NCBI RefSeq assembly: GCF_023822005.2 | Contig: NZ_CP098806.1 | Location: 620,001-684,000 of the forward strand | DNA from: Dyadobacter fanqingshengii | Lineage (GTDB): Bacteria > Bacteroidota > Bacteroidia > Cytophagales > Spirosomataceae | Direction of reading: 5' to 3' | DNA length: 64,000 nt | In this document: one piece after another, positions 1 to 64,000 of the stretch | Position numbering within the stretch: the stretch's first letter is position 1 | How the letters are laid out: each line of letters opens with the position of its first letter | Translations under genes and position numbers: made by a program | The notes under the pieces: generated by a model | Database searches by the model: none | What the model was told of the DNA's origin: nothing | What the model saw: only the letters and a program-made list of their open reading frames with translations

Positions 1-66
1 AATTATGGGGGCTTTTCGCTGATCAGAGATGTTAGCAATGCTGCATAGGAATGTTTGAACTTGAAA

Positions 67-102
67 ATGCCGTGTTGGGAAACCAACACGGCATTTTTTT
101 TA
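67..102. terminator. Intrinsic terminator, probably bidirectional
   Basis: A perfect 12-bp stem (67-78 with 83-94) around a 4-nt loop is followed on the plus strand by a run of T. It sits against the stop codon of the S9 peptidase on the minus strand and would also end a plus-strand transcript entering from outside the window. The minus-strand U-tract is weak. Confidence 0.85.
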
Positions 103-2475
103 TAATTTCTCCTCAAAAAGCTTCAATATCCGCTTGTATTCATCGGTCCAGGAGGAAGCTTCCACAAATGCGTGGTCTTCCATCGGATAGGAAGCCAGCT
201 CCCAGTTATTTTTGCCCAGCTCGATCAGCCGCTGCGATAATCTAACGACATCCTGATAATGTACATTGACATCCACCATGCCGTGACACATTAATAAATG
301 GTTTTTGAGGCCAGCTGCATGATAAATCGGGGAACTTTTCCGGTAAGCCAGGCTGTCCGACTGTGGTTCATTCAGGATGTTGGCCGTGTAAGGATGGTTA
401 TAAGCAGCCCAGTCTGTCACAGGTCGTAATGCAGCTCCGGCGGCGAAAATATCTGGTGTTGTAAAAAGGCCCATTAAGGTGATGAATCCGCCATATGAGC
501 CTCCGTAAATGCCAATTCTCTTGGGATTAATGCCGTAATTTTTGATCAGCCATTTTGCTCCATCGGTGTTGTCCGTCAGATCTTTGCCGCCCATGAACCT
601 GTAAATGCCTGTGCGCCATTTGCGACCGTAACCTGAGCTTGCACGATAATCCAGATCCAGCACGGTGTAACCCTTGTCTACCAGCATGTTATTGAACATA
701 TATTCCCTGAAATACTGGCTCCACCATTTGTGCGCATTTTGCAAATAACCCGCTCCGTGCACAAAAATGACCGCTTTACCATTCGATTTTTTAGGCTCAT
801 ACACCCGCGCGTAAATGTCTTGACCGTCCGTTGCCTTAATGGTGACAACCTTTGCTTTTCGCCAGGAATACGACAAAAATTCATGGGAGACAGATTTAGT
901 AATCTGTTCAGGCTGAGTGGTTTTTGTGCTTGAAACAGCAGGGTTGTCCATTACAAATAATTCCCATGGAGCATTGCTCTGCGAATAGCGAATGGCTAGT
1001 TTGGTTTCATCCGGCGAAAGTGTAACCTCATGTGCGCCAGTTTGTTGCGTAATGCGCAACCGCTGGCCGCCTGTTACGGGCATGCTGTAAAAGTGCTGCT
1101 CGCCCGGGTGCACTTCGTTGGTTATGAGGTAAAATGTCTTTTTGTCTGTGGAAAGATCAACATGCTGGACTTCAAACTTCCCGGATGTCAGCGCCGTTTT
1201 TTTGCTGCTTATGACGTCCAGACTGTAAAGATGCGAGTAACCCGTTTCCTCACTTTGAAAATAAATGGTGTTGTCATTAATGAACCCGATTTCCCCGGAG
1301 CTCATCGGATATCCGCCGATGCCCGGCCCGCCGATCCAGGCTTCGTCCCGCTGGCGGTCGAGCAATTTTAGTGTTAATGTCTCCGGCTCAAGCGCCATAA
1401 TCCAGCGGTCTTTGGCGTCCAGCGAGCGAACGATAACGACCGCATTTTTTCCATTATCCGACCAGAACGGCCCGTTAATGACAACCTCGCGTTCCTTGTT
1501 TTTCCATGCAGTGTCCAGTCTGGGATAATCTTTGAGATAATCCGGTTTGTCGCTGATGCCTGGAATGTTCTTTACGCTAACCTTTGCTGTTGTGTCTTTT
1601 TTTACATTATAAACCCAAAATTCCGCATCAGAATCCGGCGCGCCAACTTTGGTTCTCCCGGAAATATCTTCTGTAAAACCAGATTCGGTAACATAATTGG
1701 GCACAATTGTCGACTTCGCAGATTTGTTTGTTTGAGTCAATCTGTAAGTAATATATCGCCCATCCGGACTGATTTCCTGGTTTGAGACATTCTTTTCGCC
1801 AAGATAAATCTCCTTAGGATAAGCCGCCTTTTCAGCATCCGTTATCTTTTTGCCCGCATCCTTTTTCTCTTTTCTTTCCTTTAAAACCTCAAACATTGCG
1901 AGCTGGTCGTCCTTCAAGAATTTTTCCTGATCATTCAGCTTTGCATCAGCTTTTTTTGTTCCTGTTTTAAAATCAGTCAGTTGGCTTAAAAGTCCGTTGT
2001 CCAGCGAAATGCTGAACAGGTTCATGCCCCGGGTAAAAATCACTTTCTGATCATCGCCGCTGAACGTCGGGGCACTTTCTCTTTCGAGGGTGTTGGTCAA
2101 CTGCCTTATTTTGAAGTCCGTTTTAGAAATCAGGAAGATATCGCCATTCTTTTCATAGAGCCGCTGCGTTTTTTGTTTATTGAGAACATCACTTTTAGCT
2201 GGCAATGTTCTGCGGTCAGCAGGCGCTATCTTATTTGTTTTTTTGGAAGATAAGTCGTAGCCATAAAGCGAATCGGCTGCATTTTTATCCGGATTCCAGT
2301 TGAAATAAATCGTTTTACTATCCTCCGACCAGGAAATTTCCGTCGGCGAAGTCCCGATCCATTTCTTAGGATCACGCATTATTTTTTCAACAGTAAGCGG
2401 ACCCAGGGTTTGGGCCTTCAAAGAATAGGATAATAAGTAAACGGCAAATAGGGAATAACGTAAAACTGGATGCAT
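100..2475 (-). CDS. S9 family prolyl oligopeptidase-type peptidase, exported
   Basis: Serine peptidase of the DPP-IV/acylaminoacyl peptidase branch of family S9, expected to cleave short peptides in the periplasm. The 791-residue protein starts with a hydrophobic export signal ending near residue 22. The first two thirds are the beta-propeller; the last ~250 residues are the alpha/beta-hydrolase domain. The nucleophile motif GGSYGG puts Ser at 660, and Asp735 (GMVDV) and His768 (EDHAF) complete the triad. Length fits the family. Monocistronic; a strong hairpin lies at its 3' end. The substrate cannot be read from sequence. Confidence 0.93.
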   Translation of the reverse strand: MHPVLRYSLFAVYLLSYSLKAQTLGPLTVEKIMRDPKKWIGTSPTEISWSEDSKTIYFNWNPDKNAADSLYGYDLSSKKTNKIAPADRRTLPAKSDVLNKQKTQRLYEKNGDIFLISKTDFKIRQLTNTLERESAPTFSGDDQKVIFTRGMNLFSISLDNGLLSQLTDFKTGTKKADAKLNDQEKFLKDDQLAMFEVLKERKEKKDAGKKITDAEKAAYPKEIYLGEKNVSNQEISPDGRYITYRLTQTNKSAKSTIVPNYVTESGFTEDISGRTKVGAPDSDAEFWVYNVKKDTTAKVSVKNIPGISDKPDYLKDYPRLDTAWKNKEREVVINGPFWSDNGKNAVVIVRSLDAKDRWIMALEPETLTLKLLDRQRDEAWIGGPGIGGYPMSSGEIGFINDNTIYFQSEETGYSHLYSLDVISSKKTALTSGKFEVQHVDLSTDKKTFYLITNEVHPGEQHFYSMPVTGGQRLRITQQTGAHEVTLSPDETKLAIRYSQSNAPWELFVMDNPAVSSTKTTQPEQITKSVSHEFLSYSWRKAKVVTIKATDGQDIYARVYEPKKSNGKAVIFVHGAGYLQNAHKWWSQYFREYMFNNMLVDKGYTVLDLDYRASSGYGRKWRTGIYRFMGGKDLTDNTDGAKWLIKNYGINPKRIGIYGGSYGGFITLMGLFTTPDIFAAGAALRPVTDWAAYNHPYTANILNEPQSDSLAYRKSSPIYHAAGLKNHLLMCHGMVDVNVHYQDVVRLSQRLIELGKNNWELASYPMEDHAFVEASSWTDEYKRILKLFEEKL

Positions 2476-2520
2476 GAAAACCGGTTTTGTGAAGTATGAT
2501 TAGAAAATAAATCGGCAGAA

Positions 2521-2808
2521 TTAAGAATGATCATGATAAGGAATCGCCTTAATCAACCTGATATTGTTATATTCTTCAATCACAATCGTGTTTTCCTCAG
2601 AAATTATCCCGCGTTTTATCCAGTTGCTTACAGTTTGCGTGTTAGGAATGTTGAAGCGTTTGCAATATTCTGCAATGGTAATCCAGTCGTGCAACTCGTA
2701 TTTCTTTCCGTTTTTAGACAGATAATTTTTTGCTTCTTCAATTGCCTCGCGGCTTTCCGACAACAAAGTTGTCAACTCGTCGGATTTTGATTTTGCCATT
2801 GTTTCCAT
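2521..2808 (-). CDS. Small helix-turn-helix DNA-binding protein
   Basis: A 95-residue protein of unassigned family. Residues ~40-70 read as a winged-helix/excisionase-like unit: WITIAEYCKRF, then a turn and TVSNWIKRGII, the pattern of proteins that recognise DNA through one helix. The N-terminal ~35 residues are charged and helical. It starts at 2808 or at the fourth residue (2799). It is divergent from the M1 aminopeptidase, and a perfect 6+6 palindrome lies between them, so local autoregulation is possible. No exact function can be given. Confidence 0.7.
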   Translation of the reverse strand: METMAKSKSDELTTLLSESREAIEEAKNYLSKNGKKYELHDWITIAEYCKRFNIPNTQTVSNWIKRGIISEENTIVIEEYNNIRLIKAIPYHDHS

Positions 2809-2884
2809 ATCGTTTGTTGTGTTTTAGACATTAAAATTTGTCATTCACAGGTGTGTACAGTTAAAGTTGATAAATATAAACAAT

Positions 2885-2899
2885 GTTACGATGCGTAAC
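2885..2899. promoter_or_regulatory. Palindromic operator candidate GTTACG-3-CGTAAC
   Basis: A perfect 6-bp inverted repeat with a 3-nt centre lies in the divergent intergenic region between the small HTH gene and the M1 aminopeptidase gene. The symmetry and position suit a dimeric repressor or activator. Binding by the neighbouring HTH protein is a guess. Confidence 0.4.
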
Positions 2900-2964
2900 A
2901 AGCCTTCAATGGCGTAAATTTAAAGCGCTAAATGCTATTTTTGGCGCGTACCATTAATTCACTC

Positions 2965-5466
2965 ATGAAAATTTCTTGCTGGCTTGCCTTGCTAATTGTG
3001 CTTTTGTTTCAAATGGGTTGTACGGACCATGCGTCTGAAATTCCAGAGAAAGGGGTTAGTTATCAGTTGAATGAGCGGCGGAAAAACACGATTGACAGCA
3101 TTCGGTACAACATTCAGCTTGACATTCCAAGTAGCAAAAATGAGTCGATCAAGGGGATTGAAACGATTTCATTTAACCTCAATGCACTCGATTCGGCATT
3201 GGTTTTGGATTTCAATTCTGATAGCACACATATTATTTCGGTTCAATCGGAAGGGGAGGAAATTGAGTTTGAGGTTGCAAACCAGCACATTGTAATCGGG
3301 CCGGGCGGCCTAAAAAAAGGCAGGAACACATTGACGATCGGGTTTATAGCAGGCAATCTTTCCCTCAATAGGAGCGAAGAATATTTATACACGCTTTTCG
3401 TCCCCGACCGCGCGTCAACCTGCTTTCCGCTATTCGATCAACCGAATTTGAAAGCGACGTACGCATTAACATTAAGCATTCCCGATGGCTGGGAGGCAGT
3501 TTCGAATGGCAGTTTGAAATCAAAAACTACGCGTAGCGGCAAAGGCGTTTTCCAGTTTGCAGAAACCAAACCCATCAGCTCCTACTTATTTGCTTTTGCA
3601 GCAGGCAAGTTTTTCAAAACTGAAAAAACGGTGAAAGGCAGGTCGATGACGATGTATTATCGCGAAACAGATTCTGCGAAAGTGGCGCGAAATGAGAATG
3701 AAATATTTAATCTGCATGCCAAGTCCCTTTCCTGGCTGGAAAATTACACTAGCATTCCCTATCCGTTTGAAAAGTTCGATTTTGTGCTGATCCCGTCATT
3801 CCAATATGGTGGCATGGAGCATCCGGGTTCTATTTTTTACAATGAGTCGGCCCTTATACTGGATGAAAATGCGTCGGTTAACGAGAAAATGGCGCGTGCG
3901 AGCGTGATTGCGCATGAGTCGGCGCATATGTGGTTTGGCGATCTGGTGACTATGGATTGGTTCAATGATGTGTGGCTGAAAGAAGTTTTTGCCAATTTCA
4001 TGGCGGCGAAAATCGTCCACCCAAGCTTCCCCGAGATCAATCACGAACTGCGCTTCCTGCTGGCACATTACCCCAACGCTTACGAGGTCGACCGGACAGC
4101 GGGAACAAACCCAATTTTGCAGGATTTGGGCAACCTTAAAAATGCCGGAACATTATACGGAGCCATTATTTATATGAAAGCTCCGATTGTCATGCGGCAA
4201 TTGGAAAGGAAAATTGGCGGGAAGTTAATGCGTGAGAGCCTGGGAGAATATTTGAAAAAATACGCATACCGAAACGCCCGCTGGGACGATCTGATTCAGA
4301 TTATAGATAAAAAAACACCGCTCGACATTGCGGATTGGAGCCGTGTGTGGGTGAAAACTCCCGGAATGCCTGAGTATGCCTTTTCAAATCAGCCGGAAGC
4401 AAAATGCATTCAAAAAAAGGATTCTGTTTCAAATCGGACATGGCAACAACCGGTTGGTTTTAAGCATGTGAAGTCTGGCCAAAAAGACCTTCACTTTCCA
4501 AATCCAGACGGGACTGGTTATGGTTACTTTCAGATCGACAGCGCGAGCACATCCTATTTTTTCAAGAACTATGACAAACCTGGCGACTCGATTTTTTCCA
4601 AACCCGTTTTTCGCGGCGCGGTGCTGGTTAACGTTTGGGAAGGTTTCCTGCGGGGCGATGGGCCGGAGGCGACCGTGCTTTTAAACCATGTGCTGCAAGC
4701 ATTAACAAAAGAAAAAGATCCGCTGCTGACAGATTATTTGCTGGGACGTTTGCAGAGCCTATGGTGGTCATTTTTAAGCGATGAGCGCAGACACACATAT
4801 CAGCCGGAGGTTGAAAAAGTGATCTGGAACCTGCTGAACGAGACGAAAGATAAGGGAATAAAAAAATCGTATTTCCGGACATTCAGAAGCGTTGCGCTCA
4901 GCGAAGACGCTTATCAAAAAATGGAGTCACTTTGGAATAAGACGCTCGTTATCAAGGATCTTACGTTATCAGAAGAAGACAAGATTTCGTTGGCTTATGA
5001 CTTGGCAATCAGGGGGAAAGGAGATGTGAAGGCCATTTTGCAAACACAGCTCGACAGCACCAAAAATCCCGATCGCAAGGCGCGAATGCAATTTGTAATC
5101 CCATCGTTGAGCCCAAATGAAACGGAACGCGATGCGTTTTTTGAATCCCTGAAAAAACCTGAAAACCGTGAGAAAGAAGCTTGGGTGCTGGACGGGCTGT
5201 CAAATCTGCATCATCCGCTGCGGTCGGCAAGCGCCATCAAATACTTACGGCCATCCCTGGAAATATTGCAGGAAATCCAGCTCACAGGCGACATTTTCTT
5301 CCCAACACGCTGGACGAATACCACATTTTCAGGACACTCGTCCCGGGAGGCGACCGACGTCGCTACAAAATTCCTGAATGAGCATCCTGACTATCCTTAC
5401 TTCCTGAGAAACAAAGTGTTGCAGGCCATTGACATGCCGCAAAGGGCAGCGAGGTTGAAGCGGTAA
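2965..5466 (+). CDS. M1 family metallo-aminopeptidase, lipoprotein
   Basis: Zinc aminopeptidase that removes N-terminal residues from peptides, probably anchored in the cell envelope. From the chosen start (833 aa) the zinc motif HESAH lies at 317-321 and the third ligand Glu at 340, the classic HEXXH-18-E. The exopeptidase loop is GGMEHPG, a variant of the usual GxMEN with His in the last place. I chose the ATG at 2965 over 2932 because it opens directly on a lipoprotein signal with lipobox FQMGC. The C-terminal half is the helical ERAP-type region. A 12-bp hairpin overlaps the stop. Confidence 0.93.
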   Translation: MKISCWLALLIVLLFQMGCTDHASEIPEKGVSYQLNERRKNTIDSIRYNIQLDIPSSKNESIKGIETISFNLNALDSALVLDFNSDSTHIISVQSEGEEIEFEVANQHIVIGPGGLKKGRNTLTIGFIAGNLSLNRSEEYLYTLFVPDRASTCFPLFDQPNLKATYALTLSIPDGWEAVSNGSLKSKTTRSGKGVFQFAETKPISSYLFAFAAGKFFKTEKTVKGRSMTMYYRETDSAKVARNENEIFNLHAKSLSWLENYTSIPYPFEKFDFVLIPSFQYGGMEHPGSIFYNESALILDENASVNEKMARASVIAHESAHMWFGDLVTMDWFNDVWLKEVFANFMAAKIVHPSFPEINHELRFLLAHYPNAYEVDRTAGTNPILQDLGNLKNAGTLYGAIIYMKAPIVMRQLERKIGGKLMRESLGEYLKKYAYRNARWDDLIQIIDKKTPLDIADWSRVWVKTPGMPEYAFSNQPEAKCIQKKDSVSNRTWQQPVGFKHVKSGQKDLHFPNPDGTGYGYFQIDSASTSYFFKNYDKPGDSIFSKPVFRGAVLVNVWEGFLRGDGPEATVLLNHVLQALTKEKDPLLTDYLLGRLQSLWWSFLSDERRHTYQPEVEKVIWNLLNETKDKGIKKSYFRTFRSVALSEDAYQKMESLWNKTLVIKDLTLSEEDKISLAYDLAIRGKGDVKAILQTQLDSTKNPDRKARMQFVIPSLSPNETERDAFFESLKKPENREKEAWVLDGLSNLHHPLRSASAIKYLRPSLEILQEIQLTGDIFFPTRWTNTTFSGHSSREATDVATKFLNEHPDYPYFLRNKVLQAIDMPQRAARLKR

Positions 5467-5485
5467 ATGCATACTTCAACCTCGC
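5449..5485. terminator. Terminator hairpin between convergent genes
   Basis: A perfect 12-bp stem (5449-5460 with 5474-5485) with a 13-nt loop spans the stop codon of the M1 aminopeptidase. A T-rich stretch follows. It lies between convergent genes and can serve both. Confidence 0.75.
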
Positions 5486-5491
5486 CTTTGA

Positions 5492-5965
5492 TTATTTTTC
5501 CTGAGTCGGGGCGTATTTTACGAGGTCAATGCCAATGCCGTTCGGATCTGCAATTGCAAAGTGGCGGTCGCCCCAGGGCTCGTCCCTAAGGTCAATTTTT
5601 ATGTCGGCTCCCTTCTTTTTGAGGTCATTGTAGAGCTTGTCCACGTCCTCAACCTCAATAGTCAGGAACATTCCTTGTCCCGTAAATGGCTGATGAAAAA
5701 GCGGCTGCTGGGAAGGGTGTTCGGGCAACAGGAAGCTGATTTCGGCCTCACGCCCGGGCGTATGCATGAGCAGATAAAACTCGTTTTCGAATGTGACGCC
5801 AAAGCCGAGTGTTTTGGTATAAAAGGCTTTTGTTTCGGCAATTTTAGAAGTGACAATTCCTGCGTTCAGTTTCATTTTTCCGGAATGTTTAGTGGTTGAT
5901 TTTGTTTGCGAATAAGCGTTTGCAGAGAGGCAAAACGCGGTCAGAATAATTAGTAAGCGCTTCAT
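5492..5965 (-). CDS. VOC (glyoxalase/bleomycin-resistance fold) protein, exported
   Basis: A 157-residue single VOC domain with a clear N-terminal signal peptide (cleavage near AYSQ). The body has the paired beta-alpha-beta-beta-beta modules: KLNAGIVTSKI starts the first and FLTIEVEDVDKLYND the second. The end IADPNGIGIDLVKY is the usual strand carrying a metal-site residue (Asp or Glu). VOC proteins include metal-dependent lyases, dioxygenases and drug-binding proteins; which one this is cannot be told. An exported VOC protein is uncommon. Confidence 0.85.
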   Translation of the reverse strand: MKRLLIILTAFCLSANAYSQTKSTTKHSGKMKLNAGIVTSKIAETKAFYTKTLGFGVTFENEFYLLMHTPGREAEISFLLPEHPSQQPLFHQPFTGQGMFLTIEVEDVDKLYNDLKKKGADIKIDLRDEPWGDRHFAIADPNGIGIDLVKYAPTQEK

Positions 5966-6044
5966 TTTCCTGGCTATTTAGGTTAATAATACGCTACAAA
6001 TTTCCCTGAAACGGCCACCGTAACATTGTAAAAATCGGACATAA

Positions 6045-6857
6045 TCACCTTCCAAATGCCTTTCCTGGTGTGATGCCGTACAAATTCTTGAACTCCTTGA
6101 TAAAATGCGCCTGATCGTAGTAGCCGTCAAAGAATAACTTATTTTCCCTCAAACTTTGCTGGGAAGGTTTCGCGCGGAGAATGTTCTGAAACCTGACAAC
6201 CTTGCTGAATGTCTTGGCTGAGTCGCCTATATAATAAGAAAAAAGTCGCCGCAACTGGCGCGGACTGATGCCGGTATCGAGATCAGTTTCCACATTGATG
6301 ACCCCAAAGTTTTTCAGGATCAGGGATAATGCGTTGTAAAACCGATGGTCATGATCCAGTCTTACATTCGCTAGGAAATCGATGAAATAATCGTCGAAAA
6401 GTGATTTGATCGCAGGTGCTGAAAGATTGCTGTCGAAATGCGCTGATATGAATTTCGCGGTTTCCGGGATCACCAGTTCCAGTTGCTCGTAACGATTACT
6501 CAGCTCCGCAGCATTGATCCGGAAAAGTTGCGGAAACATGGTTGGCAAGAAGCGCACGCCTACGTAGTTAAAGGTATTTTCGAGCGGAAACTCAGTATAT
6601 TTTTTACAAAAACCCATTACATAACTATCCGCGGGATCCGTCAGCTCAAAGAAAATATCGATGCAACCATCGGCGACTACGCGGTAATGAAATGGTTCGT
6701 CCAGCGTTTGGGAAGTTTGGAGTTGCCAGTAACAGTAAATGTAGTTTTGAAGACGCAAATCGGGTAAGAATTCAACGTAATTAACATGTTTTGCCGACTG
6801 CTTTACAGTAGGCTGAATAGGCTTGTAAAGCTGTCTTATATCCGCTAACTCCCTCAA
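6045..6857 (-). CDS. AraC-family transcriptional regulator
   Basis: 270 residues: an N-terminal ligand-type domain of the Bacteroidota AraC sort (residues ~25-160, with conserved VVADGCIDIFFEL) and a C-terminal double helix-turn-helix (about 180-270). The second HTH ends in the family signature YYDQAHFIKEFKNLYGITPG. It is divergent from the DinB gene (97-bp gap), which is the likely target. The inducer is unknown. Confidence 0.9.
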   Translation of the reverse strand: MRELADIRQLYKPIQPTVKQSAKHVNYVEFLPDLRLQNYIYCYWQLQTSQTLDEPFHYRVVADGCIDIFFELTDPADSYVMGFCKKYTEFPLENTFNYVGVRFLPTMFPQLFRINAAELSNRYEQLELVIPETAKFISAHFDSNLSAPAIKSLFDDYFIDFLANVRLDHDHRFYNALSLILKNFGVINVETDLDTGISPRQLRRLFSYYIGDSAKTFSKVVRFQNILRAKPSQQSLRENKLFFDGYYDQAHFIKEFKNLYGITPGKAFGR

Positions 6858-6953
6858 AATTGTACGTTTTAGTTTTAGTAATGCGCTGAATGTCCGATCG
6901 TTAAAAAGAGCCGGGCATTATTTTTTTGTTTTTACAAATAAAAAATAAACGCT

Positions 6954-7454
6954 ATGGAAAACAAACTTTTTGCAACTGCCTACATCCAGGAACTGGAAGC
7001 AGAGTACACGTCCACGAGGAAATGTCTCGAAAGAATTCCTGAAACAGTGTACAATTTCAAACCGCATCCCAAGTCCATGGAGATGGGTTACCTCACATTG
7101 CTGGTCGCCGAAATTCCGCTTTGGGTGGCGGTAATGGTGGAAGAAGGCGAAATTGATTTCGTGACTTTCAAACACATGGAAACACGAGAAAGAGAGGCCG
7201 TCGTAAGGCATTTTGACGAGAATGTTGAACGTGCAAAAGCTGCTTTGCAAAATGCGACAGAAGAGAACCTGACAAAAGAATTCAAGCTCAAAAACAACGG
7301 CGAACTGTTATACGCACAGCCGATGATCGCCGCCATAGGGTCAACGATTAACCACTGGGTTCACCATAGGGGCCAACTAACCGTTTACATGCGACTGAAC
7401 GACATCGCAGTTCCTTCTATTTACGGCCCGTCAGCCGATGATAAGGGTTTTTAG
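6954..7454 (+). CDS. DinB-family protein (DUF1569/DinB-like four-helix bundle)
   Basis: 166 residues of the DinB/YfiT four-helix-bundle superfamily, often metal-binding thiol-dependent enzymes or of unknown role. The C-terminal metal-ligand cluster NHWVHHRGQL is intact. The first ligand, normally His in the second helix (pattern THxAEIPxW), appears as Leu50 in LTLLVAEIPLW, so a standard three-His site is not formed. Its 3' end overlaps the convergent HAD gene by 4 nt. It is divergent from an AraC regulator that may control it. Confidence 0.87.
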   Translation: MENKLFATAYIQELEAEYTSTRKCLERIPETVYNFKPHPKSMEMGYLTLLVAEIPLWVAVMVEEGEIDFVTFKHMETREREAVVRHFDENVERAKAALQNATEENLTKEFKLKNNGELLYAQPMIAAIGSTINHWVHHRGQLTVYMRLNDIAVPSIYGPSADDKGF

Positions 7455-8083
7455 CTAACCCTTTCAAACCGTTCTTTTTTCAAATCTTCCAGGATTTCTT
7501 TGGTCGATTCGAAACCTGTGTGCTGGAAAGCGCGCAAGCCGAGTTTTTTGGCCATGTTGGCAAACATAATGCGGTCATCGAAATACACACATTGACTGGG
7601 CGTTGCCTGTGCGATGCCCATTGCGAGCTCAAAAATGCGCGGGTCAGGCTTGCGCATTTTGACCTCGCAAGATGAGATAAAGGCATCAAAACAGGTGTGA
7701 AGCTTGAATTTCTGAACGCGGTAATCGTTCAGTTCTTTGCCTTCGTTATTGATTGAAATGATGCGGAATCCGCAATCTCTTTTCCATTCTTTGAGCCAGG
7801 CAAGCATTCCCGGAAGTTCCACAGACTGCGCATACATGAACTCCTTAAAATCCTCCCGCACAAAATCCCTGGGATGGTTGAAGATCACCGTGTCCAGATA
7901 TTGATCCAGGTTAATGCTGCCGATCTCATAAACATTGAAAATGAAATTATGAAGCTGGTCCATTTCCTTATAATCCAGCCCAAATTTTTCGGCGGCAAGC
8001 AACCGGGATTCATGCCCCCAACCATTGCTCAGCAGCACGCCGCCGATATCGAAAAAGAGAATTTTAAGATCGCTGATCTGCAT
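7451..8083 (-). CDS. HAD-superfamily hydrolase
   Basis: 210-residue haloacid-dehalogenase-type phosphatase/hydrolase with an alpha-helical cap. The nucleophile motif is FFDIGGV near the N-terminus, motif II ISINN (Ser/Asn), Lys in KPDPRIF, and the acidic motif YFDDR. All four catalytic motifs are present. The second Asp of motif I is replaced by Gly, as in epoxide-hydrolase-like or phosphatase HADs of the YihX type. Start taken at the ATG 8083; an upstream TTG at 8092 is less likely. Small sugar phosphates are the usual substrates. Confidence 0.87.
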   Translation of the reverse strand: MQISDLKILFFDIGGVLLSNGWGHESRLLAAEKFGLDYKEMDQLHNFIFNVYEIGSINLDQYLDTVIFNHPRDFVREDFKEFMYAQSVELPGMLAWLKEWKRDCGFRIISINNEGKELNDYRVQKFKLHTCFDAFISSCEVKMRKPDPRIFELAMGIAQATPSQCVYFDDRIMFANMAKKLGLRAFQHTGFESTKEILEDLKKERFERVS

Positions 8084-8151
8084 GGTTAACAAGATGTTTT
8101 AATAAATAAATATCCCCCGCAATATATTCATTTTCACGCTGCCTGATTTGG

Positions 8152-9174
8152 TTACTTCACGTTTCGCTTTGCCCAGTTGAAGATTGTGGAATACACTTCT
8201 TCCCTGACTGGTTTTCGTGATAGGATAAGGTCGTGCATGCCGCCCTGGACAGCTTGAATGCTGTATTGACCAACGATATTTTGTGCTTGTTTGGCTATTT
8301 CCTCGACATTGAGAACGGCGTCCCCCGTAAACATGACTTCGCTCCATTTCTTCTCTTCAATGGATTTGGCCGAATGAAGAACCAGAACAGGTTTGTTGAT
8401 TTGTAAACCCTGAGACAATTTAAGTTGACCCATATGGATAGCCCTGATCCAGCCGAAGTTTACGGGTGGCGCAATATGTGGTTTCCAGCCAAGATTATAT
8501 GTCCACTCTCCGTGCGCATCTTTGTGCAAACTTTCTCCATATAAAGGGCTTAGCCCGGCGCTGATAGTCGTTTCCGGATGTTTTTCAGCCCTTTTTACAA
8601 TAACGGGAATGGCTGTTTTTTTCAAAACCGATTTAACATTCAAATCAAAAAACGGGCTGTTCAGCAAGATCGCGTCAAACATTTCTTTCCCATTTTGTTC
8701 GGCCGCATACAAGGATAAAATCAAGCCGCCGGTAGAATGTCCGCTCAGCAAAATTTTGTCCGATCCTTCGTTTTTAATGATAGTCAAAACCGTGTCGATG
8801 TCCGCGAAATACTCGGAAAGGTCACGTACATTGTTAAACTTCTGATTGGCCAGATACGACCGTCCATACTTGCGTAAATCGACCGCGTAAAAATTGTAAC
8901 CTTCTTCAATGAAACGCTCGGCCATTTCTTCCTGGAAAAAATAGTCGTTGAAGCCATGCACATAAAGCACCGCCTTATCGCTTTTTTCGGGTGTTTGTTT
9001 CTTAATAACTGTGCACGTTACACTTCCTTCATAATCAGAAGGTTGTACAATAGTGGCCTGCTTAAAGCCGTGCCCCAGAATGTCGGCGAAGTAAGTAACT
9101 TGTGCATAGGCAGAGCCGCATCCTGAGAGGGTTAAGGCGCAGCATAAGAGTATGTTTTTGGATAAAAAATACAT
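8152..9174 (-). CDS. Alpha/beta hydrolase, lipoprotein (serine aminopeptidase S33-like)
   Basis: 340-residue alpha/beta hydrolase of the lysophospholipase/S33-like group. The N-terminal signal carries the lipobox LSGC, so it is probably membrane-anchored. The oxyanion region is VLYVHGFND, the nucleophile elbow GHSTGG, and the catalytic His comes near the end in GGMHDLILS. The internal AEKHPETTISAGLSPLYGES region fits a lid. Substrate unknown; lipid or ester hydrolysis is the family default. Confidence 0.88.
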   Translation of the reverse strand: MYFLSKNILLCCALTLSGCGSAYAQVTYFADILGHGFKQATIVQPSDYEGSVTCTVIKKQTPEKSDKAVLYVHGFNDYFFQEEMAERFIEEGYNFYAVDLRKYGRSYLANQKFNNVRDLSEYFADIDTVLTIIKNEGSDKILLSGHSTGGLILSLYAAEQNGKEMFDAILLNSPFFDLNVKSVLKKTAIPVIVKRAEKHPETTISAGLSPLYGESLHKDAHGEWTYNLGWKPHIAPPVNFGWIRAIHMGQLKLSQGLQINKPVLVLHSAKSIEEKKWSEVMFTGDAVLNVEEIAKQAQNIVGQYSIQAVQGGMHDLILSRKPVREEVYSTIFNWAKRNVK

Positions 9175-9211
9175 AATGATCAGAAATCTCCATCGGGCCG
9201 GAAATATAAAA

Positions 9212-10030
9212 TTACTCGATTTTTTTCAGTTCAGCACCGCGGTCCGGTTTTAGGTTCACATTCAAAAACTCCGCATTGGTGTTATTTTCAATGGTAAACC
9301 CTTTCGCAAAGTCAATTTCAACCGCCACCGAATTCGTATTAAACTTAAAAATGTGACCGCCAGCCTTTAAATCGTCAGCCAGGTAATGCAGATGGAAGCC
9401 CGGAACATTGGTCCTGGCCAGATAGGGCGGTAGCAGGAATCCAACGCAGGTGCCGGTGGTGTTATTGTAGTTGAAAAGCTTTTGATGTTCACCTAAATGT
9501 GCCGTCAGCGTGCTGTAGGGAGGTTTTGCCGGACTGGCTGCACGGGTCGTCATGGAGGAAAAAGAGCCTGTTATTTTAATTGCATAGATGGTGTTGGCAT
9601 TCAGTTTCTCAACCAGATATTCCTGCAATTTCTCATAGCTTAAATTCGGCTCATTGAAATAAATTGTCGTGTCGGCTTTGAAAAACTTGACAAAGGCAGC
9701 GGAAGTGCTGTCGCTATCGGAAACCTCTTTTACACTGCCGTCCGCGCTCATTTTATACACTTTTCCTTTCAGCATGATGAGCTCGCCGTCCACTTTATTG
9801 AACGTGCCGACGCCGAAATCGCCCCTTGGTTTTAAATCTCCGACCCTCAGATTGCCATCAAAAACGCCAGCCATTAAAGCATCGATGATTGAATATTGGT
9901 ACATAAAATCTTTATCGGAATTTGGCCAGGAAGCCGGCATTCGGGCAGAATGACAAGATATCAGGAAAATAGAAAAAATAGAGGCCGACAAGATGGACAG
10001 CACACGGTCATGGATAAAATTATTCTTCAT
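9212..10030 (-). CDS. budA: Alpha-acetolactate decarboxylase, exported/lipoprotein
   Basis: Converts alpha-acetolactate to acetoin with CO2 release. After an N-terminal signal with a lipobox-like end (LISCHS) the protein follows the acetolactate decarboxylase pattern: YQYSIIDALMAGVFDG, GDFGVGTFNKVDGE, and a zinc site in HLHYLADDLKAGGH (three His). At 272 residues it is full length for the family plus signal. No acetolactate synthase or butanediol dehydrogenase lies nearby, so it is a stand-alone enzyme acting on exported acetolactate. Assignment is by motif and is strong. Confidence 0.9.
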   Translation of the reverse strand: MKNNFIHDRVLSILSASIFSIFLISCHSARMPASWPNSDKDFMYQYSIIDALMAGVFDGNLRVGDLKPRGDFGVGTFNKVDGELIMLKGKVYKMSADGSVKEVSDSDSTSAAFVKFFKADTTIYFNEPNLSYEKLQEYLVEKLNANTIYAIKITGSFSSMTTRAASPAKPPYSTLTAHLGEHQKLFNYNNTTGTCVGFLLPPYLARTNVPGFHLHYLADDLKAGGHIFKFNTNSVAVEIDFAKGFTIENNTNAEFLNVNLKPDRGAELKKIE

Positions 10031-10273
10031 TATAAATAATACGGCGATCGTTTAAGTTAGGGCCTTCGCGCTCAGTTAAAACGCAAAATAAAGTTCGTCT
10101 ACTCACAATGACCAAATCCATCGGCTCCGGCATAGTCGCTAGCAACACCTGAATAGAACCCTGCCGTTGTTATTTTGTAGAAAAGGAAGGAAAGCCTGCG
10201 CATAGTTGATATTTTAGAAAAAAAGGCTCAACTTAAAATCAGTTACAAATCCCTTAACCAATCACTCCTTAAA

Positions 10274-11482
10274 ATGAAGAAGCTTCTACTCATGCTTACC
10301 TTGCCGGTGCTTTCATTTGCCCAGACCACGGGCGTGACCATGTCGCCCAAGGCCGCGAAGATCCATGCAAACGCCCTCACCATTGACACCCACGCCGACG
10401 TTCCCATCAATATGATGAAGCCGGGTTTCGACATTGCGGTGGAACATGATTATGAAAAAGATCGCTCTCAAATCGATTTTCCAAGAATGATCAAAGGCGG
10501 AATGGATGGCATGTTCTTCGCCGTCTATCTGGGTCAGGGCAAAAGGTCCGAAGAAGCAAACGCAGAGGCTAAGCAAAAAGCGTTGGCGATTTTTAATAAA
10601 ATTCACGAATCAGTTAAACTGAATCCAGCTGTGGCGGGTATCGCAACAACTTCAAAGGATGCTTACAGATTGCAAAAAGAGGGGAAGCGTGCCGTGTTTA
10701 TCGGTATGGAAAATGGTTGGCCGATCGGGAAGGATTTATCCAGCATTAAACAATATTACGATCTCGGCTTACGCTATGTCACCCTTTCGCATTCATCCAA
10801 CAATGATATATGCGATTCCTCAACCGACGGTGATGGCCCGGAACACAATGGTTTAAGCGCTTTTGGTGAAGAAGTTGTGAAGGAAATGAACAAGTTAGGC
10901 ATGATGGTAGACATTTCCCACGTGTCGGATTCTACCTTTTATGACGTGATTAAGCTCACAAAAGCACCAATTATCGCATCTCATTCCTCGTGTCGCGCAT
11001 TATGTGACGTTCCGCGTAATATGACAGACGATATGATCAAAACTTTGGCAAAAAACGGCGGCGTAATCCAGATCAATTTCGTTCCGGGTTTTGTGAAAAA
11101 GCCTTCTCAGCCGCACGAAATGTCATTGAAAGCATTGCGCTTGAAAATCCGCCAGACCGATTTATCAGATGCAGATAAAAAGGCGTTGCGCGACGAAATG
11201 AAAGCCATTAATGAAAAATACAAGTCGGACATGCCAACGCTTAAAGAAGCCGTGGACCACATTGAGCACGTGATCAAGCTTACTTCGGTGGATCATGTGG
11301 GCATTGGCATGGACCTGGACGGGGGTGGAGAGGTGATCGGCCTGCACGATGTAAGCCAGATTGGCGGCATTACGGAAGAGCTTGTACAGCGAGGTTATTC
11401 TGCAAAGGAGATCGAAAAAATTTGGGGAGGCAACATCATGCGCGTTTTGGATCAGGTGGAGAAAGTCGCGGGCACAATGTAA
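10274..11482 (+). CDS. Membrane dipeptidase (renal dipeptidase family M19), exported
   Basis: 402 residues with a short signal peptide (end near SFAQT). The binuclear zinc site of M19 dipeptidases is complete: HxD in DTHADVP, bridging Glu in GMENGW, His in ISHVSDS and ASHSSCR, and Asp in GIGMDLDGG. It hydrolyses a broad range of dipeptides, including D-amino-acid ones in some homologues. It stands alone, divergent from budA over 243 bp. Confidence 0.94.
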   Translation: MKKLLLMLTLPVLSFAQTTGVTMSPKAAKIHANALTIDTHADVPINMMKPGFDIAVEHDYEKDRSQIDFPRMIKGGMDGMFFAVYLGQGKRSEEANAEAKQKALAIFNKIHESVKLNPAVAGIATTSKDAYRLQKEGKRAVFIGMENGWPIGKDLSSIKQYYDLGLRYVTLSHSSNNDICDSSTDGDGPEHNGLSAFGEEVVKEMNKLGMMVDISHVSDSTFYDVIKLTKAPIIASHSSCRALCDVPRNMTDDMIKTLAKNGGVIQINFVPGFVKKPSQPHEMSLKALRLKIRQTDLSDADKKALRDEMKAINEKYKSDMPTLKEAVDHIEHVIKLTSVDHVGIGMDLDGGGEVIGLHDVSQIGGITEELVQRGYSAKEIEKIWGGNIMRVLDQVEKVAGTM

Positions 11483-11605
11483 TATGCCGCTGTATCTGAC
11501 GGATTTAGCAATTTGGGTTAAAAAAATATATACATTTTAAGAAATAGTTTAATAAAATTGTAAATCTTACATCCTCATAGAAATTATTAAAATTGTGTAT
11601 TGCAA

Positions 11606-13615
11606 ATGGCTAAGTTAACTGGTAAAAAAAAGACAGACTCAACTTCTGATCCTGCTGAGGGCAAGTCGGACATTATCCGGGACCGAGAGTTGAATGCGGT
11701 AGAAACGATAAGCCGTTTTACAGATTTTGATATACACCTCTTTCGCCAGGGCAAGCATTTCAAGCTTTACGAAAAGCTGGGCTCTCACGTCATGGAATTC
11801 AAAGGCGTTACCGGGACCTACTTTGCAGTCTGGGCGCCTAATGCTACTTATATATCAGTTGTTGGGAATTTTAATGGCTGGAACCAGGGCGCACATTCAC
11901 TCGCGCCGCGTTGGGATAGCTCGGGGATATGGGAAGGCTGGATTCCGGATGTGGGCGTAGGGGAGGTTTATAAATATTATATAGTAGCCGAAAACGGCCA
12001 GTCTCAGGAAAAATCAGATCCTTTTGCACTCTGGTGCGAAGTAGCGCCGCGTACGGCTTCCATTGTGTGGGATACCTGGTACGAATGGGGCGACTCGGAC
12101 TGGATGAAGATCCGCAAAGAGAAAAATAAGCTCAATGCGCCCATTTCGGTTTATGAAGTCCATTTAGGTTCATGGCAGCGTGACCCGTCCGATCCTGAAA
12201 GGTATCTGACTTATAAAGAAATTGCAGTGTCCCTGGTTCCCTATGTAAAGGAAATGGGTTTTACGCACGTAGAGCTGATGCCCCCTATGGAGCATCCTTA
12301 TCCGCCATCATGGGGTTATCAGATTACCGGCTACTTTTCCTGCGCCTCCCGAATGGGCACCCCGCAGGAGTTGATGTATCTCATTGATCAGCTTCACCAG
12401 GCTGGAATCGGCGTTTATGTGGACTGGGTTCCCTCGCATTTCCCGGGTGATGCGCATGGACTTTTCCGTTTCGACGGCACCTCGCTTTACGAGCATGAAG
12501 ATCCGCGCAAAGGTTATCACCCCGACTGGAAAAGCTATATTTTCAACTATGGCCGCAACGAAGTAAGGTCGTTTTTGATCAGTAACGCTATTTTCTGGCT
12601 CGACCGCTATCATATGGATGGCCTTCGTGTTGATGCCGTCGCTTCCATGCTGTATCTGGACTATTCCAGAAAGCACGGCGAATGGATCCCGAATGAATTT
12701 GGCGGAAGGGAGAACCTGGAAGCGATTTCATTACTGCGTGAAATGAATGTGGCTGCCTATACCGAATTCCCTGACATTCAAACCATTGCAGAGGAGTCAA
12801 CTGCGTTTCCTGGCGTGTCGCGTCCTGTGTTTGTAGGCGGGCTGGGCTTTGGGATGAAATGGATGATGGGCTGGATGAACGATACATTGAAGTATTTTGA
12901 AAAAGACTCCGCTTTCCGTAAATGGCACCAGGATCAACTGACATTCAGTCTGGTATATGCATTTTCGGAAAATTTCATGTTGCCATTCTCACATGATGAG
13001 GTGGTTTACGGCAAGAAATCGCTGATCAATAAAATGCCTGGCGACGAGTGGCAGAAGTTCGCGAATTTGAGATTAATGTTCACCTATATGTTTGCGCATC
13101 CTGGTACGAAGCTCATGTTCATGGGCTGCGAATTCGGGCAAACTTCGGAATGGGCTTTTCAGCAGAGCCTGGATTGGCACTTGCTTGAAAATCCAATGCA
13201 TAAAGGAATGAAGGACTGTGTGACTGCTTTGAATAATTTATACAAAACAGAGCCCGCCCTGTACGATTTTTCATTCTCCCACGATGGTTTCGAATGGATC
13301 GACACGCAGGACCGGGAAAATTCAGTTTTGGTTTTTGCCAGAAAAGCAATGGATCCAGCTCAAAATGTGGTCGTCGTGCTCAATCTGACGCCTATTCCGC
13401 GCATGGGTTACCGCGTGGGCGTGCTCACGGAGGGCAACTGGCAGGAAATCTTTAATTCGGATGCAGCAGAATTTCAGGGAAGCGGCGTTATTAACGCCGG
13501 GGCTGTCACCTCGGAAGCGCATCAATGGCATGGCAAAAGCAATTCGGTAATTCTGGACTTGCCGCCTATGGGAGCGATCGTTCTCAAGAAAAACGCAGCA
13601 ACAAGACGAATATAA
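11606..13615 (+). CDS. glgB: 1,4-alpha-glucan branching enzyme
   Basis: Cuts alpha-1,4 glucan and rejoins it as alpha-1,6 branches in glycogen synthesis. Order: a short lysine-rich N-terminal tail, a CBM48 beta-sandwich (about 45-150), a GH13 barrel, and a C-terminal all-beta domain. GH13 regions are all visible: VDWVPSHF, DGLRVDAVAS (nucleophile Asp), TIAEEST (acid Glu) and FSHDEVV. At 669 residues it is standard for a GlgB with one CBM48. I use the ATG at 11606; a TTG two codons upstream is possible. No other glycogen gene is adjacent; a strong terminator follows. Confidence 0.96.
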   Translation: MAKLTGKKKTDSTSDPAEGKSDIIRDRELNAVETISRFTDFDIHLFRQGKHFKLYEKLGSHVMEFKGVTGTYFAVWAPNATYISVVGNFNGWNQGAHSLAPRWDSSGIWEGWIPDVGVGEVYKYYIVAENGQSQEKSDPFALWCEVAPRTASIVWDTWYEWGDSDWMKIRKEKNKLNAPISVYEVHLGSWQRDPSDPERYLTYKEIAVSLVPYVKEMGFTHVELMPPMEHPYPPSWGYQITGYFSCASRMGTPQELMYLIDQLHQAGIGVYVDWVPSHFPGDAHGLFRFDGTSLYEHEDPRKGYHPDWKSYIFNYGRNEVRSFLISNAIFWLDRYHMDGLRVDAVASMLYLDYSRKHGEWIPNEFGGRENLEAISLLREMNVAAYTEFPDIQTIAEESTAFPGVSRPVFVGGLGFGMKWMMGWMNDTLKYFEKDSAFRKWHQDQLTFSLVYAFSENFMLPFSHDEVVYGKKSLINKMPGDEWQKFANLRLMFTYMFAHPGTKLMFMGCEFGQTSEWAFQQSLDWHLLENPMHKGMKDCVTALNNLYKTEPALYDFSFSHDGFEWIDTQDRENSVLVFARKAMDPAQNVVVVLNLTPIPRMGYRVGVLTEGNWQEIFNSDAAEFQGSGVINAGAVTSEAHQWHGKSNSVILDLPPMGAIVLKKNAATRRI

Positions 13616-13652
13616 CAAGTTTTCGGCCGTTTACTTAAATTGTCAGCATACT

Positions 13653-13687
13653 TAAGGCAGAGAAGCAGATCTCTGCCTTATTTTTTT
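13653..13687 (+). terminator. Rho-independent terminator after glgB
   Basis: A perfect 11-bp stem (13653-13663 with 13670-13680), a 6-nt loop and a run of seven T. A -7-like TACCTTTG follows at 13699-13706 for the next gene. Confidence 0.9.
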
Positions 13688-13729
13688 GTACATTTTTTTA
13701 CCTTTGCCCATCACATCATTTAAAAATCA

Positions 13730-14413
13730 ATGAAAAGCTTCCGATTAATAGTACTTTTTATTTTTCTTGGTTCAATTCAGGGTTTTGCACAAAGTCTTTC
13801 CCGTGTAACGTCGGGCATTGATCTGGGGCTTGGATATCAGGAAAACGAATGGGTTCCGGCAGCTTTGTATCATCAGGAATTGAGTCTGGCCAATTTTCAA
13901 TGGTTCAGAATAGGTTGGGGCGTACGGACGTGGGGATATTACGCAGGGAGAACGAATCTATTACCAAAAGACAATGCTTTATCAAGGGATACACTCGAAT
14001 TTGGGCGGTTAACGGCGAATGGTGTTAGTTTTATTCTCGGCGCAAACGTCAAATTGTGGCGGTTCGACATTGGCGCTAACACAGATATTTTCGGCATTGC
14101 ATTTGGATTGAGGAGAAATGGATTATATACAAAACCCGGTTTTTCAGAAGGAGAGGGCGCCAAATATTATAATGCTTATGTGAAAAGCAACCCCAGCACA
14201 CTGAACCTTCTGCCGCTTGCATTGGATAACCAGAACGGGAATTCGGAAGTATTTCTCCGTTACTGGATCACGGACCGCATTGGCGTAAAGCTAGCCTATA
14301 TGGCAGGACGGATCACCTACGCGACCGAAGCTAAACTGGACAACGGGCAGAAACGTTTCAGCAAAACCTACGGCGTTCCCAATCTTTCGATTTCGTTCCC
14401 ATTGTACAATTGA
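13730..14413 (+). CDS. Exported hypothetical protein, probable outer-membrane beta-barrel
   Basis: 227 residues with an N-terminal signal peptide (cleavage near GFAQS). The rest alternates polar and aromatic/hydrophobic residues in strand-length segments (LANFQWFRIGWGVRTW, WRFDIGANTDIFGIAFG, VFLRYWITDRIGVKLAYM) and ends in a hydrophobic/aromatic strand. This is how small beta-barrels look. No named family is recognised. The TACCTTTG box 24 bp upstream is a candidate -7 element. Confidence 0.75.
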   Translation: MKSFRLIVLFIFLGSIQGFAQSLSRVTSGIDLGLGYQENEWVPAALYHQELSLANFQWFRIGWGVRTWGYYAGRTNLLPKDNALSRDTLEFGRLTANGVSFILGANVKLWRFDIGANTDIFGIAFGLRRNGLYTKPGFSEGEGAKYYNAYVKSNPSTLNLLPLALDNQNGNSEVFLRYWITDRIGVKLAYMAGRITYATEAKLDNGQKRFSKTYGVPNLSISFPLYN

Positions 14414-14435
14414 TCAGCACACATTTATTCCTGTC

Positions 14436-15107
14436 ATGAGCGAAATGCTGACCGATTCCCATAAATACAAACTCTGGAAGGGCAAATTAGAAGGCAACGG
14501 CCTGGACATTCACCGAGTTGATGAACTTTACAGCCGCAGGAATGGCAATGGAGAAGTGCTCTTTTCATTGTTATACACAGATGCGACCACTCCAGAAGGC
14601 AACAAAATTCCGCCTATTTGTTTTCTGAAAGGCGAGGTCGTCAGCGTATTAATCTGTTTTATAGACGTCGATAGCCGCGAAAAGTATTTGTTACTAGTTC
14701 AGCAAAGAAGGATTTGCGACGGATCAATGACCTTCGAACACCCTGCGGGAATGCTCGACAGTGAAAGCGATGCCGCCGCAGTCGCCGCCAGGGAAGTTTT
14801 CGAAGAAACCGGCATCCAGGTTCAGAAAGATCAACTGACAAAGGTGAACGAACAGCCTTTTTATCCCTCCACCGGCACCAGCGACGAAGCCATGTACATG
14901 TTCTACTGCGAGCTGGAACTGACCGCCCAGGCGATTCATTCTTATCATAACCAGACCCAGGGTTTACTTTCCGACCATGAGTATATCAACACCCAGGTGG
15001 TTCCGTTCGCAGAAGGTCACAAGCTGATTACCAACGTGAACGGCATTTTACTCAATTATTTGTATCTCAAAGGCGTCCAGGACTGGGATCTTTTGAAGCA
15101 ACTTTAA
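14436..15107 (+). CDS. Nudix hydrolase
   Basis: 223-residue Nudix protein of the ADP-ribose/nucleoside-diphosphate-sugar pyrophosphatase size. The Nudix box covers AGMLDSESDAAAVAAREV plus FEETG: the REVFEETG core is intact, but the first Glu of the consensus (seventh position after Gly) is Ser, with a Glu one place earlier. The N-terminal domain (about 1-60) precedes the Nudix fold, as in dimeric ADPR pyrophosphatases. It lies 22 nt after the beta-barrel gene, so may be cotranscribed. Substrate not determinable. Confidence 0.88.
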   Translation: MSEMLTDSHKYKLWKGKLEGNGLDIHRVDELYSRRNGNGEVLFSLLYTDATTPEGNKIPPICFLKGEVVSVLICFIDVDSREKYLLLVQQRRICDGSMTFEHPAGMLDSESDAAAVAAREVFEETGIQVQKDQLTKVNEQPFYPSTGTSDEAMYMFYCELELTAQAIHSYHNQTQGLLSDHEYINTQVVPFAEGHKLITNVNGILLNYLYLKGVQDWDLLKQL

Positions 15108-15150
15108 ATGACGTCGCTAACGGAAATTTCCAAAACATTTCTTTCTGCAA

Positions 15151-15182
15151 TTGGTCATAAATCAAAATAGCGGCTATATTTG
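15151..15182 (+). promoter_or_regulatory. Bacteroidota-type promoter for tRNA-Arg
   Basis: TTGG at 15151-15154, a 20-nt spacer and TATATTTG at 15175-15182 match the Bacteroidota sigma-A pattern (-33 TTG and -7 TAnnTTTG). The tRNA begins about 30 nt downstream. Confidence 0.65.
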
Positions 15183-15212
15183 CACCCCATTACCGGCCCC
15201 AAGCCACCAGAA

Positions 15213-15287
15213 GCACCCATAGTTCAATGGATAGAATTTCGGTTTCCGGTACCGACGATATGAGTTCGAATCTCGTTGGGTGCACCA
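15213..15287 (+). tRNA. tRNA-Arg, anticodon CCG
   Basis: A full cloverleaf can be drawn: a 7-bp acceptor stem (GCACCCA with TGGGTGC), a 4-bp D stem (GTTC/GAAT), a 5-bp anticodon stem (TCGGT/ACCGA) around loop TTCCGGT with anticodon CCG, a 4-nt variable loop, and a 5-bp T stem (ATGAG/CTCGT) around TTCGAAT. Discriminator A and CCA are encoded (15284-15287). It reads CGG codons. A promoter and terminator flank it, and an integrase remnant follows. Confidence 0.95.
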
Positions 15288-15308
15288 GATAGCTCATTAA
15301 AATCAATC

Positions 15309-15349
15309 AAAACCCTGCAAATCAACGATTTACAGGGTTTTTGTTTTTT
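15309..15349 (+). terminator. Terminator after tRNA-Arg
   Basis: A 14-nt arm beginning AAACCCTG (15309-15322) pairs with an arm ending CAGGGTTT (one mismatch) around AAC, followed by a broken T run. Confidence 0.8.
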
Positions 15350-15384
15350 GAGAAAGTGTCAAAATATGCATTTTTTAGCAAAAT

Positions 15385-15435
15385 TCTGGTGAGTAATTCG
15401 GGAGTCAGCTCTGAAAGCGGAATCGACTCACCAGA
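15385..15435. repeat. Long inverted repeat between tRNA-Arg and integrase
   Basis: Perfect 10-bp outer arms (TCTGGTGAGT at 15385-15394, ACTCACCAGA at 15426-15435) enclose a second inner pairing of ATTC (15396-15399) with GAAT (15420-15423). There is no U-tract, so it is unlikely to be a terminator. The position just downstream of a tRNA and upstream of an integrase suggests a recombinase/excisionase site or a regulatory hairpin of the former element. Confidence 0.55.
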
Positions 15436-15532
15436 CATGGTGTAACGTATTGTATAACAGCTGGTTCACCTCGTAAACATCTTGATTTTTTCAAACTGCA
15501 AACCTACTTTTATTCACATAAAGAAGTATGTT

Positions 15533-16315
15533 ATGCTTAGTAAAACATTTAATCTGCTCTTTTATTTAAAGAAGCCCAAGAACTATTTAAATGGCAAGAT
15601 GCCTATTTACCTACGCGTCACGACAGATGGCTCTCGTTTTGAACTGGCTGCAAAAAGGGATTGCGAGCCAGAAAAATGGAATTCAGTATCTGGAAGGGTA
15701 GCTGGCACAAAACAGGATGTGCGGAGTTTAAATGCTTATTTGGATAGTTTACAAACGAAGGTCTATGAGGCGCACCGAACATTGATCGATTCCGGCAAAG
15801 AGGTTACGGCAGAGTCGATAAAAAATCTTCTATTAGGCATCAATGATCATCCTAAAATGATCTTAGAAGTTTTTCGGGAACATAACAATGAGATGCATGC
15901 GCTAATAGAAAAAGACTTTGCGAGAAGTACTTATAACCGTTATGAAGCTGCATTGCGAAATGTTGAGGAGTTTTTACTTTTTAAGTATAAGGTCTTGGAC
16001 GTAAGTCTTGATAAATTGGACTACGGTTTGATCTCGGCCTATGCATTCTATTTAAAAGGGAAAAGGAATATTTCTCACAATACTACGATGAGGTACCTCG
16101 TATATTTCAAAAAGATCGTACTGCTCTGCGTTAAAAATGGATGGGTTCCCCGCGACCCTTTCATTTTTTGCTGTTACACCGGGCTGTCTTACGTGGACGT
16201 TCAGAAATTGAAGAGGTCGGAAGTTATTGATGGCTTTGACGGAAAAAAGTGGATATCAATAAAGAGACAAAAAACTGATACGCCTTCCAAAATTCCTTTG
16301 CTACCAGTTGCTTGA
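15533..16315 (+). pseudogene. Tyrosine recombinase/integrase, internally deleted and truncated
   Basis: The N-terminal ~200 residues are a good Bacteroidota phage-type integrase: an arm-binding domain (FYLKKPKNYLNGKMPIYLRV) and a SAM-like core-binding domain (ARSTYNRYEAALRNVEEFL). After NGWVPRDPF the sequence jumps straight to IFCCYTGLSYVDVQKLKR, which in intact homologues comes ~50 residues later, so the linker and first catalytic Arg segment are lost in frame. The protein then stops at IPLLPVA, before the HxxR and Tyr boxes, so it cannot be catalytic. Start chosen at the internal ATG 15533. It marks an old element inserted at tRNA-Arg. Confidence 0.85.
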
Positions 16316-16423
16316 AGAAGGATAACAATTTCTAACTTCTAACAGTCTCCCAGCTTGGTATTACCATTGATTTGTTCCAGGATGTTTTCCGCTTTTGAAG
16401 AAAGTTTCATTGCTATGTTCTGA

Positions 16424-16858
16424 TTACCGGTCCCTAATATCAAGCAGCTTCAACGGATTTCCGCCGTCGATGTAAAGTTTACCATTTCGTTTTAGAGCTT
16501 TCCGGATTTTTTCAATAGCCTGCCTCTCTATTTCGGGATGTCTTCCATCCAGCGCACCCACTCGAACCGAAAATGCGAAATCGAATTGTTCTTCGCCCGC
16601 TTGAAGCTCAAAATTTTCGATTGATTCGGTACGAAACGCCAGCACTCCGGAAGCAATTTCTGCTTTATTATTTTCGATAGCCTGCCTGATAGCCTTGGAT
16701 GAACGATCAATTCCCAGAACGCTGCCACCTGGAACACGTTTGGCAACTTCGCGGGCGGCTGCGCCCGACCCACAGCCGATTTCCAGTATTCTCATACCTT
16801 CTTTTAACGGCAGTGCATCCACAATTTCTTGAAGTCGGCTCGAAAGCTTATTGGCCAT
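16424..16858 (-). CDS. Class I SAM-dependent methyltransferase
   Basis: 144-residue small methyltransferase. Motif I is ILEIGCGSGAAAREV (SAM binding), motif II VLGIDRSS, and the motif IV/post-I region FDFAFSVRVGALDG. The end KLYIDGGNPLKL is the motif VI strand. At this length it is a bare Rossmann core with no extra substrate domain, and the substrate is unknown. First gene downstream of the integrase scar, on the opposite strand, and 26 nt from the next VOC gene, probably in one operon with it. Confidence 0.85.
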   Translation of the reverse strand: MANKLSSRLQEIVDALPLKEGMRILEIGCGSGAAAREVAKRVPGGSVLGIDRSSKAIRQAIENNKAEIASGVLAFRTESIENFELQAGEEQFDFAFSVRVGALDGRHPEIERQAIEKIRKALKRNGKLYIDGGNPLKLLDIRDR

Positions 16859-16884
16859 AACTTTTCGATTTTAGTTGCCCCAGA

Positions 16885-17253
16885 TTATTCTCTGTTTTTC
16901 ACAATATAGACTGAGCCAGCCGGATCGGTGATCCAGTGCATATTATCAGGAAGTTCTTCCAGTTCGTCACACGTTGCAATACCGTGGGATTTCAGATATT
17001 CAGTTGCTTCCGCGACATTTTCGACATTGAGCTCCAACCAGGTTTCGGAATGCGTATAATTATCGACGCAGTCCAGCCACATGACATTGTTGCCGAAGCT
17101 AACCCGGTGTGTTCTTGAAACTGTTGGATTTGTAATAGGCCGTTCTTCCACGATGAGTTTGAGAATGTCTCGATAGAAATGAACTGTGGCTTCGTATTTA
17201 GCTTTCGGAATCTTCACGGCAATGTTGATGCCGCCTTCGAATTTGATATCCAT
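16885..17253 (-). CDS. VOC family protein
   Basis: 122-residue single glyoxalase-fold protein: INIAVKIPKAKYEATVHFY opens module one, WLELNVENVAEATEYLKSHG module two, and HWITDPAGSVYIVKN the final strand. Directly followed, with a 1-nt gap, by the frameshifted VOC gene upstream in the transcript. Metal-dependent lyase or dioxygenase, or drug binding, are the family options; none can be chosen. Confidence 0.85.
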   Translation of the reverse strand: MDIKFEGGINIAVKIPKAKYEATVHFYRDILKLIVEERPITNPTVSRTHRVSFGNNVMWLDCVDNYTHSETWLELNVENVAEATEYLKSHGIATCDELEELPDNMHWITDPAGSVYIVKNRE

Positions 17254-17254
17254 T

Positions 17255-17762
17255 TCAATTACTGCTTTTCATTTGTTCAACCGCATTCCACCCTTCTGGA
17301 GTAATTCCCATGATCTCGGTGACTGCCCCAATTGTTTCATAAGTATTGAAAAATGCCATTCTCGCAATAGGATGATCCACTTCACTGATGATTTCATATC
17401 CTTTTGCCTGAAATTTCCCGACGACCTCTTCGAAATCGCTAACCGAAATCCTGTATGCGAAATGCTGTGCTCCGCCTGCTGGATATTGATTCAAATAATC
17501 ATGAAACATGCTTTGACCCGCTAAGGGCTGAACGAGTTCTACGAAAGTTAGACCATTGTACGCCTGCGTGGTGAGCCATTCTGCGGCCACCACCTCGCCT
17601 CGGTAAGTCATGCCTAGGTGCTGCGCACGAACTAGCTCAGGCAGGAAAGGTGGGGATGCCAAGGCTTTTAGAAAAGAATTCCGCAGCCGCGTGAATATCT
17701 TTCACTACCCAGCAAATCTGGGCAAATTCAAGTTTTGAGATAATATCGTCAATGCCTTCCAT
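17255..17762 (-). pseudogene. VOC family protein with a single frameshift
   Basis: An ATG at 17762 opens a VOC N-terminus (KLEFAQICWVVKDIHAAAEF) that ends in a stop after GIPTFPA. The continuing VOC sequence resumes at once in the neighbouring frame (LPELVRAQHLGMTYRGE) and runs to 17255 with the normal second module (HFAYRISVSDFEEVVGKFQ, TEIMGITPEGW). One indel near 17645 restores a ~168-residue protein. Either a recent pseudogene or a base-call error. The 135-residue downstream ORF alone lacks the first VOC strands. Confidence 0.8.
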
Positions 17763-17999
17763 ATAAGTACATTCTTGGATTGATGGTTTACAAAACTATC
17801 AATTGCGGCATTGACAATTGTGGGGGATTTAAGACAACAGCGAGGGTGGATCGGGACGTTGTTGTAAATGCTTGAGTTATAAACTGTTTATTCAATATTT
17901 AAATGACGGCTAAATGTTAGCCAATTATTCATCTAAATAAATTAAAAAAACTCATTAAAACTCTATGCCTTTATGCCAGCAATTATATAGTTTGATTTC

Positions 18000-18286
18000 C
18001 TAAGATCTATAAAAACCGTAAACGATTAAGGCCACCAGTATTGATTCTGTGATCCAGATTGTGCGCTTGTTGGAATGCGCGATCCGGCTAATTAGCCAAT
18101 GGCCTCCTAAGCAGACAGCCATGATAAGCAGTCCAAGAACAATTTCGAGCGGATAGTCTCGCTTCTGGTCTGGTGTTCCATAAGTACATAAAACAAGCCA
18201 TGCAGAATTTCGTAAAGACCCAATAATGCTCCCAGCATCAGCGGAGTAATCCAGGTCAGCAAGTTTTTAATACTCATACCTGTCAT
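18000..18286 (-). pseudogene. Small membrane protein broken by one frameshift
   Basis: Reading from an ATG at 18286 gives MTGMSIKNLLTWITPLMLGA and a hydrophobic helix to FYVL, then the frame closes. A second frame continues as YGTPDQKRDYPLEIVLGLL, a further hydrophobic helix, WLISRIAH, another helix and YGFYRS at 18000. The total of 287 nt is one short of a multiple of three, so one lost base explains it. The restored protein would be ~95 residues with three membrane helices. Its ATG overlaps the stop of the 47-residue gene (ATGA), which argues for an operon. Family unknown. Confidence 0.65.
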
Positions 18287-18426
18287 GATAGCTTCTTAAT
18301 TGCAGCCACAATCTTTTGTTCCTGCCTGCTTTCATTCGGTTGCGACAAAATCGTATTGATTATTTCTTCCTGCTCGTCATTTGGCAATGCTTTGAATTCT
18401 TTTTGAAGGCCAGCATCATTTTTCAT
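18283..18426 (-). CDS. Small 47-residue hypothetical protein
   Basis: A short ORF (MKNDAGLQKEFKALPNDEQE at the start, QEQKIVAAIKKLS at the end) that is charged and helical with no signal peptide or Cys. It is supported by ATGA overlap with the following membrane protein and same-strand placement behind the DUF4385 gene. Its function is unknown. It might be a small partner of the membrane protein. Confidence 0.5.
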   Translation of the reverse strand: MKNDAGLQKEFKALPNDEQEEIINTILSQPNESRQEQKIVAAIKKLS

Positions 18427-18478
18427 TTTTAAGCAGTGTTTTCATTTTCAGGTTTACTCCAAATGTAAACTCTTTTGA

Positions 18479-18961
18479 TCAGCCGAATTTACGCTTCCAT
18501 TCCTTTTTCATTTGCGCATACTTTTCATTGCTTTCTACCTGCTTCCATTTGGCATAAAATATAGCAGCAGCCTCCGCCTTCTCTTGTTGCCCGGTTCCTT
18601 TTTCAAGAAGTGCGTAATCGTTGTCTTTATCGTATTTCTTTCCTCCCTTATAATTGGCATAACGCCGTGCCCTGGTAAACCCCATTTGCAAATATTTCCG
18701 TGCCATATCTGCGCCTACAAAATCATGTTGTTCCACGTAAGCTAGGAACAGTTCATAAATTTTGTTGCTGCTTTCCTCAGCAATTGCCTTTGTTTTGAAT
18801 CGCCAATGTTTTCCTATTTCGGATTTGTATGGTTCACATATCAATACACCTTGTTCACCTTTGCCAACCCGATAAAGTGCCGGCTGTTTTTTGTAATCGA
18901 TATCGGGCTTCCACTCGTAAGCTTGATTATTGAAACCCAGGTAAGACGGTTTATCTGCCAT
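18479..18961 (-). CDS. DUF4385 family protein
   Basis: 160-residue cytoplasmic protein. The stretch PALYRVGKGEQGVLICEPYK, followed by HWRFKT, and ADMARKYLQMGFTRARRYAN are the conserved blocks of DUF4385. The C-terminus is lysine-rich. No biochemical role is known for the family. It lies 9 nt from the upstream VOC gene, so shares a transcript. Confidence 0.85.
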   Translation of the reverse strand: MADKPSYLGFNNQAYEWKPDIDYKKQPALYRVGKGEQGVLICEPYKSEIGKHWRFKTKAIAEESSNKIYELFLAYVEQHDFVGADMARKYLQMGFTRARRYANYKGGKKYDKDNDYALLEKGTGQQEKAEAAAIFYAKWKQVESNEKYAQMKKEWKRKFG

Positions 18962-18970
18962 TCGCTTTTT

Positions 18971-19360
18971 TTAGTGAAGAGGACATCCAATTTCCCAAAT
19001 GTGCCCAAACGGATCTTTGAGCTTTCCGATTTTCCAATCTTCTTCAACCGTGACTGGACAAATTTGGGAAGCTCCGGCCTTCAATGCATTGGCGAATATT
19101 GTGTCCGGATCCGACGTTGTCAGGATCATTCGGACAGGCGATCCTCCTATTGTTACTGGACTAAGATTATCAAATTCCGGTTCCTCATCCCCAATCCAGA
19201 AGTCTGCATTGCCTATTCCAATTCTCGCATTTGTTCTCCCATCGTTGGTATACTTTTCCAATATAGTTGCATCAAATGCTGCTTCGTAGAAAGCGGCTGC
19301 GCCCAAGGCATTGCTGACCACAAGGAAAGGTGTAATGTTCAGTTTTATGTCCGCGCTCAT
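18971..19360 (-). CDS. PhnB-like VOC family protein
   Basis: 129 residues from the ATG at 19360 (an upstream start adds 11 unlikely residues). The pattern NITPFLVVSNALGAAAFYEA and the end KLKDPFGHIWEIGCPL are typical of PhnB/YdeI-type VOC proteins. PhnB proteins are common in Bacteroidota and mostly uncharacterised. Paralogue of the gene at 20141-20548: both share the DPFGHxWEI end and a similar central strand (GTPVRI against GSPVRM). Confidence 0.87.
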   Translation of the reverse strand: MSADIKLNITPFLVVSNALGAAAFYEAAFDATILEKYTNDGRTNARIGIGNADFWIGDEEPEFDNLSPVTIGGSPVRMILTTSDPDTIFANALKAGASQICPVTVEEDWKIGKLKDPFGHIWEIGCPLH

Positions 19361-19422
19361 AATTAGATTTAGAAATTTATTTCTAATAATCAAAACCTTG
19401 GTACCGACAGATAGATCTGATC

Positions 19423-19968
19423 TTAAACAAATTCGACGGGTCGTTTGTCTTTTAAAGAATCTAATACTGCTTTAAATACTTTGGCCTTTTTGATTGCAAG
19501 GTGTCCATTAGGTGCCCAGAATGTTCCGTAAAGATTATCGCTGAGGTCAACTGGCATTGTCTCGCCAATCCTATTCAAATTACGCATTAACATATCAACA
19601 CTAAGTTCGTCAAGGTTACCGCTAAGATCATCTATTAGTTCAATGCCATTTCGATTATTATTAAAGCTAACCATGTACGGTGTTAAGCCAACATCGACTA
19701 ATCGTTTGTACCGGTCCGTTTTGAGTTTATTTGTGGATTTCAAAACCGGCCTGAGCCCAACACCACCCTCTACAAATGCATTCACGCGTTTGACCAAATT
19801 TAGAGCACTGCCGAAATCGGAAAATGCAGCTGCTGGTTCGTCTGCCCTGTTAGCGAACGCGGCAATCACCCATACAAATGTTGGATCGTCAATCTTAGTA
19901 ATGTCAGAGGTTGTAAGTCCTACGCTATGATAAAGTTCTCGCGTAGTCATTGGGAATTTGGTAGTCAT
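19423..19968 (-). CDS. Hypothetical protein
   Basis: 181 residues, cytoplasmic, not recognised. Mixed alpha/beta composition, with LVKRVNAFVEGGVGLRPVLK in the middle and LAIKKAKVFKAVLDSLKDKR near the end. No signal, membrane helix or metal motif. It lies in the same strand run as the VOC genes, but 62 nt from one and 172 nt from the other. Confidence 0.65.
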   Translation of the reverse strand: MTTKFPMTTRELYHSVGLTTSDITKIDDPTFVWVIAAFANRADEPAAAFSDFGSALNLVKRVNAFVEGGVGLRPVLKSTNKLKTDRYKRLVDVGLTPYMVSFNNNRNGIELIDDLSGNLDELSVDMLMRNLNRIGETMPVDLSDNLYGTFWAPNGHLAIKKAKVFKAVLDSLKDKRPVEFV

Positions 19969-20140
19969 AGCGAAAAGTCAGTTTGATGATGAATGAACAG
20001 TTGAGATATTTAAAGTATCAAATTAATGATCTCAAAAATATCTAAACAGCGTCTTAAATTCAAGTGGCTGCGAGAAATTTTGTAGATCTAAATATTGGTT
20101 CGAGAATTAGACATCGTCGATTATCTATTGGAGCTCGGGA

Positions 20141-20548
20141 CTAGGTTAACGGCTTAAAGATTTCCCAATGATGACCAAAAGGATCTACCAGATGGCCCAA
20201 TCTGTACCCGTAATCCTGATCGGCGACGGGATAGATAATTAATGCGCCCGCGCCTATTGCACGTGCAAATAACTGGTCAGGATCTACGACCTGCAATCCA
20301 ATCCGCACAGGTGTGCCGTGCAATTTCTCAGGGCTGAAAAGGTTGTGCTCTTCCGACTCATCTGCAACAACAAACCTTGCGCCCATAATCTCCAATTCGG
20401 CGACTGTGGATCCATCCGGATCAGTGTTGGACATAAGAACAGTGGCAGCAAATGCTGTTTGATAAAATGTAATGGCGCCAGAGCAATTTCTAACTGTTAG
20501 TGTTGGGACAATGACTGCTAAATGCGGGCCGAGTTGATGTAAGTTCAT
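20141..20548 (-). CDS. PhnB-like VOC family protein
   Basis: 135-residue VOC domain: VIVPTLTVRNCSGAITFY for module one, RIGLQVVDPDQLFARAI for module two, and HLVDPFGHHWEIFKPL at the end, the PhnB signature. Probably a paralogue of the 18971-19360 gene. It is the promoter-proximal gene of the minus-strand VOC run. Confidence 0.87.
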   Translation of the reverse strand: MNLHQLGPHLAVIVPTLTVRNCSGAITFYQTAFAATVLMSNTDPDGSTVAELEIMGARFVVADESEEHNLFSPEKLHGTPVRIGLQVVDPDQLFARAIGAGALIIYPVADQDYGYRLGHLVDPFGHHWEIFKPLT

Positions 20549-20902
20549 AATTTCTTTTTACCACAATAGTATGCTAAAAAGTTTGAAAACAGTAGCCGTA
20601 TATTAGGTCAACCCGAGTGGGGATTGGCTTAATACCGGATTCTAAAATAAGCTCATTTTTGTAACCGCTTGGAGCTGTCTAAAAATTCGGTTGTATTTCT
20701 GTACTCTTCGATACGTTGACCCGTCCTAAAAAGCATTGACAATTACTTATTTTCAAGAAAATGCTGTCAGCATAAAAGTCAGGACCGCATATAAGGCATT
20801 TTTTGATTTCATAAAATTCTCGCGGTACATTCACGTGGTCAAATATTTTCTGTCCTAATGCAAATGGAATCGATTTCTTGATTGGCTACTTTATCATTTC
20901 TA
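20549..20902. other. Intergenic region before crtA
   Basis: 354 bp with no supported gene between divergent transcripts. It holds a short perfect palindrome, ATGCTG-t-CAGCAT at 20761-20773, about 130 bp before crtA, which could be an operator. Nothing else stands out. Confidence 0.4.
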
Positions 20903-21619
20903 ATGAGTTCCATCACTACGCTTACTTTATTTCGGTTTCAGAATTCACGATCTAAAATGTGGGCTTTCGGGCAAATGCAGTTTGCACATGCATATATCAG
21001 CAAAACGCCCGGGTTGCAATTTTACAAACTCATGGGCAGCGGTCGCGAGCCGGGTTTTAGCCCATTGCCCGACTGGGGTGTATATGCCATGCTGGGTATT
21101 TGGGCCAACGAGCAATGCGCTGATCATTTTTTTAAAGATGCTGAAATTTTTAAGCGATACCAGGCGCACAGCAGCGAACAGTGGACCATCTACATGAAAC
21201 CCATACAAGCCAAGGGCCTTTGGTCAGGACGTAATCCATTTACCCCCTCAACAGATTTGGATGATGACAACCCGCTTATTGCAGTAATTACGCGTGCAAC
21301 CATTAAGGCGGGTAAACTGATCAGATTTTGGGACTATGTTCCTACATCTCAGCGGCCCATTGTGCAAGGTTGTAAAGGGCTGATTTATACCAAAGGAATT
21401 GGCGAAGCACCGCTGGTTCAGATGGCCACTTTCAGTTTATGGGAAAATATAGATGCGCTGAAAAACTATGCCTACAATAGCCCCGAACATCAGGAGGCCA
21501 TCCGGAAAACCCGAAAAATAGATTGGTACAAAGAAGAGTTATTTGCGCGTTTTCAGCCTTACCGATCAGTAGGAACCTGGGGTGGTGAAAATGTTTTGGC
21601 TCCCTATTTAAACCATTGA
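20903..21619 (+). CDS. crtA: Spheroidene monooxygenase (CrtA)-like carotenoid oxygenase
   Basis: CrtA adds a keto group at C-2 of acyclic carotenoids such as spheroidene. The 238-residue protein has the family blocks TLTLFRFQNSRSKMWAFGQM, KLMGSGREPGFSPLPDW, the repeat-like LIAVITRATIKAGKLIRFWD, and FSLWENIDALKNYAY. The domain is a pair of ferredoxin-like halves related to ABM monooxygenases. I use the ATG at 20903; an upstream TTG would add seven residues. It converges on cruF (22-bp gap) in a carotenoid cluster, which strongly supports the call. Confidence 0.87.
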   Translation: MSSITTLTLFRFQNSRSKMWAFGQMQFAHAYISKTPGLQFYKLMGSGREPGFSPLPDWGVYAMLGIWANEQCADHFFKDAEIFKRYQAHSSEQWTIYMKPIQAKGLWSGRNPFTPSTDLDDDNPLIAVITRATIKAGKLIRFWDYVPTSQRPIVQGCKGLIYTKGIGEAPLVQMATFSLWENIDALKNYAYNSPEHQEAIRKTRKIDWYKEELFARFQPYRSVGTWGGENVLAPYLNH

Positions 21620-21641
21620 CGCTTTGCTTAATGGCTTATAG

Positions 21642-22307
21642 CTATTTTGTAGTTATTTGTTGCATTGCATAGAAGAAGACGAAAAATAGAACCTGAGACG
21701 CAAAGTGATGTAACGGTAGCGGATACTTTGCTTGAGGTACGGAATTTTTTACAAGCACCTGCAATATCAAGGAAACCACAAACCAGTCTATGTAGTTGCG
21801 TAACGGTGCGTAACCTGCATCCCAATGCCAGTAATCGAATACCGAAGCCACAGGTTCGATAAAAAAGTCGAGCGCAACCATTAGCGCAGCTCCGCAAACA
21901 GGTGCCATCCATGGGTTACGTATAAAACGCTTTGCGATAGTGGCTGTTATAAAAGTAAGCACCACCCAGTTGATGCCAATCAGCAGGGGAACGTTAGCCA
22001 ATTTAGGACCCATATTTTCACCGTACCAATAGTCTCCGAAAAGAAAGCCAGTATTGACTCCAATCATTTCAACGCTCATTCCGATGATGTAAACAAGTGA
22101 CCAGATTAAGATGCCTGGCCAAACATTTTTCAGCGGAAAATTCCAGTATAAAAGTGCCACGCCAAGCAGCAGGTTGAATGGTGTTTTCGGCAAAAACCAA
22201 GCGCCATAACCTAGCCATATACCAATCATGCCTGAAATGGTTACCAGCCATATTGCAAATATAGAACTGTTGCTTTTCACAACCGAAAATGATAGTTCGT
22301 TATTCAT
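21642..22307 (-). CDS. cruF: Carotenoid 1,2-hydratase CruF-like membrane protein
   Basis: CruF adds water to the psi-end of acyclic carotenoids (for example lycopene or bisanhydrobacterioruberin) to give 1-hydroxy ends. The 221-residue protein is polytopic, with about 6-7 membrane helices, and has the family blocks EMIGVNTGFLFGDYWYGE and the segment FFIEPVASVFDYWHWD. I start at ATG 22307, because that ATG overlaps the TGA stop of crtI (ATGA), a sign of translational coupling. Last gene of crtB-crtI-cruF. Confidence 0.88.
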   Translation of the reverse strand: MNNELSFSVVKSNSSIFAIWLVTISGMIGIWLGYGAWFLPKTPFNLLLGVALLYWNFPLKNVWPGILIWSLVYIIGMSVEMIGVNTGFLFGDYWYGENMGPKLANVPLLIGINWVVLTFITATIAKRFIRNPWMAPVCGAALMVALDFFIEPVASVFDYWHWDAGYAPLRNYIDWFVVSLILQVLVKNSVPQAKYPLPLHHFASQVLFFVFFYAMQQITTK

Positions 22308-23779
22308 AAATCTGAAATGATGAGCTTTGAAGTAATCTTTGCAGAATGCATGCACAAAGGAATACCGCCACCGGGGTGAACGGATCCTCCGCAAAAATAA
22401 AGTTGTTTTATTTTGTTTGAAAAATTGGGGTGTCTAAGGAAGGCCGCAAGTTTAGAATTGCTTGCCGCACCATACAATGCGCCACGGTAACTGCTCGTTC
22501 GTTTTTCAATAAGCGGGGGTGTTAACACATCTTCTGTCATGATCAGTGCTGCAATGTCGGTGCCGAGCAGGCGGTTTAATTTGCTGATGATATTCTGGCG
22601 CGCCTGGGCCACCAATGCTTCCCAGTTTTGACCATAATCTCCCGGGGCATTAATCATCACAAACCAATTTTCGCATCCCGGAGGTGCGTCACCCGAAGTT
22701 TCTTTACTGCTAATGTTGATATAAACGGTAGGATCATTGAAAAGCGTTTTATGTTCGAACAAATGCGCAAATTCCTGCTGATAATCGCTGCTGAAAAATA
22801 TGTTGTGCAAGTCCAATTGATCAAACGTACCGCGAATGCCCCAATAAAATATCACTGCAGAACTTGATCGCTCCTGCCTGAGCGTGCGCTCAGGGTGCGG
22901 TTGTGATGCCAACAGCTTTTTATAGGTAGAAAATATGTCCATGTTTGACACAATGCAATCTGCAAAATGCTGGCTGCTTGCCGTTTTAACCCCAACTGCC
23001 TTATTCTTCTCAACCAGTATTTCTTCTATTTTTTGGTTAAAATGAAATCGGATGCCTTGTCGAAGTGCCAGTTGATACAGACTGGTAGTGATACTGTGCA
23101 TACCGCCATTTGGATAATAAGCGCCCAGGTAAAGTTCAAGATGTGGAATCATACTCATGATACCGGGTGTGAGGTACGGTGATGAGCCATTATAAGTAGC
23201 ATAGCGGTTGAATAACTGAACCAGATGCGGCTCACCGATGGCTGCTTCATTAAGCGCATCCAGACTAATGCCCAAATTCATTTCCGATAGGTGAGCCATG
23301 GCCTTAAGTGTATCCACAGAAAAATAAGTACCCATTTTATGCAACGATTTCTCAATGAATAAAGAAGCGGTAAGCTCATATTTCTTCTGGCCGTTTTTCA
23401 AATAAGCTAATATCGTTGTGGCTTCAATACCAAATTTGGCCGCAGCCTCTTTTGCAAAAACTTCGCGATCGGCATCAACAGTAAAGCGCATGCCATCTTC
23501 CCAAAAATAGTTGCACACCGACTTCATGCGGTGATACTGAAAAAAATCAGTTGGTTGTTCACCAAAAAGTTCGAAAAGCTCAGTAATAAGTTGTGGCATG
23601 GTGAAGAGCGAAGGCCCCGCATCAAAACGGTAGCCGTTTATTTCGAAAGCATGTAGCTTGCCACCGGGATAATCGTTGCTCTCAAATACATTCACTTCAA
23701 AGCCTGCGGCCCGCAGATGCAGTGCAGTAGCAATGCCAGCTATACCTGAACCAATAATAATTGCTGATGGCATTTTCAA
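22304..23779 (-). CDS. crtI: Phytoene desaturase family protein
   Basis: FAD enzyme that introduces double bonds into phytoene on the way to lycopene. 491 residues: the N-terminal dinucleotide fold IIGSGIAGIATALHLRAAG, then VFESNDYPGGK and FDAGPSLFTMP, both standard CrtI blocks. The C-terminal FAD motif is YFCGGSVHPGGGIPLCMHSA. Only one desaturase is present, so CrtI and CrtD-type (3,4-desaturation) roles cannot be separated. It lies 10 nt after crtB and overlaps cruF by 4 nt. Confidence 0.93.
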   Translation of the reverse strand: MKMPSAIIIGSGIAGIATALHLRAAGFEVNVFESNDYPGGKLHAFEINGYRFDAGPSLFTMPQLITELFELFGEQPTDFFQYHRMKSVCNYFWEDGMRFTVDADREVFAKEAAAKFGIEATTILAYLKNGQKKYELTASLFIEKSLHKMGTYFSVDTLKAMAHLSEMNLGISLDALNEAAIGEPHLVQLFNRYATYNGSSPYLTPGIMSMIPHLELYLGAYYPNGGMHSITTSLYQLALRQGIRFHFNQKIEEILVEKNKAVGVKTASSQHFADCIVSNMDIFSTYKKLLASQPHPERTLRQERSSSAVIFYWGIRGTFDQLDLHNIFFSSDYQQEFAHLFEHKTLFNDPTVYINISSKETSGDAPPGCENWFVMINAPGDYGQNWEALVAQARQNIISKLNRLLGTDIAALIMTEDVLTPPLIEKRTSSYRGALYGAASNSKLAAFLRHPNFSNKIKQLYFCGGSVHPGGGIPLCMHSAKITSKLIISDL

Positions 23780-23789
23780 AGATGTATTT

Positions 23790-24626
23790 TTATAAATAAT
23801 TCAATTGATGCCTTATCAATGAGCGCATCATAAGCCCGATCTTATTGTGGTTAGGGATCCTGATCCTGGCATCCATTACTTTTTCGGCTGGCGTCTGACT
23901 GATCCGAAGGAAAAGCTTTTGATAATAATAATATGCCAAGTATACACCACGCCTGGACGATGCAGGCATTTTTTTTATACCAATCAATGCCTGCCCAAAA
24001 TCCTGCTGGATCTGTTGTTGGATAATCTCTTTGTCCGCACTTGTAAAATGTGTGAAATTGATGCCCGGAAAATAACTGCGTCCCAGGTCTTGATAATCAG
24101 CTTTTAAATCGCGTAGAAAATTGACTTTCTGAAATGCTGCGCCCAGTTTCATAGCATAATATTTAAGGTCATCATATTTTGCTGCGTCCCCTTCGGTAAA
24201 CACACGCAGGCACATCAGGCCAACCACCTCGGCTGAGCCCAGGACATATTCCTGGAAACTATCAGGACTATGCTGCTTCTGTCCAAGGTCCATTTCCATA
24301 CTTTTTAGAAATGTATCAATCAATGACCACTCAATGCCATACTGGTTTACAACGTGTTGAAAGCTGTTTAAAATTGGATTGATACTGATCCCGGCAGCAA
24401 TCGCTTCGGCGGTATCTTCTCTGATCTTTGCCATTAAGCCGTGCTTGTCATAGCCGTGAAAGCTATCGACGATCTCGTCAGCCAGGCGGACAAAGCCGTA
24501 GATGCTGTAAATCGGGGTGTGAAATTTAGGCTGTAAAAAGTGGATCCCGAGCGAGAAAGAAGTGCTGTACAGCTGCGTGGTTTTTTTGCTGCAACAGACC
24601 GACAATTGATCATATAAAGCCTTCAT
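23790..24626 (-). CDS. crtB: Phytoene synthase
   Basis: Joins two geranylgeranyl diphosphates head to head to make phytoene, the committed carotenoid step. 278 residues with both Asp-rich magnesium sites: RLADEIVDSFHGYD near residue 50 and FLRDLKADYQDLGRSYF near 165. The N-terminal SFSLGIHFL and the EVVGLMCLRVF helix are also family blocks. First gene of the crtB-crtI-cruF transcript. No GGPP synthase (crtE) is in the window, so the precursor gene is elsewhere. Confidence 0.95.
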   Translation of the reverse strand: MKALYDQLSVCCSKKTTQLYSTSFSLGIHFLQPKFHTPIYSIYGFVRLADEIVDSFHGYDKHGLMAKIREDTAEAIAAGISINPILNSFQHVVNQYGIEWSLIDTFLKSMEMDLGQKQHSPDSFQEYVLGSAEVVGLMCLRVFTEGDAAKYDDLKYYAMKLGAAFQKVNFLRDLKADYQDLGRSYFPGINFTHFTSADKEIIQQQIQQDFGQALIGIKKMPASSRRGVYLAYYYYQKLFLRISQTPAEKVMDARIRIPNHNKIGLMMRSLIRHQLNYL

Positions 24627-25513
24627 CGCATTTTGGTTTTGGTAGCTAACCTATTTTGGTTCAAAAGGAAAAACCTGCTCTTTGAAGATGTGAAAGATTA
24701 TCAAACACTTATCGAAGAAACCCTAAGAAAAGCTAATTCTGTTCCCTGAAGGGAGCCACTGGTCAATGGTAGAGCGTGAAAGAGTCAAAAATAAAGGTGA
24801 ATGGTATTTAAGTATAAGATTTGAAGTAGACTTACGAATCACGTAAAGAGCATGAATTGCTACAATTAGGGCTGCGGCCCGGAAGCAAATTTAATATAGG
24901 TTCCGCTTTATTAATGCTGTCCATAAAATTCTAACAATAGATGCTAAATTAATTACATAACTCCTATCAAATGCGGAACCGCTACGCTTATTAGGTATAA
25001 ATATGCGCAAGTTAACCACCGGGTATGGCGTAAGCAGAGTTCCCTATGCTGAGCCAGCCCTTTCTACATCGTGAAAGTATCCGTTGAGACACAAAACAAC
25101 TTTCTGATTCTATACGAGATACTGCATAGAACGGCCAAATCTTAGGAACCATTCCAGGATGAGTAGAGATTTCGACCTAACAATAACATGATGGATCTCG
25201 GTTGTCGGGAATACTGCATGTAAGATGGGTAAAATAACAGTGCTTAACTAGATCTGTCTAGAAATTAGAAAAGCTTCCTCTTATAAGAAGTATATATTTG
25301 TTCAAGTTTTGCATGGCCAGCAGTTAATGAATGTTCATAGCTCTCTCTACCATTAGTCGTTTATAACCGTATGCAGAAACGGTGGTTAAAGTGAAATATC
25401 GTCTTCTCAAAAAATCATTTATAAGTTAATGGATAAGCACATTTGGGTTTGATAAACACTGGATTGCACAGGTTAATATGTAATCCAGTGTTAGGAGGAT
25501 ACATTGTACACAT
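24627..25513. other. Long intergenic region with no supported gene
   Basis: 887 bp between crtB and the end of the ABC-F gene. Short open stretches exist, such as one ending ...LIEETLRKANSVP near 24748, but none has a start or a recognisable family. GGTTCCGC (24899-24906) recurs inverted at 24973-24980. The AT-rich, gene-poor content suits decayed DNA. Confidence 0.4.
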
Positions 25514-27109
25514 CTACCTAAATTCGGAAAGGTCAATTTCTGTTTCGACCCGCACCCGTTGCAAGAAATAAGCATCATGCGAGACGACCAACAATGTGCC
25601 TTTATATTCATTGATGGCGTTTGTCAGGATTTCAATATTGTGGATATCCAGGTTATTAGTAGGCTCATCTAGGATAATCATGTCAGGGGCCTGGTTGCCG
25701 ATCGTCAACGAACAAAGCATGAGCCGCATTTTTTCGCCGCCACTAAGCGCTACGCAGGGTTTGTCCCAATATTCTTTTGGAAATAGAAAGCGATCCAGCC
25801 TCGTTTTGACCTCGTGCTCTTGTAACATCCCGGTGTTATAGCGTTGTGCCTGCTGATAAATGCTCAGACTATTGTCGATCAGGGAGTAGTCCTGATCAAT
25901 GTAAATTGCTTTGAATTCGGCCCGTTGCAGATTTCCTGCGCCGGGCAGCAGATCTCCTAAAATAATTTTGATTAATGTCGTTTTCCCAGATCCATTTGCC
26001 CCTTTTATTGCTATCCGCTCACCACTCATTATCTGAAAATTAAGCGGTTTTTGCCACAGTAGCCGTTTAAAGCCAACATTTAGATTCTCAGCAGTAACCA
26101 GGATTTTTCCTTGATGCAGTGCAGCATTATCCAGGTCCAGTTTCATTTTCCCGGTGTCGGAAATCTCGCTCCGTAGCTGGCTCAAATCCTGCGAAATGCT
26201 TTCTATTTTTTCAGCATGGACACCTTTAATTTTAGAAGTGCTTTTTTCTGCGCTATTTTTTAAGGTGTTCATCAAAATCGTCGGCAAGCCGGCCTTCTCC
26301 TGTTTTTTCTTGCCGCGGGAATCGAGTTTTTGTTGTCGCTCCATTGTTTGACGCTCGGTTTCCTTGGCTTTTCTCAGCGCCTTTTCTTTGCTTTTCAGGT
26401 CTTGGTTTAATGCGTCATTTTCAATTGTTTTCTGTGTTAAATAAAAATCGTAATTTCCTCCATAGGCGGTTATCCTGCGTTTGCTCAATTCCAAAACTGT
26501 TCCCGCAAGGTTCAGTAAAGTCTGGTCGTGGCTTACCACCAGCAATGTGTGGGGAGTGGTTTGAATATAATCATACAAAATGTCCCTACCGAGCATGTCA
26601 AGATGGTTACTTGGTTCGTCCAGCAGCACGAGTTCTGGGTTATGTACCATAATTCCTGCCAGAAAAACCTTAGTTTTTTGCCCGCCACTCAACATTCCCA
26701 TCTTTACACTGAGGTCCAAACCCGTAAGATTCCAGTGAGATAAAGCGACCTGGCAGCGCTCATCAATAGACCAGTCATCATTAAGTGTGGTCAGGTTTGC
26801 TTCTGTCACATCGCCGTCCAGGATGCCTTTTAGTGCATTGATTTTTGCAGAAACGCCTAGCGCTTCTGCGATGGTCTTCTCATTAAATTGCCCAAAAAGC
26901 TGTGGGACATAGTAAGGCTTTGAATTGCTTTTAACTAGTCCAGCCGTAGGCGCAATTTCTCCTGCCAGGATTTTTAAAAGGGTGGATTTCCCAGCCCCGT
27001 TATGGCCGATGAGCGCAATTTTATCTTGTTTGTTTACAGATAGATTGATATCAGAGAGCAAAACGTCCCTGTTAGGATGCGCATAAGCGACCTCTTGAAG
27101 AAAAAGCAT
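25514..27109 (-). CDS. ABC-F family ATPase
   Basis: 531-residue soluble protein with two ABC ATPase domains and no membrane part. ABC-F proteins bind the ribosomal E-site to relieve stalls or antibiotic inhibition. Domain 1: Walker A GHNGAGKST, signature MLSGGQKTK, Walker B VLLDEPSNHLD. Domain 2: GANGSGKTT, ALSGGEKMR, IILDEPTNNLD. The linker (~residues 235-320) is highly charged, as in ABC-F interdomain linkers. Resistance subtypes cannot be assigned from motifs. It has its own promoter candidate at 27221-27228. Confidence 0.93.
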   Translation of the reverse strand: MLFLQEVAYAHPNRDVLLSDINLSVNKQDKIALIGHNGAGKSTLLKILAGEIAPTAGLVKSNSKPYYVPQLFGQFNEKTIAEALGVSAKINALKGILDGDVTEANLTTLNDDWSIDERCQVALSHWNLTGLDLSVKMGMLSGGQKTKVFLAGIMVHNPELVLLDEPSNHLDMLGRDILYDYIQTTPHTLLVVSHDQTLLNLAGTVLELSKRRITAYGGNYDFYLTQKTIENDALNQDLKSKEKALRKAKETERQTMERQQKLDSRGKKKQEKAGLPTILMNTLKNSAEKSTSKIKGVHAEKIESISQDLSQLRSEISDTGKMKLDLDNAALHQGKILVTAENLNVGFKRLLWQKPLNFQIMSGERIAIKGANGSGKTTLIKIILGDLLPGAGNLQRAEFKAIYIDQDYSLIDNSLSIYQQAQRYNTGMLQEHEVKTRLDRFLFPKEYWDKPCVALSGGEKMRLMLCSLTIGNQAPDMIILDEPTNNLDIHNIEILTNAINEYKGTLLVVSHDAYFLQRVRVETEIDLSEFR

Positions 27110-27220
27110 GGTTTCTTTCTTTTAGTGATGTAGATAGTTGCAGTAGCCGGAGTTTTTGGCTCTGCTCTTTTTGCTAAAAAGAAAGATGCTCTTACATGAA
27201 GCTTGTTTTGGTTAGTAATG

Positions 27221-27228
27221 CAAAGTTA
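27221..27228 (-). promoter_or_regulatory. Candidate -7 promoter element for the ABC-F gene
   Basis: On the minus strand this reads TAACTTTG, an exact match to TAnnTTTG, about 110 nt before the ABC-F start. A TTG lies near the -33 position. A ~100-nt leader would result, as seen for some regulated ABC-F genes; no attenuator was worked out. Confidence 0.45.
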
Positions 27229-27463
27229 AAAAAAATGTTTTACACGCCAATTGTCAGTGCCGGCAAAGCAGGTTTAGGTTGATTGCTGAACTATTAAATG
27301 TATCAAGTACAGGGTCACAGGATTTAGAGAACAGGTTTTTAAATGTTCAACCATTAACCTGTCTAAGCTAGCTACGTGTTTGTCTGTTTGAAGGAATAAC
27401 TCCTGTTTTACACTTCTTTCTGATTGTAGGTTTGAGCTATCAAATCGTAAAAACAACAGAATC
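27229..27463. other. Divergent intergenic region
   Basis: Non-coding stretch between the ABC-F promoter and the broken alpha/beta hydrolase. No gene, repeat or hairpin could be supported. Confidence 0.4.
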
Positions 27464-28184
27464 ATGAAGACAATCTTAACATCCGCCCACTTTAAAAGTC
27501 TTGTTTTACTCATCACCCTTGGGCTTTTTTTTACATCGTGTAAAGAGGACCACCCGCTGGAAAATCCCGCCAATAGCGTAACGGATTTTCACCAGACTGC
27601 GCAGACGAAGTTCATTAATGTAGATGGCAATCAAATTGCATACCGGGTGCTGGGTAACCAAAAGGGATTTTATTGCCCAGCAAATCGCTTTGACCCAGCC
27701 AGGATTGGTAAACAGGATGATATTCACAGGCACTGGTCCAAAGGGGGCACAGGGATTATCTGATTTGCCTAAAATTTTGGCAGCTACCGCAGGGCTTACA
27801 GCCCAGGAAACATTTCTGAAAATTGGCTTTACAAGTTCAAAAAGTAGTTTAGCAGCTGGCGAGGCTGCCTACCAACGCATTCAACGACGCCAGGTTGATC
27901 GCGACAGACCGTTAAGCCAACAGAGTCGCATCGCAGAAGTGACTGCCGTGCTTGGCTGGGCGCAGTCTTATGCAAATGCTTTTAAGGAATTGGAAGGATT
28001 ATCACAACCGGCTTTGATAGTACAGGGAGAATTTGATGTTGCGGTTCCTGTGTCAAATGCTGTAAAGATGTCTGAGCATTTGCCCAACGCAGAACTTGCC
28101 ATATTCCCTAATGCAGGCCACGCAGCACTTTTTCAGAATCCGCAGCAGTTTTTGAGGCTCACCTCCAAGTTCCTTTCAGAGTAG
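27464..28184 (+). pseudogene. Alpha/beta hydrolase lipoprotein with internal deletion and frameshift
   Basis: The 5' part encodes a lipoprotein signal (lipobox FFTSC) and the opening strands INVDGNQIAYRVLGNQKG. It then jumps to FIAQQIALTQPGLVNRMIF in another frame, which in this family follows directly after the nucleophile elbow. About 80 residues holding the oxyanion HG motif and the catalytic Ser are gone. The remaining C-terminal half keeps the Asp strand (GEFDVAVP) and the His (NAGHAALF). It cannot be active. The joint falls at GGGATTT-like sequence, so a short-homology deletion is plausible. Confidence 0.85.
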
Positions 28185-28222
28185 TCAACCTATTAAGTTT
28201 TTAACATTAATTAAACAGAACC

Positions 28223-29284
28223 ATGAAGATTATAAATAACATTTCAAACCTCAAACGCTGGTTCCAGAATAGTCAGCAAGTAATACTGATTCTATTACTT
28301 TCAGCGTGTTTGCTGCCAGTGAAAGGCCAATCTCATAAATCAGCAGGCATCAGCAACGGTCAAATAACGAAGATTGAAGATCCCTTCCAGCATATTAAGC
28401 AAATCAGGGCGGGGGTGCTAGATGTTGGATATATAGAAGTAGGCCCGGCAATAGGGCAGCCCGTGCTACTTATTCATGGATGGCCTTATGACGTATATAG
28501 CTATGAGCATGTTTCAAAAATACTGGCTGCAAAAGGCTTCCGCGTTCTAATTCCATACTTACGAGGCTATGGAAGTACAACCTTTCTGTCTCAGGAAACA
28601 CGCCGGAACGGGCAGCAGTCAGCCTTCGCCGTGGATATGATTGCATTCATGGATGCATTAAAGATTACAAACGCAATTGTGGGTGGCTTCGACTGGGGTG
28701 CACGAACGGCAGATATCATGGCGGCATTGTGGCCAGAACGAGTAACGGGTCTTGTGTCAGTAAGTGGTTACCTTATCGGGAGCCAGGAAGGTAACCGGGC
28801 GCCATTGAAGCCAAAGGCTGAGCAATCGTGGTGGTATCAATATTATTTTGCCACGGATCGCGGTGCTGCAGGTTATGAAGCCAATACTTATGAATTCAAC
28901 AAACTTATCTGGGAGACTACTTCTCCAACCTGGAAATTTAACAAGTATACATTTGACCGTTCGGCTGCGTCATTTAAAAATCCAGAGCATGTCAAGATTG
29001 TCATAGACAATTATCGCTGGCGACTTGGACTGTCGAAAGGCGAAGAAAAATATGATGAATTAGAGGCCAGACTTGCCAAAGCGCCCTCAATCACAGTGCC
29101 AACCGTAACATTGGAAGGCGACGCAAACGGCGCACCGCATCCTGATCCCAGTAGTTACGCCGCCCGTTTCAAAGGACAATATGCACACCATACGATTACT
29201 GGCATTGGCCATAATTTGCCTCAGGAGGCTCCCGAAGCCTTTGCTCAAGCAATTCTGGAAGTGGCCGGTTGGATCAATAAATAA
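28223..29284 (+). CDS. Alpha/beta hydrolase, exported (epoxide hydrolase/haloalkane dehalogenase type)
   Basis: 353 residues with an N-terminal membrane/signal segment (around 20-36). The core has LLIHGWPYDVYSYEHV (oxyanion), GGFDWGAR, where the nucleophile is Asp in a DWG elbow as in epoxide hydrolases and dehalogenases, and GIGHNLPQEAPEAF with the catalytic His. Not a serine esterase. It follows the broken hydrolase by 38 nt and precedes the Ohr gene by 29 nt, suggesting one transcript for detoxification. The halide or epoxide preference is unknown. Confidence 0.87.
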   Translation: MKIINNISNLKRWFQNSQQVILILLLSACLLPVKGQSHKSAGISNGQITKIEDPFQHIKQIRAGVLDVGYIEVGPAIGQPVLLIHGWPYDVYSYEHVSKILAAKGFRVLIPYLRGYGSTTFLSQETRRNGQQSAFAVDMIAFMDALKITNAIVGGFDWGARTADIMAALWPERVTGLVSVSGYLIGSQEGNRAPLKPKAEQSWWYQYYFATDRGAAGYEANTYEFNKLIWETTSPTWKFNKYTFDRSAASFKNPEHVKIVIDNYRWRLGLSKGEEKYDELEARLAKAPSITVPTVTLEGDANGAPHPDPSSYAARFKGQYAHHTITGIGHNLPQEAPEAFAQAILEVAGWINK

Positions 29285-29313
29285 TTTCAAACACCTTTTC
29301 AATATCAATTACA

Positions 29314-29766
29314 ATGGAAAATCAAATCGTTTTTGCAGCCAAGGCCGCTGCGTCGGTTAGTAAAGTTTTATATACGGGAAAAGTACACGTGACTGGTGGC
29401 CGTGAAGGCGCTGCAATAAGCTCAGATGGACGTTTGGACGTTAGTCTTTCATCGCCAGGCACTTCTGGCCAAGGCACGAATCCCGAGCAACTATTTGCGG
29501 CCGGCTGGTCTGCATGCTTTATTGGGGCTATGCAGCACAATGCAACTTTATTAAAGATCAAACTTCCTTTGATGACATCTGTGGATACCGAAGTGGACCT
29601 GGCTACCGGCCAGCAAGGCTTCACCTTACAAGCAAAAATGCAGGTTAATTTACCGGGACTACCTGAACAGCAGGCAAGGGAGATCGTACTGGCCGCACAT
29701 CAGACTTGCCCTTATTCAAAGGCCACCAAGGATAATATTGAAGTGAGCATTTGGGTTACCGTATAA
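29314..29766 (+). CDS. Organic hydroperoxide resistance protein (Ohr/OsmC family)
   Basis: Thiol peroxidase that reduces organic and lipid hydroperoxides. The 150-residue protein keeps both catalytic cysteines: Cys68 in GWSACFIGAM and Cys132 in HQTCPYSKATKDNI, with Glu59 in NPEQLFAAGW. The pattern is the Ohr branch. It lies 29 nt after the exported hydrolase. The 37-bp repeat used as operator elsewhere lies 13-49 nt after its stop, so regulation there concerns the next genes. Confidence 0.93.
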   Translation: MENQIVFAAKAAASVSKVLYTGKVHVTGGREGAAISSDGRLDVSLSSPGTSGQGTNPEQLFAAGWSACFIGAMQHNATLLKIKLPLMTSVDTEVDLATGQQGFTLQAKMQVNLPGLPEQQAREIVLAAHQTCPYSKATKDNIEVSIWVTV

Positions 29767-29778
29767 TCTGGAATGGCC

Positions 29779-29815
29779 TGGTATCATACAGTATACTGGT
29801 AACATAATTATACCA
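29779..29815 (+). promoter_or_regulatory. HxlR-type operator candidate, copy 1
   Basis: 37-bp near-palindrome starting TGGTATCATACAGTAT and ending ATACCA. It matches the copy at 31572-31608 at 33 of 37 positions. CAGTATACTG inside it is a perfect 10-bp palindrome. It lies 56 bp before the SnoaL-like gene. The HxlR regulator at 32491 is the obvious candidate ligand. Confidence 0.7.
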
Positions 29816-29870
29816 AAAACACTAATACCTTCGCAGCAGTTTAAAAGAAAGGCAATTTAATAGCAATCAC

Positions 29871-30332
29871 ATGGAAGAATTAAAAGCAAAGGATCAAATC
29901 AGAGAGCTGATGGCCCGGTATGTCCGCTACGCAGATGAAAAAAACTGGACTGACTTGGCATCGCTCTTTACCCCCGAAGGGTCTTTTACACCTTTGAATG
30001 TAAATGGCCAGCCACTTGTGCAAATGCAGGGACGTCAACAAATTGCCCAGACCATTTTAGAAGCAGTTGGACAGGCAACAGCCATCCATCACCTTTTTTC
30101 TTATGAGATTACTCTGGACACAGCAGAGCAAGCCACTGGGATTTTTTCAATGGAAGACCAACTGATACATAACCAGGACAATAGCACTCCGATACACGCA
30201 TCGTCGGTCATTCCTGCCTTTAAGACCATGCATGGCTTCGGGCACTACCATGCAAACTTTATTAAAATTGGCGCGGCTTGGTACATCGAAAAGCTTGTGC
30301 AGACCAGAATCAAATTAGATTTCACCTATTAA
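29871..30332 (+). CDS. SnoaL/NTF2-like family protein
   Basis: 153-residue cone-shaped alpha+beta barrel protein. ELMARYVRYADEKNWTDLAS is the standard opening of SnoaL-like polyketide-cyclase/dehydrase-type domains. HLFSYEITLD and HYHANFIKIGAAWYIEKL are the core strands. Activities vary widely, so none is assigned. First gene behind operator copy 1 and 10 nt before the epoxide hydrolase gene. Confidence 0.85.
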   Translation: MEELKAKDQIRELMARYVRYADEKNWTDLASLFTPEGSFTPLNVNGQPLVQMQGRQQIAQTILEAVGQATAIHHLFSYEITLDTAEQATGIFSMEDQLIHNQDNSTPIHASSVIPAFKTMHGFGHYHANFIKIGAAWYIEKLVQTRIKLDFTY

Positions 30333-30342
30333 CATTATAAAA

Positions 30343-31560
30343 ATGAAAACATCAATAATTCCCTTCAAAATCCAGGTCCCACAAGAAGTCTTAACGGACC
30401 TTCAAACCCGACTGAAAATGACCCGTTGGGCCCCTGACCAAAACAATGAGGATCAGTTTTACGGATTGAGTACAGCTTTTCTCAAAGACTATGCGGACCA
30501 CTGGCTGCAGAATTATGATTGGCGTGAGCAAGAAGAAAAGTTAAACTCATATAACCAGTACAAAATTGATATTGAAGGACAACCCATACATTTTATATAT
30601 GAAAAAGGAAAAGGCCCAAACCCTGTTCCTATCATCCTTTCACATGGCTGGCCGTGGACGTATTGGCATTGGAGCAAACTGATTGGCCCTCTCACCGATC
30701 CCGTCAAGTATGGCGGTAAGGCCGAGCAGTCATTTGATGTCATTATCCCTTCCTTGCCAGGATTTGGCTTCTCAACCCCGGTAAAGGACCCTGAAATCAA
30801 TTTCTGGAAGATTGCCGAACTTTGGCATAAGTTGATGAAGGACGTGCTAGGATATGAAAAATATGCCGCAGCCGGAAGTGATTACGGAATGTTGGTAACA
30901 GCTCAGTTAGGACATAAATATGCGGATGAGCTGATTGGTATCCACCTGGGGCATGAAATGCCGCTCCAAATTTTTCAAAGCGAACGTCCATGGGACCTTA
31001 CCGAAGGGAACCTTGTTCCGGCCGACTTGCCGGAAGAACAGAGAAACGAATTTCTCAATTTCCAGAAAACCTTCGCTTCCCACGTCGCCGTTCACATGCT
31101 CGATTCACAAACTCTAACGCATGGTTTGAACGATTCGCCTGTCGGAATGCTGGCTTGGATCTTGCAGCGATGGAAAAAGTGGAGTGACAAACATGCGAAT
31201 TTTGAGGATTCTTACACCAAGGATGACGTTATCACCTTTGCAATGATATACTGGATAAATCAGGCAATTGGAACCTCTATGAGAGTCTATGCAAATGCTG
31301 CCAGGTACCCCTGGAAGCCGTCACACTCAAGAACACCTGCGGTCGAAGCTGCGGCCGGATTTTCATTGCTGGTCGGGGAGGTATATCCCCCTTTTGCAAC
31401 AATTGACAATCGTGTAAATATGCTGACAGACGGACCATTGGCCAGCCAATTTAATATCGTATACGCAAAAGCATTTCAAAAAGGAGGCCACTTCGGCCCC
31501 TGGGAGAACCCTGCGGCATTTATCGAAGGCGTCCGGGATACTTTTGATCCATTAAAATAA
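30343..31560 (+). CDS. Epoxide hydrolase (EHN-domain family)
   Basis: 405-residue alpha/beta hydrolase with the N-terminal epoxide-hydrolase domain (EHN, ~1-110: VPQEVLTDLQTRLKMTRWAP). Oxyanion motif SHGWPWTYWHW, nucleophile Asp in AAGSDYGMLV, catalytic His in KGGHFGPWENP. The family opens epoxides to diols. Second gene of the SnoaL-EH unit controlled by operator copy 1. A second operator copy begins 12 bp after its stop. Confidence 0.9.
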   Translation: MKTSIIPFKIQVPQEVLTDLQTRLKMTRWAPDQNNEDQFYGLSTAFLKDYADHWLQNYDWREQEEKLNSYNQYKIDIEGQPIHFIYEKGKGPNPVPIILSHGWPWTYWHWSKLIGPLTDPVKYGGKAEQSFDVIIPSLPGFGFSTPVKDPEINFWKIAELWHKLMKDVLGYEKYAAAGSDYGMLVTAQLGHKYADELIGIHLGHEMPLQIFQSERPWDLTEGNLVPADLPEEQRNEFLNFQKTFASHVAVHMLDSQTLTHGLNDSPVGMLAWILQRWKKWSDKHANFEDSYTKDDVITFAMIYWINQAIGTSMRVYANAARYPWKPSHSRTPAVEAAAGFSLLVGEVYPPFATIDNRVNMLTDGPLASQFNIVYAKAFQKGGHFGPWENPAAFIEGVRDTFDPLK

Positions 31561-31571
31561 AAAATAGCACT

Positions 31572-31608
31572 TGGTATCATACAGTATTCTAGTAACAGAA
31601 TGATACCA
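31572..31608 (+). promoter_or_regulatory. HxlR-type operator candidate, copy 2
   Basis: Second copy of the 37-bp element, with perfect 9-bp ends TGGTATCAT (31572-31580) and ATGATACCA (31600-31608). It lies immediately before the SDR gene, and the first in-frame ATG of that ORF (31600) lies inside the right arm. Confidence 0.7.
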
Positions 31609-31647
31609 TATACAGATAGCCTTCGTCATAATATAAATCAAGAGATA

Positions 31648-32388
31648 GTGGAAACTTTAAAAGGAAAAAAGAGCCTGGTAACGGGCGGAAATAGTGGTAT
31701 TGGTTATGCTACTGCCAAAGAATTGAAAGCCCAAGGAGCTGACGTGATCATCACAGGCAGGCGAGAAAATGTTATCCAGGAGGCTGCAACTGAGCTTGAT
31801 GTGACTGGCTTAGTAAGTGATCAAGGCAAAGTTGCTGACATAGAAGCGCTGGCAAAACAGGTAAGCGAACAGTTTGGCAAACTTGACATTTTGTTCATCA
31901 ATGCAGGTGTATTAGGTGGCGCCGCAATAGAAACAGCGACGGAAAGTGATTTTGATTATGTAATGGATGTTAATTTCAAAGGTGCATATTTTACACTTAG
32001 CAGATTTATTCCTATCCTGAATGATGGTGCTTCAGTCGTGTTTTTGTCATCGAATGTTGTCAGCATGAATGGGGCTAATTCGTCCATGTACACATCCAGT
32101 AAGGCGGCGCTGAATGCGGTGATGAAAATTGCCGCCATTGAACTAGCGCCTAGGAAGATCCGGGTCAATGCGATCAGTCCGGGACCTACTCAGACTGAGA
32201 TTTTAAACAAAATGGGACTTGATCCAGCTGCACGCCTGGCATTGGATGACTGGATGATTGAGCGCATCCCATTGAAAAAGATCGGTACTGCGGATGATGT
32301 TGCAAAAATGGTAACCTACTTCTCCTCAGATGCGTCGAGCTTCATTACAGGTGCAGAAATCATAATGGATGGCGGAATGAGTCTTTGA
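31648..32388 (+). CDS. SDR family oxidoreductase
   Basis: 246-residue NAD(P)-dependent short-chain dehydrogenase. Cofactor motif TGGNSGIGYATAKEL, NAG motif LFINAGVLGG, catalytic Ser in VVFLSSNVV and the active-site YTSSK with Tyr and Lys; the end GAEIIMDGGMSL is typical. I prefer the GTG at 31648, which gives the usual ETLKGKKSLVTGG opening, over ATG 31600, which sits in the operator arm and adds 16 atypical residues. Substrate unknown. Part of the HxlR-linked block. Confidence 0.88.
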   Translation: METLKGKKSLVTGGNSGIGYATAKELKAQGADVIITGRRENVIQEAATELDVTGLVSDQGKVADIEALAKQVSEQFGKLDILFINAGVLGGAAIETATESDFDYVMDVNFKGAYFTLSRFIPILNDGASVVFLSSNVVSMNGANSSMYTSSKAALNAVMKIAAIELAPRKIRVNAISPGPTQTEILNKMGLDPAARLALDDWMIERIPLKKIGTADDVAKMVTYFSSDASSFITGAEIIMDGGMSL

Positions 32389-32419
32389 GCATTTGGCTTA
32401 ACTTAGCGGTCTTAGAAGC

Positions 32420-32446
32420 AAGCGCAGGCGTAATTCGCCTGTGCTT
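32420..32446 (+). terminator. Hairpin after the SDR gene
   Basis: 11-bp arms (AAGCGCAGGCG and CGCCTGTGCTT, one G-T pair) around TAATT. There is little U-tract, so it may be a weak terminator or a processing/stability hairpin. Confidence 0.5.
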
Positions 32447-32490
32447 TCCGATTGTTCGCATAATGATAAGCACTGTAAAGGACTAGCATA

Positions 32491-32865
32491 ATGAATGAGG
32501 ACCACATTAGGAAAGCAGGAGAAATCTTGTCAAATCCCAGGAATCAAAAGCAGGAAGTACAAGCTTTGCAGGATACCATATACGCCATTGGTGGAAAATG
32601 GAGGCTCCTCATTATCAATTCAATATGTAATGGGAACAGGCGTTTTCGTGATATCCAGAGAAGTATTCCTGGCATTACAACCCGGATGTTGTCCAGGGAA
32701 CTAAAAGATATGGAAGCTAATCAGCTGATCAAACGCACAGTAACTGCGGACACGCCCGTGCTGGTTGAATATACTGAAACAGATTATTGTATGTCTTTTG
32801 GCGGAATCATACTGGAAATGATCAGTTGGGGCAAACAACATCGGGAGAAGGTAATGAAGGATTAG
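32491..32865 (+). CDS. HxlR-family transcriptional regulator
   Basis: 124-residue winged-helix dimer of the HxlR/YodB type, which sense electrophiles or oxidants. Conserved blocks: IGGKWRLLIINSICNGNRRF, the recognition helix region PGITTRMLSRELKDMEANQL, then wing VEYTETDY. A Cys (C62) in SICNGN may be redox-relevant but is not the usual N-terminal YodB Cys. Placed after the SDR gene and near two copies of a 37-bp palindrome, it is the likely repressor of both units. Confidence 0.9.
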   Translation: MNEDHIRKAGEILSNPRNQKQEVQALQDTIYAIGGKWRLLIINSICNGNRRFRDIQRSIPGITTRMLSRELKDMEANQLIKRTVTADTPVLVEYTETDYCMSFGGIILEMISWGKQHREKVMKD

Positions 32866-32953
32866 TATTGATAGACGCAGAAAACCAACCAATTGCTTCG
32901 TGTTATCACAAAGGAATTGATCGGTTTCTTACTTAATGCTGTATTCTTTGTAA

Positions 32954-33334
32954 TTAAATCCTGCTGTATGTAGCTGGATATAGTTTTCTAAACATTACAT
33001 AAGTTACAGTTACCATCATAAAAGCGATTACTGCATCAATGGTGGCTGGCAATCCAAGAACGGCTAATTTGGAAAAGAAAGCAAATATGATGTCAAAGAA
33101 CACACCAGCGAAAACCCATTCTTTCAATCTCAGCAAACGGTTCGGAGTTAGTAATACAGCCACACCTGAAAGTTTGGCTACACCCAGAATGTAAATGAAA
33201 TGAGCAGGATAGCCTAGTTGCTGCGTGATTTCCCACACCAACGGATTTTTGGTCAGTTCGAAAAACCCGCTTGCGCCAAACCACAATGATGTCAATGCTG
33301 CGCCAGTCCAATAGATAATTTTTGAAGTTTTCAT
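32954..33334 (-). CDS. DoxX-family membrane protein
   Basis: 126 residues with four predicted membrane helices (about 8-25, 45-65, 75-95, 98-116). The block ASGFFELTKNPLVWEITQQL, then LGYPAHFIYILGVAKLSGVA is the Bacteroidota DoxX-like pattern. DoxX proteins are poorly understood; some are tied to thiol stress and detoxification, which suits the neighbours. Convergent with the HxlR gene. Confidence 0.87.
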   Translation of the reverse strand: MKTSKIIYWTGAALTSLWFGASGFFELTKNPLVWEITQQLGYPAHFIYILGVAKLSGVAVLLTPNRLLRLKEWVFAGVFFDIIFAFFSKLAVLGLPATIDAVIAFMMVTVTYVMFRKLYPATYSRI

Positions 33335-33470
33335 GATCGTTTTGTTTTTAAGTTCTGAGGCAAAATTGTGACGTTTTGATGCGCAGCGTCAGCAGAATCA
33401 TGTCCAACGGGACGATTAGAAGGGTGAATTAGACAATGAATGAAAAGAAGTTGGAATTTTAAGTTTTTGG

Positions 33471-34017
33471 ATGTCTACCGTTATGCTTGGACTGGCCTAC
33501 ATTCAGCAGCTTATTCTTTCTCATATTGACTTCGGACCTACCATGTTGATGGTAGAAGTACGGGCTATTCTCATCAACCTGGTATTTTATATGTTTCTTA
33601 ACATGCTGCAACAGAACTACGAAAATCAGCATGTGAGTATGGAATTGGAACGGTTTCGAAACGATAACCTTAGCGCCCAATATGATCTTTTAAACAGCAG
33701 GTGAATCCCCATTTCTTATTCAATAGCCTGAATACACTTAAAGCAATGGTGGAAACGGGTGATCAGCAGTCAATTGATTTTAAATTAAAACTCGCCAACT
33801 TTTACCGCTATACGCTGGAAAGCCGCAAGCTGGATCTGATTCCTTTGAAAGAAGAAATGGAGATTTTGAATGCGTGTCTTTTTCTGCAAAAGGCCAGGCT
33901 TGGAGATGGATTGAGCTCAAATACAGTCATTTGTTGAACAAAAAAGTGGAGGTAATCAACGGCCAAGACCTATTTCAGGTTAGACTTCCTATCATTTATG
34001 AACATCGTAATCATTGA
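33471..34017 (+). pseudogene. LytS-type sensor histidine kinase, frameshifted and lacking its ATPase domain
   Basis: The first ORF encodes membrane/linker sequence to AQYDLL, then stops. One missing base restores the phospho-acceptor region QQVNPHFLFNSLNTLKAMVE (His of NPHFLFN) in the next frame, which runs to ARLGDGL. There it jumps to a C-terminal tail KKVEVINGQDLFQVRLPIIY at 33950-34017, so the whole HATPase domain (~90 residues) is deleted. The N-terminal sensor is also short or damaged. The tail overlaps the LytTR regulator start as in intact pairs. Certainly non-functional as a kinase. Confidence 0.85.
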
Positions 34018-34759
34018 GGATGAGCTGAAAACTGCCAGATCCCTTGAAAACATGCTCCGGCAACTGCGTCCGGCAGCCAAGATCACCGGTCCATATCAGA
34101 GCGTCGAAGAATCGGTTGAAGCACTTTCCGCGGGACCGCAGCCAGACCTGATTTTTATGGACATTCAGCTCGCAGACGGGCTGAGTTTTGAGATTTTCAA
34201 ATCGGTGGAGGTCGTTTGTCCCGTCATTTTTTGTACGGCCTTTGACGAATATTCGCTGGAAGCCTTCAAGCGGAATGGCGTGGATTACGTGCTGAAACCA
34301 TTCTCGAAAGAGGACATTGCAGGCGCACTCGGCAAAGTTGACGACCTGAAAAACTTTTTCCAGCAAAAAGCAATTCCCGACCTGAGCGAATTACTGAACA
34401 GGATGGCTCCCCAGGCCGAGAAAACCAGTTTTTTGGTGTTCAAACATCAGAAATATACGACAGTCCAAACCGCGCAGATCGCCTTTTTCTACATTCGAAA
34501 TGAAACTTCAATGATCATGTGTTTCGATGGGCAAGAATTTTCACTGAGCCAATCCCTCGATCAGATTGCGGCGTCTGTGAGCCAAAAACAATTTTTCCGA
34601 ATGAACCGGCAGTATCTGGTCAACTTTTCGGCGATCAAGGAAATTGAGCATTATTTTATGCGGAAACTGTACGTTAAGCTGGTTATAGAAACACCTGATC
34701 AATTGCTAATCAATAAGGAAAAAGCACCGTCATTTCTGGCCTGGATGGAGAATCGTTAG
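33998..34759 (+). CDS. LytTR-family response regulator
   Basis: 253 residues: a receiver domain (NIVIIEDELKTARSLENMLR; phospho-acceptor Asp in LIFMDIQLADG; Lys in YVLKPF) and a C-terminal LytTR DNA-binding domain (~150-253, FFRMNRQYLVNFSAIKEIEH). It is intact, while its cognate kinase just upstream is a wreck whose last 20 nt overlap it. It may now be driven by another kinase or act unphosphorylated. Confidence 0.92.
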   Translation: MNIVIIEDELKTARSLENMLRQLRPAAKITGPYQSVEESVEALSAGPQPDLIFMDIQLADGLSFEIFKSVEVVCPVIFCTAFDEYSLEAFKRNGVDYVLKPFSKEDIAGALGKVDDLKNFFQQKAIPDLSELLNRMAPQAEKTSFLVFKHQKYTTVQTAQIAFFYIRNETSMIMCFDGQEFSLSQSLDQIAASVSQKQFFRMNRQYLVNFSAIKEIEHYFMRKLYVKLVIETPDQLLINKEKAPSFLAWMENR

Positions 34760-34882
34760 CACTTAGAATTTTCACGACCGCCATGTCTGATTGGTGGTTT
34801 TAATTGTCCTGTCGAGCCAGAATTTGCTCGTTTTTAGCACCGTCTGATCATAAGTTTGGATCATCATTAAAAATCAAAACTT

Positions 34883-35689
34883 ATGAAAACGACAAAAAAT
34901 ATTTTAGCGCTGGCAGCAAGCTTATTATTCATGGTAACGCTTTCAAGCCGAGCCGCAATAAAAGATCCAGCCGATAAAAAAACTGCTAACGGCGACGGCT
35001 TCGTAGTTCTCGAATTATTTACATCCGAAGGCTGTTCGAGTTGCCCGCACGCTGATCAGTTACTTGAAAATGTGCAGAAGCAAGCCGGTGATAAACCTAT
35101 TTATATCCTTGCTTACCACATTGATTACTGGGATCATCAGGGTTGGAGGGACATTTTCAGTAGCCCTCAATACACCAAACGACAATATTGGTATGCCAAT
35201 AAATTAAATGCGCAAGTATACACGCCGCAGGTAATCGTTAATGGAAAAACCGAATTAATCGGCTCTGATGAGACAGCCTTGGGTAATGCTATAAGAAATA
35301 GTCTGCAAGGCGTCCCAGCTACAACATTAAAATTAACTGGAAAACCAGAAGCAGGAAAAATGGCTATCACTTACCAGGCTTCGGCAAGCAAGAATGCCGA
35401 GCTTATGATAGCGGTTGTTCAGAAAAACGCAGAGCGTCAAATTAAACGCGGTGAGAATGGTGGCCGGACACTGCGTCATGTTCAGATTGTGAGAGGATTC
35501 CAATCTTTTAGGTTGGAAAATCCAGCAGATGGTCAAATCACCATCAACCTGCCGAAAGAATTTGTAGCACCTGAATGGGAAGTAATTGGTTTCCTTCAAG
35601 ATAAGGCAACAGGCGAAATTTACGCAGCTGATAAGGTGGTAAATAAGGATACTGCAACCTCCATGGTTCCCCAGCCATCGATAAAATAA
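34883..35689 (+). CDS. DUF1223 family exported thioredoxin-like protein
   Basis: 268 residues with an N-terminal signal peptide (about 1-25). VVLELFTSEGCSSCPHADQL is the DUF1223 hallmark, with a CxxC at the place of the thioredoxin active site, followed by ILAYHIDYWDHQGWRDIFSS and VYTPQVIVNGK (the cis-Pro loop). The C-terminal ~110 residues form a beta-rich domain. A periplasmic redox role is inferred; no substrate is known. Followed by a terminator. Confidence 0.88.
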   Translation: MKTTKNILALAASLLFMVTLSSRAAIKDPADKKTANGDGFVVLELFTSEGCSSCPHADQLLENVQKQAGDKPIYILAYHIDYWDHQGWRDIFSSPQYTKRQYWYANKLNAQVYTPQVIVNGKTELIGSDETALGNAIRNSLQGVPATTLKLTGKPEAGKMAITYQASASKNAELMIAVVQKNAERQIKRGENGGRTLRHVQIVRGFQSFRLENPADGQITINLPKEFVAPEWEVIGFLQDKATGEIYAADKVVNKDTATSMVPQPSIK

Positions 35690-35737
35690 AAAGTTGGGCT
35701 TGGATATAAAATTTTTGGTATCGGTAGTAATTAAAAG

Positions 35738-35764
35738 ACGGGGCAACTTTGCTCCGTTTTTTTT
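35738..35764 (+). terminator. Rho-independent terminator
   Basis: 9-bp stem (35738-35746 with 35749-35757, one G-T pair) with a run of eight T, 49 bp after the DUF1223 stop. Confidence 0.8.
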
Positions 35765-36121
35765 AAGCCATTGTACGGGAACTGACGATTGCTACTAACC
35801 CGTACTTGTAAGGTTAATTTGTTTAAATGGGAAAGTGTCGCATGTAATAGATTCATCTATGACCACATGCGAGCAAATCATACGGTCGTTAAAATGTAAT
35901 TGAGACCGTTTTCACAAATGTAGGTTTGGAGGTGATTGGTGCCTTTTTAGAGTTTAGTTTACCATAAGTCGAGCACCTTAAACTTTACTTGTGGCTGACG
36001 TAGATACACATACAAACAATCGTAAGTATGTGGACAAAGACTATCTTTTAAGATCAACATGCTTGTCTGTCAGTTAAACGTAACCTTCATGCACACTTTG
36101 GCGATATTTCATTTAATAGTC
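35765..36121. other. Intergenic region between convergent genes
   Basis: 357 bp, AT-rich, no start-stop pair of note and no clear hairpin. I see nothing to annotate. Confidence 0.4.
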
Positions 36122-37528
36122 TTAAAGGACTACAACAACGGATCGCCAAAGCTTACCCTCTTTCTGTGCTAATTTATTGAAAGGGTCAGTCATCCAGTTA
36201 TCATCACCGACCAGAAGGGTATATTGATATGTTCCGGGATCTACCTTTATTTGGCAGACCCACTCACCAGCTGAATTTTTTTCAAACGGATTGGCTGTTG
36301 CATTCCAATTATTGAATGATCCTACAAGATTGATTTTGCCAGCATATTCTAGCCCATCAAGACGAAAGCTTAAAATACCGTCTTTTTGATTTGCAAATAA
36401 ATTGGCCACATAATTTGAAGTGTTTTGTTCCAAGGCTTTGCGGTATAGGCTGTCTGCTTTACTATTATCATGTGCCACCAGATAAGCGCTAGCCAAACTA
36501 GCCAGGGCCCTATCAGAGGTTGGGAAGGTCCGATGATTGAGACTGAGAATTTGGATTCCTTCTTTTATCCTGTTTTGATTTAATAAATAGTACCCCAGAT
36601 CATCAAGCTCACCCTCGCTAAAATCATATTTATTTGGGGCTGTTTTCTTTAAAACATGATATCGGCTTATCACATTATTTATTCCTCTTTTATCAATGAG
36701 TGGCTTTAAATAATCGCCAATGCCAACGTTGAACAGGTGCTTGATCTCAACCTGATAGGACCCTTTTCTTAATTCTTTGGATAGATCTATTGTAACCATT
36801 TGATCAAAATTATGCTTTTGAAACAGCTGGAAGGTACAGGCCTTTAAATCAGCTATTTGGGAATAGATTGTCGCATTGTCCGGTGCTTTTTGCGCAGCTT
36901 TTTGAAGAATTCTACGGAATAACTCGGCAGAAACAGGTGCCTGGTTTAGCAGATTGTCAGCGGTGTTGTAACGATAACAGGCACTTTTACCGGGTTTGTA
37001 TCCCAATAGACTGAAGTTAGCCACTGCAACATATGGTTTTACTAGGTCTGATTTGCGGATTATGTAATTAGCATGAATAAGCGCATAGTCACCAGAGGCG
37101 TCAGCAACTAAAACCTGAGCCCGATCCTGCCAAACCAAGTTATATCGTTGAACTAATTTGATAACCTGATCAACCGTAGCACATTCGGACAGCGCCTTAT
37201 CAACAAAATACCCTTTGAAATCGGGTTTTTTGTTGTCACGAATTGTAGGAATTGCCTGCATCAGGGCAGCGGCATCCCAGAATAGTCTTTCTTCATTCAT
37301 GCCACCTTCCGGAAACCGTTTATGTGCCCCCCAAGTCACAAACCCATACTTTCTACCCTTGGCTTGAAGGTACCATAAAAACGTCTTTAAAGAAGGGGAT
37401 GAATCTTCATTGTTGCCTACCAAGACGGTCTTTCCGTCAGAAGCAGTGAAGACGGTGCATGCCGGAAGAAGATTTGGCATGAAAGATCCAAATATCAAAA
37501 GCAGCCAGAAATTAAGTTTGGTTCTCAT
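36122..37528 (-). CDS. Exported Ntn-type C-N hydrolase with TPR-like region and C-terminal glycogen-binding-like domain
   Basis: 468 residues. The signal peptide ends in NLLPA, and the next residue is Cys in CTVFTASDGKTVLVGNNEDS, the N-terminal nucleophile pattern of choloylglycine/penicillin-acylase-type linear amide hydrolases. Cleavage by signal peptidase would free it. The middle (~280-375) looks TPR-like (LASLASAYLVAHDNSKADSL). The last ~85 residues, VGSFNNWNATANPF, then CQIKVDPGTYQYTLLVG and DNWMTDPFNK, match the AMPK/CBM48 glycogen-binding fold. The combination is unusual. Start taken at ATG 37528, which leaves a clean signal. Substrate unknown. Confidence 0.85.
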   Translation of the reverse strand: MRTKLNFWLLLIFGSFMPNLLPACTVFTASDGKTVLVGNNEDSSPSLKTFLWYLQAKGRKYGFVTWGAHKRFPEGGMNEERLFWDAAALMQAIPTIRDNKKPDFKGYFVDKALSECATVDQVIKLVQRYNLVWQDRAQVLVADASGDYALIHANYIIRKSDLVKPYVAVANFSLLGYKPGKSACYRYNTADNLLNQAPVSAELFRRILQKAAQKAPDNATIYSQIADLKACTFQLFQKHNFDQMVTIDLSKELRKGSYQVEIKHLFNVGIGDYLKPLIDKRGINNVISRYHVLKKTAPNKYDFSEGELDDLGYYLLNQNRIKEGIQILSLNHRTFPTSDRALASLASAYLVAHDNSKADSLYRKALEQNTSNYVANLFANQKDGILSFRLDGLEYAGKINLVGSFNNWNATANPFEKNSAGEWVCQIKVDPGTYQYTLLVGDDNWMTDPFNKLAQKEGKLWRSVVVVL

Positions 37529-37736
37529 AAAGCGTTTTGTTTTCGACAAAGTTGAAGTCGAAATCAGAATGCAAATCACTAAAATCTGCCAACGATTCTA
37601 ATTTAACCGCCAAACCTACTTAGTGATTAGACCCGGATTAAACAGGAGATGCTGCTGTAACCGGGCTTTGGCGGATCATTCTGGCCGGTTGGCGGATCAA
37701 TACTGACAATTGGTTAAAAGCAGCGTAATTTGCCTC

Positions 37737-38567
37737 ATGCGTTTAACCATAAGAAACTGGAAGCCAATCCAAATACATCTCTTGTTTTGGATGCTCTTTA
37801 TTGTACTCGGCGTTGTCATGAATGTTGCCCAGCATTATCAAGGGCGGGTAACATTTGCATTGTTTTGGTCTGATTTGATAGATCCGCTTACTTCTATTGG
37901 CTACGGTCGGACAATTATCATGTGCTATCTGAGCCTGTGGATTTTTGACTTTTTATTTACCCGGTGTTTTTATGGGCTGGCTGTAATTGCTTTAGTCGGT
38001 TTGATTACCGGTGATGTCATGCTGAGATATGGGGTAGAGCAAATGCTACTTGGCCCTTACTTTGGAATATGGCAATACCCTGCAAACATAACCATAGGGA
38101 CTTACTTCATTGAAACGGTATTTTTCAGTGCATTGGGCATTTTCCTTTGTTTTCTGCTCAAAATTATCAATGATTATTTTCGTAATGAAGCTGTCAGTCA
38201 CGAAAAAGTAAACATGGAATTGGCTTATCTAAAAGCGCAGCTCAACCCGCATCTCCTTTTTAACACCATGAATAATTTGTATGGCTTGTCACTCACAGAG
38301 CCAGAAAAAACGCCGGATGTCATTTTACGCCTGAGTGAAATGATGCGTTACATGCTTTATGAATCCAATGAACCTTATGTGCCAGTAAGTCAGGAAGTGA
38401 TTTATCTAAACAATTTCATTGAACTCGAAACATTAAGGTACCCAGCGCCGATCTTCGTTAATTTCTTGGTTGAAGGAGATGTGAATGGAACTGCTAGGTC
38501 GAATAAGGTCGCAACAACAATATCCGGCCGTCCGAGTTCGCATCAAATGAAATTGGCTCGACCATAG
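37737..38567 (+). pseudogene. LytS-type sensor histidine kinase, truncated before the ATPase domain
   Basis: Four hydrophobic helices (~10-150) lead to the kinase linker AYLKAQLNPHLLFNTMNNLY, with the phospho-acceptor His, and to YLNNFIELETLRY. After VEGDVNGTA the sequence turns to low-similarity residues and stops; the N, G1 and G2 ATP-binding boxes are all absent. No response regulator follows. On the opposite strand from ~38613 to 38494 there is a short open stretch (VYWLRQWEQIDPMVEPISFD) that may belong to the DNA that replaced the 3' end. Likely a dead gene. Confidence 0.8.
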
Positions 38568-38620
38568 GATCGATCTGTTCCCATTGCCGCAGCCAGTAAA
38601 CACACACTTCCACTTCTAAA

Positions 38621-40090
38621 TCAGATGAAAGCAGGAAGAATAGACTTCTCGATATCTTTCCAGGTCAGCGAGTGGCTGCCACTTACGTCCGAAGCGTTGT
38701 GATGTAATGTAAGAATTGAAAGGTTTAAATCGGGGACGATATATAACATCTGACCTCCGTAACCAGCAGCGTAGATTACGGGAAATACTTTGTCTTTAAC
38801 CCGGAACACGCCACGCCACCATTGATATCCATATCCCCAGTCCGAGCTTGACTCATTTATTGGTAGAACAAATGAGGTTGATTCGGTGATCCAGGATGTG
38901 GGCACAATTTGCTTCTCATTCCATTTCCCTTTGTCCAATATCAGCTGGCCGATTTTCAACATATCCCTTGGCTTGAGAAACAATCCACCTCCTGTGTGGA
39001 CTTGATTATTCATTGAAGTCCAGGCAAATTTTTTAATTCCCAAGCCTTTAAACAGGGATTGTTCTGCGTATTTGTCCGCTGGCTTTCCCGTTACATTGGA
39101 TAAAATACCACCCAGCAAGATCGAAAGGCCGCTGTTGTATTCAAATTTCCTACCTGGCTTGTCCTTTTTATCTAAATTTTTATCCAGGACATACTGATAC
39201 ATATCCTTGCTTTGGTTCATTAAAACAGCATCGTTTTTGGGGTCAGTGTAAGGAATGTCCTCATGCCAATCCAGTCCGGCCGACATGGTTAAGGCGTTAC
39301 GCAGCGTGGGTTGTGGGGATTTTTCTTTTACAGAGTTCTTGTAGGACGGGAAAAAAGCTGTTAATGGTGCATCCAGATTTTGGATAAGACCATCATCTTG
39401 TGCAATGCCAATCAAGAGCGACGTCACACTTTTTGTACAGGATTGTAAACTATGGATTCTTTCCCGATCACCTAGATAAAAGTATTCGTCAAGTAACAGC
39501 CTTCCGTTTTGGGCAACAAGCACTGCATCCAGTCCATGATATTTGCCCTTTAATATATTCTCAAAAAGATCGTGTAATACCTTGGAATTCGCATTCTGCA
39601 TATTCATTGCGCCCACTTTCCAGCCATCACTATTTACAGGCGGAGCTTGATAGCTCCATTTTAGCAGCGCGCGATTTTCCTTATCGATCCTTGCTGGCCG
39701 CTGTGACGTCCAACGATCTGTTTTCGTCAAAGTCAGCGTTTCAGGTTTGCGATCGGGTATATTGAGCAATCCTCCGATTTCTGTTTTATCCTTGGAAAGA
39801 TTACCCGTGAATGTCGCTCCTTGCCCCAGATCCAGGAATATTTTTGAATCTGTTATTTTTACGCCAGACAATGTTCCTTCCGCCATTGATTCCGGAATTT
39901 CAAATCGGCCGCTCCACGAATCAGAGAAGAGATCATGACGAAGCTCAACATCGAATGCGCTTTTAAGATGTGGCACAGCCTCAAATTCAGTATGCCATAT
40001 TCCTACCACTTTTTGTTCATCAGTAGAACAAGCCAGAACATTTACGAAGAGTGCCAGACCTATGCAATATCTTAATATCCTTCTCAGCAT
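38621..40090 (-). CDS. Beta-lactamase-fold serine hydrolase (class C/esterase type), lipoprotein
   Basis: 489 residues. Lipoprotein signal with lipobox VLAC, a ~120-residue N-terminal beta domain (GIWHTEFEAVPHL...), then the serine-hydrolase domain: SCTK (Ser-x-x-Lys) in HSLQSCTKSVTSLLIG, Tyr-Asn in FEYNSGLSILL, and a terminal HHNASD region in place of the KTG box. These proteins are mostly esterases or peptidases rather than true beta-lactamases. Monocistronic. Confidence 0.88.
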   Translation of the reverse strand: MLRRILRYCIGLALFVNVLACSTDEQKVVGIWHTEFEAVPHLKSAFDVELRHDLFSDSWSGRFEIPESMAEGTLSGVKITDSKIFLDLGQGATFTGNLSKDKTEIGGLLNIPDRKPETLTLTKTDRWTSQRPARIDKENRALLKWSYQAPPVNSDGWKVGAMNMQNANSKVLHDLFENILKGKYHGLDAVLVAQNGRLLLDEYFYLGDRERIHSLQSCTKSVTSLLIGIAQDDGLIQNLDAPLTAFFPSYKNSVKEKSPQPTLRNALTMSAGLDWHEDIPYTDPKNDAVLMNQSKDMYQYVLDKNLDKKDKPGRKFEYNSGLSILLGGILSNVTGKPADKYAEQSLFKGLGIKKFAWTSMNNQVHTGGGLFLKPRDMLKIGQLILDKGKWNEKQIVPTSWITESTSFVLPINESSSDWGYGYQWWRGVFRVKDKVFPVIYAAGYGGQMLYIVPDLNLSILTLHHNASDVSGSHSLTWKDIEKSILPAFI

Positions 40091-40232
40091 AATGAATTGC
40101 CAGACTTAGGTGATTTGGTTGTTAGTAATACTAATGTAAGATTGACAATATACAGTATTGCCATAGTTTTTGCACAAGGCCATTACTTGAATGCTGATTG
40201 AATAGATGTGGTTTGAGTCTGGTACGAAAAGC

Positions 40233-41678
40233 TTATAATTTTCCCAAATCAGTCTTAATGTAATCAATCCATTTATGTCTTGGGATATGTCTTAGGTCAT
40301 GCTCCGGTACAAAACCTGTCTTATTGGTAGGCTTAGTATCTGTCCAGGCAGCCTTACGGTCAGGAATCAAAAGATAATAATCTTCGAACGGCAATTTGGT
40401 TTGCTGTGAAACCCCCATATAATCCATCATACCCAATGTACGCTCTCCATATCTTTTTATTTTCTTGCTTTGCATTGAAATATAAAAAAAGTACTCGGTC
40501 GAACTTCCTCCCAGGTCGTCAAAGACCAAAGCTATTTTTTCAGGGGTTTTCAGGATAGAATCTGAATACAAAGTAAGGGATGGCAACGAATAGAATTGAT
40601 CCTTCGAAAGGGGAATCTCTTCATAAGCCTTTTTGTACTGGTCAAGAACCGTAGGGGTGTAAGATCGCATCAATCTCGTATCTTTAGGTGGCTTCTCATA
40701 CGTCGTTTTTATGCCGGGAAGATTTGATTCTATGTTGTCCGGGGATAACCTTAAATAGGTGTTACCCTGCACGATCGGCTGCGTGTAAAAGTAGGGAAGC
40801 AGATAGGTCCAGCCCGAATTGCCACCGCCATTGCCTCTCAAATCCACAATCAGGTTTTTCGTAGACCTGATCAGAGAGTCATTTTTTTGAATGATCTCTT
40901 TGATCTTGTCGTCACGATTGAATGAGCCAATTGACAGTAAGACATGATCGTTATCCAACTTTTTGCAATCAAGCCCAAAGTTATAGTTGCGCCATGTTAG
41001 AAATTCAGATCTTTCATACTCAGTGATCGTTGATGGATAAGCTTTTGCCCATACCTCGAAATTCCAGACAAATAAAAGTCCACCACGTTGCCTAACAGGA
41101 AAATCGGGAGTCATCCAATCATAGCGGTTGAAAACAAATCCATTTTTATCTCTGGTAAAAGTGTAATACACAAGACCAGGCTTGATCTTTGGATCTTTGC
41201 TTTGCAGAACAACAGCCTGATATAATGTAGGGCTAATCTTTTGAACTGCCAGCTTCATACTTGAGTCGGGATTAACCCAAATACCCTCTATTGAATCCCT
41301 TTTCTGGGTGGTGAAATCCTTTTTAAAAGCATCCTCATTCAGATAATTGTATTGAAATCTGGTGGTATCAGTAATGCTGTATTCAATGTCGAAATGCTTG
41401 TCGTTGAAAAAGGATACGTAAGCGTTCAGAATCGGAAAGCATTTGACCGGATCTGACTCTTTTGCGGCATCTTTTCTGAGTTTTGCCACCTGCCTCGTAT
41501 ATTGAGGCAGCAATTTCCTGGCGATCATGTCAGGATACCCCACATAATTCAGTTCCGTTTTTTTTATCGTCGTATCGAGATTTGCAAGACAGTTGCACTG
41601 TTGCTGGGCAGAGACAGTGTGGCATGTATACAGCACAAGGGAAATGCAAAAAAATATGGACAATCCTTTTACTTTCAT
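40233..41678 (-). CDS. S41 family (tail-specific protease type) peptidase, exported
   Basis: 481 residues with a signal peptide (end near VSAQQ). The C-terminal half carries the S41 pattern: DHVLLSIGSFN, NLIVDLRGNGGGNSGW (oxyanion/strand), and FDDLGGSSTEYFFYISMQ, where Ser is the likely nucleophile. The usual Lys partner is not obvious, with KIKRYGERTLG nearby, so it may be a divergent member. There is no PDZ domain. Substrate unknown. Confidence 0.83.
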   Translation of the reverse strand: MKVKGLSIFFCISLVLYTCHTVSAQQQCNCLANLDTTIKKTELNYVGYPDMIARKLLPQYTRQVAKLRKDAAKESDPVKCFPILNAYVSFFNDKHFDIEYSITDTTRFQYNYLNEDAFKKDFTTQKRDSIEGIWVNPDSSMKLAVQKISPTLYQAVVLQSKDPKIKPGLVYYTFTRDKNGFVFNRYDWMTPDFPVRQRGGLLFVWNFEVWAKAYPSTITEYERSEFLTWRNYNFGLDCKKLDNDHVLLSIGSFNRDDKIKEIIQKNDSLIRSTKNLIVDLRGNGGGNSGWTYLLPYFYTQPIVQGNTYLRLSPDNIESNLPGIKTTYEKPPKDTRLMRSYTPTVLDQYKKAYEEIPLSKDQFYSLPSLTLYSDSILKTPEKIALVFDDLGGSSTEYFFYISMQSKKIKRYGERTLGMMDYMGVSQQTKLPFEDYYLLIPDRKAAWTDTKPTNKTGFVPEHDLRHIPRHKWIDYIKTDLGKL

Positions 41679-41740
41679 GTTTGTTAGACATTCATTGAGG
41701 TCACTAATATAAATGAAAACACTAGTGAATAGTAGCGCCT

Positions 41741-42133
41741 GTGATGATTAAGTGCTATAATACCAAGCGTGCGTATAAGGCGAGGAGTGACCAATTTTGT
41801 GGCCTGCTTCAAACGGGCTTTAAAGAACATATTACCTGTTCAATGCCAGAAGGCGGACTTGGGGTTTGGGCCAACTTTGTTGAATCAGTCGATTTGCATG
41901 AAGTCTCCCGGCTGGCGGGAAAGAAAGGTCTTTATATAGACAATGGGGATTTTTATAAAAATGAAGCTTTTTCAACAAATGCCATGCGCCTGGGATTTGC
42001 TTCCTTAAATGAGGCTGAAATAGAGAAAGCACTGCACATTTTAAACAGCATTTGCACATCCTTTCGAAAAAAGGTTAAATGTGAATCTGTTCGCCGTTGG
42101 CGAAAGCCCAATTTTCCCAGGCTGTTTCTATAA
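41741..42133 (+). pseudogene. C-terminal fragment of a MocR-type PLP-dependent regulator/aminotransferase
   Basis: Residues ~10-108 match the very end of GntR/MocR aminotransferase-like regulators: DQFCGLLQTGF, MPEGGLGVWANFVESVDLHE, GLYIDNGDF and AMRLGFASLNEAEIEKALHI. The DNA-binding domain and the PLP-lysine part are missing. The last 25 residues are not of the family and overlap the convergent tautomerase gene. A remnant of a gene truncated at its 5' end. Confidence 0.8.
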
Positions 42134-42455
42134 ATGCTACCATGACATCATTTGGGTCCTGCCCTGCAGCTTTTAGGCCATCCATTAAATCGCCTAGCAA
42201 CTTACGTTTGATCTTTACACTCCTGCCTGCTGACCAAACAATTTCTATTAATATAAATGCTGGTGTTCGTGCTTGGTGAAGGTCTGGGAAATTTCGATCA
42301 TAGATAAAGTTTTCGGGTTCCAGCTCGATTATCCGCTGAAAACGGTCATCACCCGGAACGCCTGTATTGACAAGTGCTGCATGAACCTTGTCTGCGATCA
42401 AATGTTTTTCAGGAGTACTTCTGCCTTTGACCAAAGTAATTGTAACTAGTGGCAT
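42075..42455 (-). CDS. Tautomerase-superfamily protein
   Basis: 126 residues beginning MPLVTITLVKGRSTPEKHLI. The Pro after the initiator Met is the catalytic base of 4-oxalocrotonate tautomerase relatives. VLVTI-type strand, IADKVHAALVNTGVP helix and FILIEIVWSAGRSVKIKR follow the Tautomerase_2 pattern, in which two fused beta-alpha-beta units make one chain. Substrate unknown. Its 3' end covers the end of the MocR fragment. Confidence 0.87.
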   Translation of the reverse strand: MPLVTITLVKGRSTPEKHLIADKVHAALVNTGVPGDDRFQRIIELEPENFIYDRNFPDLHQARTPAFILIEIVWSAGRSVKIKRKLLGDLMDGLKAAGQDPNDVMVAFIETAWENWAFANGEQIHI

Positions 42456-42513
42456 ATTTATATCATTATAAAGATTAACCTCGCTTTGGCGACGCCTAAT
42501 TATATTTTAGCAT

Positions 42514-43242
42514 TTAGGAAAAGCCATCGTATTCGGCAACAGTTTTGACCATCTGCCATACTGTTATTTTATTTCCTTTGAACATGGATAAGGTCTGACT
42601 ATTAAAGCCGCCTAATGCTTTTAATACAGATTTTTTTGATAAACGCACTGCTCGCAATGAACCATCGTCCAACTCAATGAAATAGCGCTCTTGATTTATA
42701 TAACTTCCGTCATTCAGATCACCCATTTCATAAGGCCTTCTTTCTGTTGTTTTTAAAATTATTTTCGTTTGTAACAACACCTTCGATCTGCCCGCATAGA
42801 GCACCATATAATAAGCCCTTTTACCTGAAAGGTCAGATTTATTTATAAAACGCTTTGTCCCAACAGTAAAAATATCAGGAAAAATTGCCAATTCACTTGA
42901 ATCATTTTCTAAGCGACAGAATACCTGATTTGTTGCAAGATTGAATGCTATTTTGCAAGGAACTTTCTGATTGTTACTTTGATATTCCAGTAAGCCATCC
43001 TCATAGATAGGATAGGATAAGTAGGGACTTCCTGTATAAACAACAGTTGTTTGACTCTGGCTTTTATCAGGTCTGTTTATCAACAGGCCATTGCTGGGAA
43101 GATACCACTTGCATATTGTGATTACGGAACCTGATCGGTCTTTCGAAACCAAACACTGGCTGTAACTGTAATGCGTTAAGTTCAGTAGAAGCAATGCTGT
43201 TGCCAGTATGCTTCTACTGAACGGTCTATCATTTTCAATCAT
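42514..43242 (-). CDS. Exported hypothetical protein
   Basis: 242 residues with a hydrophobic N-terminal signal (around 12-28). Beta-rich body with no motif I recognise. KLTVWQMVKT-type ending (NKITVWQMVKTVAEYDGFS) and the block YYMVLYAGRSKVLLQTKIIL are notable. Similar proteins of unknown role are frequent in Cytophagales. Followed by the tautomerase at 58 bp. Confidence 0.65.
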   Translation of the reverse strand: MIENDRPFSRSILATALLLLNLTHYSYSQCLVSKDRSGSVITICKWYLPSNGLLINRPDKSQSQTTVVYTGSPYLSYPIYEDGLLEYQSNNQKVPCKIAFNLATNQVFCRLENDSSELAIFPDIFTVGTKRFINKSDLSGKRAYYMVLYAGRSKVLLQTKIILKTTERRPYEMGDLNDGSYINQERYFIELDDGSLRAVRLSKKSVLKALGGFNSQTLSMFKGNKITVWQMVKTVAEYDGFS

Positions 43243-43299
43243 ATAACGTTGAGTAAATTATTTTGATTTGGAAATCTTTAATTTCGAGAAGCTCTGGTC

Positions 43300-43725
43300 T
43301 TATGTGTTATAATTTTTCAAAATTTCAACATAATGCTTGTTGTACATTATACCTAAGATATTGCCGAAAGGATCAATTACAGAAGCCGTAACAAATCCTA
43401 CCCCATATTCGGTTATAGGACCGTATGCCGTCGCACCATGAGCAATAAGGCTTTTTAAAGTTTCTTCAATGTTATCAACATGCCAATAGGCAATTTCGCC
43501 CCCGGGCTGCGCAGGCATAGGCGGTGCAAATTTTCGGTCAATAATGCCCAGTTCGTGCTGATAATCCCCAATACGGAACTCAATATACGCTGGGTTTTCA
43601 GGATCTGGTCTTTCAAAATAAGGTTCAACCCCCAATATTTTGGTGTACCATTTCTTTGCAGCTTTCAAATCATCTGCCCAATAGCTAATTGTCGCTAGTC
43701 CTCTTAAGTTAATTGCCTTCTCCAT
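43300..43725 (-). CDS. VOC family glyoxalase-fold protein
   Basis: 141 residues from the ATG at 43725, where a purine-rich run gives a ribosome site and the protein opens as GLATISYWADDLKAAKKWY. The longer reading to 43869 is rejected. Module two is IAYWHVDNIEETLKSLIAHG, and the end is VIDPFGNILGIMYNKHY. Divergent from the AraC regulator next door, which is the probable controller. Confidence 0.88.
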   Translation of the reverse strand: MEKAINLRGLATISYWADDLKAAKKWYTKILGVEPYFERPDPENPAYIEFRIGDYQHELGIIDRKFAPPMPAQPGGEIAYWHVDNIEETLKSLIAHGATAYGPITEYGVGFVTASVIDPFGNILGIMYNKHYVEILKNYNT

Positions 43726-43900
43726 GTTTTTCTTTTTTTTAACAAAATTATGTGAGTGGTACTCCAAAAAATAGTAGAATTGCGACATACAAAGAGATTC
43801 TGCAACTTTATGAAAATTGAATTTGTAGTACATTACCAATGTCATCGATTCACGTTTTCTAGATCGCAATCTGATATCATATCAATTTGACTAAAAATAT

Positions 43901-44731
43901 ATGGATTATAGGGTATTTACACCGCATAAATTATTAGCACCCTATGTGCGGTATTTCAGCGCATTGAATTTTAATAAGCTTAGTGGTTTATCACAGATCA
44001 AGGTCTTTGCCGACCGTTATCCGCATTTGGTATTTCAGCACAACAATGGACGATCAGCATTTTTCAGGGATACGGACGCATTACCCCCGGCATTTATTAG
44101 TGGGGTTAAAATCTCGCCATATATACTTGATCTCGATAATCATGAAGTTGTAACTGTCACTTTTTATCCACAAGCCATTAAGCAACTTTTCGGGATCAAT
44201 GTCAATGAGCTAAACGACCAGATAGTTGACCTGATCAATTTTGCCCCAGCTGATTTACTAGAACGTTTGTATTATTCTAAATGTTTAGCTGAACGCATAG
44301 ATCTATTAACTGAATTTTTATTAAAAAAAATAAATGATGCCGCACCGCCGGACCATCTAATTAGTGAAAGTATCCGCTTGATCAATGATATAGATATCGA
44401 AACATCTTTAAATAGTTTATCTAAATATTTCAAAATCTCCACCCGCCAGTTTGAAAGGCGTTTCAAATCTTCAACGGGCTTGTCTCCGAAACTGTTCATT
44501 CGTGCGGCAAGATTTGAATCAGCACTCCAGGCAATTAGGGATAACCAGTTTGAAAACCTTTCCGGTTTAGCACATTACCTCAATTTTGCTGATCAATCTC
44601 ACTTTATAAAAGAGTTTAAAACATTTTCCGGCCTTACGCCCAAGACATTTCTTTTCAACAATCAAAAAACACAAAGCGTCATTCCTGATAATGGTGTTGT
44701 AACGATAAACCATCTGGTTACCGAATGCTAA
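43901..44731 (+). CDS. AraC-family transcriptional regulator
   Basis: 276 residues. N-terminal domain of the same Bacteroidota type as the regulator at 6045 (MDYRVFTPHKLLAPYVRYFS, VFADRYPHLVF), and a C-terminal double HTH with RQFERRFKSSTGLSPKLFIR and DQSHFIKEFKTFSGLTPKTF. The divergent pair with a VOC gene (175-bp gap) is a typical sensor/enzyme arrangement. Confidence 0.9.
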   Translation: MDYRVFTPHKLLAPYVRYFSALNFNKLSGLSQIKVFADRYPHLVFQHNNGRSAFFRDTDALPPAFISGVKISPYILDLDNHEVVTVTFYPQAIKQLFGINVNELNDQIVDLINFAPADLLERLYYSKCLAERIDLLTEFLLKKINDAAPPDHLISESIRLINDIDIETSLNSLSKYFKISTRQFERRFKSSTGLSPKLFIRAARFESALQAIRDNQFENLSGLAHYLNFADQSHFIKEFKTFSGLTPKTFLFNNQKTQSVIPDNGVVTINHLVTEC

Positions 44732-44814
44732 ATTGTCGCTTGATTTTTGATGACTGATTAAATCATTCAAAATAAATTGAGCTCAAACTCGCAATAGGAT
44801 TCGCATTCATTTAT

Positions 44815-45855
44815 CTAATGACCCATAACCCATTGGTTCACGCTTTCCCAGAAAGCGGTCGGCTCGTTAAACATCGGACTGTGACCACTGTGACTAAAAA
44901 TTGTTGTCATCACATCCGTGCTCCCTATGCGCGCCTTAATGTCGTCTGCCAGCTGGGGAGGACACACAAAATCGTATTTTCCCCATAGCAAAAGAGTTGG
45001 TACTTTAATTTTGTACAGGTTATCAGTGGCTTTTTGAGCATATGCCTGCTTGTCAATTTCTTTAATAAAATTGTTGTAAACCCCATTACTGAGGTAGGTG
45101 GTCACCGGATAGTTATATTCCCGTATAAAAAACTTGATCAGTTCTTTGGTCGTCTTACCGGTCGTAATGTCGCTGATCAGGTCCTCGGCGTCGTGCGCGT
45201 GTCCATTGATTTTCCTGGTAACTGAATAATTGTTTTTGGGATCGTGGTCGCGGCAATAATCCGTGATCTTCTGCCAATCTCCGGCATTCCGTCCCGCCAG
45301 TATTTCCTGCTCCCCAAACTTGATGAGGTTGTTGCGCGAAAGCGAATCGCTCATAGCGTAATTATGCTCGCCGTCCACCTGTATCCACCCGCTCACCAAT
45401 GATTGATTATCAGCCTGCTGCAAAAATAAAGGTACCAATAACCCTCCCCAGCTATGACCGAGCAGGTATATTTTCTTTGATTGACCATAACGATGACGTA
45501 GCAATATGATCAGCTTTTTCAGGTCGTCGAGGTAATTGGCAATGTTGGCCTTGCTGATATTACCCTGCGTGGTACCGGCAAGGCGCTGGTCCCAGTAGGC
45601 TACCGCAAAATTCTTTTCAGCAATATTGGTGGCTTCGTCAATATTATAGTACAATGATCCGTCGCCGGGACCTCCATGCACCATGACGAGAATTTTGTCG
45701 CTGCTGATGTTCCCTTCAAGGTATACGTGCATTTTAGCGTCGTCATTTTCGAGGTAAAACTGATCTCTCACAAGGCCGCTTTTTCCTATTTCTTCTTTCT
45801 GACATCCCGCCAATAGCAAAACCACTGCCAGGGATATAATGAAATTCATTTTCAT
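44815..45855 (-). CDS. Alpha/beta hydrolase, lipoprotein (proline iminopeptidase-like)
   Basis: 346 residues. Lipobox LLAGC, then MVHGGPGDGS (the HGGPG oxyanion motif of proline iminopeptidase relatives), nucleophile GHSWGGLLVP, Asp strand LLWGKYDFVCPP and catalytic His in SHSGHSPMFNEP. Probably an envelope-anchored peptidase or esterase. It lies 14 nt after the 45870-46517 gene, suggesting an operon. Confidence 0.88.
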   Translation of the reverse strand: MKMNFIISLAVVLLLAGCQKEEIGKSGLVRDQFYLENDDAKMHVYLEGNISSDKILVMVHGGPGDGSLYYNIDEATNIAEKNFAVAYWDQRLAGTTQGNISKANIANYLDDLKKLIILLRHRYGQSKKIYLLGHSWGGLLVPLFLQQADNQSLVSGWIQVDGEHNYAMSDSLSRNNLIKFGEQEILAGRNAGDWQKITDYCRDHDPKNNYSVTRKINGHAHDAEDLISDITTGKTTKELIKFFIREYNYPVTTYLSNGVYNNFIKEIDKQAYAQKATDNLYKIKVPTLLLWGKYDFVCPPQLADDIKARIGSTDVMTTIFSHSGHSPMFNEPTAFWESVNQWVMGH

Positions 45856-45869
45856 AACTGATTTATTAA

Positions 45870-46517
45870 TTATTTGAAACGTTGCTTGATTTTAACTTTA
45901 TGGGTCATCAGATTGCTGAACTTGTACCCGGCACCAACCTCTACCATGACCCGGCCTACGACGAAGTTGTTATAAGGCAGGTTGGTGAATAATGTTGCTT
46001 TTGTAAATAGTGAGAGCGGATTATCAGGATTTTTGATCGAGAAATCTTTTCCAAAACTGACGGTTAAGGAGGGAGCGAAATAGAAGTCACCGGCTAATTT
46101 GCGTTTAGAAACAGCGCCGTCATCTCCGACGCGATAAACTGTACCGTCAATAATCGTTCGGCTGATTCCGATCTGTGGTTCGAAGCCGGAAAACCAGCCG
46201 TTTTGATTGATACGCTGCCACTGGTAACCCGTTTGGAGAAATAGGTTGGCATTGTAATCTTCGTGATGATAAAATCCCAGATTGGTAGTGATGGAGCGAT
46301 TGCGATATATGGTTTTTTGTTCGCCATTCCGCTTGGCTTTCACAACCATCTTGCTAACCAAAAGATAGTCCGCTCCGATTTTGAGGCCAGGGTATTTTAG
46401 TGCGCCGAGTACCGAGGCATGTACATTCAGACCGCTTTCTTTGCCGGGATATGCAGACTGGGCGTAACTGTTAAGGGTGGCCAGAAGTAAAAACCAGACC
46501 AGGTTCCAATATTTCAT
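45870..46517 (-). CDS. Hypothetical exported beta-barrel-like protein
   Basis: 215 residues with a signal peptide (end near SYAQS). The rest alternates in strands (TNLGFYHHEDYNANLFLQTG, FAPSLTVSFGKDFSI, RVMVEVGAGYKF), the look of a small outer-membrane beta-barrel. No named family. First gene of the unit with the following lipoprotein hydrolase. Confidence 0.7.
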   Translation of the reverse strand: MKYWNLVWFLLLATLNSYAQSAYPGKESGLNVHASVLGALKYPGLKIGADYLLVSKMVVKAKRNGEQKTIYRNRSITTNLGFYHHEDYNANLFLQTGYQWQRINQNGWFSGFEPQIGISRTIIDGTVYRVGDDGAVSKRKLAGDFYFAPSLTVSFGKDFSIKNPDNPLSLFTKATLFTNLPYNNFVVGRVMVEVGAGYKFSNLMTHKVKIKQRFK

Positions 46518-46837
46518 TTTTCAGGCTATTATTTGAGTTGAACATTATCTGGCTGACCGACAACCAAAGAAAGGCTCACCCTAAACTGATACCTGATTAT
46601 TTTTACAATGCATCTAAAAACAGCTTCCTTAGCGCTTTACCTTCATTCTGCCGTGGTTGCGGAAATTGAGAAATTTCCTTCCAAAAAGCAGGCGTATATT
46701 CCCTCCGCATGCAGACCTACTACTATTTGAGAGTCGCTAAATTTTAATAACTTCAAACGCGCAAGTGTAGTAAGTAAAGAATCATTGTTCCAACTGTTTC
46801 TTCCAATTCGTTGTCTTAATCAAATAAAAACTGACCT
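46518..46837. other. Divergent intergenic region
   Basis: 320 bp between divergent beta-barrel genes. No gene or strong hairpin was found; presumably promoters for both sides. Confidence 0.4.
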
Positions 46838-47512
46838 ATGAAAAAACTTCCATTTCTCGCTGTTTTGATTCTTATAACCAATCTTTCAGCCAACGCCCAG
46901 CAGTTTAAGAAGTTTGGCGCGGGAGTTTACGGGGGTTCCCAACTGTTTGGTAAAATGTATTCCAATGATGACCTTTCCAAAATATCTGGCTTCACCGCAG
47001 GGGTGGATCTGCGATACTCGTTTTCAAAGCAGCCAGAAGGATTTTCGCTGCATTTTCAACCAGGATTCAATACATTCAGGCAGATAACAGAGAGTGGCGA
47101 CAATTCACAAGTTGAAATGGAAACCATTTGGAAATGGAGGGCATTCCACTTGCCCGTATTGCTGCGATATACTTTTTCGTCCGGTAAGGTGAGGCCTTTT
47201 GCGGAGATAGGTCCCATGCTTCGCTTCCGCCAAGCACTTAAAGTCAACACGTCTAATAATATCTGCGGAATTGCTGGATGTTATTTTCAGGAAACAAATT
47301 CAGATTTGCATCCGCTTACAACCAAAGATGCAATCGGTCTCACGGCCGGCGCAGGCGTTGAAGTGGATCTTTGGAAAGTGACCATTCCAGTTTCAATAAG
47401 GATTCAGGAGGGCTTTGGAACCTTTGAAACAAATGTGACTTTCTACGAATCGGCAGGGTATCAAAACTTAAAAACCAGAGTAATACAGGTAACTGCTGGG
47501 ATAAACTTTTAA
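46838..47512 (+). CDS. Outer-membrane beta-barrel protein (porin-like)
   Basis: 224 residues with a signal peptide (end near ANAQQ). GAGVYGGSQLFGKMYSNDD, FSLHFQPGFNTFRQI, RPFAEIGPMLRFRQALKV and the final VIQVTAGINF are typical of the Bacteroidota OMP_b-brl_2 type of 8-stranded barrel. Two Cys near the middle (NICGIAGCYF) may form a loop disulfide. Role unknown. Confidence 0.8.
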   Translation: MKKLPFLAVLILITNLSANAQQFKKFGAGVYGGSQLFGKMYSNDDLSKISGFTAGVDLRYSFSKQPEGFSLHFQPGFNTFRQITESGDNSQVEMETIWKWRAFHLPVLLRYTFSSGKVRPFAEIGPMLRFRQALKVNTSNNICGIAGCYFQETNSDLHPLTTKDAIGLTAGAGVEVDLWKVTIPVSIRIQEGFGTFETNVTFYESAGYQNLKTRVIQVTAGINF

Positions 47513-47546
47513 TCACATGTGTGAAGTTGTAATGCTAGAGTGTGAC

Positions 47547-47669
47547 TTAGTTTCTGGCACTTCTTCGAATTTCATTCGTAGTCAGGATATACGCTGTGAA
47601 CAGGACAAGTGGGATTATAGTCAGTAAGAGAGCAATGCCCCAGTTGAACCAACTCCAAATGGATGGTTG
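47547..47669 (-). pseudogene. C-terminal remnant of a membrane protein
   Basis: A 40-codon open stretch with no start, reading SIWSWFNWGIALLLTIIPLV then LFTAYILTTNEIRRSARN and a stop. One strong membrane helix with a positively charged tail. It lies just behind the ABC permease on the same strand. Possibly the tail of a deleted gene; family unknown. Confidence 0.35.
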
Positions 47670-47693
47670 CTACCTACATTTTCTAAGTGTACG

Positions 47694-50099
47694 CTATTCG
47701 CTCCTTAAAGACTTCACAGGGTTCATTAAGGCAGTCTTAATGCTTTGGAAACTTACAGTTACCAGCGCAACGATAACCGTTGCCAAAAGTGCTGACAAGA
47801 AAATGAGGGGACTAATCGATACCTTATACTCAAAATTTTTCAACCAGCCATTCATTGCCCACCAAGCAACAGGTGCAGCGAGGACAAATGCAATGCCAAT
47901 CAGTTGAATGAATTCCCAACTAAAAAGCCACAAAATGCTGCCGACACTAGCACCCAGCACCTTACGAACGCCAACTTCTTTCGTCCGCTGAGCCACCATG
48001 AATAAGACAAGCCCATATAAGCCCATGCAACCGATGAGCAAGGCAATCCCTGTGAAAAAGTTGATGAGCTTTCCCATGGTTTGCTCTTGCTGGTAGAATT
48101 CCTGAATCTGTTCATCTACAAATGCTGATTCAAAAAAGCTGTCCGTATACACCTGATTGTATGCCTTCTCTAGTTCAGTCAGCACACGGCTGTAGTTGGC
48201 AGAACGGAGCTGAATATTAGCTGAGTAAAACCCGGTAGCCAACGTCGTTAGAAATAGCGGATTAATGCGCTGTTTCAGATCTGATTGGTTGTAATCTTTT
48301 AAAACACCTACAATTTCCATAGGTGCAAAGCCGCTCTTATGCAAGATTTTACCTACTATGTCCGTTGGTCGGGTGAATCCCAGTCGCTGCATGAATGTCT
48401 CGTTAATGAGTGCCTCACGAGCTGTGTCCGAAGGTTGGAGATTGCGCCCGGCTATTAATTTTAAACCATATATTCCGACATAGTCGGCATCAATCCAGGC
48501 TTGTTGTGGTGTGTAGGGCTCTTCATCAGGTCGGCTATCAAAGCGCACTTTTGTTTGGCTTCTCCAACCCGACTGAGGAGGCCCGCCCATCGAGTAGCTA
48601 AGCTGGCTCACCTCAGGTATGGCTGTGACCAGATTACGGAATGCACGCATTTTGATGAGATCCTGCGCCGGAAGGTTTGGCAGACGCACAGTCAGAATAG
48701 CGTCTTTTCGAAAGCCTAAGTCTTTGGTCTGAACATATCTGAGCTGATTGCCCACGACTATCAACCCTATAATAAGCATTTGTGAAATTGCAAACTGCGC
48801 CACCACCAGCCCGCGTCTGAGGGAGAAACCGCCCGCCTGCTGCGTGGTGAGCCGTCCGGCAAGCGCTAAAACCGGTCGGAAACCAGCCACGACCAACGCC
48901 GGGTATAAACCTGCTAGCAAAATAACCACGATAACAAGTATCGCCAACCATCCTAATACCGACGTTGAAAAGTAGAATGTAAATCTGAAAGGTCCATTCA
49001 GGAATGCATTTGCCAAGGTCTGCCCATACTGAAATATCCCTATTGCCAGTGTCAGGGCAGCAAGGACAATGAGCATTGTTTCGCCCATAAATTGCCAGAA
49101 CAGCTGTGTTTTCGTGCTGCCTAGCACCTTTCGGACACCCACTTCGCGGGCACGGTTGAGCGCCTGTGCCGTAGCCAGGTTAACAAAATTGATACTGGCG
49201 GTCCCAATAAGCAATATGGCAATCAGCATTAAAGACATTAACAATCCCTTACTGACTCCTCCATACTCAGCTGATAAGTGCATGGTGCTAAAAGGTATGG
49301 CCGGGTAAGAGGTTTCTTTTAATTTTGTTGGATTGTATTTTTTGACAAATGATGGCAACCCTCGGTCCCAGTCGGCGGCAGTGAATTTGTCGTTGAACAA
49401 TGCGTAACAGTGCGTGCTGCCATTGGTATTATCAAAAGGCTGGTCTTCGGGTCGGGAACCTAGCTGTTCTTTAACAGATCCCCATGCAGCTATAATTGAA
49501 TAAGCCAGATCAGTATTATCCTTATAATCAGCAAATACACCGACCACTCGCGCGGGAATCCGGGCATCCAGTTGAACGGTCCGGCCTATGACGTTAGTAG
49601 TTGTACCAAAACACTTGCGGGCCATCTCAGCGCTCATCACCACTGTCCCCGGCTCACGTAGGGCATCCGGCCCACCAGACAACCAGGTGTAGTCGAAAAT
49701 GCTGAAATAGGACGGTTCAACAAATGCACCGTTGTGATTTTTGTCCTTTATTTTCTTATCTGCCTGATTTGCGACAGGTATTGCTACCAGCGGTGAATAC
49801 CACTCTTCTAGCATTGAAATATGTTCAATTCCTGGATAGTCGTTTCGTACCGCCTGGCCGAACGGATAGGGGATGCCTTGAATGTTGAACTCATTGGTAG
49901 GCGAGGTAAACCGGGATGTAAACTGGTAGATCCGATCGTAATTACGGTGGTGACGGTCGGTCTGGTAATGGTATCGAACAAGTGCGAAAATTAGCAACGC
50001 ACAACCTATGCCCAGTGCTAAGCCGGTTATGTTAATGACTGCGTACGCGCGATTTTTGTGCAGATTACGCCATGCGATTTTGATATAGTTTAGCACCAT
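47694..50099 (-). CDS. MacB/FtsX-type ABC transporter permease
   Basis: 801-residue permease with two repeats, each a periplasmic MacB core domain followed by an FtsX domain. N-terminal helix at ~20-42 after NYIKIAWRNLHKNRAYAVIN; further helix groups at ~280-420 and ~680-790. TLLIGTASINFVNLATAQALNRA-like motifs and KVLGASVGSILWLFSWEF are family blocks. No ATPase is adjacent; such orphan permeases are common in Spirosoma/Dyadobacter and are thought to act in mechanotransmission or export. I use ATG 50099 (the longer reading adds 13 unlikely residues). Confidence 0.92.
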   Translation of the reverse strand: MVLNYIKIAWRNLHKNRAYAVINITGLALGIGCALLIFALVRYHYQTDRHHRNYDRIYQFTSRFTSPTNEFNIQGIPYPFGQAVRNDYPGIEHISMLEEWYSPLVAIPVANQADKKIKDKNHNGAFVEPSYFSIFDYTWLSGGPDALREPGTVVMSAEMARKCFGTTTNVIGRTVQLDARIPARVVGVFADYKDNTDLAYSIIAAWGSVKEQLGSRPEDQPFDNTNGSTHCYALFNDKFTAADWDRGLPSFVKKYNPTKLKETSYPAIPFSTMHLSAEYGGVSKGLLMSLMLIAILLIGTASINFVNLATAQALNRAREVGVRKVLGSTKTQLFWQFMGETMLIVLAALTLAIGIFQYGQTLANAFLNGPFRFTFYFSTSVLGWLAILVIVVILLAGLYPALVVAGFRPVLALAGRLTTQQAGGFSLRRGLVVAQFAISQMLIIGLIVVGNQLRYVQTKDLGFRKDAILTVRLPNLPAQDLIKMRAFRNLVTAIPEVSQLSYSMGGPPQSGWRSQTKVRFDSRPDEEPYTPQQAWIDADYVGIYGLKLIAGRNLQPSDTAREALINETFMQRLGFTRPTDIVGKILHKSGFAPMEIVGVLKDYNQSDLKQRINPLFLTTLATGFYSANIQLRSANYSRVLTELEKAYNQVYTDSFFESAFVDEQIQEFYQQEQTMGKLINFFTGIALLIGCMGLYGLVLFMVAQRTKEVGVRKVLGASVGSILWLFSWEFIQLIGIAFVLAAPVAWWAMNGWLKNFEYKVSISPLIFLSALLATVIVALVTVSFQSIKTALMNPVKSLRSE

Positions 50100-50501
50100 A
50101 ATGTAAAACGTTGAATCATTGTCAAGTCTGTCAAGCAACTTCCCCCCTTAAAGCTCAATTTTTATACCACAAGGTCAGAAATGGCTTACAGTAAGCAGGA
50201 GCAATTATTTGATCTGATTGACTGTGCGATTTCGGACATCTATGTTCACTGCCAAAATTCTCACACATGGCGGCCATTTACTTTGACAATCCCCGGAGAT
50301 GCTTATACATTTCACTGCTCAGGAAATACTAAATAGTACCTTTTCAAGTACGCACTTGGTGTTCATTCAAAGCGGTCAATTGAATATGCAAATATTCGGT
50401 GGATGAGATACATTCCAGGTGATCTTTCTTTTTGCCAAATGGCAAATAATTCCATTTTGAATGAGAGCAACTTTGTCTTGTCAAACATCAATAATCGAAA
50501 A

Positions 50502-51314
50502 ATGAAAAAGACAGTTTTAATAACAGGAGCCTCGGCAGGAATTGGAAAGGCTACGGCAATATATTTGGCTCAAAATGGCTACAATGTTTACGGTGCGGCG
50601 CGCAGAATAGAAAAAATGCAAGATTTGAAGGGATATGGAATAAAACCGATTTCTTTGGACGTTACCAGCGAGGAAAGTCTCGTCGCGTGTATTGAACAGA
50701 TCGTAATGGAAGCTGGAAGCGTAGATATTCTAATTAACAATGCGGGTTCGGGCTATTATGGTGCATTGGAAGACATGTCGATATCCGATGCTAAATATCA
50801 GATGGAGGTAAATCTATTTGGTGTTGCCCGCCTGATCCAATTGGTGCTGCCATCAATGCGGAAAAATAAGTTTGGGAAAATCGTAAATATTTCATCGGTG
50901 GGTGGTAAGATAACATTGCCAATGGGCGGATGGTATCATGCAAGCAAATTCGCGATTGAAGGTTTGAGCGATGCACTTCGTAAGGAAGTAAAATCTTTCG
51001 GAATTGACGTAATTGTGGTTGAACCGGGAGGTACAAAATCGGAGATGGTTGGGCTGGGAACTGATTATATGATGAAAGTGTCTGGTAAGACGGCGTACGG
51101 TCAGCTGGCGAAAGGTGTAGGCAAGATGTATGCGAAAATAGAAAAGGACGCTGCCGAACCGATTGTCATTGCGAAGCTCATCAAAGAGGGGATTGAAACA
51201 AATAATCCGAAGACTAGATATGTTGGTGCCTCGGGCGCGAAATTGATGCTATTTTTCAGAAAAGTATTGTCGGATAAACTTTTTGACAAAATGGTAATGA
51301 GCCAAATGAAATAG
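50502..51314 (+). CDS. SDR family oxidoreductase
   Basis: 270 residues from ATG 50502, where the usual KKTVLITGASAGIGKATAIY starts; the upstream 33 codons are leader. NAG motif ILINNAGSGYYG, Ser in VNISSVGG, active-site YHASK, and PGGTKSEM follow. NAD(P)-dependent; substrate unknown. The Crp-type gene starts 20 nt after, so they are probably one transcript. Confidence 0.9.
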   Translation: MKKTVLITGASAGIGKATAIYLAQNGYNVYGAARRIEKMQDLKGYGIKPISLDVTSEESLVACIEQIVMEAGSVDILINNAGSGYYGALEDMSISDAKYQMEVNLFGVARLIQLVLPSMRKNKFGKIVNISSVGGKITLPMGGWYHASKFAIEGLSDALRKEVKSFGIDVIVVEPGGTKSEMVGLGTDYMMKVSGKTAYGQLAKGVGKMYAKIEKDAAEPIVIAKLIKEGIETNNPKTRYVGASGAKLMLFFRKVLSDKLFDKMVMSQMK

Positions 51315-51333
51315 GCACAAATAAATTGATTAA

Positions 51334-51903
51334 ATGGAAGATCTCATTAATTATTTATTGCAGTTTGGTAATTTGAACACGACACAAGTTGATTTGATCA
51401 AAAGCAAAGTTGTATTCAAGGAGATCAAAAAAGATGAATACTTTCAAGAGGCTGGGAGAATACCTCGTGAGATTATTTTTTTGACAAATGGCGTAATGAG
51501 AATTTGTTATTACAATAACAAAGGAGAAGAAATTACAAAATATTTCATGGAAGAGAATCATTTCTTGGCCGACATACTGAGCTACAACCAGGAAATTCCA
51601 TCGACTGAATATATCCAGGCTGTGACCGATTGCTCATACTTTGTCTTGTCTAAAAATGTAATGAAGGAGTTGTCAATGACAATCATTGAGTGGGACAATA
51701 TCATTGCGAAGATAACAGCCAAGGGTTTCGCTGATAAGGTGAACAGAATCAGCCCAATGATGACGGAAGATGCGAAGGAGCGGTATCTTTCATTCCTGGA
51801 AAAATTCCCTAATCTTGCAAACCGCATTCCGTTGTCTTATCTGGCTTCATATCTGGGAATTACACAATCCTCACTGAGCAGGATACGGAGAAGTATTCGT
51901 TGA
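51334..51903 (+). CDS. Crp/Fnr-family transcriptional regulator
   Basis: 189 residues with an N-terminal cyclic-nucleotide-like beta-roll (~20-120; FQEAGRIPREIIFLTNGVMR) and a C-terminal winged helix (RIPLSYLASYLGITQSSLSR then IRRSIR). The beta-roll lacks a clear cNMP-binding cassette, as in most Bacteroidota members of this group, so the ligand is unknown. No Fe-S Cys cluster of Fnr type. Followed by a terminator. Confidence 0.9.
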   Translation: MEDLINYLLQFGNLNTTQVDLIKSKVVFKEIKKDEYFQEAGRIPREIIFLTNGVMRICYYNNKGEEITKYFMEENHFLADILSYNQEIPSTEYIQAVTDCSYFVLSKNVMKELSMTIIEWDNIIAKITAKGFADKVNRISPMMTEDAKERYLSFLEKFPNLANRIPLSYLASYLGITQSSLSRIRRSIR

Positions 51904-51962
51904 ATACCTCCACGCTCCGTGATGTTTCTATCAAAAAAACAGGGGCATTTATAATTTATGAG

Positions 51963-51998
51963 GTAGCCGATCAGGGTTACGGCTACAAAGGTTTTTTT
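51963..51998 (+). terminator. Rho-independent terminator
   Basis: 7-bp stem GTAGCCG (51963-51969) with CGGCTAC (51980-51986) and a following T run; ends the SDR-Crp unit. Confidence 0.65.
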
Positions 51999-52074
51999 GC
52001 TAATTTCCTGTAAGGTTGCCAGATTTTCAAGGCTGGCCTAAGTTATCTGATTCATTTGCGTGATGGCTGTTGAT

Positions 52075-52386
52075 TTACGAGAATTTCATGATCAGGAGGC
52101 CGGCGGTGATTAACAAAGCGGCGACCACGCGCATCATATTAGCTGGTTCTCCAAGCAGAAAGGTGCCAATAAGGAACGCCCCGACAGCACCAATCCCAGT
52201 CCAAACGGTATAAGCAGTACTTAATGGCAGTGTGCGCATAGCCAAGGCAAGCAAGCCAAAGCTGGCGATCATCGTAATGATAGTAATTGATGTGGGAATT
52301 AGCCGGGTAAAACCGTCCGACTGCTTCATGAAGTAAGCCCAAACAACCTCCAAGAGGCCCGCAGAAACCAAATAAATCCAAGACAT
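52075..52386 (-). CDS. gdx: Guanidinium exporter, SMR family (Gdx/SugE)
   Basis: 103-residue dual-topology small multidrug resistance protein with four membrane helices. The Glu13 in GLLEVVWAYFMKQSDGFTRL is the shared proton/substrate site, and AYTVWTGIGAVGAFLIGTFL is the Gdx rather than the Qac type of signature (WTGIGA). Gdx exchanges guanidinium for protons. The upstream guanidine-II riboswitch candidate (52407-52450) strongly supports this reading. Monocistronic on the minus strand. Confidence 0.93.
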   Translation of the reverse strand: MSWIYLVSAGLLEVVWAYFMKQSDGFTRLIPTSITIITMIASFGLLALAMRTLPLSTAYTVWTGIGAVGAFLIGTFLLGEPANMMRVVAALLITAGLLIMKFS

Positions 52387-52406
52387 GACATTGACCTATA
52401 AAGGCA

Positions 52407-52450
52407 GGGCCGTCCCGATTCGGTTCCCACTATGGGGGAGGTCGTCCTCC
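52407..52450 (-). promoter_or_regulatory. Guanidine-II (mini-ykkC) riboswitch candidate
   Basis: On the minus strand two hairpins with ACGR loops stand in series. Hairpin 1 is GGAGG-ACGA-CCTCC (52450 to 52437). Hairpin 2 is GGG-ACGG-CCC (52416 to 52407). The linker is 20 nt. Two ACGR tetraloops closed by G-C stems are the definition of the mini-ykkC motif, known to bind guanidine. The second hairpin ends 21 nt before the gdx start, close to the ribosome site. The second stem is short (3 bp); I did not test alternatives. Confidence 0.78.
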
Positions 52451-52513
52451 TGCTCTGCAATCTGTGACAAAGGCCAGAGCTAACGCAACAAAAATAATGG
52501 TTTGTGACGAGGC

Positions 52514-52843
52514 TTGCAAATCTTTTGGTCGCTGTCCATCACTGGCGCAAGTAGTGGCATAGGTGAAGCCACGGCGGAACTGCTTGCAGCAAAGGGAGCG
52601 AAAGTCGTTCTCGGTGCTCGCAGGGCAGATCTTTTAGCAACTCTAACAGAACGCATCCGGCAAGCAGGCGGCCATGCGGTTTACTTGCAAATGGATGTTA
52701 CCAAGCGGACAGAAGTCGCGTCCCTGGTACAATTGGCTTTGGATGAATTTGGCCGTTTAGATGTAATCATTAGTAATGCAGGCATCAGCCAGCTGCAATT
52801 ATTGGAGGATGTAGATGTGGAAGGTTTGGGAGCAAATGATTGA
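52514..52843 (+). pseudogene. Truncated SDR oxidoreductase
   Basis: The N-terminal ~95 residues are a normal SDR (ITGASSGIGEATAELLAAKG, MDVTKRTEVASLVQLALDEF, IISNAGISQ), then after LLEDVDVEGLG the frame runs into unrelated DNA and stops. The catalytic Tyr-x-x-x-Lys region is absent. The start is not clear; the first residues are atypical. The break joins directly an AraC gene tail, so a deletion fused two genes. Confidence 0.8.
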
Positions 52844-52970
52844 CCTGCTTACAACGGCTGATGTGGCTTATGCATTAGGCTTTGAGCATCCGCAGTCTTT
52901 CAACAAATTATTCAAACAAAAAACCGGCATGTCACCCGCTGCTTTTCGTAAGTTGCTGAATCCGAATTAG
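52836..52970 (+). pseudogene. C-terminal fragment of an AraC-family regulator
   Basis: A 44-residue reading, TADVAYALGFEHPQSFNKLF followed by KQKTGMSPAAFRKL, is the second helix-turn-helix of an AraC protein including its signature. Everything N-terminal is missing and its start overlaps the end of the truncated SDR in another frame. A remnant left by the same deletion. Confidence 0.75.
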
Positions 52971-53007
52971 CGATTTAACATATGATGTCTGATTCCCCAA
53001 TAATGTC

Positions 53008-53024
53008 CTAGGGTTTTCCCTAAG
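53008..53024. promoter_or_regulatory. TAGGG-TTTT-CCCTA element before the NarL-type gene
   Basis: Inverted repeat TAGGG/CCCTA around TTTT, 91 bp before the response-regulator gene. Related elements occur at 55594-55607 and 61533-61567, the first also followed by AAG. A possible site for the LuxR-type regulator encoded next to it. Confidence 0.45.
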
Positions 53025-53114
53025 ATTTATAGAGTGGGGACTTTTCCTTTACGTTCACAGCTGATTCATCGTACTTTCGATGGATAAATATAAATTTATA
53101 CTGAATACATATAA

Positions 53115-53762
53115 ATGATACGAGTCCTCATCGCGGATGACCATAATGTCTTTGTCGAAGGCATAGAGTCGCTTATTTCAGGATCACTGGATATCGAAGT
53201 GACTGAGCGCTGCTACACGGTACAGTCAGTTATGGAGCGATTAAGCCAGACCGCGATCGACGTCGTGTTACTTGATATTTCGTTTCCCTATATCGAAGAC
53301 GGCCTTGGCCTTTGTGAATATATTGTCCGTACATACCCGGAAACGAAAGTGGTAGCACTGACTATGCACGACGATGCCAGTCTCATTAAGCGGGTCGTGA
53401 AAAAGGGAGCGAAGGGCTATTTGTTGAAGAATACTACGAAAACGGAGTTGCTGCAGGCTATCCAAGCGGTTCACCACGAGAAGCAATATTTTAATGAATC
53501 GATCACGCAAATTCTGCTGAACGATAGCCCCAAAACCAGAAGGTCAACGGCCGGCATTGGTGCAAAACCGCACCTCAGCCCTCGCGAATCGGAAGTGCTG
53601 ACCCGCATTGCGCAAGGATTAACAACGCAGCAGATGGCCACTCAGTTATTTGTGAGCGCCAAAGCAATCGAATTTCACCGAAGCAGTCTGCTGATGAAGT
53701 TCGGTGTTCCTAACACAGCCCTACTGATAAAGACGGCTATGGAGATGCAAATGATTGATTAG
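53115..53762 (+). CDS. NarL/FixJ-type response regulator
   Basis: 215 residues: receiver domain (IRVLIADDHNVFVEGIESLI; phospho-acceptor Asp in VVLLDISFP; Lys in KGYLLKNT) and C-terminal LuxR HTH (LSPRESEVLTRIAQGLTTQQ, AKAIEFHRSSLLMKFGV). Its 3' end overlaps the extended reading of the TPR kinase, its certain partner. The genes they control may be marked by the TAGGGTTTTCCCTA-like elements. Confidence 0.92.
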   Translation: MIRVLIADDHNVFVEGIESLISGSLDIEVTERCYTVQSVMERLSQTAIDVVLLDISFPYIEDGLGLCEYIVRTYPETKVVALTMHDDASLIKRVVKKGAKGYLLKNTTKTELLQAIQAVHHEKQYFNESITQILLNDSPKTRRSTAGIGAKPHLSPRESEVLTRIAQGLTTQQMATQLFVSAKAIEFHRSSLLMKFGVPNTALLIKTAMEMQMID

Positions 53763-53784
53763 TTTTATTTTGTCATTACAGGTA

Positions 53785-55560
53785 ATGCTCATGAAATGCT
53801 GTTCTCTCCGGTCTCGTTGGCGGATCACTTTCCTTCTCTTATTTATTCTAATAGGCGGGTTTCAATCCGTCAAGGCGGTAACGGACACGACGTCTGTTGA
53901 TAGCTTACAAAGACAGATTAAGATGTTGGTGCAGGATAAGCTTTACAGTCAGGCTGCAAAGGCTTACGATTCCCTGGGTAAACTATACCATCGGCAGTAC
54001 GGGTATAATAAATACACGATGGATTCTTATCTAAGTAGTTTAAAATATTTCAGCCTGATGGGCGACTCACTCGGATATTTTAATCAGTACCTGGTGATAG
54101 GAGACTACTACAGCCAGGACTATTTCATGCACGCTTACGCTGAACAATATCTTAAAAAAGCCCAACAGTATTTTGAGCGAACCCATAACATGCCCAAAGT
54201 CATCGAATCCCGATTGGGTTTGCACAATATCGCTCACCATTTAGAACCTATGCCGCCCGGTTTGAAAACACACCTGCGTGTAACCGAGCGGCTTAGCGTA
54301 CAATACAAACAACCCTATTCTCAGGCGTATGCCCTTAGTCTGCTAGCTAATACGTACTTACTCTCCAAGCAGCCCGATTCTGCATACTATTTTGCCAGCC
54401 GAAGTCTGACCATATCAAATCAATTAAACGTTAAGTGGTTAATTGGCTTAAATCACTTTTACCTGGGCCTGGTTGAGCAATTCAAAGATCATAGTCTGGC
54501 GGCTATTGAAGCCTACCAGAAGAGCTACAACTTATCGAAGGCTGAAAATAGTCTGGGCATGATGCGGGAACTGTCGCGGCACACAGCGGATAGCTATTCT
54601 CGCACGGGCGACTATAAAAATGCATACGATTGGTCATTAAAAACGCTCGATTATACGGTGCAGTTTTACGCATCCGAACAAACAAAAAGTATTCGTTTGC
54701 AGGAACTGGATAGTCAGATCAAAACGCTGGCAGTTGAAAAACAGCTGGTTGAAGAACAAAGTCGCAATCAGAACGTATTGAATTCTGCGCTATTTATTGG
54801 CTTTATAATCAGTATTATAGGCGTATTTACACTTGCGTATCTAAGACGTCAGCAAAAATTGATTGATCATCAGCACACAGTCATCGCTCAACAACAGATT
54901 CGACAATTGGAGCTCAAATCGCTACGTGCCATGATCGAAGGTCAGGAAGGCGAACGGAGTCGGATTGCGCGTGATCTGCACGATGGCCTGGGAATACAAC
55001 TTTCCCGAATTAAACTATTCATTGAAGCGCATCAGGAAGAATTGCCTTTATCCTTCAAGGAGCCCTTGAACCAGTTTCTGGATGAAGCCTGCACCGAAAC
55101 CCGGCTGATCTCCAATGATCTGCGCCCATATGCGCTGTCAACATTCGGCCTCGTTCCAGCCCTGGAAGACCTGGTGCAAAAATTGAATCTGGTTAACAAA
55201 ACAAAGCTGATTTTAGACCATTATGGCGAGATGCCACCTTTGGGCGATGAAGCTGCCGTGATGATTTATCGTGTAGTGCAAGAGTTGCTCAATAATGCGC
55301 TGAAACACGCGCACGCCCAGGTGGTGACGGTCCAGCTGATGGTCAATGAAGAAACAACCTTAATTAGTGTAGATGACGATGGCCTGGGGGCTGATTTCGA
55401 TAATCTGCTATCTAAAGGAAGTGGAATTGCTAACATTCAGTCCCGCATTGCCTATCTCGGCGGGCATGTCATGTGGCACGGCGAAGCCGGAAAAGGAACG
55501 TCCGTAATGATTTCGTTGCCCATGCAAAAGTTACAAAAAACGGAAGTGCTTGTGGCTTGA
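53785..55560 (+). CDS. TPR-containing sensor histidine kinase (NarX-type, HisKA_3)
   Basis: 591 residues from ATG 53785 (53791 is equally possible; an upstream TTG at 53755 is not needed). Signal/TM segment at the start (ITFLLLFILIGGFQS), a periplasmic region of TPR repeats (~50-320), a membrane helix NSALFIGFIISIIGVFTLAY, then HisKA_3 with His in SRIARDLHDGLGIQLSRIK and the ATPase domain (RVVQELLNNALKHAHA, DDDGLGAD, GSGIANIQSRIAYLGG). Partner of the NarL-type regulator. Confidence 0.92.
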   Translation: MLMKCCSLRSRWRITFLLLFILIGGFQSVKAVTDTTSVDSLQRQIKMLVQDKLYSQAAKAYDSLGKLYHRQYGYNKYTMDSYLSSLKYFSLMGDSLGYFNQYLVIGDYYSQDYFMHAYAEQYLKKAQQYFERTHNMPKVIESRLGLHNIAHHLEPMPPGLKTHLRVTERLSVQYKQPYSQAYALSLLANTYLLSKQPDSAYYFASRSLTISNQLNVKWLIGLNHFYLGLVEQFKDHSLAAIEAYQKSYNLSKAENSLGMMRELSRHTADSYSRTGDYKNAYDWSLKTLDYTVQFYASEQTKSIRLQELDSQIKTLAVEKQLVEEQSRNQNVLNSALFIGFIISIIGVFTLAYLRRQQKLIDHQHTVIAQQQIRQLELKSLRAMIEGQEGERSRIARDLHDGLGIQLSRIKLFIEAHQEELPLSFKEPLNQFLDEACTETRLISNDLRPYALSTFGLVPALEDLVQKLNLVNKTKLILDHYGEMPPLGDEAAVMIYRVVQELLNNALKHAHAQVVTVQLMVNEETTLISVDDDGLGADFDNLLSKGSGIANIQSRIAYLGGHVMWHGEAGKGTSVMISLPMQKLQKTEVLVA

Positions 55561-55593
55561 CAGTCCAAAAAATGAGCTCTGGTTCTTTATCTC

Positions 55594-55607
55594 GCGTTTT
55601 CCCTAAG
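55594..55607 (+). promoter_or_regulatory. GTTTTCCCTAAG element before the lectin-fold gene
   Basis: GCGTTTTCCCTAAG, sharing the half TTTTCCCTAAG with the element at 53008-53024. It lies 24 bp before the start codon of the next gene, a position that could also block its translation start. Confidence 0.35.
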
Positions 55608-55630
55608 TTTCAAAAAAACCTTTTTAATCT

Positions 55631-56281
55631 ATGCGTCCAGTAAGCTTTTTTCTCTTTATCGTAGCGATTGGTATTTCTATCAGCTTCACCGCCGACAATC
55701 CAACTGGTGCTTTCCAGCATAGTCAGGACATTGGCAAGCCCAAACTGGCCGGCTCATCAACTTATAATGAGGTGACCAAGGAATATAGGCTGCGAGGTTC
55801 CGGATACAACATTTGGTTTGCACGGGATGAATTTCAGTTTCTGTTCAAAAAAATGAGTGGTGATTTTACTGTAACCGCAGATTTTGAGTTTGTTGGAGCC
55901 GGTACAGATCCGCACCGAAAAGTGGGCTGGATGGTTCGTGAATCGCTGGCCGACGATGCCGCGCACATCAGTGCCGTAGCGCATGGCGATGGCTTGACCG
56001 TATTTCAGTGGCGAGTCAAAAAAGGCATGGCAATGCGTGATCCGGAAGACGAAATTTTTAGTCCCCAAAAAAATATTCAGACAATTCAGGTTGAACGCAA
56101 GGGTAATGCGTATACTATGCGGGTGGCAAAAAAAGGGGAGGCCTTACAGACCGTTGGTTCGCATCACATGCCCAACTTACCAACCCCACTTTTTGTAGGT
56201 TTGTATATCTGTTCCCATAATCCAGAAAAAATAGAAGAAGCGATCATCAGGAATGTTCAAATCGTTCAGGCTAAGCGCTGA
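55631..56281 (+). CDS. Secreted DUF1349-like (concanavalin A-fold) protein
   Basis: 216 residues with a signal peptide (end near ISFTA). The body is a beta-jelly-roll as in the DUF1349/regulation-of-enolase-1 family: DEFQFLFKKMSGDFTVTADF, KVGWMVRESLADDAAHISAV, LFVGLYICSHNPEKIEEAII. Homologues often have this domain in front of other modules; here it stands alone. Sugar binding is possible but untested. It may answer to the neighbouring two-component system. Confidence 0.8.
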   Translation: MRPVSFFLFIVAIGISISFTADNPTGAFQHSQDIGKPKLAGSSTYNEVTKEYRLRGSGYNIWFARDEFQFLFKKMSGDFTVTADFEFVGAGTDPHRKVGWMVRESLADDAAHISAVAHGDGLTVFQWRVKKGMAMRDPEDEIFSPQKNIQTIQVERKGNAYTMRVAKKGEALQTVGSHHMPNLPTPLFVGLYICSHNPEKIEEAIIRNVQIVQAKR

Positions 56282-56304
56282 CAGGGTGAAGCCCCGCGGC
56301 ACTC

Positions 56305-56500
56305 GAATTTGCCGAAGAGTTCGAAATACTGCTATTAAACAATGCCAGCCGCGTGCTAGGTATTTTGAAGTTTCCAAAGGCGGGATATTCATTAGCAAGT
56401 GCGGATGTAAGGATCGTTTTTGCAGCCGCTTTGAAAGCAATAAAGAGTTATCAGAAATTTATGAAATTATCACAAAACATTTTGAACCCAAATGGCATAA
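56305..56500 (+). pseudogene. Decayed RadC/JAB-domain fragment
   Basis: The frame reads EFAEEFEILLLNNASRVLGI, then SADVRIVFAAALKAI, and SQNILNPNG, which follow the RadC order of LLLNxANxVLGI, ADxRxIFAAALKA and the metal motif HNHPSG. The middle is damaged and the JAMM His residues are lost, so it is inert. RadC genes are frequent on mobile elements; this one lies at the 3' edge of the methyltransferase cassette. Confidence 0.6.
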
Positions 56501-57651
56501 TCAGACGTGTCATATCTAGCTTGGTCAAGAAGAGTAGATGTATTTTCAATCATAGTATTCATCACTTGTTCATCACCGGCCAGTATTTCGTCAACGTCCC
56601 GTTTTCGATGCACTCTTTTTAGTATTCTACTTGCAAAAAGACACTCACTTGGTTGGTTGAATTCTTGATTAGCTAAGCCAATCGGATCGGGCATCGCTAC
56701 ATAAGTCGGCGTGATTTTGATCGCAATGGACATTAAATCGGGTGAGTCTGCTTCCTTTGCTACTGTATATCCCAGAACATTTTTAACCTCAACTTTTGTA
56801 GGCGGGTTTTGTCTCAAGCCCGTTGTCAATATCCATTTGCAAAGCGACGTCAGAAACACATTTGTAAATCCCGTTGATTCACTGCAATAGTCCAAAAAGC
56901 TATCTTCATCAGAAACTGTAAAACATTCATTTGATGCATTAAGGAAATCTTCACAATCAGCAAGATTGTCTCTGTACACCTGTTTCAAGGTCTCAAATAC
57001 GTTAGCATCAACACATTCAGTATTGGTTCGTGTTGTAAGCATTAATAGCCAAGGATCTTGACGTTTTGCTTGCAAATACATTAAACGATACAGAGTGTTA
57101 TAATGGGTTTGTTTGAATTCATTCGCTGGCTGTTTTGCAAAACCGTCACAAAGGTCAATGTTAATTACGTCAAATGGCCCCATATTTTCAGATTTCATCC
57201 ACGCCACTGATTTTTCCAACGCGATTGCGGTAAGGTCGTCGGGTAATAAGTCAGACCCGTCGTGGATATGTGACAGCCTATTTACTTCGTCCAAAGAAAT
57301 TTCTAGCTGTGTATTATGCTCAGCACCAGGCTTCATACCTTTATTGAAACCCAAAAATTTAAGTTTTAGATTTTTAGGTATGCAAATTTTGTCATGAAAA
57401 TGTCTGAGGTCGAATAGATCATCTCCTGGCAGCCCAAGATAATTTATCGTTCCAGTTCTGGGAGGAGTTTCAGTAACTAGATCAGTGATTAAATACTCCC
57501 ACTGCTTTTCACGCACATATTGTTTTCTTGGGCGGTGCCATGGTAAAAATTCCTTCTTTTTGGGCGTATCAAAATCATAAATTGTATTTCCAATTATCCC
57601 GTCAGTTAAGTCGTCAGATATTGATGATAGAGGTTCGCTTGGATCTGTCAT
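56470..57651 (-). CDS. Uncharacterised protein of a methyltransferase-GHKL ATPase cassette
   Basis: 393 residues that I cannot place in a family with confidence. GPFDVINIDLCDGFAKQPAN, preceded by Asp/Glu-rich sequence and followed by YRLMYLQAKRQDPWLLMLTT, looks like strands 4-5 of a Rossmann-type fold, as in methyltransferases, but no SAM motif GxGxG was seen. The N-terminal 100 residues are hydrophilic (FLPWHRPRKQYVREKQWEYL). No PD-(D/E)xK, HNH or PLD motif is evident. Its ATG overlaps the TGA of the GHKL ATPase by 4 nt, so they are translated together. A nuclease or effector role would be pure inference from context. Confidence 0.75.
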   Translation of the reverse strand: MTDPSEPLSSISDDLTDGIIGNTIYDFDTPKKKEFLPWHRPRKQYVREKQWEYLITDLVTETPPRTGTINYLGLPGDDLFDLRHFHDKICIPKNLKLKFLGFNKGMKPGAEHNTQLEISLDEVNRLSHIHDGSDLLPDDLTAIALEKSVAWMKSENMGPFDVINIDLCDGFAKQPANEFKQTHYNTLYRLMYLQAKRQDPWLLMLTTRTNTECVDANVFETLKQVYRDNLADCEDFLNASNECFTVSDEDSFLDYCSESTGFTNVFLTSLCKWILTTGLRQNPPTKVEVKNVLGYTVAKEADSPDLMSIAIKITPTYVAMPDPIGLANQEFNQPSECLFASRILKRVHRKRDVDEILAGDEQVMNTMIENTSTLLDQARYDTSDYAIWVQNVL

Positions 57652-59600
57652 TCTGTGCTTTCTAATACGTTGTAAATGGCGTTAAGCAATCTGTCTTGCT
57701 GTTGCTGAGTAAGCTTTTCAAGCAGTCCAAAGGATGCTAATATTTGCGTTATAGCAATCATTTTCTCTGAATTGAACTGCGAATTGGCCGACGTACTTCT
57801 TCTGCCAATAATATTTTTAATTGGAGATTTCACAACAACAATGTCAGCACTGCTTTTTGGGACAGGCTCCTGCTGGTCTTTAATAGCTACGATTGGTGGA
57901 TTGGAAAACTCATCTTTCGACTCCCGTTGCCAAACATTAAATGCGATTTGCTGAATTTCTGTCTTTTGATGCTCAATGGATTCTCCGCGAATTCCAGATC
58001 TAACTTCGCTCGCAATTTTCTTATTAGTAGTAGCTAGTTGACGTAATGCGCTGTGCAGCCATCGAGTTAAAAATGCGGAATGTGGATGAGCGAAATTGAA
58101 GGATTCTCGATCTATATTCAAAGCGCTATCGATACCCTCGTGAACGAAAATTTCACAGGTTATTTGCTTTAATCGAGTCTGTTCTGCGATTTGATATCTA
58201 AAGAAAGTAGGATCAAATAAGGTTCCACTTGACCCATTAATACGTATTAGTGATCCCCTATGCTCAGTAGGTGCAATTTTTGGTGTCCAAAAGAGATATG
58301 CTTCAAAATCAAGTGGTCCTCCACTCAGTTCTTTTTGATAGTTATTAAATTCTTCCCTGCATTTACCAAATAAAATAAGAGGTTTTTTAAGTGCATGCCC
58401 TCCGGTAGGTAGCCCCAAATATTTGATTGGTCGGAGTAATTGCAAATCGTCAATAAAAACCTCGAAATGCTGGATTGTTGTACCTTCCTGTAAGTTCAAA
58501 ATTTCTCGAATTGGCCTATCATCTGTTTTATCAATTTCAGTTGGCTGTCCTTTAGGCTCATTGGAAATTAAATAACTGTCAGACCAATGATTTACTTGCA
58601 TGTCAAATAAATCACCTTGCACATAAGGCGCAGGAATTGCCAAGCTTAGATTCCAAACCATCTGCAGATAGTAATCAAAGAGTTTATCAAGTTGCGGATT
58701 AGGGTTAGAATTCTCCAATTCTTGCCATATGACGTCAACAAGTTTTGCAAAAGCATCGTTTGGCTTGTCTTCGGGAAGCCAAGGCACTGTACTAGTACGA
58801 TTGTTAGCTTCTCTGAAAATCTTACCTGTAGCGTCTACTTTGCCTATATGGTACTTCGGTGGTTGAAGAGCCAGATCACCTGTTACAGTGTTGTCTTCGC
58901 TTTGCTCGACAGCAGACCAAACCTCCCTGCTTTGCAGGGTATTCCGTGCTTGTGGACGGATATTATTCAAAATAATTGTAGTGCCGTGAACATCGATATC
59001 AATTGCTTTTTCACGCCAAACGGAAACTCTGCCAGATTCGAACTGATCAATATCGCTTACGATTTCTGCGGATTCATCTGAATACTGACGCAAATTAACC
59101 ACTGCAATTGTTCGAAAATTGTCACCTTTTGTCTTAGTGATAATCTGAAAGTTATAAGTCAATTGAGCAACAGAAAAAATTCCTATTCCAATTTTTCCTA
59201 TAAGTTTACGGCCATTTGGACTCAGGTCATTATCTATCTCATTCGTAATTCCGAGTGCAGCACCCTGATTGTTCCGTTTTGCACTCCCACCGATGTGCAT
59301 CAGCATATTGCCAAGCGCCTTGGGTGTCATTCCATGACCGTTGTCTTCAACTGAGATTCTAGAAAACCTTGGAGCATCAGTCTTAATCACAACCTTTGAA
59401 GCGTCCGCATCGTAGGCATTTGATATTAATTCTCGCAAGGCTGAGGCAGGTTGCCGATATATTCCATCGGTCACCCGAGCGATAACTCGCTCATCAGTCT
59501 TGAGGACTGTATAAACAACATCCTCGCTCGTTTGACTACGATTGATAGCGTCTACTAACTTATGCTCTTCGGTTTGAATAACTATTTTTGGATCAGCCAT
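57648..59600 (-). CDS. MORC/MutL-like GHKL ATPase
   Basis: 650 residues. The first ~150 carry the GHKL ATP site: N-box ALRELISNAYDADA (Asn61), G1 VEDNGHGM at 85-91, and G2 GKIGIGIFS from 135. A second S5-like domain follows (about 190-400), as in MutL, Hsp90 and MORC proteins; the rest is unassigned and ends in polar sequence. Such ATPases are known next to restriction-modification genes (Iyer, Abhiman and Aravind, 2008). It overlaps the methyltransferase gene by 8 nt and the 393-aa gene by 4 nt. Confidence 0.88.
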   Translation of the reverse strand: MADPKIVIQTEEHKLVDAINRSQTSEDVVYTVLKTDERVIARVTDGIYRQPASALRELISNAYDADASKVVIKTDAPRFSRISVEDNGHGMTPKALGNMLMHIGGSAKRNNQGAALGITNEIDNDLSPNGRKLIGKIGIGIFSVAQLTYNFQIITKTKGDNFRTIAVVNLRQYSDESAEIVSDIDQFESGRVSVWREKAIDIDVHGTTIILNNIRPQARNTLQSREVWSAVEQSEDNTVTGDLALQPPKYHIGKVDATGKIFREANNRTSTVPWLPEDKPNDAFAKLVDVIWQELENSNPNPQLDKLFDYYLQMVWNLSLAIPAPYVQGDLFDMQVNHWSDSYLISNEPKGQPTEIDKTDDRPIREILNLQEGTTIQHFEVFIDDLQLLRPIKYLGLPTGGHALKKPLILFGKCREEFNNYQKELSGGPLDFEAYLFWTPKIAPTEHRGSLIRINGSSGTLFDPTFFRYQIAEQTRLKQITCEIFVHEGIDSALNIDRESFNFAHPHSAFLTRWLHSALRQLATTNKKIASEVRSGIRGESIEHQKTEIQQIAFNVWQRESKDEFSNPPIVAIKDQQEPVPKSSADIVVVKSPIKNIIGRRSTSANSQFNSEKMIAITQILASFGLLEKLTQQQQDRLLNAIYNVLESTE

Positions 59601-60621
59601 TTCCTGATTTTTGCATTGATTTTGTTACAGCCTCAGCCAAACTTTTTGCCAGTGGCGGTGGTACTGCATTTGATATTTGCTGAACTTGTTGAGAAAGGGT
59701 TCCTTTCAAAATAAAACTCTTTGGAAATCCTTGCAATAACATTGCTTCATAGATACTGATTCTTCTTAGACCACTAGGGTGCACATGGATTTCTCTGTTT
59801 CCGAAAGCAATCGTAGGTGAAGGCTTGTCCCAATTAAGTTTACGAAAACTTCTTGATTTATTTGAATTGTCAAATGGCTGACGAAACTTTGCTGATTTCG
59901 GTTGCATTGTCCAGTGATTGGGATGCAATGGAATGTCTTCTTTCTTTAAATTTCTATGAAAAAATGCAGGCTCAATCAATTCACCTATCGTACTTTTTAC
60001 AGTGAACGTTCCCACAGTTTTTTCTGGATAAACAGGTTGATATCCTTGCCCGGATCTCAATGCGGTAACCACAATCCTATTTCTGTTTTGTGGTACGCCA
60101 AAGTCATGAGCACATAATTCTTTTTCACTCAAATCAAAATCTAATTCTTTCAAGCCTTTGATTAAATCCAGATATTTAACTGTATGCTTTTTGTCTTTCA
60201 TACCTAAAACATTCTCAAAGACAACAAATTCAACAATGTAGTGTTTTTTAAGTTCTTCAATTATTTGAATATAAAGACGCGGTAATAAGTTGCGTGGGTC
60301 GTCTGGTTTAGAAGACGGGTTTGCTCTTGAAAAGCCTTGGCACGGTGGTCCGCCAATTATACCGATTCTTCCGCCCTTTGGAATTGTTTCAAGAGCGTAG
60401 TTTAATACACCTTTTGGACCTATTTTGGAAAGGTCTGCCACAACGCCACTAGCAGATTCGAAGTTGAATTTATGAGTTTCGATAGCTGACGCGTCATTAT
60501 CAATGGCCAAGGCAATTTTGTAGCCTTCTTCTTGAAAGCCCAAATCTAGCCCACCTGCTCCACTGAAAAGACTGATTATCAAAGGTTTACGTATTTCTTT
60601 ATGCACTCTGGTTGTATTCAT
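59593..60621 (-). CDS. C5-cytosine DNA methyltransferase
   Basis: Transfers a methyl group from SAM to C5 of cytosine in a specific DNA site. 342 residues with all main motifs in order: motif I LFSGAGGLDLGF, motif IV GGPPCQGF with catalytic Cys94, motif VI FENV (136-138), motif VIII QNRNR (178-182), a short target-recognition region of about 100 residues, and motif X ISNAVPPPLA. Complete and probably active. The target sequence is unknown. Upstream gene of three overlapping ones; an XRE gene sits 211 bp further upstream on the same strand. Confidence 0.95.
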   Translation of the reverse strand: MNTTRVHKEIRKPLIISLFSGAGGLDLGFQEEGYKIALAIDNDASAIETHKFNFESASGVVADLSKIGPKGVLNYALETIPKGGRIGIIGGPPCQGFSRANPSSKPDDPRNLLPRLYIQIIEELKKHYIVEFVVFENVLGMKDKKHTVKYLDLIKGLKELDFDLSEKELCAHDFGVPQNRNRIVVTALRSGQGYQPVYPEKTVGTFTVKSTIGELIEPAFFHRNLKKEDIPLHPNHWTMQPKSAKFRQPFDNSNKSRSFRKLNWDKPSPTIAFGNREIHVHPSGLRRISIYEAMLLQGFPKSFILKGTLSQQVQQISNAVPPPLAKSLAEAVTKSMQKSGNG

Positions 60622-60832
60622 ATTAAATTAGTTCACAGCGTTGAAACAAGCCGCCATAAGTTTGTAATATAGACATTGTAGCTAGACGATGCTGTATTCA
60701 TTTATCAAATAAACTGTCGGGATGTTGCAAGTTACTTTTTACAAAATCTTAAAAGCTGATTGCAAGGCTTTTAATGGGCGAGACAGCCTCTACTAAATTA
60801 TTTTACGGCAAATAAATGCTTTTGTATCTGAT

Positions 60833-61246
60833 CTACCTCCCCCCAATCAACCGCTCCAACCGCTCCATCATCTCATCCTTCTCCTTCAACATTCTTTCAT
60901 ACAAGGCAATTTTTTCCTCATGAAGCTGAATAAGCTTTTCAAACGGATGAATGTGAATAGTGCCGTGATTATAGGAATTGTCATTGAAAGTACTCGCAAT
61001 AATGTTTACCGCCTTCTCCTCGTCAAAATTCCGAATCGCCTCAGCCGGAATTTTGAGAATAGCTGAAACCTGCTCCAAAATATCAGCATCAATCTTTTCC
61101 TTCTGTTCGAGCAATGAGATTTTCTGCTGGTTCCATTCTTCGCCGAGCTCAAACGCAAGGAAATCTTGTTTGATCCCGAGCATTTCTCGAAATCTTTTAA
61201 GGTTGCGGCCTTCGTGGATCTTTGGATTGGAGGTAGTATGTGTCAT
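60833..61246 (-). CDS. XRE-type helix-turn-helix regulator with coiled-coil tail
   Basis: 137 residues from ATG 61246 (a start nine codons upstream is possible). An N-terminal HTH_3 (NLKRFREMLGIKQDFLAFEL, QQKISLLEQKE) is followed by a helical region and a C-terminal coiled coil rich in Glu/Lys (EEKIALYERMLKEKDEMMER). The form is common in Bacteroidota. It lies upstream of the methyltransferase operon on the same strand and is a candidate controller (C-type) of it, though similar genes also occur elsewhere. Confidence 0.87.
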   Translation of the reverse strand: MTHTTSNPKIHEGRNLKRFREMLGIKQDFLAFELGEEWNQQKISLLEQKEKIDADILEQVSAILKIPAEAIRNFDEEKAVNIIASTFNDNSYNHGTIHIHPFEKLIQLHEEKIALYERMLKEKDEMMERLERLIGGR

Positions 61247-61382
61247 ACAGAGACGGTTTTTGTTAAAAGGCAATTTATATAAATCCTTTCGGAAGTTCAG
61301 GTATATTTTACTGGCCAGGCAATGTAAGTTACCGGTTTCGGATTGTTGGGTATGTTTTTCGGGATTATGTGCTTTGCAGAAA

Positions 61383-61490
61383 ACGGAAATTCAGGAAGCT
61401 GGCTATGATCCGCGCGGACATAATCGGTTCGTAAGTTTTAAGGAGCTGGTGTTCTTCTTCAGGGATGTAGGGGCGATGACGAAGAAATGA
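61383..61490 (+). pseudogene. Short gene remnant with a protein-like C-terminus
   Basis: An open stretch ending in AGYDPRGHNRFVSFKELVFF and RDVGAMTKK then a stop. It reads like a true protein end but has no start and no family that I can name. Upstream the frame runs antisense through the XRE gene. Probably a leftover of a deleted gene at the cassette boundary. Confidence 0.35.
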
Positions 61491-61532
61491 TTTCGAAGAA
61501 TATTGTGAGTGGATTCTTGGACTGACTCCAAG

Positions 61533-61567
61533 GGAAAACCCTAAATTTTAAAAAAGTAGGGTTTTCC
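61533..61567. promoter_or_regulatory. Perfect 11-bp inverted repeat upstream of the GH26 gene
   Basis: GGAAAACCCTA (61533-61543) and TAGGGTTTTCC (61557-61567) form a perfect inverted repeat with a 13-nt centre. Each arm resembles the TAGGGTTTTCCCTA elements before the NarL-type gene. It lies just upstream of a TAnnTTTG box (61595-61602), a good place for an activator site. It could also be a terminator-like hairpin, but the T run is inside the stem. Confidence 0.5.
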
Positions 61568-61594
61568 ATAATCCATCTGCATGCTGATCCGTCC

Positions 61595-61602
61595 TATTTT
61601 TG
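61595..61602 (+). promoter_or_regulatory. Candidate -7 promoter element
   Basis: TATTTTTG fits TAnnTTTG. No good TTG at -33, which suits an activator-dependent promoter given the inverted repeat 28 bp upstream. It would give the GH26 transcript a leader of about 150 nt. Confidence 0.35.
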
Positions 61603-61667
61603 CAAGAAAAAGTTCTATTTTTTCTGTTCCCAATTATCTCTTCCGGTAAATAATTCCCGAGCTATAA

Positions 61668-61751
61668 GCTATTTATGACGGTGACGGCAAATCGGATAAA
61701 ACAACGGTTCTCTACCAGGGCAAAGAATTCATCTCAATACAGCAATACTAA
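61668..61751 (+). pseudogene. C-terminal fragment of an unknown protein
   Basis: A 27-codon frame with no start, AIYDGDGKSDKTTVLYQGKE to FISIQQY and a stop. The DGDGKSD motif is Ca-binding-repeat-like (VCBS/FG-GAP style). It ends 6 nt before the GH26 start and is the tail of a gene deleted upstream. Confidence 0.4.
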
Positions 61752-61757
61752 TTTCAA

Positions 61758-62897
61758 ATGCACATTAATTTCAAAATCAACAAAAAAGCAATCGCTTTCG
61801 CTGCACTTTGTATAGCATCATGCTCGCTGTCTTGGGCCCAAAAACTAATCGATCCCAAAGCAACACGGGAAACCGCTACACTTTACCGGAATATGCACGA
61901 GTTAGCCAAAAAGCATACACTTTTTGGACATCAGGATGCTACGAATTACGGACACGGCTGGCGTGAAGAACCAGGGCGCTCGGACGTGAAGTCGGTCGTT
62001 GGCTCGCATCCGGCGGTGATTGGCGTCGACATTGCGCCATTGACGGGCAGGTCCAAGGAATCTACACAAAAGAGCGAAGAGCGTCTGAGGAAATTGGTTG
62101 CCGATACCTACGCTCGCGGTGGAATTACGACCATATCCTGGCATTTTTCCAATCCGGTTTCAGGCGGGGATTTTTATTGGAAAGATTCCGTTTCGCTGCC
62201 GGCAGTGAAATACATTATTCCGGGCGGTAAAAACCACCAGGATTACAAGGTCATTTTACAAGGTCTTGCCGGCTGGTTCAAAAGTCTGAAAGGTGCCGAA
62301 GGAGAGGCTATCCCACTTATTTTCAGGCCTTATCATGAGTTTGACGGAGACTGGTTCTGGTGGGGAAGGGCACACTGCACGCCGGATGAATTCAAATCAT
62401 TATGGCAATTCACAGCAGGGTATCTGCGGGATAGTCTGGATGTTCATAACCTGATTTACGCATTTTCTCCTGACAATAAATTCAACAGCGTCGCAGAATT
62501 TACAGAGCGGTATCCGGGCAACGACTGGGTTGACCTCGTTGGGATGGATAACTATGGAGACATGGGACGCGAGGGCAAGTACAATCTGGAACAAGCGATC
62601 AAAAAACTCAAAATCGTAAATGACTTTGCGCTGGAAAACAGAAAACTGGCCGCCATGACTGAGACAGGTCTTGAATCCATTGTAAATCCTGTTTGGTACA
62701 CCGATGTTTTGCTTAAAGTACTACAAACGAATAAGTTAAATCTCTCCTACGTACTCGTCTGGCGCAACGATACCAAAAGTCCGACACATTACTACGCGCC
62801 ATTTCCCGGCCATCCCGCTGTGCCGGATTTTAAGAAGTTTTATGACGATAAGTACACGTTGTTTGAAAGCGATCTTAAGAATATCTATGGCAGATAG
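61758..62897 (+). CDS. Beta-mannanase, glycoside hydrolase family 26
   Basis: 379-residue exported endo-beta-1,4-mannanase. Signal peptide to about residue 28 (LSWAQ). The TIM barrel has the GH26 acid/base Glu194 in RPYHEFDGDWFWWG and the nucleophile Glu302 in AAMTETGLES, plus HTLFGHQDATNYGHGW, typical of the family. The first gene of a likely mannan-utilisation locus with the SusC gene that follows after 107 bp. Secreted or surface-bound; no lipobox. Possible induction via the inverted repeat upstream. Confidence 0.94.
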   Translation: MHINFKINKKAIAFAALCIASCSLSWAQKLIDPKATRETATLYRNMHELAKKHTLFGHQDATNYGHGWREEPGRSDVKSVVGSHPAVIGVDIAPLTGRSKESTQKSEERLRKLVADTYARGGITTISWHFSNPVSGGDFYWKDSVSLPAVKYIIPGGKNHQDYKVILQGLAGWFKSLKGAEGEAIPLIFRPYHEFDGDWFWWGRAHCTPDEFKSLWQFTAGYLRDSLDVHNLIYAFSPDNKFNSVAEFTERYPGNDWVDLVGMDNYGDMGREGKYNLEQAIKKLKIVNDFALENRKLAAMTETGLESIVNPVWYTDVLLKVLQTNKLNLSYVLVWRNDTKSPTHYYAPFPGHPAVPDFKKFYDDKYTLFESDLKNIYGR

Positions 62898-63004
62898 AAA
62901 ATCAACATGATCAAAAACTTAACCAGCATTAATATGATAACAGCTACGGATAGAGGTGTCGAGAAAAACAATCTAGAATATTTTAACCCAACCATTGTAA
63001 CATT

Positions 63005-64000
63005 ATGAAGGATAGTTTACTAAATCAATACGGCCGTGCCGCGGCATCAGCGTGGCTGGTGCCAAGGTATCTTCGTTTAAAGGAAGCCAAAATTCTTAGG
63101 CTATTGTTCTGTTTTATTTTTCTGGCTCATCTGCATGTAAAGGCCGGAGAAGTCTTTGAAACCGTTCGTTCGAATGAAAGTCTAAAAGGAGCAATTGATG
63201 TGACAGGCAAAGTTGTGGACGATCGGGGAGAGCCGCTGCCGGGAGTCAGTATTGTGATAAAAGGAACAACGCAGGGAACGACTACAAGCGCAGACGGCAA
63301 GTACTCGCTGGCGGTCCCGACAAACAGCTCGGTGCTGATTTTTTCATTTGTGGGATATTTGTCCAAAGAGGTAGTTGTTGGCACGCAAAGCACCATCAAT
63401 GTAACGCTCGCAGTTGATACGAAGGCATTGGAAGAAGTTGTGGTAGTAGGATATGGTGAAATGAAACGCGCCGATTTAACTACTGCACAAACTTCGGTCT
63501 CTGCCAAAGACATCGAAAAAACGGTCAACACCACCATTGAACAGGCCATTCAGGGCCGGTCTGCGGGAGTATATGTTACGCAAAACTCAGGTCAGCCGGG
63601 GGGAGGGATTTCGGTGAATATCCGGGGTGTGAATTCGATCAGCGGAAGTAATGAGCCATTGTATGTAGTTGATGGTGTGCAGATTCCGGGGCAGTCGGCT
63701 TCTTATGGATCGCAGAGTTCTTCCAACCCACTCGCAGGGCTGAACCCGGCTGACATTGAGTCCATTGAAGTTTTGCAAGGTCCTTCGGCAACGGCTATTT
63801 ATGGATCGAGGGCGACCAATGGTGTTTTGATCGTCACCACAAAAAGAGGAAAATCGGGAGATACAAAAATTTCGTACGGATACCAGTACAGTTTGCAGAC
63901 GCCACCGGCGCCGCTGAATGTGATGAATATGCAGCAATACGCGCAGATGGTGGGGGAATATCATGCCATTGCAGGTGGTGATACGCCAGGTGAATTTTTG
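63005..64000 (+). CDS. SusC-type TonB-dependent outer-membrane receptor, 5' part
   Basis: 332 codons, open at the window edge. A leader/signal segment with a hydrophobic stretch (ILRLLFCFIFLAHLHVKAG), then a carboxypeptidase-regulatory-like domain (GKVVDDRGEPLPGVSIVIKG, SFVGYLSKEV), a TonB box region ALEEVVVVGYG, and the plug domain (AIQGRSAGVYV, INIRGVNSISGSNEPLYVVD, SIEVLQGPSATAIYGSRATN). This is the SusC order. It imports glycans with a SusD partner, expected beyond the window. Polysaccharide substrate inferred to be mannan-like from the GH26 neighbour. Confidence 0.95.
   Translation, partial: MKDSLLNQYGRAAASAWLVPRYLRLKEAKILRLLFCFIFLAHLHVKAGEVFETVRSNESLKGAIDVTGKVVDDRGEPLPGVSIVIKGTTQGTTTSADGKYSLAVPTNSSVLIFSFVGYLSKEVVVGTQSTINVTLAVDTKALEEVVVVGYGEMKRADLTTAQTSVSAKDIEKTVNTTIEQAIQGRSAGVYVTQNSGQPGGGISVNIRGVNSISGSNEPLYVVDGVQIPGQSASYGSQSSSNPLAGLNPADIESIEVLQGPSATAIYGSRATNGVLIVTTKRGKSGDTKISYGYQYSLQTPPAPLNVMNMQQYAQMVGEYHAIAGGDTPGEFL

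Follow-up and report, generated by a model that had tools for sequence, protein, structure and literature searches.

Near one end of the window, the 64,000-nucleotide stretch of Dyadobacter fanqingshengii DNA analysed here, we focused on three minus-strand genes. They code for a C5 cytosine DNA methyltransferase (C5-MTase), a GHKL ATPase and a protein of 393 amino acids (Table 1). The open reading frames overlap by 8 nt between the methyltransferase and ATPase genes (59593-59600) and by 4 nt between the ATPase and 393-aa genes (57648-57651), bearing out the overlaps given in an earlier note on this DNA. The open reading frame of an XRE regulator (61246-60833) ends 211 nt from the methyltransferase start and codes for 137 amino acids from an ATG, or 146 if a TTG at 61273 is used. 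A repeat scan gave nothing informative. The promoter scan returned 17 candidates compared with 14.3 in shuffled sequences (sd 4.3, within about one sd), and the terminator scan returned 7 compared with 4.3 (sd 2.3, little more than one sd).

Table 1. Positions of the cassette genes and of features at the exchange site
Feature	Position	Strand	Description	Match
C5-MTase gene	59593..60621	minus	342 aa, motifs intact, Cys94	PF00145 9.1e-53
GHKL ATPase gene	57648..59600	minus	650 aa	HATPase_c_3 3.7e-17
393-aa PP_RS20740-family gene	56470..57651	minus	predicted class I methyltransferase-like fold, atypical SAM-site positions	
XRE regulator gene	60833..61246	minus	constant gene of the site; many-copy family in the genus	
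Exchanged segment	56283..60831	none	different DNA occupies this site in G411	
DNA block: short upstream stretch and XRE gene	60833..61335	minus	in the window and at 44 other XRE places	

The methyltransferase carries GPPCQ at residues 91-95, ENV at 136 and QNRNR at 178. Together with the PF00145 match, these motifs identify it as a C5 cytosine DNA methyltransferase, with the complete motif set and Cys94 that the earlier note had described. It also matches the PADLOC models DrmMII and DruM, which may be general to C5-MTases. By Pfam, PADLOC (for the methyltransferase, the best 25 of 59 families) and NCBIfam we recognised neither a nuclease domain nor a cognate restriction endonuclease among the methyltransferase, the ATPase, the 393-aa protein and the XRE regulator, in agreement with the lack of a known nuclease motif remarked on before. 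The BREX genes PglZ and BrxC and the DISARM genes DrmA and DrmB were likewise absent from the PADLOC matches listed for the four proteins.

An exchange site anchored by an XRE gene

The XRE gene had previously been read as part of the cassette. In relatives, the same chromosomal site holds KAP NTPase, CBASS-type or other genes, and the XRE gene stays in place while this cargo is exchanged. We therefore rejected the XRE protein as the cassette's own regulator and conclude that the exchanged unit consists of the three genes. The left edge of the shared flank falls at 56282 in G411 and G402, at 56441 in G409 (which has a gap at 55605-56163) and at 55527 in G426, and the right edge falls at 60832-60854. 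The GC content of the exchanged segment is 0.394, compared with 0.452 in both flanks.

Among the XRE places, the upstream edge of the block that contains the XRE gene varies from about 61259 to 61396, and its downstream edge ranges from 21 nt short of the last base of the XRE stop codon to 8 nt past it. Cargo at the other places includes AbiH, DUF1016/YhcG nuclease, toxin-antitoxin, or methyltransferase and HNH genes. Not every gene beside the XRE family is of the defence type, as single proteins matched an aldo/keto reductase, an alpha/beta hydrolase and a PKD domain. As a control, we used the genes on the other side of XRE, which gave few PADLOC matches and included two Uma2 genes. The cargo scan comprised 75 proteins, namely 72 of the 80 listed (eight were left out by hand) and three convergent genes from locus L109; it is not unbiased, because these three were added after they had already been recognised as CBASS-type. 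The control scan comprised 75 of the 83 listed proteins, the eight excluded being one unrelated gene and seven from the flank that also borders the window's site. The PADLOC family counts for cargo and control cover the first 25 families, are inflated by overlapping models and are not counts of proteins.

The GHKL ATPase and its partner of predicted methyltransferase fold

In a predicted model, the ATPase has a GHKL part up to about residue 236, an S5/middle-type domain at about 380-490, a long helix at 506-561 and a helical C-terminus. A structure search with this model matched HSP90, MORC, topoVI-B and MutL. The N-box, DNGHG and GKIGIGIF motifs are present as reported earlier, and the key ATP-site residues are invariant or nearly so among 94 aligned members. 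The motif LN[LVI]xRE, known from HSP90, occurs in 89 of these. Pfam gave no match outside the GHKL part, and both of its HATPase matches overlap at the N-terminus, so a second HATPase domain is not seen. Models named for restriction or endonuclease activity (PADLOC REase_II, NF050001 and MutL) match only over the GHKL part, within residues 34-221. We also rejected a nuclease in the C-terminus, because no residue beyond K527 is invariant among the 94 members and this region is mostly helical in the model.

The description of the ATPase as MORC-like held for its architecture and predicted fold but not for its sequence signature. The MORCs of Iyer, Abhiman and Aravind (2008, PMC2292703) are united by an S5 motif, and this motif (GhXhhpXXRhl), which marks prokaryotic MORCs, was found in 0 of the 94 aligned members, the window protein included. 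The family does fit the paraMORCs in the broad sense, having intact GHKL motifs, a predicted S5-type domain (deduced from the model and the structures that it matched) and a restriction-modification neighbourhood. It falls outside paraMORC3 (Shedu type I-D), as it lacks the C-terminal RE-fold nuclease (DUF4263, E-D-ExK). According to PMC12137116, the GHKL-Shedu type I-D protein VcSduA, whose architecture was earlier annotated as paraMORC3, has demonstrated antiphage activity and resembles the cassette in its GHKL ATPase; it differs in carrying a C-terminal DUF4263 nuclease, whereas none is recognised in the cassette, which instead has two partner genes. The BbrUII/HgiDII restriction enzymes (NF050001) share an N-terminal GHKL domain with the ATPase, but its score of 68.1 bits over residues 47-221 only is far below the cut-off of 550. 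Across 247 genomes, 245 had some match to this profile and three exceeded the cut-off, most of the others being short GHKL matches. The name HgiDII was not found in a literature search on that enzyme.

The third protein, which had been left as unknown, belongs to the NCBIfam family NF047698 (PP_RS20740 family), with 430.4 bits against a cut-off of 200 over positions 1-384 of 384. Its AF2 model (pLDDT 91.8) has a class I seven-stranded Rossmann-like fold, and the fold matches listed for it are methyltransferases. A PDB sequence search returned three weak matches only (best E 0.24), and none of five family members matched Pfam at E<=10; PF28273.1, a precomputed accession, gave no match in the Pfam copy used. 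The hallmarks of class I SAM binding are a glycine-rich motif I and a conserved acid after strand 2. In this family LPGxDxxD stands where the GxGxG of the SAM loop is expected, and position 103 is N in 27, D in 9, C in 8 and I in 4 of 55 members. A resemblance of the LPG loop to that of KsgA/FtsJ, and catalysis of the KDKE type, are conceivable.

The conserved residues of this protein allow a different reading, in which the cassette is a true restriction-modification system and the 393-aa protein, or its interface with the ATPase, cuts DNA via a metal site on the methyltransferase-like scaffold. D78 and D81 (54 of 55 members each), N164 and D166 (55 of 55) and C168 (54 of 55) lie along model strands 1 and 4, and H39, K43 and R47 in the N-terminus are invariant; the replacement of the SAM-loop glycines by LPGxDxxD would also fit a cryptic nuclease. 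No nuclease appeared among the structure matches listed for the protein, which is weak evidence against cutting. A nuclease with this fold is also not known to us.

The order of the genes could also suggest two-component-like signalling, with the ATPase as the kinase and the 393-aa protein as the response regulator, because the MTase-HEF_HK-Response_reg_2 loci of Bellieny-Rabelo et al. (2021, PMC8011034) likewise place a C5-MTase, a GHKL protein and a third protein side by side, with Vsr nearby. However, aligning the 393-aa family with six Response_reg_2 (PF19192) proteins gave an hhalign probability of 0.1%, from which we rejected this identity. The methyltransferase fold matches, the absence of any Pfam match for the 393-aa protein and the single HATPase domain seen in the ATPase also argue against signalling, which we regard as very improbable.

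Distribution and neighbours of the pair

Finding the genes routinely apart would have refuted the interpretation in the earlier note, but the ATPase and 393-aa genes stay together. In 55 of 57 genome loci the ATPase gene immediately precedes the 393-aa gene, the other two (L045 and L058) being cut by contig ends, and this recurrence across several phyla places the arrangement beyond chance. The 57 loci were found via two peptide patterns, and unusual relatives are therefore under-sampled. On viral contigs found from the ATPase side, all 18 loci have the same ATPase-393aa order and a C5-MTase that adjoins the pair; these loci include near-duplicates, and eight of the contigs are common to the ten recovered with the 393-aa protein. 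The cassette sits beside a phage integrase in six of those ten virus-like contigs. It is full-length in 1 of 48 genomes of the genus, and among 395 genomes of the phylum the 393-aa family exceeds its cut-off in one, the same one that has the ATPase. Searches of 72,556 plasmid and 50,697 phage records gave no match, which is unexpected for a widespread defence system.

A C5-MTase gene is present within the retrieved DNA of 46 of the 57 genome loci, where it either precedes the pair on the same strand or follows it in convergent orientation. None is present in four loci whose retrieved DNA extends to either side of the pair (L015, L020, L021 and L048), so in some cases the pair may do without a C5-MTase. 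Between L012 and L014, identity is 72% for the ATPase and 63% for the 393-aa protein but 28% for the methyltransferase, so methyltransferases of different lineages partner similar pairs. Distances between methyltransferases correlate only moderately with those of the pair (Spearman 0.39 and 0.48), which counts against the reading proposed below. A site-specific cutter would hardly be expected to keep its form when the methyltransferase is swapped, and some relatives adjoin separate nuclease genes. We therefore consider cutting by the 393-aa protein or the ATPase interface unlikely.

Naming of neighbours across the genome loci, which covered 20 proteins with Pfam, identified an NgoMIV-type restriction endonuclease (L031), HNH (L021), NOV_C (L016 and L020) and Vsr (L018); the NOV_C neighbours are presumably nuclease-like. 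Clustering placed a Vsr-cluster gene in 7 of the 57 loci, and L018 is the one member confirmed by Pfam. Together with the strong C5-MTase link and the presence of MutL among the ATPase fold matches, these genes raise the possibility of a repair companion, in which the MutL-like ATPase and its 393-aa partner handle T:G mismatches arising from 5mC deamination at the sites of the methyltransferase, with or without Vsr. Several results speak against repair. The remaining 50 loci lack a Vsr-cluster gene among their clustered neighbours, the HSP90-type motif is nearly universal in the ATPase family, the cassette is exchanged for defence-type genes at a hotspot, and it lies beside integrases in phages. 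We consider a repair role improbable.

The integrase-adjacent cassettes in prophages would also fit a function in the interest of the phage or island itself and not in cell defence: the methyltransferase would protect the element against restriction by the host, and its two partners would silence or condense DNA for lysogeny or gene control. C. elegans MORC-1 is reported to entrap and condense DNA (PMC8277788), which supports this reading. In the window, however, the cassette occupies a chromosomal site that relatives use for CBASS- and KAP-type genes, and we judge the self-interest explanation to be quite improbable. Overall, the location in prophages and at an exchange hotspot supports the earlier view of a self-contained, mobile three-gene unit in a defence-like setting.

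A proposed 5mC-marked exclusion module

From this context, we think that the cassette probably functions in defence. Counting against a defence reading, the strain found to have a mutated PP_RS20740 was adapted to furfural and was not a phage-resistant one. Our favoured reading, which we consider quite possible but hold tentatively, is a mobile three-gene 5mC-marked exclusion module with the ATPase and the 393-aa protein as effector. The C5-MTase, if active, would mark the host DNA at the sites that it recognises. The ATPase dimer would act as an ATP-gated clamp, with an N-gate of the HSP90/MORC/MutL type, the S5 domain and the long helix. The 393-aa protein would be an obligate partner of the ATPase and not a canonical methylase; that it reads DNA or its modification state is plausible, though far from assured. 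On DNA without the mark, the complex could close on, block or condense the DNA, so that replication or expression stops; this clamping step is the more conjectural part of the proposal. The outcome would resemble the inhibition of phage DNA replication by BREX, and some relatives have a nuclease gene as a neighbour.

BREX and DISARM, the latter of which uses a 5mC methyltransferase, are comparable to the cassette as methyltransferase-marked exclusion with a multi-protein effector. BREX is reported to inhibit phage DNA replication. The title of a preprint calls PglZ a metal-dependent nuclease, so BREX is no longer plainly a nuclease-free analogue.

We conclude that the cassette belongs, as a variant, to the MORC/paraMORC-linked restriction-modification theme predicted in 2008, when these ATPases were proposed to take part in restriction-modification in bacteria and to have given rise to the MORCs of eukaryotes (PMC2292703). 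Like the paraMORC operons of that study, it is laterally mobile and combines a GHKL and S5-type ATPase with DNA methylases, which are mostly cytosine methylases in those operons, and Vsr, HNH or SNF2 genes sometimes adjoin. It differs in its constant methyltransferase-fold partner and in that, with few neighbours named, L016 alone had a helicase (SNF2) identified beside the pair, to which clustering added a relative in L019. Our literature search found no experimentally tested nuclease-less example of MORC/paraMORC restriction-modification and no description of the cassette's mechanism, as the earlier note had supposed.

It seems doubtful, on present indications, that the cassette is a minimal form of epigenetic immunity without cutting, built from a 5mC mark, a MORC-type ATP-gated clamp and a methyltransferase-fold reader without canonical SAM binding. 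If true, bacteria would have in it a counterpart of the methylation-linked silencing by MORCs in eukaryotes, and exclusion of phage without cutting would link bacterial immunity to that silencing. The cassette narrows the MORC/paraMORC restriction-modification question to three genes, small enough a set to transfer to a laboratory E. coli host, and it points to residues for mutation. More defence genes of new kinds may be sought at the XRE-anchored sites of this genus, where cargo is swapped.

Conservation of the ATPase and 393-aa protein with an exchangeable methyltransferase

The cassette comprises genes for a C5-methyltransferase (MTase), a GHKL ATPase and a 393-aa protein, the last two of which we refer to as the pair. 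The ORF calls overlap by 8 nt (MTase/ATPase) and 4 nt (ATPase/393-aa gene), as the earlier note had read them, and its claim of MTase motifs was likewise borne out. The 393-aa protein scored 430.4 bits against NF047698 (cut-off 200), and a protein database search found 502 proteins at E≤0.001 (120 of 502 listed).

Features of the cassette and the conserved XRE block in window coordinates
Feature	Coordinates	Strand	Evidence
C5-MTase	60621-59593	-	PF00145 and motifs
GHKL ATPase	59600-57648	-	HATPase_c_3
393-aa protein	57651-56470	-	NCBIfam NF047698 'PP_RS20740 family'
Conserved XRE block	60833-61335	-	Copies in extracted loci, e.g. L108-L111, L127-L166

The co-occurrence check that the earlier note had proposed gave a recurring order. 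Searching species genomes once with the profile of the 393-aa family yielded 57 loci, and in 55 of these the gene immediately upstream, in the same orientation, encodes the ATPase; the other two (L045 and L058) end at contig edges. Among the 55 junctions, a 4-nt overlap was commonest (22), followed by a 1-nt overlap (9). A C5-MTase was present within the fetched DNA of 46 of the 57 loci, adjoining the pair in 39 and further away in seven. The adjoining MTases were upstream on the same strand in 26 cases and downstream and convergent in 13; in one of those 13 a Vsr-cluster gene intervenes. Seven of the 11 loci without a C5-MTase end at a contig edge on one side, and in L015, L020, L021 and L048 none was found in the fetched DNA though both sides were present. 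Identity correlations over 48 complete triples were 0.72 for ATPase and 393-aa protein, 0.48 for MTase and 393-aa protein, and 0.39 for MTase and ATPase. Further, the pairs of loci L012 and L014 are similar, with MTases that are only 28% identical. From the co-occurrence counts, the identity correlations and the L012/L014 comparison, we conclude that the pair is the fixed part and that the C5-MTase beside it can be exchanged.

Among 395 genomes of the phylum, only the window's own contained the 393-aa family over the cut-off or the ATPase at E≤1e-40; at E≤0.001 the 393-aa family was found in three, the two additional matches being weak. Locus L070 (genome G364) encodes a distant 308-aa relative of the 393-aa protein (ORF 1426-2352; 58.7 bits, below the cut-off), and the ORF upstream of it, cut at the locus edge, did not match the ATPase profile.

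Neighbouring genes and viral contigs

We scanned 20 neighbouring proteins with Pfam, a sample in which further nucleases may be missed. In locus L031 the order is C5-MTase, NgoMIV-type endonuclease, ATPase, 393-aa gene and Vsr-cluster gene, and L018 also has Vsr. In two of the four loci with both sides present and no C5-MTase in the fetched DNA, an HNH gene (L021) or an adjoining NOV_C protein gene (L020) lies upstream of the pair, and these two are possibly a modification-dependent variant. An SNF2 helicase and a NOV_C protein adjoin the pair in L016. In L016 and L019, from two Nocardioides genomes, 539/485-aa ORFs, an SNF2 helicase cluster and a NOV_C-cluster protein adjoin the pair, with a C5-MTase 8-10 kb away; the L016 ORF of the 539/485-aa type had no Pfam match. 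These loci are perhaps a larger variant system.

When viral contigs were searched from the ATPase side, the 393-aa gene was directly downstream in 18/18 loci and a C5-MTase was adjacent in all 18 (16 upstream, two downstream and convergent). Eight of these contigs were also among the ten found by the 393-aa profile. An integrase adjoins the cassette in six of those ten, directly upstream of the MTase in L079-L083 (identified by PHROGs in L079 and L082, and by similarity to L079 in the other three) and just downstream of the 393-aa gene in L087. In L081, L083 and L087 a further C5-MTase gene lies beyond the cassette, in the opposite orientation to it. Searches of 72,556 plasmid records and 50,697 phage records gave no match to the cassette, and this negative result speaks against a very broad distribution.

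The XRE gene and its cargo

The earlier note had counted the XRE regulator as a cassette member, a view that did not hold. In four genomes of the same genus (G411, G402, G409 and G426), both flanks match those of the window, and the XRE gene is retained with different DNA adjoining it. Because the XRE gene stays while its neighbouring DNA changes, we conclude that it is not part of the cassette. Relative to G411, the exchanged segment is 56283-60831, with a GC content of 0.394 against 0.452 in both flanks. The left edge of the shared flank differs, falling at 56282 in G402, 56441 in G409 (preceded by a gap) and 55527 in G426. The cargo at this site is a 1047-aa KAP NTPase in G411; small genes with a convergent SMODS nucleotidyltransferase and a NARF protein, a CBASS-type set, in G402; AbiH in G400, where the right flank alone was seen; and, in G409, a gene that we take from its sequence to be of DUF1016 type. 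Only the window's own genome among 48 of the genus has a full-length 393-aa gene. G438 has a fragment (L114; G438:C15:10184-10348) covering residues 336-390 at 40% identity with one stop.

The XRE family had at least one match in 43 of the 48 genus genomes and at least ten in three, with up to 13. We compared 44 XRE places with the window DNA, 43 of them distinct (L111 and L164 are the same place). The shared block reaches 13 to 150 bp upstream of the XRE start, and its other edge falls anywhere from 21 nt short of the last base of the stop codon to 8 nt past it. The next ORF of at least 90 aa is on the XRE's strand in 33/44 places. We then assembled 75 cargo proteins (72 of 80 listed and three convergent ones added by hand) and, as a control, 75 genes from 83 listed on the other side of the XRE gene. 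PADLOC matched 157 families in the cargo, the best 25 including PDC-S09 models, hit by five members, and PDC-S02 models, hit by four; in the control it matched seven families, each in at most two members. Pfam matched 58 cargo families, and the best 25 included nucleotidyltransferase in five proteins, YhcG nuclease in four, HepT in four, HigB in two and zeta toxin in two, together with AAA_13, PIN_8, one C5-MTase, and the non-defence-looking aldo/keto reductase, alpha/beta hydrolase and PKD protein. DUF1016/YhcG was matched by four of the 75, and the L163 cargo consists of a C5-MTase gene and, after it, an HNH gene. Among the best 25 Pfam families of the control, AraC-type regulators and metabolic enzymes ranked first, and two Uma2 genes also appeared. 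Since the cargo is rich in defence and toxin-antitoxin matches and the other side has few, the site speaks for such a role of whatever occupies it. The XRE family resembles a dispersed head module whose cargo can be swapped and is often of defence or toxin-antitoxin type.

At L128 and L157, a second copy of the XRE 3' end (64-68 nt; 83% and 94% identity) lies beyond a 107-aa gene, ~624-692 nt past the XRE stop, as if cargo had entered at the XRE 3' end and left a direct repeat. No such second copy was seen in the window. The window's own genome has another XRE copy (L127, C1:3845000-3854500), followed by same-strand ORFs of 161, 114 and 687 aa.

A proposed exclusion mechanism

No description of the three-gene system or of XRE-anchored sites appeared, by title and abstract start, among the open-access matches listed (subscription papers and most preprints lie outside these), in keeping with the earlier note's view of the mechanism as undescribed. 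The name PP_RS20740 occurred in one paper among those matches. There, PP_RS20740 V338F arose in a furfural-adapted Pseudomonas putida strain and its overexpression gave better growth (PMC9630843), an effect left unexplained by a defence role.

Pairing, partners, mobility and site are computed results, and the folds of the ATPase and the 393-aa protein are computed predictions. The genomic context makes defence the probable function. In the proposal of Iyer et al. 2008 (PMC2292703), ATPases of this kind loop the DNA that lies between a recognition site and a cleavage site; a cleavage partner was not seen in this cassette. Pfam, PADLOC and NCBIfam recognised no nuclease domain in the XRE, C5-MTase, ATPase or 393-aa proteins, as the earlier note had said of known nuclease motifs, and REase_II, NF050001 and MutL models match the ATPase, but within its GHKL part only. 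A cryptic nuclease in the system is an unlikely rival, which we keep live because a preprint, by its title, describes BREX PglZ as a metal-dependent nuclease. As a model for the outcome we take BREX, which is reported to inhibit phage DNA replication. We tentatively favor, at somewhat below even confidence, a 5mC-marked exclusion module in which the ATPase-393aa complex would be the effector. The predicted folds suggest, with a little more reserve, that the 393-aa protein may be the reader, and, more doubtfully still, that the complex could act as an ATP-gated clamp that would exclude incoming DNA.
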